Part shown: positions 1 through 23,302 of the stretch, one piece after another
How positions within the stretch are numbered: position 1 is the stretch's first letter
How the letters are laid out: each line of letters starts with the position of its first letter
Source: Lachnospiraceae bacterium
GTDB lineage: Bacteria; Bacillota; Clostridia; Lachnospirales; Lachnospiraceae
DNA length: 23,302 nt
Direction: 5' to 3'
NCBI GenBank assembly: GCA_900751785.1
Contig: CAADSM010000015.1
Location: forward strand, 1 to 23,302
Translations under genes and position numbers: made by a program
Notes under the pieces: model-generated
What the model was told of the DNA's origin: nothing
Databases searched by the model: none
What the model saw: the letters and a program-made list of their open reading frames with translations, nothing else

Positions 1-41
1 AAAGATACAAATAAAAAGAAAAATAATACATATATTTACGG

Positions 42-698
42 CTAAAAAAGTATAAATTTTCCGCAAAAAAAAAAAAAAAGGCCGCCGGGGGCTGGGACCC
101 GGGCAGCCATGCCCAGCCCCCCGCCGGCGCTCAGGCCATAGAGCCATTCCTTTCCCGCTTCCACGATCCTCACCGGCAGATAATCGATGGCGCTTGATAT
201 AAGAAACTCCGCGATAAAAACGACTGCGATCATGATCAGGTTGGCATATCTGGACTTTTCCGAGTCAAATTTCAATCTGATCGGAAGCATGATGCTCACA
301 CAGATCCACGCCGCAAACATGTAGCCCAGGCAGGATCCCATCCACTCAGCTGCATTCATCTCTGCCTCTGGCCGCACAAGCAGCATCGCAGTTCCCAGCA
401 CCGTTCCGACCACCCATGTGCATACGGTCGAAACCAGTGCAAAGACATACTTTTCATTCACGTATTTTTTCCTCGTGATCGGGAGCGTCATAAGAAAAAG
501 ATAGCAGTTGTCAAATTCATCATAGCTGATCGTCGTCGCCGTAAAAAGCGAGAAAATGATCGTAATATACCCGACGATAAAAGACGGCCCCACATCCGTT
601 ATAAAGTTCATAAATATTGCCACAATAAGAAGCATGAGCAGCAGCGTCTTCCCCTGGTTTTTCAAAAGCCTGAAATCTTTGATCAGCATCCCTTTCAT
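42..698 (-). CDS. ABC-2 type transporter permease, C-terminus probably corrupted
   Basis: Membrane subunit of a small export-type ABC transporter, working with the ATPase encoded just upstream. The 218-residue reading frame starts MKGMLIKDFRLLKNQGK, typical of ABC-2 permeases, and shows hydrophobic segments at about residues 18-36, 38-56, 86-108, 125-140 and 150-168. The start at 698 has an AGGAGG-like site 8 nt upstream and overlaps the ATPase stop codon as ATGA, so the two are translationally coupled. The last 30 or so residues (from about 189) are implausible: glycine/alanine/proline-rich sequence, then a run of phenylalanines encoded by a homopolymer, where the family has another membrane helix and a basic tail. 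I infer a frameshift or a faulty sequence end, so the true C-terminus is not known from this window. Confidence 0.75.
   Translation of the reverse strand: MKGMLIKDFRLLKNQGKTLLLMLLIVAIFMNFITDVGPSFIVGYITIIFSLFTATTISYDEFDNCYLFLMTLPITRKKYVNEKYVFALVSTVCTWVVGTVLGTAMLLVRPEAEMNAAEWMGSCLGYMFAAWICVSIMLPIRLKFDSEKSRYANLIMIAVVFIAEFLISSAIDYLPVRIVEAGKEWLYGLSAGGGLGMAARVPAPGGLFFFFCGKFILF
64..121. repeat. GC hairpin and poly-A tract at the window edge
   Basis: An uninterrupted run of 15 A (65-79) is followed by a perfect inverted repeat, GGGGGCTGGG at 87-96 and CCCAGCCCCC at 112-121, with a 15-nt loop. It lies inside the coding frame of the ABC-2 permease, and the DNA below position 60 is very AT-rich, unlike the rest of the window. 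I read this as a sequence-end artefact or a frameshift hotspot rather than a functional site, although a terminator-like origin cannot be excluded. Confidence 0.5.
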
Positions 699-1546
699 AA
701 CTTTTCCCCTCCTATGATCATCGTTATCACTTCGTCCAGTGTTCCCTTCTCCACCACGACGCCCGGATAGTTCTCCAGATAGTACTGCTTCTGGTCTGTC
801 AGGCAGGAGTATCCGAAGCTCTCTTTGCGGACTCGCAGGAGATATTCTTTGTCCAGTTTTCTGTACTGCTCTTCATCTGCTTTGATCAGCCCGTACTCAT
901 TGAGCAGCACGTCGGTATCCTCATGGAAAACGATCTGCCCGTTGTGGATCATATAGATATCGTCGCACAGCCCTTCCAGGTCAGAAGAGATATGGGAGCT
1001 GATCAGGATACTCCTGTTCTCGTCCTCTTCCATATATTCCCTCAGCAGATCCAGGATGCTCTCCCTCGCCATCACGTCAAGTCCTGTGGTAGGCTCATCC
1101 ATAAGGAGAAAGTCCGCGCCGTGGGTGACCGCCGCCAGCACCTTCAGCTTCGCCTTCATTCCCGTAGAAAATTCCTTGATATACTTATCCTGCGGCACGC
1201 CGAACCTCTGGCAGAGACTGAGAAATCTGGATCGGTCAAAAGACGGGTACATGGCCGCCAGCACCGGCACTACATCCTTTACCTTCAGATAGCCGCTGAA
1301 CCCGGATTCCGCCAGGGTCACCCCGATCTTCTCCTTCTCCTCCGCCGTGAGCTCTGCCGGTGTTTTCCCCATCAGGGTAATACTGCCTCCGTCGTATGTG
1401 ATCAGCCCCAGCGCCGCCTTGAACGTAGTGCTCTTTCCTGCACCATTCCCGCCCACCAGCCCGGTGATGCGCCCCGGCTCTACCTTCATCGTACAGTTCA
1501 GTGTAAAATCCTTGTAATGTTTTACCAAACCATTGATCTCAAGCAT
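695..1546 (-). CDS. ABC transporter ATP-binding protein (YtrB/BcrA-like)
   Basis: Cytoplasmic ATPase that powers the ABC-2 permease encoded downstream. The 283-residue protein has Walker A GGNGAGKST at residues 32-40, a degenerate signature EFSTGMKAK near 125-133, and Walker B FLLMDEPTTGLD at 146-157. A C-terminal extension of about 80 residues follows the nucleotide-binding domain, as is usual in YtrB/EcsA/BcrA-type exporters. It lies 3 nt after the GntR regulator and overlaps the permease start by 4 nt (ATGA), giving a regulator-ATPase-permease operon. By analogy to ytr and bcr modules it may respond to cell-wall-active compounds, but the substrate cannot be told from sequence. Confidence 0.88.
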   Translation of the reverse strand: MLEINGLVKHYKDFTLNCTMKVEPGRITGLVGGNGAGKSTTFKAALGLITYDGGSITLMGKTPAELTAEEKEKIGVTLAESGFSGYLKVKDVVPVLAAMYPSFDRSRFLSLCQRFGVPQDKYIKEFSTGMKAKLKVLAAVTHGADFLLMDEPTTGLDVMARESILDLLREYMEEDENRSILISSHISSDLEGLCDDIYMIHNGQIVFHEDTDVLLNEYGLIKADEEQYRKLDKEYLLRVRKESFGYSCLTDQKQYYLENYPGVVVEKGTLDEVITMIIGGEKL

Positions 1547-1549
1547 CTT

Positions 1550-1921
1550 CTAGTCCTCCATAATCAAATCAAATAACTCCCTGATCTCCTCGTCCTTCAG
1601 TCCGCATCTGCGCCCCTTCTCGACCGCCTTCTCCAGGTCGCTCTCCACTTCCCGGCGCTGCTCCTCCAGCATCCGCTCTGTGTTCGCAGCAGCCACATAG
1701 GTGCCCTTCCCGTGGACTGTCACTGTGTACCCTTCCTGTTCAAGATTATCATACGCCTTCTTGACCGTCAGAGCACTGATCTTCAGGTCTTTCGCAAGAG
1801 TCCGGACAGAGGGGAGTATGTCGTTTTCTTTCAGATCTCCGGCAGTGATCTGCGCTTTGATCTGGTCCATGATCTGTTCATAGATCGGTACCATCGATGA
1901 ACTGTTGATTATAATCTTCAT
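1550..1921 (-). CDS. GntR family regulator, YtrA subfamily
   Basis: DNA-binding repressor, 123 residues from the chosen start MKIIINSSSMVPIYEQI. The N-terminal winged helix (ILPSVRTLAKDLKISALTVKKAYDNLEQEGY, here in parts: ILPSVRTLAKDL then TVKKAYDNLEQEGY) is diagnostic of GntR proteins, and the short helical tail without an effector domain is the YtrA type. A longer frame to 1972 is possible but would begin inside the promoter. The start at 1921 has GAGGAGG 7 nt upstream. It is first gene of an operon with the ABC ATPase and permease, and the perfect inverted repeat around its promoter indicates autorepression. YtrA-type regulators usually release DNA in response to envelope stress; the ligand here is unknown. 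Confidence 0.88.
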   Translation of the reverse strand: MKIIINSSSMVPIYEQIMDQIKAQITAGDLKENDILPSVRTLAKDLKISALTVKKAYDNLEQEGYTVTVHGKGTYVAAANTERMLEEQRREVESDLEKAVEKGRRCGLKDEEIRELFDLIMED

Positions 1922-1940
1922 ATGTGTCCTCCTCTTGTTA

Positions 1941-1987
1941 AACAGTATATAACAGCATATAACTGTTGTCAACTGTTATATACTGTT
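1941..1987 (-). promoter_or_regulatory. Promoter and operator of the GntR-ABC operon
   Basis: On the minus strand there is a perfect sigma-A promoter: -35 TTGACA (1967-1972), a 17-nt spacer and -10 TATACT (1944-1949). It is bracketed by a perfect 15-bp inverted repeat, AACAGTATATAACAG at 1941-1955 and CTGTTATATACTGTT at 1973-1987. The inner arm covers the -10 box and the outer arm abuts the -35 box, so a bound dimer pair would block RNA polymerase. The obvious binder is the GntR protein encoded at 1550-1921. Confidence 0.85.
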
Positions 1988-2060
1988 TATTTCATATTTC
2001 CGAGCCATCCCCGCGGCACTCCACTGCCGGACCAGACCATCAGACTGCACGTATACGCAA

Positions 2061-2105
2061 AATAAAAAGGAACCACGAAGCCGTATCTGCAGCCTCATGA
2101 TTCCC
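2061..2105 (-). terminator. Intrinsic terminator after padR
   Basis: On the minus strand a stem formed by 2092-2104 and 2069-2082, about 13 bp with several G-U pairs and a loop of about 9 nt, is followed by TTTTTATT (2061-2068). It lies 23 nt beyond the PadR stop codon and separates this operon from the GntR promoter. Confidence 0.75.
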
Positions 2106-2127
2106 TTTTTCAGGTCAATTTCCGTTT

Positions 2128-2493
2128 TCATTCCGCTGGAGCAAATGCAGGCATCCCGAATCCGCTCTGCTGATCTTCGCTCTGCATCTGGATCCGCCCC
2201 GCGCCGTCGCTCACCATTGTCCTGAGGCGGATATATTCTTCGCGGAGCATTTCCTGTCCATATTCTGTGATAATGTAGGACTTCCGCCGCCCCTCCTCCG
2301 CGGTTTTCCGTATCACGTCATTTTCCTCGAATTTTGACAGCATGGCATAGAGCGTGCCTGGTCCTACCTTCACTCTCCCGTTCGATATCTGACTGACCTT
2401 TTCCATGATATCTACCCCGCAGCACTCTTCCGTCAGTGCGAGCAGGGTGTAATACATCGGTTCTGTCAATGTCTGAAACTGTTCTCTTGCCAT
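2128..2493 (-). CDS. PadR family transcriptional regulator
   Basis: Cytoplasmic repressor of 121 residues. The PadR winged helix is clear: LTEPMYYTLLALTEECCGVDIMEKV at residues 9-33 (seen as MYYTLLALTEE and GVDIMEKV), then VGPGTLYAMLSKFEENDVI with the hallmark GTLY motif, and the wing EEGRRKSYIITEYG. The C-terminal helix is short and ends in an acidic, glutamine-rich tail. The start at 2493 has AGGAAGAG about 6 nt upstream. It follows the DUF2812 membrane-protein gene by 21 nt and is most likely cotranscribed with it from the boxed promoter at 3947-4001, which it probably controls. Confidence 0.88.
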   Translation of the reverse strand: MAREQFQTLTEPMYYTLLALTEECCGVDIMEKVSQISNGRVKVGPGTLYAMLSKFEENDVIRKTAEEGRRKSYIITEYGQEMLREEYIRLRTMVSDGAGRIQMQSEDQQSGFGMPAFAPAE

Positions 2494-2514
2494 ACTGTTC
2501 TCTTCCTTTCTGCC

Positions 2515-3798
2515 TCATCCCAGCTTAAGCTTCTGCCTGATCGCATCCACGGTCTCCTGTTCTGACAGATCCTCACCGTAGATGACGAACACCGCGTCGT
2601 CATAGCGGATATAATAGTTCTTCTTTTCATACTCTCCGACGCCCCAGGCATCCCGTGCATCCCAGGCGTCCTCGCAGCAGACAGAGGGATACCGGCCGCG
2701 GGTCTGTATATCCCATATCCTCTCGATCACCCACGGATATTCGGATCTCCATATGAAATATATGATCCTGTCTGTATCTTCTTCTGTTTCCGTCCCATAG
2801 GTCATCCTCATGACAGCGCGGCTGCCCAGCACACTGCTCTCACTGTCGCTGCTCTCGCGGACCGGCTCGCCGGATGACGCTCTGTAGTCCTCCGGACGAA
2901 GCGAGAGGTCCGGCACGCCGGATGTCTCATGATTCTCAACCGGCACAGATAATAACACCGCGGCAATCACCAGCATGACATAGACTGAGCCGATGCCACC
3001 GGTGATCTGCAGCACCCAGTTTTCTTTTCGCGAGGGCCGCATACGCCCGAGCAGGAAATCAACGCCGTACAAAATGATACACATGACCGCTGCTGCCAGG
3101 AGCGGTCCCCATGTGCCCATCATGCACGTATATGTGAGCATTCCTGTCAGCGCCAGTATCCCTATGATCCGTTCCGCTTTCCTTGCTGCAGATCTCCGTC
3201 CATAGGACACAGGCTGTTCCGCTTCTATCCTTTTACGATACCGGAACTTTAAGACATACAGAGCCGCTATTTTACAGAGCCTGTACGCCGCCACAGCCGT
3301 ACTGAAAAGCAGCAGAAGAAGCCTTGCATTCGAGAATACCCAATCCTCAAACTGACTCCCCAGAAGTTCCTTCCAGAACACAAAAGTGAGGAACGAGCCC
3401 GCTGCAAATTCTGATGTCAGGGCTTTCCTCTCCGCCCTGAATATATTCTCCAGCCGCTCCTCCTCTGTCACGATCGGCACTGCATCCCCACTGATCCCGC
3501 GGAAGATGCAGAATCTTTTCTGTCCGTCTATGAGCTTCCAGCCCGCTGCCGCGCAGTACTCCGCATATTCCATGGCATCCTGCTCCGGTACCGTGTCCAT
3601 CTCCGTCCCCTTCGGAAATACCTCTACACGGTAGCAGATATCCTCCGGCTCGCCCTTTTCAAATACAAGGCCTGTACTCCATTCCCGGAAGTGCCAGCCT
3701 TTCATCGACATATCATGGAGATAGTCTGCAAACGCATCGCATTCGATATATCGAAATGTCTTCCGCACTGTCTTTCTTGTCTTCTCCTGACGTTTCAT
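2515..3798 (-). CDS. DUF2812 domain membrane protein
   Basis: Function unknown; DUF2812 proteins are commonly found beside PadR regulators in Clostridia. From the chosen start MKRQEKTRKTVRKTFRY the protein has 427 residues. The N-terminal 110 or so (YIECDAFADYLHDMSMKGWH ... CYRVEVFPKG) match the DUF2812 pattern of a soluble domain with an aromatic WHFREW core. Hydrophobic segments follow at roughly residues 140-158, 167-190, 209-228, 229-247 and 265-285, and the last 140 residues are polar, probably outside the membrane. The start at 3798 is preferred over an in-frame ATG at 3942 because GGAGG lies 7 nt upstream and the conserved domain begins there. Confidence 0.75.
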   Translation of the reverse strand: MKRQEKTRKTVRKTFRYIECDAFADYLHDMSMKGWHFREWSTGLVFEKGEPEDICYRVEVFPKGTEMDTVPEQDAMEYAEYCAAAGWKLIDGQKRFCIFRGISGDAVPIVTEEERLENIFRAERKALTSEFAAGSFLTFVFWKELLGSQFEDWVFSNARLLLLLFSTAVAAYRLCKIAALYVLKFRYRKRIEAEQPVSYGRRSAARKAERIIGILALTGMLTYTCMMGTWGPLLAAAVMCIILYGVDFLLGRMRPSRKENWVLQITGGIGSVYVMLVIAAVLLSVPVENHETSGVPDLSLRPEDYRASSGEPVRESSDSESSVLGSRAVMRMTYGTETEEDTDRIIYFIWRSEYPWVIERIWDIQTRGRYPSVCCEDAWDARDAWGVGEYEKKNYYIRYDDAVFVIYGEDLSEQETVDAIRQKLKLG

Positions 3799-3946
3799 GG
3801 GACCGCCTCCTTTCCTGACGAGATCCCGTGCAGAGCGGATCGCCCGATATCTGCGAAGCGCCGTGCCAGTCCCCCTCCTCTGCAGAGTCTTCTGCCGCCC
3901 CTCTGGGGCAGCCCATTCCAGCCTCATCTCCCGGCTCTGCATTTAT
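3799..3946 (-). other. Leader between padR-operon promoter and first gene
   Basis: About 150 nt of open, GC-rich sequence that stays in frame with the DUF2812 protein up to an ATG at 3942. That ATG has no ribosome site and would sit about 24 nt from the predicted transcript start. The translated stretch is basic and low in hydrophobic residues, unlike the gene behind it. It could be an untranslated leader, an N-terminal extension or the remains of a deleted gene; the sequence alone does not decide. Confidence 0.4.
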
Positions 3947-4001
3947 TATCGAGTATCGATATTTCTAGCCTCATTATATTATCGATACTCGATATTGTCA
4001 A
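3947..4001 (-). promoter_or_regulatory. Promoter with two PadR-like operator boxes
   Basis: A consensus sigma-A promoter reads on the minus strand as TTGACA (3996-4001), 17-nt spacer, TATAAT (3973-3978). Two copies of the palindrome ATCGA-N3-TCGAT flank the -10 box: one fills the spacer (3981-3993), the other lies just past the expected transcript start (3948-3960). The two boxes are themselves an inverted pair with 15-nt arms (3947-3961 and 3980-3994). This is the kind of layout by which PadR repressors block transcription, so the regulator at 2128-2493 is the likely binder. Confidence 0.82.
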
Positions 4002-4013
4002 GAAAAGGATAAG

Positions 4014-4049
4014 AAAAAAGCCCGGTCTTTTCAACTCAGCCGGACTTTT
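4014..4049 (-). terminator. Intrinsic terminator after the thioesterase gene
   Basis: On the minus strand AAAAGTCCGG (4040-4049) pairs with CCGGGCTTTT (4016-4025) through ten base pairs, one of them G-U, with a 14-nt loop, and is followed by a run of six T (4014-4019). It starts 8 nt beyond the stop codon at 4057. Confidence 0.85.
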
Positions 4050-4056
4050 CGGTACA

Positions 4057-4476
4057 TCAATCCGTTTTCTCTAATGTCTTCAAGGTCTCAGAAAACTCTT
4101 TCATTTCTTTATCAATCAAAACCGGTCTTCCATCCTTTCGCAGGAAGCAGTGTGTCGTTGTCCCATATGCGCTCAGCACTCCGCCTTCCGACATATTGTA
4201 GATATCATATCTGAGCGTAAACTTCACTCTTCCAAGCTCTTTGAGCGTTACAGAGATCCTCACTTCATCGTCGAATCTCACACTCTTCTTATACTCACAC
4301 TCTGCGTGGAGCACAGGACTGATATACCCCAGCTCTTCAAATCTGCGGTACGGATACCCAAGCTGGTTGAGCATGTCCACACGGGCTTCCTCCATCCACC
4401 TGATATAGTTGGAGTGGTGGATGATGCCCATCTGGTCTGTCTCATAGTATTTTGCTGTCTTAATATAATCCTTCAT
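4057..4476 (-). CDS. Acyl-CoA thioesterase, YbgC/FadM family
   Basis: Hotdog-fold thioesterase of 139 residues that hydrolyses acyl-CoA thioesters in the cytoplasm; the physiological acyl chain cannot be deduced. The family signature is near the N-terminus: YYETDQMGIIHHSNYIRWME at residues 10-29, containing the catalytic aspartate (D14) and the HxNY pattern. The central strand region VRFDDEVRISVTL is also typical, and the length fits the 4-hydroxybenzoyl-CoA thioesterase-like family. The start at 4476 has AAGGAG about 9 nt upstream. It follows radA by 29 nt and ends at a terminator, so the two are probably cotranscribed, although no functional link is known. Confidence 0.88.
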   Translation of the reverse strand: MKDYIKTAKYYETDQMGIIHHSNYIRWMEEARVDMLNQLGYPYRRFEELGYISPVLHAECEYKKSVRFDDEVRISVTLKELGRVKFTLRYDIYNMSEGGVLSAYGTTTHCFLRKDGRPVLIDKEMKEFSETLKTLEKTD

Positions 4477-4505
4477 TCTCTTCTCTCCTTCCTCAGGGCG
4501 CCCTG

Positions 4506-5882
4506 TCAGATATACCCTGCCACATCGTTGATCGTTTTCACTCCGATCAGCCGGATCCCGCTGATCCCCTTCACCATCTTCAGCGACACCTCCGGCAGGA
4601 TGCAGGTCTCGAATCCCAGCTTCTTCGCCTCATTCACACGCTGCTCCGGCATACTGACTGCACGGACCTCTCCGCTGAGTCCTACTTCCCCGAACACGAT
4701 CGTCTTCTCATCGATAGGACGGTTTCTATAGCTTGACATGATCGCCATGACAATTCCAAGATCGATGGCAGGCTCATTCATCCGGATCCCGCCTGCGATA
4801 TTGACATAGGCGTCACAGTTAGCGAGCGACAGCCCGAGACGCTTCTCCAGGACCGCCATCAGCAAATTGACTCGGTTGTAATCCGTCCCCGCCGCAGTCC
4901 GCCTCGGCATGCCGAAATTGCTCCTGCAGACCAGCGCCTGGATCTCGATCAGAATAGGGCGCGTCCCCTCCATGGAACAGGCAACCACAGAGCCGGAAGC
5001 ATTCTCCGGTTTCCCGCTGAGCATATACTCAGACGGATTCTCCACCTCGGCAAGCCCGTCCTGCCGCATCTCGAAGACACCGATCTCGTTCGTCGAGCCA
5101 AAGCGGTTCTTCACCGCCCTGAGGATGCGGTAGGATGCATGCCTGTCGCCCTCAAAATACAGTACTGTATCCACCATGTGCTCCAGCACCCTCGGGCCTG
5201 CCACGGTCCCTTCCTTTGTCACATGTCCCACGATAAAGATGGAGATTCCAAGCCCCTTGGCAAGCTGCATAAAAATATTGGTCGACTCCCGCACCTGCGA
5301 CACGCTTCCCGGCGCGGAGGCCACCTCCTCGCTGTACATCGTCTGGATGGAATCTATGATCACCAGCTCCGGTCGCTCTTTCTCGATCACGCCCCGGATC
5401 GTCTCCAGGTTCGTCTCACAGAGGAGCAGAAGATTCGCGGTAAAGCTTCCCATCCGGTTCGCTCTCAGCTTGATCTGCGCCTGAGACTCCTCCCCTGAGA
5501 TATACAGGATCTTCTTCATCTGCGCCATCCGCTGGCAGACCTGCAGGAGGAGCGTAGACTTCCCGATCCCGGGGTCACCACCTACAAGGACGAGAGAGCC
5601 CGGTACGATCCCGCCGCCCAGCACCCTGTCCAGCTCGCGGATGCCGGTCTCACATCTCTCATCGTCATTCGCAGTCACTTCTGTGAGGGGCAGTACCCTC
5701 GCATCGCGGACGGCATCACGGACCGCCCGCGCTGCCGCCGTCGTCCCCTTCGTGACACCGCTGTCCAGCCGTTCCTCCACAAATGTATTCCACTCTCCGC
5801 AGGCAGGGCACTGCCCCAGCCATTTCGTCTCTTCATGCCCGCAGTTCTGGCAGAAAAATATACTCTTCTTTCCTTTTGCCAT
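4506..5882 (-). CDS. radA: DNA repair protein RadA (Sms)
   Basis: RecA-like ATPase that drives branch migration of recombination intermediates during repair. The 458-residue length is normal. A four-cysteine zinc finger lies at C11/C14/C25/C28 (FFCQNCGHE ... GQCPACGEW), Walker A GGDPGIGKST at residues 101-110, Walker B LVIIDS at 173-178, and the RadA-specific KNRFG motif at 258-262. The C-terminal 170 residues form the Lon-like domain that ends family members. The start at 5882 has GAGAGGAT upstream. A terminator separates it from the small gene upstream; I see no convincing promoter in the 98-nt gap, although one must exist unless there is read-through. Confidence 0.97.
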   Translation of the reverse strand: MAKGKKSIFFCQNCGHEETKWLGQCPACGEWNTFVEERLDSGVTKGTTAAARAVRDAVRDARVLPLTEVTANDDERCETGIRELDRVLGGGIVPGSLVLVGGDPGIGKSTLLLQVCQRMAQMKKILYISGEESQAQIKLRANRMGSFTANLLLLCETNLETIRGVIEKERPELVIIDSIQTMYSEEVASAPGSVSQVRESTNIFMQLAKGLGISIFIVGHVTKEGTVAGPRVLEHMVDTVLYFEGDRHASYRILRAVKNRFGSTNEIGVFEMRQDGLAEVENPSEYMLSGKPENASGSVVACSMEGTRPILIEIQALVCRSNFGMPRRTAAGTDYNRVNLLMAVLEKRLGLSLANCDAYVNIAGGIRMNEPAIDLGIVMAIMSSYRNRPIDEKTIVFGEVGLSGEVRAVSMPEQRVNEAKKLGFETCILPEVSLKMVKGISGIRLIGVKTINDVAGYI

Positions 5883-5980
5883 TCTCTATCCTCTCTGAAT
5901 GATTATTTTCCGTTCCAGCCTGGCAGCTCATATTCCCGCAGACTCTTTGCAGCTGTCTTCCGGGAATGCCTGAAAACCAG

Positions 5981-6006
5981 AAAAAGGGTGGATGCACCAT
6001 CCACCC
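5981..6006 (-). terminator. Intrinsic terminator after the 137-residue gene
   Basis: A perfect 9-bp stem, GGGTGGATG (5986-5994) and CATCCACCC (5998-6006), with a 3-nt loop, is followed on the minus strand by five T (5981-5985). It lies 21 nt beyond the stop at 6028 and separates the clpC unit from radA. Confidence 0.88.
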
Positions 6007-6027
6007 CGAAGTATATCTGTTTCCTTA

Positions 6028-6441
6028 TCAGCATTTGACAACCTTGATCTGCGCGCTCTGTCCTTCGCTCAGCTCTACGCTGACGCTGAGCTTTCCGCTC
6101 AGGTTTGTCGCCATCCTGCCGGCTGATACGCCGTCGATCAGCACCTCGTATTCACTCTCCGGCTCCAGCTCCAGAGTGAACTGGACATCTCCCGGAGCCG
6201 ATACGGTAAATGCGACTTCCGCATCCGTCTCCCTGAAGTTCTCCACCGCGCTTCCCGGTACAGACTCATATACGAACATCCCGTTCTTTTCAAGCTTGGT
6301 GATCTCGGAAAAAGTCTTTACCTTGTAGAGATCTCCCGCAAATTCATAGTTGTCTTTCTTCGTCTTCGAAGCGAGAGTATAGTCCCCGAAGCTGAGTGTA
6401 CCATCATTCTCTGCGCGCAATAATTCTTTCACTGCTGCCAT
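6028..6441 (-). CDS. Small conserved protein of unknown function
   Basis: A 137-residue acidic protein with no signal peptide or membrane segment. It has a two-part look: residues 1-65 (MAAVKELLRAENDGTLSFGD, then YKVKTFSEITKLEKNGMFVY) and a strand-rich C-terminal half resembling an immunoglobulin-like or jelly-roll sandwich (VQFTLELEPESEYEVLIDG, then LSGKLSVSVEL). I recall similar Lachnospiraceae proteins being labelled 'endosialidase', but nothing here resembles a catalytic site, so I would not assign that role. The start at 6441 has AGGAGGAA 9 nt upstream. It follows clpC by 68 nt without an obvious terminator; a TATAAT (6476-6481) lies in the gap but has no good -35 box. Confidence 0.8.
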   Translation of the reverse strand: MAAVKELLRAENDGTLSFGDYTLASKTKKDNYEFAGDLYKVKTFSEITKLEKNGMFVYESVPGSAVENFRETDAEVAFTVSAPGDVQFTLELEPESEYEVLIDGVSAGRMATNLSGKLSVSVELSEGQSAQIKVVKC

Positions 6442-6509
6442 TGTCTATTTCCTCCTAAGTAATTATGCTACCGTTATTATATAATAAACATTTCGGTTTT
6501 TCTACTGAT

Positions 6510-8948
6510 TTATTTCTCACTTACTATAAACTTTATCTCTTTTTTGGAGACTCCCGCCTCCACGTGATCGCCTGCCTTGACCTCTCCGCCAAGGATCGCT
6601 TCTGCCAGTCTGTCCTCCAGCTCTATCTGGAGCGCCCGGCGCAGCGGCCTTGCGCCGTACTTGGCGTCAGTGCCCTTTTCCACGATCAGATTCTTCGCCG
6701 AATCCCTGAGTGTGAGCCGGATGTTCATCTGCTCTTCCAGCCGTTTTGTAAACTCGCGGCACATCAGTGTCACGATCTTCTTCATGTGAGACTTATCCAG
6801 CGAATGGAACACGATGATCTCATCGATCCTGTTCAGGAACTCCGGCCGGAAGATCATTTTCACTTCATCCATCACATTCTGCTTCATCCGCTTATAGTCG
6901 CCGGCAGGATCATCCTTCGCGGCGAATCCCAGCTTCTTCGGCTCAACGATCGCCTTGGCCCCCGCATTGGAGGTCATGATGATCACAGTGTTGGAGAAAT
7001 CGACCTTCCTCCCCTGAGAATCAGTAATGTGTCCGTCGTCCAGCACCTGGAGCAGGATATTGAACACATCCGGATGCGCTTTCTCGATCTCGTCGAAGAG
7101 TACGACAGAATACGGATGGGTCCGCACACGGTCACTGAGCTGGCCGCCTTCCTCATGTCCCACATATCCCGGAGGCGAACCGATCATCTTCGCCACAGAG
7201 TGCTTCTCCATATATTCAGACATATCAACGCGGATCATGGACTCTTCATTCCCGAACAGAGCCTCCGCGAGTGCCTTTGACAGCTCTGTCTTTCCCACGC
7301 CGGTCGGTCCGAGGAAGAGGAAGGATCCGATGGGACGCCTCGGGTCCTTCAGCCCGATCCGTCCTCTCTTCACGGCGCGCGCTACGGCGCTGACCGCCTC
7401 TTCCTGCCCGATCACTCTCTTGTGGAGCACAGATTCCAGCTTTTTGAGCCGGTCGGCATCGCTCTCCGCCAGCTTCCTGACCGGGATCTTCGTCCAGGCG
7501 GAGACTACCTCCGCGATATCATCTTCCCTGACCTGCGGATGGAGAGAAGCGCTCTTTTTCCGGAAACGCTTCTTCACAGCCTCGATCTTCCGGCTCACCG
7601 CCTCCTGTTCCTTCTGGATCAGGGACGCCTCGGCAAAATCGCCCGCCTTGATGCTGTCCTCCTTCTCGCGAATCAGCTCCTTGAGAGATGTTTCCAGTGC
7701 ATTGAGATCCTCCGGCACTTTGTATCCCCTGAGGCTTACCTTGGAGCACGCCTCATCCAGGACGTCGATCGCCTTATCCGGCAGGTTCCGGTCCGTAATA
7801 TACCGCTCCGACATGCGCACTGCCGCTTCCAGCGCCTCATCGCTGATCACGACCCTGTGGTGATTTTCATACTTTTCCTTCAAGCCCTTCAGTATCTCAA
7901 GACACTGCTCCTTTGCAGGCTCTTCCACGGATACCGGCTGGAAACGGCGCTCCAGGGCGGCATCCTTCTCAATGTATTTCCTGTATTCCGAGATCGTGGT
8001 GGCTCCGATGAGCTGCAGCTCTCCTCTCGCCAGCGAGGGCTTCAGGATGCTGGAGGCATCGATCGCCCCCTCCGCGCCGCCTGCTCCGATCATCGTGTGG
8101 ATCTCGTCGAGGAACAGGATGATGTTCCCGTCGGACTCAACTTCCGCAATAAGGCCCTTCATACGCTCCTCGAACTCTCCTCTGTACTTTGACCCGGCGA
8201 TCAGTCCGGGAAGATCCAGCGTATAGATCCGTTTCTCTTTCATCTTTTCCGGGACAACCCCTGCCGCGATCCGCTGTGCGAGCCCTTCGATAATGGCTGT
8301 CTTGCCCACCCCGGGCTCGCCGATCAGGCACGGATTGTTCTTGGTCCGCCGGCTTAACACCTCCATCAGACGGTACATTTCCTGCTCCCGTCCCACGACC
8401 GGATCCAGCTTTCCCGCCTCAGCGCGCGCTGTCATATCGGTGCAGAACTGCTCCACCATGGAGTGTCCGCCCTTCGCCTCTTCCTGGATCTCCTCCTGAT
8501 ACTCCTTCGGGTCGGCGCCCGCTGCGGTCATAATGTCCTGGAATATCTTCTGGAGATTGATGTTGAGCGTGATCAGAATCCTTGTCGCCACACAGTCCAC
8601 ATCCCTGATCATGGACAGGAGCAGATGCTCCGTCCCCACCGCGGACGAGCGCAGCCTGCGCGCCTCCTTCTCACTGTTCTCCAAGATATCCTCAAGCCGG
8701 GGGCTCTGCTCCGGCTTCCTGCTGCCCAGCATATCGTCCGCCGGCGCGATCAGCTCACCCATGAGATGAAGGATCTTCTCCTCCTCCACCCCGTTCTGCG
8801 CCAGCACCTGCCCGGCCACTCCCGCATATTCATTTCTGAGCCCAAGGAGAAGATGCTCCGTCCCGATATACGGATGGCGCATCTCCCTTGCCTTTCTGCC
8901 GGCATATTTGATCGCACTGCCGGCCTGCTTTGTATATGGTGTCTGCAT
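6510..8948 (-). CDS. clpC: ATP-dependent Clp protease ATP-binding subunit ClpC
   Basis: Hsp100 unfoldase that feeds proteins into ClpP; the ClpP gene is not in this window. The 812-residue protein has the N-terminal double Clp_N repeat (residues 1-145), a first AAA+ domain with Walker A GEPGVGKT (210-217) and Walker B ILFLDEIH (277-284), a UVR-like coiled coil at about 420-460 that marks ClpC rather than ClpA, and a second AAA+ domain with GPTGVGKT (547-554) and VVLFDE (615-620). The ClpP-docking loop is present as LGF (673-675). The start at 8948 has AGGAGG 7 nt upstream. It follows a GntR regulator by 17 nt in one operon; ctsR, mcsA and mcsB, the usual partners in Bacilli, are absent nearby. 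Confidence 0.96.
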
Positions 8949-8965
8949 AAATTCCTCCTGTCAGG

Positions 8966-9334
8966 TCATTCATAGTCGTCAAAAATCTCATCTACCAGAT
9001 TATGTACTTCCTGCCGGGAAATATTCTTGCAGCATCCCCGGGCAAGCACGATCCTGAGCTGACGCCTCATCTCTTCGAGCTGCTCCATCTTGTCGATGTC
9101 CAGCGCGATCACGGCGCCCCTGCGCTTGTCAAGGCTGATATACCCCTCCCGCTTCAGCACGCTGTATGCCTTGTTCACTGTGTGCATGTTCACGCCGATC
9201 GTATCCGCGAGCTGGCGGACCGACGGCAGGGAATCTCCCTCTTGTATCACGGAAGTCGCGATCCCCATGATGATCTGGTTGCAGAGCTGTACATAGATTG
9301 CTTCGTCACTGTTAAAATCAACTTCTATCAGCAT
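8966..9334 (-). CDS. GntR family regulator, YtrA-like, in operon with clpC
   Basis: Small DNA-binding protein of 122 residues. The winged helix spans about residues 11-78, with the GntR hallmark LPSVRQLADTIGVNMHTVNKAY and LKREGYISLDKRRG (positions 36-72). The remaining 45 residues form a short acidic helical tail ending in DDYE, too small for a ligand domain. The start at 9334 has GGAAAGG about 9 nt upstream. It lies directly behind a good promoter carrying an imperfect palindrome, and clpC begins 17 nt after its stop. It takes the position held by ctsR in Bacilli, so a role in controlling clpC is a reasonable inference, but no stress ligand or binding site is proven. Confidence 0.85.
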   Translation of the reverse strand: MLIEVDFNSDEAIYVQLCNQIIMGIATSVIQEGDSLPSVRQLADTIGVNMHTVNKAYSVLKREGYISLDKRRGAVIALDIDKMEQLEEMRRQLRIVLARGCCKNISRQEVHNLVDEIFDDYE

Positions 9335-9358
9335 ACTCTCACCTTTCCTTTCTGCGCC

Positions 9359-9398
9359 GTGTTATATCCATAATAGCACACCATCCCTCTCAGGGCAA
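9359..9398 (-). promoter_or_regulatory. Promoter and candidate operator of gntR-clpC
   Basis: Minus-strand -35 TTGCCC (9393-9398), 17-nt spacer and -10 TATTAT (9370-9375). An imperfect palindrome, GTGTTAT (9359-9365) and ATAGCAC (9373-9379), 6 of 7 positions paired with a 7-nt gap, covers the -10 box and fits the size of YtrA-type operators. The promoter begins right behind the phoR terminator. Confidence 0.6.
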
Positions 9399-9399
9399 G

Positions 9400-9433
9400 A
9401 AAAATCCGGCCTGTCAGCCGACAGACCGGATTT
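9400..9433 (-). terminator. Intrinsic terminator after phoR
   Basis: A 14-bp stem with one mismatch or G-U pair (9402-9415 with 9420-9433) and a 4-nt loop, followed on the minus strand by five T (9400-9404). It starts 2 nt past the phoR stop and ends the phosphate regulon transcript. Confidence 0.9.
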
Positions 9434-9434
9434 C

Positions 9435-10754
9435 TCAATTTTTCGTGAAAAGGATCTCCATCCGTGTTCCTTTTCCTTCATCACTCTCAACATTCACTTT
9501 CGCCCCATGGAGTATCGCTCCATGCTTAACGATCGACAGCCCAAGGCCTGTGCCGCCCCGCTCTTTGGAGTGGCTCTTGTCCACACGGTAGAACCGCTCG
9601 AATATCCTCTCCTGATGCTCCTTCGGGATTCCGATCCCGGTGTCGGCGACACTGATCTTCGGACCGCTCAGTGTACTGCCGACCCATACGGTGACACGGC
9701 CGTTGTCATTGTTATACTTGATCGCATTTTCGCAGATATTGTATACCATCTCATCCAGGATCTGGCGGATGCCCTTGTATATGACAGGCTCGCCCGTAAC
9801 TTCCATATGGATGTTTTTCTGCGCTGCCTGGGGTGCAAGCCTGCTCACGATCTCCCTGGTCAGATCATAGAGATCGACCTCTTCCTTCTCCAGCTCTACA
9901 GACTCTTCATCCAGCTTGGAAAGCTTGATGATATCCTCAACAAGCGTGATAAGGCGGCGCGCCTCCTTATAGATCCTCTCTGAGAAGAGCGGAATATCCG
10001 CCGGCCGCACCATTCCGTTCATCATGATCTCTGCATATCCCGAGATGGAGGTCAGCGGCGTCTTCAGCTCATGGGATACATTCGCCGAAAATTCCTTCCG
10101 CATGTTGGACACTGCTTCCTTTTCCTTGTTCTGCCGGTCCATCGCCTCGAGAAGAGGGGTCAGCTCCGGATATACCGAATTCTCCAGCGGATTCTCCAGG
10201 TCGAGCTCATTGATCGGTTTGATCAGCCTCTTCGTCTGCCATCTGGCGAGCAGCAGGGCGAATACGATCATCAGGACAGCAAGCCCGCCCATGACAGGGA
10301 GCATGTCAAACGCTGTCCTCACAAGGCTGTCCATCTCACGCGCTACACGGAGGACAGAGCCGTCATCGAGAAGGACTGCATAGTAATACAGCTCCCTTCC
10401 GACCGTATCGGACACTCTGACATCCTCTCCCTCTCCGTTCTCCAGCGCCTCTCTGACCTCTTCTCTCTCGCTGTGGTTCTCCAGATCTTTCTCGTCCCTC
10501 CTGGAATCATACAGCACCTCGCCGTCCGCTGTGATGCAGGTGACCCTGGCGCCCCAGTCCACCGCGTCCATCTCTGCCAGATATTTTGTCCCGGATATAT
10601 CGATGGCCCGCTGGATATACTTTGCCTCCTGCTGCACTTCGGACTCAAGTATTTCCAGATTCCTGTTGTACAGGATAATGGAAAAGATCGCGTAGAACAC
10701 GATCAGAGTGATCGAAAGGATCAGCACCATGCTTCTCTGAATCCTGCTTCTCAT
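9435..10754 (-). CDS. phoR: Phosphate sensor histidine kinase PhoR
   Basis: Membrane-bound kinase of 439 residues that phosphorylates the response regulator encoded upstream. Transmembrane helices at about residues 8-29 and 151-171 enclose an extracytoplasmic domain of about 120 residues. The HisKA domain has the phospho-acceptor H228 in SHELKTPLTSISGYAE. The ATPase domain shows the N box NICENAIKYNN (339-349), G1 DTGIGIP (371-377) and G2 GGTGLGLS (400-407). Start and upstream stop overlap as ATGA, so it is coupled to phoP. Its position behind pst and phoU, not just its fold, supports a phosphate role. No cytoplasmic PAS domain is evident, so it is the shorter PhoR type. Confidence 0.9.
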   Translation of the reverse strand: MRSRIQRSMVLILSITLIVFYAIFSIILYNRNLEILESEVQQEAKYIQRAIDISGTKYLAEMDAVDWGARVTCITADGEVLYDSRRDEKDLENHSEREEVREALENGEGEDVRVSDTVGRELYYYAVLLDDGSVLRVAREMDSLVRTAFDMLPVMGGLAVLMIVFALLLARWQTKRLIKPINELDLENPLENSVYPELTPLLEAMDRQNKEKEAVSNMRKEFSANVSHELKTPLTSISGYAEIMMNGMVRPADIPLFSERIYKEARRLITLVEDIIKLSKLDEESVELEKEEVDLYDLTREIVSRLAPQAAQKNIHMEVTGEPVIYKGIRQILDEMVYNICENAIKYNNDNGRVTVWVGSTLSGPKISVADTGIGIPKEHQERIFERFYRVDKSHSKERGGTGLGLSIVKHGAILHGAKVNVESDEGKGTRMEILFTKN

Positions 10755-11425
10755 GCATCTCCCCCTACGCGATAACCCACGCCGCGCACGGTCTGGATGA
10801 TCTCGCCCTTTTCTCCGAGTTTCTGTCTCAGCGTCCGGATATGTACGTCTACCGTACGTGTCTCCCCGTCGAAATCATATCCCCAGATCTCTGCGAGGAG
10901 CTGATCCCTGGTGAGTACGATCCCCTGATTGCGCATCAGCTTCTCCAGCAGCTCAAACTCTTTCAAAGTCAGGGAAATCTCCTTTCCGTTCACTGTGACT
11001 TCATGCTTCTTCACATTGACATGGACACCGGAAATATCCATATCCAGCCTGTCCTCCACTTTTCCACTCCTGCGGAGGACTGCCTTGATCCTGGATACAA
11101 GCTCCATCATGCCGAACGGTTTTGTGACATAATCATCAGCGCCGGAATCAAGTCCCACGACCTTGTCGTATTCCGACCCTTTCGCAGTCACCATGATGAC
11201 CGGGATCCCCTTCGTCTTCTGTGAAGATTTCAGTTTCTTTAGAAGCTCAAGGCCATCATCTCCAGGGAGCATGATATCAAGCAAAATAAGCTCCGGCGTA
11301 TCAAATGCCAGAGCCTCCATAAAAGCAGAACCATCTGCGAATCCTTTTGCCTTGAGCCCTGTCGTCTCTAATGTATATATCACAAGTTCACGAATGTTAT
11401 CGTCATCTTCTACGCAATATATCAT
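10751..11425 (-). CDS. phoP: Phosphate response regulator PhoP (PhoB family)
   Basis: OmpR/PhoB-type transcription factor of 224 residues. The receiver domain has the acidic pair D7/D8, the phospho-acceptor D50 in LILLDIMLPGDDG, and the conserved lysine in VTKPFG; the C-terminal winged helix contains RTVDVHIRTLRQKLG. The start at 11425 has AAGGAG about 10 nt upstream. It sits between phoU and phoR, and the TT(T/A)ACA hexamers upstream of pstS are its likely binding sites. A 160-nt gap with strong hairpins separates it from phoU, so expression may be read-through from pst plus a weak local promoter. Confidence 0.9.
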   Translation of the reverse strand: MIYCVEDDDNIRELVIYTLETTGLKAKGFADGSAFMEALAFDTPELILLDIMLPGDDGLELLKKLKSSQKTKGIPVIMVTAKGSEYDKVVGLDSGADDYVTKPFGMMELVSRIKAVLRRSGKVEDRLDMDISGVHVNVKKHEVTVNGKEISLTLKEFELLEKLMRNQGIVLTRDQLLAEIWGYDFDGETRTVDVHIRTLRQKLGEKGEIIQTVRGVGYRVGGDA

Positions 11426-11505
11426 CCTTCAAGTTCTCCTTCTATCTCTATCTATTTTCTCTCATTTTATCCGAATATTTTCAGGTATGAAAGGTGATAT
11501 TTTCA

Positions 11506-11546
11506 GTCCGCCGCGGCCGGAGGGTCATCCCTCCTGCCCGGCGGAC
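11506..11546 (-). promoter_or_regulatory. Large hairpin between phoU and phoP
   Basis: Nested inverted repeats: GTCCGCC (11506-11512) with GGCGGAC (11540-11546), and inside them GGAGGG (11519-11524) with CCCTCC (11529-11534) around a 4-nt loop. On neither strand is it followed by a T-run, so it is not a standard terminator. It may trim or protect the pst-phoU message, or partially attenuate read-through into phoPR. Confidence 0.55.
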
Positions 11547-11574
11547 CTGATCTCACATCTGTGTATTTTCAAGC

Positions 11575-11590
11575 CTGAGCCGCGGCTCAG
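11575..11590 (-). promoter_or_regulatory. Perfect palindrome over the phoU stop codon
   Basis: CTGAGCCG-CGGCTCAG is a perfect 16-bp palindrome that includes the phoU stop (11587-11589). No T-run follows. It may form an RNA hairpin or cruciform at the 3' end of phoU; function is inferred only. Confidence 0.5.
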
Positions 11591-12255
11591 CTCTCGTGTA
11601 TGATCGCGCTGTCCTTGTGAACGCCCGTGATAGAAAACTCTACCCACTCAGCAATGTTCGTCGCGTGATCTCCGATACGCTCCAGATACTTCGTCACCAT
11701 GATCAGGTCAAAGATCTTCTTTCCGTTCTCTCCCTTTTCTTCTTTGATAAAGTCGATCATCTCGTCTCTGACTTCCTCAAAGTACTGGTCGATCGCGTCG
11801 TCCGCCTTCATCACGTCGCGGGCAAGCTCAAGATCTCTGTTCACATAGGCGGTCACGCTGTTGCGCACCATCCTGCTGACCTCGGAAGCCATGGTTCCGA
11901 TGACGTGGATATCGTCTGCCGCAACGTCGTTCTTAGAGGAAAGAATGATCTCGGCAATGTCGGACGTCTGGTCTCCGATTCGCTCCATATCTGTGATCAT
12001 TTTCAAGGCCGCTGAAATTCTTCTTAAATCCTTCGCCACCGGCTGCTGCTGGAGAAGAAGCTTCAGGCACAGTCTCTCGATATCTTTCTCGATCTGATCA
12101 ATCTCCTCATCCTCTGTGATAATGATTTTCGCCTGTTCTTTGCTGCCGTCCTTTAACGCCTGTGTCGCTTTCGCGATCGCCGCCTCGCACAGCTCTCCCA
12201 TATGTGTAAGCTGCTCATCAAGGCTGTGAAGCTGCTCATCAAATCTATTACGCAT
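11587..12255 (-). CDS. phoU: Phosphate transport system regulator PhoU
   Basis: Cytoplasmic all-helical protein of 222 residues that damps PhoR signalling and Pst activity when phosphate is plentiful. It has the two PhoU repeats, each with the metal-binding E/DxxxD pattern: MITDMERIGDQTSDIAE in the first and MVTKYLERIGDHATNIAEW in the second, and the N-terminal RFDEQLHSLDEQLTHMG is typical. Length is normal. The start at 12255 follows the pstB stop by 3 nt, with GGAGG inside the end of pstB, so the two are translationally linked. It is the last gene before the hairpin region that precedes phoP. Confidence 0.96.
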   Translation of the reverse strand: MRNRFDEQLHSLDEQLTHMGELCEAAIAKATQALKDGSKEQAKIIITEDEEIDQIEKDIERLCLKLLLQQQPVAKDLRRISAALKMITDMERIGDQTSDIAEIILSSKNDVAADDIHVIGTMASEVSRMVRNSVTAYVNRDLELARDVMKADDAIDQYFEEVRDEMIDFIKEEKGENGKKIFDLIMVTKYLERIGDHATNIAEWVEFSITGVHKDSAIIHES

Positions 12256-12258
12256 AGC

Positions 12259-13008
12259 TTAACCAAACCTCCCTGTGATATAATCTTCTGTTCTCTTATC
12301 CGCCGGTATAGAGAATAATTTTTCTGTCTCGTTGTACTCCACGACTTCTCCAAGAAGGAAGAACGCCGTATTATCGGAAACGCGCACCGCCTGCTGCATA
12401 TTATGCGTGACCATGACAATAGTATAATCTTTTTTCAGGTCCATCGCAAGGTCTTCGATCTTCGATGTGGAGATCGGGTCAAGCGCCGACGTAGGCTCAT
12501 CCATTAGGAGGACTTCCGGTTCTACCGCAAGCGCTCTCGCAATGCAGAGCCTCTGCTGCTGTCCGCCTGACATTCCGAGCGCGCTCGTCTTAAGACGGTC
12601 CTTGCACTCGTCCCATATCGCCGCATTGCGCAGGGATTTCTCGACAATATCATCCAGCTTTGCCTTGGAGCGGATACCGTGTGTCCTCGGTCCGAACGCG
12701 ATATTGTCGTAGATACTCATCGGGAACGGATTCGGCTTCTGGAATACCATTCCGACACGCTTTCTCAGCATATTTACATCCATGCCTTTAAAGATGTCCT
12801 GTCCGTCAAGAAGGATCTGTCCGTCGATGCGGCATCCCTCGACAAGGTCGTTCATACGGTTGATTGACTTCAAGAGAGTAGACTTACCGCATCCGGAAGG
12901 TCCGATGAAAGCGGTGATCTTGTTGGATTCGATTTCCAGATTTACATTCTTGAGAGCCTTGAAGTCTCCGTAGTATAAATCAAGATTCTTGATACTTATC
13001 TTTGACAT
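12259..13008 (-). CDS. pstB: Phosphate ABC transporter ATP-binding protein PstB
   Basis: ATPase of the high-affinity phosphate importer, 249 residues from the chosen start [20 protein letters not shown]. Walker [10 protein letters not shown] is at residues 36-44, signature MSGGQQQR at 146-153 and Walker [14 protein letters not shown] at 166-178; the segment RMNDLV after Walker A is PstB-specific. An in-frame ATG at 13128 would add 40 residues, but that stretch is the translated pstA end plus the 63-bp repeat and has no family resemblance. The start at 13008 has AAAGG/GGTAGAG upstream. The repeat separates it from pstA. Confidence 0.96.
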
Positions 13009-13023
13009 TTTCTCTACCTTTCC

Positions 13024-13086
13024 TTCAATTTGGGACGTAGTGAAATTGAATTTGACTACGTCCCCTTTCACAGTTTTTTCACATTT
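13024..13086. repeat. 63-bp intergenic hairpin repeat, copy 1 (pstA-pstB)
   Basis: This stretch matches 17993-18055 at 61 of 63 positions (differences at 13031 and 13042). Its core is a perfect 10-bp inverted repeat, GGGACGTAGT (13032-13041) and ACTACGTCCC (13055-13064), around an AT-rich loop that itself holds AAATT-G-AATTT. On the minus strand the hairpin is preceded by two TGTGAAA repeats. It overlaps the last bases of the pstA stop codon. It looks like a small mobile or REP-type palindromic repeat; no transposase is nearby. Confidence 0.85.
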
Positions 13087-13969
13087 ATGCTTTCGTAAGT
13101 TTTCTCGCAATAAAGCTTGACAGTGCATTAATGCCTACTACAAGTACAAGCAGGATCACCGCCGTCGCATACGCCTGATCCATGTAAAGTCCCTCACTGG
13201 AGAGAACATACATGTGAAGCGCCAGAGTACGTCCGGATCCCATAATGCTGTCCGGAATCTGCGCTACTGTTCCTGATGTGTACATCAGGGCTGCTGTCTC
13301 GCCGACGATACGGCCGATCGCAAGGATCACTCCTGCGAGGACGCCGGGGATGGCGGACGGAAGTACAATGCGGAACACGGTACGCAGTTTTCCTGCTCCC
13401 AGTCCGAAGCTTCCTTCACGGTAGGAATCCGGAACTGCTTTCAGCGCTTCCTCTGTCGTCCTCATGATCAGCGGAAGGATCATGATGGCGATCGTAAATG
13501 CGCCGGCCAGAATGGAGAATCCCCATTCCAGCGTATTTACAAAGAACAGCATACCAAAGAGACCGTATACGATAGACGGGATTCCCTGGAGCGTCTCTGT
13601 CGTAAGCCGGATGACCTCGACAAATTTATTGCCTCTCTTCGCGTACTCTACAAGGAAGATCGCGGAGAAGATTCCGAAAGGCACTGCAATAAGAAGGGAT
13701 AACAGCGTCATAACGATCGTATTGACAAAGGCAGGCACGACCGAAGCATTTTCCGAACTGTATTCCAGAGAGAAAAGCGACGGTGTAATATGCGGCACGC
13801 CGTTGATCAGGATGTAGGCGATCAGGAAGATCAGCACGGCAAATGTAATGACCGCCGCCAGCATCACGAGCAGCATCACGATAAACGAGCCCGGATGCTT
13901 CAGATAAGTCTTCAGCCTATCTCTCATCGTTGTCTTATTAACCATTGTTTTTCCTGTCTGATTACTCAT
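13085..13969 (-). CDS. pstA: Phosphate ABC transporter permease PstA
   Basis: Inner-membrane permease of the phosphate importer, 294 residues, with a first hydrophobic helix at about residues 30-54 and about five more. The cytoplasmic coupling loop (EAA motif) is seen in [20 protein letters not shown], and the [10 protein letters not shown] motif is typical of PstA/PstC. The start at 13969 has GAGGGGGG upstream and overlaps the end of pstC by 8 nt. Later ATG codons at 13945 and 13927 are possible but lack the ribosome site. The stop codon abuts repeat copy 1. Confidence 0.95.
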
Positions 13970-14855
13970 GATCCGCCCCCCTCTTAAGTAATGCTACGCT
14001 TAAGTTGATGATCAGGATGAATACAAAGAGCACAACTCCGGTTGCGATCAGGGCTTCGCGGTGAAGTCCGGTCGCATACCCCATCTCGATTACGATATTT
14101 CCGGTCAGGGTACGGATTCCTTCAAGGATGCTTCCTGTCAGACGCGCCTGGTTTCCGACGATCATAATGACCGCCATTGTCTCTCCGATGGCACGTCCGA
14201 TCCCGAGGACGATCCCCGCGATCACACCTGATTTTGCCGCCGGAATAATCACGCGGAAGATACTTCTTTCTTTCGTAGCTCCCAGTGCAAGCGATCCTTC
14301 ATAGTAATGGGAAGGAACTGCGCGCATCGCGCTCTCTGTCGTTCCGATGATAGTCGGCAGGATCATCATGCCGAGAATCAGGGAGGCTGTCAGGATACTG
14401 TTTCCATTTCCCGGGTTTTTTACAAGATTTGCTTTATATAACACGGTTCCGAACTCGCGGATCAGCGGCACGACTACCACCAGTCCGAAGAAACCGTAGA
14501 TAACCGAAGGGATTCCGGCAAGCAGCTCCGTTGCTGCTTTCAGCGGTTTGTAGATCTGCTTCGGGCAGTACATTGCCATGAAAACAGAAGTCAGGATTCC
14601 GATCGGCACTCCGAATATGATCGCGCCCGCGGTCACATAGAGACTTCCCACGATCATCGGAAGGATTCCGAACTGTTCACTGTTCGGACGCCAGATCTCA
14701 CCTGTCAGGAATTTGATAAATCCGATTTCTCTCATTGCAGGGATGCCATTTGCGAACAGGAAAATGCAAATGAGCGCTACCGCCAGCACGGATGCACACG
14801 CGGCTACGAAAAATACTCCCTGCATGAATTTTTCAGTCCATGCTTTTGATTTCAT
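13962..14855 (-). CDS. pstC: Phosphate ABC transporter permease PstC
   Basis: Partner permease to PstA, 297 residues. A first membrane helix lies at about residues 11-33 and a large extracytoplasmic loop carries FLTGEIWRPNSEQFGILPMI, characteristic of PstC. The coupling loop is AMRAVPSHYYEGSLALGAT, followed by GIGRAIGETMAV. The start at 14855 has AGGAGG 6 nt upstream. A 10-bp intercistronic hairpin lies immediately before that ribosome site, and pstA overlaps the 3' end. Confidence 0.95.
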   Translation of the reverse strand: MKSKAWTEKFMQGVFFVAACASVLAVALICIFLFANGIPAMREIGFIKFLTGEIWRPNSEQFGILPMIVGSLYVTAGAIIFGVPIGILTSVFMAMYCPKQIYKPLKAATELLAGIPSVIYGFFGLVVVVPLIREFGTVLYKANLVKNPGNGNSILTASLILGMMILPTIIGTTESAMRAVPSHYYEGSLALGATKERSIFRVIIPAAKSGVIAGIVLGIGRAIGETMAVIMIVGNQARLTGSILEGIRTLTGNIVIEMGYATGLHREALIATGVVLFVFILIINLSVALLKRGADHE

Positions 14856-14867
14856 TTTTTCCTCCTA

Positions 14868-14906
14868 ATGAGCCGGGAAGACATGCCTTATATCTGCCCG
14901 GCTCAT
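14868..14906 (-). promoter_or_regulatory. Intercistronic hairpin between pstS and pstC
   Basis: ATGAGCCGGG (14868-14877) and CCCGGCTCAT (14897-14906) form a perfect 10-bp stem with a 19-nt loop, directly upstream of the pstC ribosome site and without a T-run. A second, weaker pair AGTTCAG (14962-14968) and CTGAACT (14986-14992) lies just after the pstS stop. Such structures are known to stabilise the upstream message, which would raise binding protein over permease. Confidence 0.7.
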
Positions 14907-14998
14907 AATTTTAAAGCGGAAATCTTTTACTTCAAGGATTCCTCTGTGTGTAATTTCTACCAGTTCAGCGCGCTCAGCCCTATGACTGAACTTTTACC

Positions 14999-15904
14999 TT
15001 AGATTGCATCCCATGTTGTAACATCGCCAAGGTAGATGTTCTTAACCTGGTCTGAAGACAGATCGTCTGTCGGGTTGTTCTTGTTTACGATAACTGCGAT
15101 ACCGTCTGTCGCGATCACTGTGCCTGTAAGCTCGGCTGCTTCCTCGTCTTTCAGCTCTCTGGACGCCATACCGATATCATAGCTTCCCTCTATCGTTGAT
15201 GTCATACCTGTTGTAGAATCAGATGTCTGAAGCTCGATTGATGCGTTCGGGTTAACTTCTTTGTAAGCCTCGACCAGTTTCTCCATCAGCGGTGATACGG
15301 AAGAAGATCCTCCTACTACACAGCTTCCTTCCGGAGCGCTTCCCGCATAGGCCTCAACGTCAGCTACCGGGATATATCCCTCGTCAGCTACAACTTCCTG
15401 ACCTTCTGTGCTCATGATGAATGCCATGAAGTCCGTTGCCACCGGATTGTCAAGATCCGGCTTTACAGCTACGTTGAACGGCCTGGATACTTTGTAAGTT
15501 TCGTTTTCAATGTTCTCCGCCGTAGCGTCTACTCCGTCGATCTTAACAGCCTTTACAAGCGACTCGTCAAGAGAACCGAGAGAGATATAACCAATCGCAT
15601 ACTCATTCTCAGATACTGTTGTCATCATAACGGATGTACTGTTTGTCGTCTGAGCGTCCAGAGTGATCATATCGTTGTCTTCTTCGTCAACAACTCCGAA
15701 CAGCTCTGTGAAAGCTCCTCTTGTACCTGATCCTTCCTCACGTGTTACGGCTGTGATCATGTTTGCCGCATCCCATGCTCCCTCTGTAGACTCGCCGCTG
15801 TCCTTCGGTTCAGCGTTGTCGTTGTTGCTGCTTCCGCATCCGACTGCTGCGACAGCCATCATACTTGCGATAGATAATACTGCGATAAACTTTTTCATTC
15901 TCAT
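14999..15904 (-). CDS. pstS: Phosphate-binding lipoprotein PstS, circularly permuted
   Basis: Extracellular phosphate receptor of the Pst importer, 301 residues. A lipoprotein signal ends at AAVGC (C23). The order of parts is unusual: the phosphate-loop segment ITAVTREEGSGTRGAF (50-65) and the IGYISLGSL strand (104-112), which in ordinary PstS lie in the middle, come first, ending with GYIPV at 176-180. Only then, at about 195, comes VVGGSSSVSPLMEKLVEAY, which normally starts the mature protein, and the chain ends at YLGDVTTWDAI, the segment normally followed by the VTREEGSGTR part. This is a circular permutation with both lobes complete. Start at 15904 has AAGGAG 10 nt upstream; MKK at 15898 is an alternative. 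Confidence 0.9.
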   Translation of the reverse strand: MRMKKFIAVLSIASMMAVAAVGCGSSNNDNAEPKDSGESTEGAWDAANMITAVTREEGSGTRGAFTELFGVVDEEDNDMITLDAQTTNSTSVMMTTVSENEYAIGYISLGSLDESLVKAVKIDGVDATAENIENETYKVSRPFNVAVKPDLDNPVATDFMAFIMSTEGQEVVADEGYIPVADVEAYAGSAPEGSCVVGGSSSVSPLMEKLVEAYKEVNPNASIELQTSDSTTGMTSTIEGSYDIGMASRELKDEEAAELTGTVIATDGIAVIVNKNNPTDDLSSDQVKNIYLGDVTTWDAI

Positions 15905-15963
15905 TTTCGATAATCTCCTTTTTTCATTTCGATTATTGTGTGTTGTTTCTGACCACGCTAATC

Positions 15964-16018
15964 ATCATATAGGGACAATGTTAAATGTAAAATCAGCAGA
16001 ATGTTAAATCTATGTAAA
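15964..16018 (-). promoter_or_regulatory. pstS promoter with Pho boxes
   Basis: On the minus strand four TT(T/A)ACA hexamers occur in 40 nt: TTTACA (16013-16018), TTAACA (16002-16007), TTTACA (15986-15991) and TTAACA (15979-15984). The first two have the 11-bp period of the Bacillus PhoP box; the others are offset. A -10-like TATGAT follows at 15964-15969 without a good -35 box, as expected of an activator-dependent promoter. PhoP encoded at 10751-11425 is the likely activator under phosphate limitation. Confidence 0.75.
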
Positions 16019-16023
16019 GTCAG

Positions 16024-16065
16024 AAAAAGCCCTGTTTTACGGCGTTTTGCATAAAACAGAGCTTT
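16024..16065 (-). terminator. Intrinsic terminator after phnX
   Basis: A 14-bp stem with one G-U pair joins 16052-16065 and 16026-16039 around a 12-nt loop, followed on the minus strand by five T (16024-16028). It lies 40 nt past the phnX stop and separates the phosphonate operon from the pst promoter. Confidence 0.88.
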
Positions 16066-16105
16066 CTTTTCCAGATATTTCCGTCTGAATTTAACTATAT
16101 TTTTC

Positions 16106-16879
16106 TTATCCGAGAAGATATTCCCCAAGATCTTCCATAGTATAGAACACTTTATCGGCGCCTGCTTCTAAAAATCTGTCAGACGTCTCTTTGCAAAGCC
16201 GGTCCTTTTCTTCCGGGCTGAGAGCTTCATACTCAGCCAGGGTCAGCCCCATCTCGGAGCTTCCGACTACGATGCCTGCAGACCAGACGCCGGCATTCCT
16301 GCCTTCCTTGATATCAGACACCGTATCGCCCACCTTCAGCACGCGGCGCACCTTCTTGATCTCCAGCGCCTCCATATTGCGGAAGATCATATACGGATAC
16401 GGGCGGCCCTTCTGTCCTGTGGAATCCGGGCTGAACCATACGTCCGGCTCATACCCTTTCTCTTTTGCCGCCGGGATGACGATCCCCATCATTTTATCCG
16501 TGTATCCCGTCGTGGAACCGATCTTGAATCCGTTTCTTCTCAGACGGTTCACTGTCTCCACAACGCCCGGCTTCGGATCAGAGTAAAGGTGAAGGATGCT
16601 CAGAAGCTTCTCCTCGAAGATCTGATAGAGCGCCTGTGCCTCTTCCTCCCCCGGCTCCTTTCCGTATTTTTCCTTCCAGAGCGAGCAGATCCGCTCCATC
16701 TTAAGCATCGTACGGATGTGGTCGATCTTCAGCATCCCCATCGGTCCGCGCACCTCTTCTATCGTCGGCTCGATGCCGTACTGCTTAAAAACCTCCACGA
16801 ACGCCTGTACCGGCGCCATGCATCCGAAATCTACTGTCGTTCCCGCCCAGTCAAAGATCACTGCCTTAATTTTCTTCAT
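16106..16879 (-). CDS. phnX: Phosphonoacetaldehyde hydrolase (phosphonatase)
   Basis: HAD-superfamily enzyme of 257 residues that splits the C-P bond of phosphonoacetaldehyde into acetaldehyde and phosphate. The nucleophile is D10 in VIFDWAGTTVDFG, the phosphonatase form of HAD motif I. The Schiff-base lysine lies in PMGMLKIDHI (K51), and the later motif GDTVSDIKEGRNAG carries the metal-binding acid residues. Length is normal. The start at 16879 overlaps the end of phnW by 14 nt, so the two steps of the pathway are translationally coupled. It is the last gene of the operon before the terminator. Confidence 0.96.
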   Translation of the reverse strand: MKKIKAVIFDWAGTTVDFGCMAPVQAFVEVFKQYGIEPTIEEVRGPMGMLKIDHIRTMLKMERICSLWKEKYGKEPGEEEAQALYQIFEEKLLSILHLYSDPKPGVVETVNRLRRNGFKIGSTTGYTDKMMGIVIPAAKEKGYEPDVWFSPDSTGQKGRPYPYMIFRNMEALEIKKVRRVLKVGDTVSDIKEGRNAGVWSAGIVVGSSEMGLTLAEYEALSPEEKDRLCKETSDRFLEAGADKVFYTMEDLGEYLLG

Positions 16880-17972
16880 GATTGTATTCCTCCAGAAATT
16901 CTTTCATCAATGCGCACACCTTCTCGATGTCCTCCGGATAGATCTCTCCGATATTTCCGATACGGAAGGTCTCCGCCTCCGTCACCTTGCCCGGATAGAT
17001 CGCATAGCCCCTGTCCTTGATGTACTCGTACATCTGTGAAAAGGTGAAATGGCACTCATCCGGATAGAAGAACGTCGTGATGATCGGGCCCTGGTGCGTG
17101 CTGTCTATGTACGGACGGATGCCCATTTCGCCCATCCTCTCGATCAGAAGACGGTTGTTCTCCGCATAACGGCGGTTTCTCGCCTCGATGCCGCCCTCTT
17201 CCTCCAGTTCCTTCATCGCCTGCGCAAACGCAAGCACTACATGGGTCGGAGAAGTGAAACGCCACTTGCCGTCCACCTCCATGGTCTTCCACTGGTCGTA
17301 GAGATCCAGAGAGAGGCTTCTCGCCTTTCCTGCGCTCGCCTCCAGAAGGTCTCTTCTCGCGATGATGAAGGAGAATCCCGGCACGCCCTGGATACACTTG
17401 TTAGCGCTGCTGATGATGAAGTCGATGCCCCAGTCCTTTACCGGGATATCCACGCCGCCGAAGCTGCTCATGGCGTCCACGATAAAGACTCTTCCCCTTT
17501 CCTTCACGACCTTTCCGACCGCCTCGATATCGTTTAAGATACCGGAAGTAGTCTCGCTGTGCACCATCGCCACATGGGTGACCGCCGGGTCAGCGTCGAG
17601 CAGCTCCGCCACCTTCTGCGCGTTCGGCACCTTGTTGTAATGCTCATTGTAGATCTGATACTTGATCCCCGCGTGCTCCGCGATGTCCGCCATGCGCTCT
17701 CCGTACGCCCCGTTGGCGCAGATGAGCAGCTCGTCCCCGGCTCCGACCACGCTTGTGAGCACAGACTCTACCCCGAAGCTGCCGCTGCCCTGCATGAGAA
17801 CTGCCGTATATTCCTCCGGGGAGACATGGGCAAGCTCGAGAAGCCCTTTCCGGATCTCCTGTGTGATCTGCTTGTAATCGTCGTCCCACGTACAGTGGTC
17901 GAACATCATCTGCTGTTTTACCGTGACCGTCGTGGTGAGCGGTCCCGGTGTAAGAAGTTTGTATGATTTCAT
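16866..17972 (-). CDS. phnW: 2-aminoethylphosphonate--pyruvate transaminase
   Basis: PLP enzyme of 368 residues that converts 2-AEP and pyruvate to phosphonoacetaldehyde and alanine, supplying PhnX. The N-terminus KLLTPGPLTTTVTVKQQMMF is the PhnW signature. The PLP-pocket aspartate D166 lies in FIVDAMSSFGG and the Schiff-base lysine K192 in SSANKCIQGVPGFSF. Length is normal for the single-domain enzyme. The start at 17972 has AGAGG about 9 nt upstream. Repeat copy 2 lies between this ribosome site and the binding-protein gene, and the 3' end overlaps phnX. Confidence 0.96.
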   Translation of the reverse strand: MKSYKLLTPGPLTTTVTVKQQMMFDHCTWDDDYKQITQEIRKGLLELAHVSPEEYTAVLMQGSGSFGVESVLTSVVGAGDELLICANGAYGERMADIAEHAGIKYQIYNEHYNKVPNAQKVAELLDADPAVTHVAMVHSETTSGILNDIEAVGKVVKERGRVFIVDAMSSFGGVDIPVKDWGIDFIISSANKCIQGVPGFSFIIARRDLLEASAGKARSLSLDLYDQWKTMEVDGKWRFTSPTHVVLAFAQAMKELEEEGGIEARNRRYAENNRLLIERMGEMGIRPYIDSTHQGPIITTFFYPDECHFTFSQMYEYIKDRGYAIYPGKVTEAETFRIGNIGEIYPEDIEKVCALMKEFLEEYNHEEN

Positions 17973-17992
17973 CGTAAAATACCTCTCTTTTT

Positions 17993-18055
17993 TTCAATTG
18001 GGGACGTAGTAAAATTGAATTTGACTACGTCCCCTTTCACAGTTTTTTCACATTT
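17993..18055. repeat. 63-bp intergenic hairpin repeat, copy 2 (binding protein-phnW)
   Basis: Second copy of the element at 13024-13086, 61 of 63 positions identical and in the same orientation. One of the two differences extends the stem to 11 bp, GGGGACGTAGT (18000-18010) with ACTACGTCCCC. It again starts at the stop codon of the upstream gene and ends just before the ribosome site of the next gene. Confidence 0.85.
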
Positions 18056-19068
18056 TACAGTCCTGCTTCTTCTTTCGCCGCCTCGGAAATCGCCTGATGT
18101 TTCTCAAGCAGGTCTACCGTCAGCTTCTTCGGAAATACTTTCGGGTTTGCGGATTTGTTCGCCGCATCCGTGGACTCCCCGTTGTAAAGTGCGTTCGGGT
18201 AGTAGGACTGCAGTTCCTCACGTCCGTTCTCGATGATGCACTGCGCCATCTCCATTGCAAGGGGGTTCGTATCGTCGCCTTTATCTACGACAGCGACAGA
18301 CTCTGTCAGGCTGAAGTTGCCTTCCGCCGGATCGATATAGTCGATCGGAAGCCCGTCCGCCTTATCTGCGACAGCCTGCTGGCGGAGTCCGAATCCGATC
18401 GCGACCTCGCCTGCGCGCACTTTCTTGAGCGGCGCGGAACCGGAATCCTCAAGGTGGTCTCCTACGTTCTCATAGATGCCTGCCAGCACTTCCTGCGCCC
18501 CGTCCTCTCCATACTCGGATACAAGCGCCTGGATCAGAAGCCATGCTGTGGAAGACGCGGCAATATCAGTCACGGACACGAAGCCTTTGTATACCGGTTC
18601 CGCCAGGTCTGCGATCGACTCCGGCATCGGCAGGTTATTCTCCTCCATCATCTCTGTGTTCACGATGATCGTTCCTTCCTGTGATGTGATCGGCGCACAG
18701 TAAGGCTCGAACTCGTCGATGGTGTCCACGTCAAATGTCAGGTCCTGGAACATGGAGTTCTGAGCCTGCGCACTCTCTACGTAGAATGTACTCATCGTCA
18801 CCATGTCCGCCTCGATATCGGTTCCCTCTGCCAGCAGCTTTCCGCCGAGCTCGGAAGTGCCGAATGTCTGGAACATGTACTTTCCCTCGTATCCGTTATT
18901 GTCCAGCGCGTTCTCCATGGCTGTGATGGCTTCTTCATCTGCGTTGGAGTAGATGATCACCTGCTCGTCTGAAGAACCTGTATTACATCCCGTAAGTCCC
19001 ATACCTGTTACAGCGACCGCCGCTGCAAGTGCAAGTGACGCCGCTTTCTTAAAATTTAGATTTTTCAT
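18055..19068 (-). CDS. 2-AEP ABC transporter substrate-binding lipoprotein
   Basis: Extracellular receptor of 337 residues. A lipoprotein signal with lipobox LTGC (C28) is followed by VIIYSNADEEAITAMENAL, the N-terminal pattern of the iron(III)/spermidine/phosphonate-type binding proteins, and by DIEADMVTMSTFYVESAQ. The segment VRAGEVAIGFGLRQQAV and PIDYIDPAEG are also typical of the family. The ligand is inferred as 2-aminoethylphosphonate from cotranscription with phnW and phnX; iron or another small anion is the main alternative on sequence alone. The start at 19068 has AAGGAG 10 nt upstream. Confidence 0.85.
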   Translation of the reverse strand: MKNLNFKKAASLALAAAVAVTGMGLTGCNTGSSDEQVIIYSNADEEAITAMENALDNNGYEGKYMFQTFGTSELGGKLLAEGTDIEADMVTMSTFYVESAQAQNSMFQDLTFDVDTIDEFEPYCAPITSQEGTIIVNTEMMEENNLPMPESIADLAEPVYKGFVSVTDIAASSTAWLLIQALVSEYGEDGAQEVLAGIYENVGDHLEDSGSAPLKKVRAGEVAIGFGLRQQAVADKADGLPIDYIDPAEGNFSLTESVAVVDKGDDTNPLAMEMAQCIIENGREELQSYYPNALYNGESTDAANKSANPKVFPKKLTVDLLEKHQAISEAAKEEAGL

Positions 19069-19150
19069 ACTGATAATTCTCCTTAATCATTAAATATTTT
19101 TTTTGTTTTTTGCAAAGACCGGCTTTCATTTCCCCCGCAGTATGCCTGCG

Positions 19151-20821
19151 TCAGGCAGCTCTCTTCTTTGCAGGAAATTTATAGACTTTCGCCGCGCTCT
19201 GCCTGCTCTCGCTCATCTTCGCAAGCCTGCGGAACACCGCTCTTGCGATCAGGTTCGTGAACAGGATCAGAAGCGACAGGACGAAGATCTCGTTAAATTC
19301 ATTGAAATACTGTAATTCCTGTATCTTTGTCGTGATGACCATGGTCCTCGCACCGGCGATAAAGATCACGGCGCTGACTGTCACCATCGCATTTACGAAA
19401 TAGTAGCTGAATACTTCCAGCAGTGTGGAGAGCGCGTTGGGCGTCACGACTCTTACGATCGTTTTCACCCAGCTGTCCCCCATAAGCATTGCTGTCGTCT
19501 CCCACGACGCGTTCATCTTGGACAAAGAGTTCTTCATCATCAGATAAGGCGTCGAGAAATAATGGACAATATTACAAATGATAATGATCGGGAAGGTATT
19601 CTGCAGCGGCGTCCCGGTGAACACGAACAGGTAGGCAAGACCGATGACCATGCCGGGGATCGTATTCGTCACAAGCGCGATGCTGTCGATCACCTTCTTC
19701 AGTTTCCCATTGACCGTGCTTCTTGCCGTGACCAGCGCTCCTCCGTAGGCGATCAGCGTACCTGCCAGCGCAGTGATCAGGGCCACCATCACGGAATTTA
19801 CATATACGCCGTAGAGCTGTCTGTCCTCAAATACCGCCTGCACGTGCTCCAGCGTAAAGTTCATCCGGTACGGCCACTCCTCGATAAACGGGGTCACGAA
19901 CATTACGGCGAACATACTCAGCGCACAGACCAGGACCGCGCCGCTTAATACCGCGAATACAGCGTCTCTCTTCACACCTTTCTTCAGTTCGATCGGCGAG
20001 ATCTTGTTGTAGCGCACATTATATTTCTCCAGGATATGAAGCACCGTGATACTTACCACCGACGGGATGATCATGACCAGCGCCACGACCGCGCCGTTTC
20101 CGAAGTTCGGGATGCTTCCGAGCATCTCTGCATAGAGCACGCTCGCCACGACTTCATACTGTCCGCCCACAGATGCCGGGATGCCGAAATCTGTAAAGCA
20201 GAGGAAGAACGTCTGGATAAATGACGTCGCCAGAGTTCCCATAAGCGGAATCACAATGGTCATGCGGAAGGTCTGCAGCGGAGAATCCCCCATCAGCCTT
20301 GACACGATCATGAACCTCTTGTCTATGTACCCCATGGCATTGTTGATCAGTGTAAATGCGATCGGCAGCGTGTACACCACATACCCCAGCAGAAGTCCGT
20401 TGAATCCGTAGATGTTAAAAAGCTGTCTTCCGAAAAGCTGTGTCAGAAGTCCCTGCTTTCCGAAGGAATAAATGATCGCGAATCCGTAAGTGATCGTCGG
20501 GAGCAGCATCGGCAGGATCGCCGCCTTGCCGATCAGCCATTTATAACGTTTCCCCACATTTGTATAGTGGATCGTGTAGGCAAGGATGAACGCCAGGACG
20601 GTTGCCAGCAGCGCGCTGCATATGGAGATTGCAAAACTGTTCCCCAGGGCGCGCAGAAACCCTCTTCCCGTCAGCACCTCGACGTAGTGGGAAAGCGAAG
20701 CCGCTTCTCCGTTTCCGGTGAAGGATTTTACCAGGACGCTGATCATCGGCACTGCCAGGAATCCTGCGAAAAATACTGCTGTCACCGCAAAAATAGCCTT
20801 AATCTCTCTGTTCTTTCTCAT
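19151..20821 (-). CDS. 2-AEP ABC transporter permease, two fused domains
   Basis: Membrane permease of 556 residues with about twelve helices in two homologous halves, each with an EAA-like loop: RLMGDSPLQTFRMTIVIPLM in the first and AMLMGDSWVKTIVRVVTPNA in the second. This layout is that of FbpB/ThiP-type permeases and the PhnV-like 2-AEP transporters, where a single polypeptide forms the whole channel. The start MRKNREIK at 20821 is preferred over an ATG at 20872, which would lie inside the ATPase gene; GAGGTGG lies 6 nt upstream. Stop of the ATPase and this start are separated by 13 nt, and the binding-protein gene follows after 82 nt. Confidence 0.88.
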   Translation of the reverse strand: MRKNREIKAIFAVTAVFFAGFLAVPMISVLVKSFTGNGEAASLSHYVEVLTGRGFLRALGNSFAISICSALLATVLAFILAYTIHYTNVGKRYKWLIGKAAILPMLLPTITYGFAIIYSFGKQGLLTQLFGRQLFNIYGFNGLLLGYVVYTLPIAFTLINNAMGYIDKRFMIVSRLMGDSPLQTFRMTIVIPLMGTLATSFIQTFFLCFTDFGIPASVGGQYEVVASVLYAEMLGSIPNFGNGAVVALVMIIPSVVSITVLHILEKYNVRYNKISPIELKKGVKRDAVFAVLSGAVLVCALSMFAVMFVTPFIEEWPYRMNFTLEHVQAVFEDRQLYGVYVNSVMVALITALAGTLIAYGGALVTARSTVNGKLKKVIDSIALVTNTIPGMVIGLAYLFVFTGTPLQNTFPIIIICNIVHYFSTPYLMMKNSLSKMNASWETTAMLMGDSWVKTIVRVVTPNALSTLLEVFSYYFVNAMVTVSAVIFIAGARTMVITTKIQELQYFNEFNEIFVLSLLILFTNLIARAVFRRLAKMSESRQSAAKVYKFPAKKRAA

Positions 20822-20834
20822 AGCAGCCACCTCT

Positions 20835-21605
20835 TCAGCCGACCTGTGCCTGCTGTTCAAGCTGGCCTGCAAACAGAGTGAAGATATTGTTCTTCTTGAT
20901 CTCCAGCTGGTTCAGGATGAATTTTTCCACAAATCCATTCTCCGGCCTGCTGATGATCTCTTCCGGCCGGCCGAACTGCGCGATCTGGCCCTCGTTAATG
21001 ATCATCACACGGTTAGAAAGCGTCAGAGCCTCCTCCGGATCGTGAGTTACAATGATCGTCGTCAGGTTGTACTGGCTTGCGATCGTCTTGATCCTGTCCT
21101 TGATGGACTCCTTGATTACCCCGTCCAGGGCGCTTAACGGCTCGTCGAGCAGCAGGATCTTCGGCTTCATCACCATTGTCCTCGCAAGTGCGACTCTCTG
21201 CTTCTGTCCGCCGGAGAGCTGCCCGATCCTCTTATTTAAATGCTCTTCCAGCCCCAGCAGGTCGATCAGGTCTTCCACTTCCTCCTTGGAAGAGATCTCC
21301 GGATTGTTCCGCAGCCCGTATGTAATATTCTGGTATACATTCAAGTTCGGGAACAGCGCGTAATCCTGGAACACAATGTTGAAGCCTCTCCTTTCCATAG
21401 GAACCTTCGTGATGTCCTCTCCGTTGTAGATGATCTGACCGCCGTCCGAATCCACGATCCCGAGGATCAGGTTCAGCAGCGTCGTCTTGCCGCATCCGGA
21501 CGGCCCTAATATAGAGACGATCTCTCCGTCCTCAATATTCAGGCTGATGTCGGTGAGCACCGGCGTGCCGTCATAGCTCTTCTTTACATTTTTCAACTCA
21601 AGCAT
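20835..21605 (-). CDS. 2-AEP ABC transporter ATP-binding protein
   Basis: ATPase of 256 residues for the fused permease. Walker A GPSGCGKTT is at residues 34-42, signature LSGGQKQR at 130-137, Walker B ILLLDEPLSALD at 150-161, and the switch histidine in TIIVTHDPEEAL. Related phosphonate and iron ATPases are about 340-370 residues with a C-terminal TOBE domain; here the chain ends soon after the nucleotide-binding fold, so the domain is absent. The start at 21605 has GAGGAG about 10 nt upstream. It is the first gene of the phosphonate operon. Confidence 0.9.
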   Translation of the reverse strand: MLELKNVKKSYDGTPVLTDISLNIEDGEIVSILGPSGCGKTTLLNLILGIVDSDGGQIIYNGEDITKVPMERRGFNIVFQDYALFPNLNVYQNITYGLRNNPEISSKEEVEDLIDLLGLEEHLNKRIGQLSGGQKQRVALARTMVMKPKILLLDEPLSALDGVIKESIKDRIKTIASQYNLTTIIVTHDPEEALTLSNRVMIINEGQIAQFGRPEEIISRPENGFVEKFILNQLEIKKNNIFTLFAGQLEQQAQVG

Positions 21606-21715
21606 AATACTTAACTCCTCTTCACTTTTAAGAAACTTCTGTCCGTTTCATTTACTGCAGAGTGTCCTGCAGGAGGCCATCGCTTTTCGTCCTTCTCCGG
21701 CCGCCTGCACGAGTG

Positions 21716-21744
21716 ATTATACCTAAAACATTTTCCGGTTTTCT
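21716..21744 (-). promoter_or_regulatory. Likely promoter of the phosphonate operon
   Basis: A consensus -10 TATAAT (21716-21721) is present on the minus strand about 110 nt before the first gene, but the -35 position (21739-21744) reads only AGAAAA. No TT(T/A)ACA Pho box is seen. A weak promoter needing activation is the natural reading; a TAGAAAA half-site resembling the RpiR palindrome overlaps the -35 position. Confidence 0.5.
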
Positions 21745-21750
21745 ATCAGA

Positions 21751-21798
21751 GAAAAATTAAGCCTGTGTAAAGGGATTGTAAACTTTACACAGGCTTAA
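21751..21798 (-). terminator. Intrinsic terminator after the RpiR gene
   Basis: A perfect 16-bp inverted repeat (21757-21772 with 21783-21798) with a 10-nt loop, followed on the minus strand by five T. It lies 23 nt beyond the regulator stop and isolates the phosphonate operon promoter. Confidence 0.88.
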
Positions 21799-21810
21799 CA
21801 TATGTTCAAT

Positions 21811-21825
21811 TGTAGAAAATCTACG
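21811..21825. promoter_or_regulatory. RpiR-type palindrome, site 1
   Basis: GTAGAAAATCTAC (21812-21824), a palindrome of two 5-bp arms around AAA, spans the regulator stop codon. The identical 13-mer in inverse orientation occurs just before the regulator's start (22733-22745). It sits about 90 nt upstream of the phosphonate operon -10 box. Confidence 0.6.
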
Positions 21826-22723
21826 TTTTATTCTTTTTACTTTTTTCTGCTCCGGACGGGTATGCCCTCTCCCGAACGACCTTCTCTCCCTGATTCAGAA
21901 GCCCTACATAGTGTTCATAGTCCGAGGCAATGATCCCCATATAGATCATGTCCACGATCAAAAGCTGCGTCATCCTCGAATAGATCGCATTGCCGTAGAT
22001 AAACTGCTCCTGGCTGGTACAGATCAGGATGTCCGCATATCTGCTGATCGGGGAATCCCGGAAATTCGTGATGACGATCGTCGTGGCGCCGGACCGCTTC
22101 GCTGTCCGGACAGCGTCCACCGTGTCCTTCGACGCGCCGGAATAAGAGATGCCCACCGCCACATCTTCTTCTGTCAGGCTTCCCGCTGAGATCCGCTGAT
22201 AATAAGCATCGCTGAAATATCTGCACGGAAGCCCGAGATAAAGGAGCTTCGCCAGAAGGTCCTGCGCCGTGACGCCTGAATTTTCCACACTGTAGATGTC
22301 GATCAGACGCGCTTTTCTGATGGACTCAACCGCCTTCCGGTAGGTCCTGACGGATAAATTCTTCAAAGTCTCCTCCATCATCCCCGCCGCCGTGGCAGTC
22401 ATGTAGGAAGGGATCTCTTCCAGCGTATCCTGCTTCCTGAGCGTATATCCGAACATAGGCTCCGCCGCGCCCTGAGATTCCGGTCTCGACTGCGCCAGCT
22501 CCGATACAAGCTGATATTTAAAGTCCTTATACCCGGTAAAACCGAGCGAGCGCAGCATACGCAGCACAGTAGGCTGACTCACATCCGCCGCTTTTGCCAG
22601 GCGGTCGATCGACAGCCCTACCGCCAGCTCCATGTGGCGCAGGATATAATCGGCCGCCCTTTTCTCCGATTTTCGCAGATCTCCATAGCCCGCCGTGATC
22701 TGCTTTACAATTCCGTTCTTCAT
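21821..22723 (-). CDS. MurR/RpiR family regulator with SIS domain
   Basis: DNA-binding protein of 300 residues. The N-terminal HTH_6 domain (1-77) has the pattern GYGDLRKSEKRAADYILRH and SIDRLAKAADVSQPTVLRML. A SIS sugar-phosphate-binding domain (about 125-270) has SVENSG near 145-150 and GISYSGASKDT at 191-201, the usual ligand-binding turns. The tail is basic (KSKKNK). The start at 22723 has AGGGAAGG just upstream. Its gene lies directly before the phosphonate operon in the same direction and is framed by two copies of a palindrome, so I infer that it controls both itself and the operon. A phosphonate or phosphorylated intermediate is a possible ligand. A sugar-phosphate signal from elsewhere remains possible. 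Confidence 0.88.
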   Translation of the reverse strand: MKNGIVKQITAGYGDLRKSEKRAADYILRHMELAVGLSIDRLAKAADVSQPTVLRMLRSLGFTGYKDFKYQLVSELAQSRPESQGAAEPMFGYTLRKQDTLEEIPSYMTATAAGMMEETLKNLSVRTYRKAVESIRKARLIDIYSVENSGVTAQDLLAKLLYLGLPCRYFSDAYYQRISAGSLTEEDVAVGISYSGASKDTVDAVRTAKRSGATTIVITNFRDSPISRYADILICTSQEQFIYGNAIYSRMTQLLIVDMIYMGIIASDYEHYVGLLNQGEKVVRERAYPSGAEKSKKNKT

Positions 22724-22731
22724 GCCTTCCC

Positions 22732-22812
22732 TGTAGATTTTCTACAAATCTTTCCTCTCTCAGACGATTTTTACTCTTATCTTATTATAACAGAGAGGGA
22801 AGTCCGGCTTCA
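22732..22812 (-). promoter_or_regulatory. Promoter and operator (site 2) of the RpiR gene
   Basis: An extended -10, TGTTATAAT with the hexamer at 22784-22789, is present on the minus strand; the -35 position (22807-22812, TGAAGC) is weak. The palindrome TGTAGATTTTCTACA (22732-22746) lies about 30 nt downstream of the expected transcript start and 9 nt before the start codon, where a bound regulator could block elongation or translation. Confidence 0.65.
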
Positions 22813-22849
22813 CTTTGAATTTTGTTAAATGTTCGTAAAGGCGCCGTCT

Positions 22850-23206
22850 CTATTTCTTCATCTTCGGGTCAAAGATGAACGACGCCAGATACCCGAAGAT
22901 CAGCGCCGCGGATATCCCCACCGCGCTCGCCTTGAAGCCTCCCATGAAGACGCCGATAAATCCGTTCTGATCCACAGCCTCCTTCACTCCCTGCCAGAGT
23001 GTATTCCCGAATCCGATCAGGGGAACCGATGCGCCGGACCTGGCAAACTCTTTGAACGGCTCGTAGAGCCCGCAGAAGCCGAGCAGCGCTCCCGCGCACA
23101 CGAGCAGGACCATTACCCTTCCCGGCATCAGCTTCGTCCGGTCCAGCAGAATCTGGACCGCCGCGCAGATCAGCCCGCCCATGATAAATGAAACTACATA
23201 ATCCAT
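22850..23206 (-). CDS. spoVAE: Stage V sporulation protein AE
   Basis: Membrane component of the SpoVA channel that moves dipicolinic acid into the forespore and out at germination. From the chosen start MDYVVSFIMGGLICAAVQIL the protein has 118 residues, matching the family, with helices at about residues 3-22, 29-48 and 85-110. The motif SGASVPLIGFGNTLWQG and the tail ISAALIFGYLASFIFDPK are characteristic of SpoVAE rather than SpoVAC. A longer frame starting with TTG at 23236 has no ribosome site; an ATG at 23218 lies too close to the AAAGGA. The chosen ATG is 12 nt from AAAGGA, a long spacing. spoVAC and spoVAD, if present, would lie beyond the window end. Confidence 0.88.
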   Translation of the reverse strand: MDYVVSFIMGGLICAAVQILLDRTKLMPGRVMVLLVCAGALLGFCGLYEPFKEFARSGASVPLIGFGNTLWQGVKEAVDQNGFIGVFMGGFKASAVGISAALIFGYLASFIFDPKMKK

Positions 23207-23236
23207 ACTTTTTACCATTCCTTTCGCTTCGCTCAA

Positions 23237-23268
23237 GGCACAAACAAGTTATGAAAAAAGTTGTGCCC
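23237..23268. promoter_or_regulatory. Inverted repeat upstream of spoVAE
   Basis: GGCACAA (23237-23243) and TTGTGCC (about 23262-23268) form a 7-bp inverted repeat with an 18-nt AT-rich interior, about 40-60 nt ahead of the spoVAE start. Further upstream only 34 nt are visible. It may be a hairpin after an upstream gene or a regulatory site; no clear sigma-G promoter is seen. Confidence 0.35.
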
Positions 23269-23302
23269 CTCCACTCTTTGATTTATAATTCTTATAAGGA
23301 AT

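Follow-up and report, generated by a model that had tools for sequence, protein, structure and literature searches.

A circularly permuted phosphate-binding protein, PstS, in the Pst operon of a Lachnospiraceae bacterium and its relatives

The closest described counterpart of the protein studied here is SP_2084 of Streptococcus pneumoniae, whose crystal structure (4H1X) already places the permuted topology itself in the PDB. According to the available text of PMC6722419, SP_2084-8 constitutes the Pst1 importer and adjoins PnpRS (SP_2082/2083). Since the gene numbers thus identify SP_2084 as part of Pst1, the PDB label 'pstS 2' of 4H1X would not denote the PstS2 treated in the main text of PMC4913102. 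That text reports that in encapsulated S. pneumoniae a pst1 pst2 double mutant was unobtainable while each single mutant was obtained, that removal of pst1-phoU1 lowered the initial rate of uptake about 2-fold, and that growth at low phosphate was unaffected by loss of pst1-phoU1 or pst2-phoU2 alone. From these mutant data, as far as that text describes them, a permuted PstS would be expected to serve a working, phosphate-regulated importer. The string 'permut' is absent from the main text of PMC4913102, permutation is unmentioned in the S. pneumoniae Pst passages of PMC6722419, and a paper on PhoX that compares PstS structures (PMC5439949) contains 4H1X zero times.

Natural circular permutants are known among other binding proteins. 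The available text of PMC4990184 describes TpMglB-2 (Tp0684, 'Type Ic') as a natural circular permutant and lipidated binding protein of an ABC importer whose relatives occur among treponemes and Gram-positive bacteria of the gut, as is the case for permuted PstS; however, it is a Type I, glucose-binding protein, and the differing fold type and ligand indicate a permutation event separate from that of PstS. The glycine-betaine-binding OpuAC / ProX proteins are given as a circular-permutation family in the available text of PMC2395249. Identity is 10-12%, and other two-lobed proteins in the same list aligned nearly as strongly, for which reason we do not claim that the permutation point is common to both. 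Among the papers listed by our search of open-access PMC text, none described a permuted PstS. As far as that search reaches, no earlier account appears to exist of the permutation as such, of the one clade and the separate PstC lineage that go with it, or of the composite forms described below.

The window, that is, the whole stretch of 23,302 nucleotides analysed here, probably comes from a gut bacterium, and its pstS gene (14999..15904, minus strand) encodes a protein of 301 aa from an ATG start. The protein opens with a signal peptide carrying the lipobox AVGC with a predicted lipidated Cys23 (15836..15904, minus strand), assigned by motif from the sequence and a lipobox scan, and continues with a tether of residues 24-47 (15764..15835, minus strand) that has mostly low pLDDT in the predicted fold, where confidence is mostly low up to about residue 40. 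The second half of ordinary PstS is placed first (residues 48-181; 15362..15763, minus strand) and holds R55 and the S59-G60-T61 phosphate motif. A linker of 11 residues (182-192; 15329..15361, minus strand) then connects the old C- and N-termini; across 127 distinct permuted proteins its length ranges from 10 to 18 residues, with a median of 11. At the end of the chain comes what is the first half in ordinary PstS (residues 193-301; 15002..15328, minus strand), with the GGSSSV, DSTTG and IGMASR motifs.

The initial annotation had described this protein as a circular permutation rather than a deletion, with the GSGTRG half (residues 50-180) first and the other half (195-301) last, and both parts of this description were borne out. 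When compared with the canonical structure 4q8r, residues 194-299 aligned with chain residues 5-111 and residues 50-180 with chain residues 120-245; 4gd5, also canonical, likewise aligned in two pieces of swapped order, and 4h1x aligned in a single collinear stretch over residues 46-301. The predicted fold has the shape of the usual protein, with a chain that followed the permuted order, not that of ordinary PstS, and it matched the solved permuted homologue 4h1x, while a collinear superposition on canonical PstS structures covered only 133-135 residues. The usual Type II substrate-binding topology (domain I - II - I) was thus not found, the halves being swapped in both the sequence and the fold comparison. 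We also built a canonical-order profile from 29 canonical rows (237 positions, with the loop at the opened joint outside the profile). In native order the protein gave two matches of 132.5 and 114.7 bits, profile positions 111-237 lying at residues 49-180 and positions 1-108 at residues 193-299, and after the halves had been re-ordered it gave a single match of 259.6 bits over positions 1-237. The native-order matches left uncovered just positions 109-110. The two pieces therefore cover the profile, and PstS is complete except for the short loop at the opened joint, which has 4 residues in the ordinary form (median of 30 canonical proteins).

The order is shared widely. A scan of named genomes gave 228 relatives, and each of the best 80 loci has this order, as a profile check of the architecture confirmed. 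So do all 120 homologues listed (the best 120 of 7992 database matches), and 4h1x has it in the crystal. That the swap could be an assembly, gene-calling or frameshift artefact of one record is therefore a negligible prospect, chance or an assembly effect being excluded by this agreement.

PF12849 (Pfam) matched PstS in two stretches, the best of which paired residues 188-299 with profile positions 5-124 of 267, and the whole-protein score of 114.7 bits exceeded the gathering cut-off of 27 bits. TIGR02136 (ptsS_2, NCBIfam) reached 189.9 bits, below its cut-off of 206.6. Together with the fact that relatives in two plasmid records are named only 'substrate-binding domain-containing protein', this shortfall might be taken to mean that the protein belongs to a different substrate-binding family merely resembling PstS. 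However, the TIGR02136 score was split over two swapped stretches, and the rotated protein gave one full-length match to the canonical profile. Furthermore, the first-placed half was 32-45% identical to ordinary PstS structures, the last-placed half scored 83 bits against 4q8r, and a PstC/PstA-like gene lies just downstream of 112 of the 121 distinct permuted genes. A different family is thus very improbable, and homologues with the same order turned out to be PstS proteins in pst operons. Canonical PstS proteins (4gd5 and 4q8r of C. perfringens, 1twy of V. cholerae) share homologous halves, phosphate motifs and the operon type with the window PstS, and differ in the opposite order of the halves, with 32-45% identity over the half aligned by Foldseek. 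Taken together, the window gene very probably encodes a functional PstS of a Pst ABC importer that was permuted once, long ago, probably through in-frame tandem duplication and trimming.

Phosphate-contact motifs (R...SGT; GSSSV; SxxG; SR) were present across both halves of PstS. We aligned 61 permuted with 29 canonical tree rows, and almost every row of either form has the Arg and the Ser-Gly-Thr of R...SGT, Ser200 of GSSSV, Ser230 and Ser248-Arg249. We take these residues to correspond to the phosphate contacts of E. coli PstS. Phosphate contact by residues of such motifs is described in the available text of PMC5439949, as is the use of a specificity Asp by E. coli PstS. Residue 229 (15218-15220 of the window) was Asp in 52 and Gly in 9 of the 61 permuted rows, as against Gly in 27 and Asp in none of the 29 canonical rows. 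In the permuted form Asp229 adjoins the second phosphate Ser, and our guess is that it could replace the specificity Asp of E. coli PstS.

On the basis of predicted secondary structure and the domain limits published for PhoX in the available text of PMC5439949, domain I would now be continuous and domain II split, so that the chain may be read as II - I - II. The two strands that run from lobe to lobe (residues 140-147 and 260-274) both seem intact, which would make the hinge an ordinary one. Phosphate would then be held between the two lobes as usual and passed to PstC/PstA. The new termini would lie on lobe II instead of lobe I, and the lipid anchor would therefore also be on lobe II.

The tether invites another explanation of the swap, namely that the permutation is an adaptation to lipid tethering in which the moved anchor spares binding from tether strain, as the authors of the TpMglB-2 study proposed for their protein in the available text of PMC4990184. 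A lipobox was found in 121 of 127 distinct permuted PstS proteins, a set that includes the signal-less 4h1x fragment. However, 25 of the 30 canonical PstS proteins in the same sample also carry one, so that tethering alone does not separate the two forms. As the sole reason for the permutation it is unsupported, and we regard it as an unlikely cause.

Downstream of pstS lie pstC (13962..14855; TIGR02138, 297.7 bits), pstA (13085..13969; TIGR00974, 284 bits), pstB (12259..13008; TIGR00972, 418.1 bits over residues 44-289 of the listed ORF, with the start probably at an internal Met, residue 41 of that ORF) and phoU (11587..12255; TIGR02135, 208.6 bits), all on the minus strand, which makes pstS a member of a pst operon. 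They are followed, also on the minus strand, by genes for a PhoB/PnpR-like response regulator (10751..11425; TIGR02154, 235.4 bits, below the cut-off of 296.2) and a PnpS/PhoR-like histidine kinase (9435..10754; NF046044, 251.7 bits, below the cut-off of 400). Signalling through PhoU and this two-component pair is probably the same in kind as usual. The minus-strand order in the window is a phosphonate-type ABC importer, phnW, phnX, pstS, pstC, pstA, pstB, phoU, regulator and kinase; phnW and phnX each scored above their cut-offs, and the binding protein of the importer resembles the 2-aminoethylphosphonate type (TIGR03261, 100.4 bits, below cut-off).

The order pstC-pstA-pstB-phoU-regulator-kinase was found within the flank in 63 of the 80 named loci. 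Among genes with more than 400 bases of downstream sequence in the case of the distinct permuted ones, a PstC/PstA-like gene followed within 600 bases in the 112 of 121 mentioned above, and in 20 of 30 canonical and 2 of 2 tandem genes. In Ruminococcus torques ATCC 27756 (L050) no pstC/pstA/pstB-like gene was found within 5 kb downstream of the permuted pstS. A Hespellia MAG (L056) carries two permuted genes, the second about 3.6 kb upstream of the first.

A Pho-box-like repeat, TTTACA-N5-TTAACA, reading TTTACATAGATTTAACA, lies upstream of pstS (16002..16018, minus strand) and resembles the PnpR Pho box given in the main text of PMC4913102. The pattern TTHACA-N5-TTHACA had five matches in the window against 0.01 expected, two of the five lying inside another repeat, and a match upstream of the permuted gene was found in 58 of 78 loci, which are related to one another; shuffled sequences gave an expectation of 0.05. 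Upstream of the phosphonate-type transporter genes, 21766-21800 holds two Pho-box-like repeats, one on each strand, and judged from these repeats, those genes may belong to the same phosphate regulon. An intergenic repeat of about 60 bases with an inner hairpin GGGACGTAGT...ACTACGTCCC occurs at 13020-13083 and 17990-18055 (both minus strand); the first copy separates pstA from pstB, and the second separates the phosphonate-type binding-protein gene from phnW. A hairpin of this pattern was found in 9 of 236 loci, each time about 2.8 kb past the pstS start and near the pstA-pstB joint. Rfam had no match in the window at gathering scores, the intergenic hairpin repeat included.

The initial annotation had supposed that the permuted form may be lineage-wide in Lachnospiraceae. 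This was right, but the range is too narrow, since other Bacillota, S. pneumoniae and a Treponema plasmid carry it as well. Among the best 80 of 228 named relatives, the carriers were mostly Mediterraneibacter, including the nearest named relative, Mediterraneibacter catenae (89% identity), and other Lachnospiraceae, together with Anaerotruncus, Anaerotignum, Agathobaculum, Phascolarctobacterium and a Peptococcaceae MAG. A PF12849 survey of 149 genomes from the phylum gave nearly all canonical proteins among the matches listed, and the phylum survey was repeated with a permuted alignment (a further, overlapping draw of 119 phylum genomes was not added). Full-length permuted matches were then found in at least 41 of 146 genomes from the order and at least 14 of 398 from the phylum; these are lower bounds because few candidates were scored per genome (mostly 5 for the phylum and at most 16 for the order). 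When 12 genomes chosen as permuted carriers were inspected, 11 had no full-length collinear PF12849 match; G012 has a canonical PstS besides the permuted one, and G002 and G010 have two permuted copies each. In 40 further genomes of the order with the permuted form, TIGR02136 scored above its cut-off only in G500; G465 had a full-length collinear match below the cut-off, and several more matches were weaker and mostly partial.

Of 22 matching plasmid records, two matched 80% or more of the query at a single place: Treponema saccharophilum plasmid pTS2 and a record of Monoglobus pectinilyticus. On pTS2 (L235) the permuted pstS, 52.5% identical over residues 44-301, is followed by pstC, pstA, pstB and phoU, so that this secondary replicon of a spirochaete, outside Bacillota, bears a complete permuted-type pst-phoU operon, likely acquired by horizontal transfer. 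In both RefSeq records the neighbours are named pstC, pstA, pstB and phoU and the permuted gene is called only 'substrate-binding domain-containing protein'. No relatives came from the viral collection. The phage collection had 12 records with a match, and 5 of these (H23-H27) encode a full-length relative in permuted order, with a single match that spans 80% or more of the query; these are unannotated fecal contigs of 5-8 kb labelled as uncultured 'Bacteriophage sp.', and they may be bacterial DNA filed as phage.

A PstS tree was computed from 94 rows and 244 columns, with rows picked at <80% (permuted) or <90% (canonical) identity from a pool of segment sets, all different, of which 125 were permuted and 30 canonical. 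The alignment models derive from permuted sequences, a possible source of bias in the choice of columns. One change sufficed for the permuted rows in this tree, on a weak branch (48/0; 50% of 200 bootstrap trees) beside which stood the long rows L156 and L211, the placement of L156 being unsure. The window PstS was nested in starred sets of permuted rows. This weak branch, the unsure L156 and the fact that PstS genes do rearrange into composite forms could be read as signs of several independent origins of permuted PstS. However, when six long rows (4 permuted, 2 canonical) were left out, the resulting 88-row tree (57 permuted, 27 canonical and 4 tandem-copy rows), whose bootstrap was just short of settled, gave a permuted clade including 4h1x with support of 100/99, and either half alone also yielded a single permuted clade (SH-aLRT 87 and 98). 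4H1X resembles the window PstS in its full-length collinear match, its fold and its clade; it differs in being a deep branch of that clade, and no other tree row is more than 52% identical to it. The PstC genes beside permuted pstS likewise formed one clade (96/93) with L156 inside, in a tree of 70 of 91 genes (50 permuted, 18 canonical and 2 tandem neighbours; the other 21 were dropped because no PstC of at least 220 residues lay just downstream in the available stretch). In this sample, then, a single PstC lineage has accompanied the permuted binding protein. Several origins of permuted PstS are unlikely.

A single permutation would have proceeded in two steps: an in-frame tandem duplication of pstS would give D1-D2-D1-D2, and trimming away D1 of copy 1 together with D2 of copy 2 would then leave D2-D1. 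Two genomes of the phylum, among the three examined of their family, encode tandem PstS proteins (L154 and L155) in which a single open frame, 531 or 544 codons long, holds D1-D2-D1-D2. Against the permuted profile, the middle (D2-D1) of these proteins scored 240.1 and 230.9 bits. In the tree the copies group with canonical PstS, at 99/87 with a single canonical row and at 97/93 inside a canonical set, and not beside the permuted clade, so that their being its direct ancestors is not supported; what they show is that the duplication step occurs, not ancestry.

Among the best 120 of 7854 matches to the tandem form, 105 were D1-D2, 5 D1-D2-D1-D2 (P0241-P0243, P0247, P0250), 3 triples, 5 D2-D1-D2, 1 D1-D2-D1 (P0278) and 1 D2-D1-D2-D1, a permuted tandem (P0252). 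One of the triples, P0244, carries an Anaerolineae MAG label, and the unusual forms (tandem, triple and three-half) comprise P0241-P0252, P0263, P0278 and P0309 besides L154 and L155. Metagenome contigs are the source of many of these tandem and three-half proteins, and assembly chimeras may therefore be among them. The profile scores show that the D2-D1-D2 proteins combine a permuted-type D2-D1 with a canonical-type D2, and P0249 and P0263 have a common permuted front and two different canonical-type tails. The first half of P0278 is nearest to canonical 4gd5 (57% identity) with an ambiguous profile result (135.7 vs 131.2 bits), and its D2 and last half are of permuted type. When composite proteins were added to the trees, the groups became mixed and no starred branch placed P0278, which is either a relic or a recombinant.

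Such mixtures of type, in the five D2-D1-D2 proteins (some possibly chimeric), in P0278 and in the shared front of P0249 and P0263, would fit an origin by recombination or fusion of separate pstS genes or pieces instead of tandem duplication and trimming. Against this, five clean in-frame tandems, three triples and one permuted tandem occur among the 120 listed proteins, and the existence of these forms means that duplication alone is sufficient. Recombination is thus a credible but clearly less probable route, and tandem duplication followed by trimming remains the preferred one. More speculatively, PstS might be a natural permutation system caught at several steps, with forms from single to permuted tandem all extant, in which fixation of the permuted form happened a single time, together with a separate PstCA lineage, because an anchor on lobe II alters the docking of the closed protein on the permease or the reporting of phosphate to PhoU; we hold this fuller scenario to be somewhat less likely than recombination.

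The permuted PstS is part of an ancient branch of a familiar transporter family, and the unusual layout of this branch seems not to have been remarked on so far. The permuted form also reveals a gap in annotation: the profile model for the usual order, TIGR02136, leaves the window PstS below its cut-off and exceeds it in only one of the 40 other genomes with the permuted form, and the gene is not called pstS on either plasmid despite its named pst neighbours. Provided that they are real, the tandem and three-half proteins give a rare natural view of how circular permutations arise. A textbook transport protein thus exists in two circular orders, each with its own PstC lineage in this sample, and this pairing would allow the importance of chain order and anchor position for binding-protein importers to be tested cleanly on natural material.
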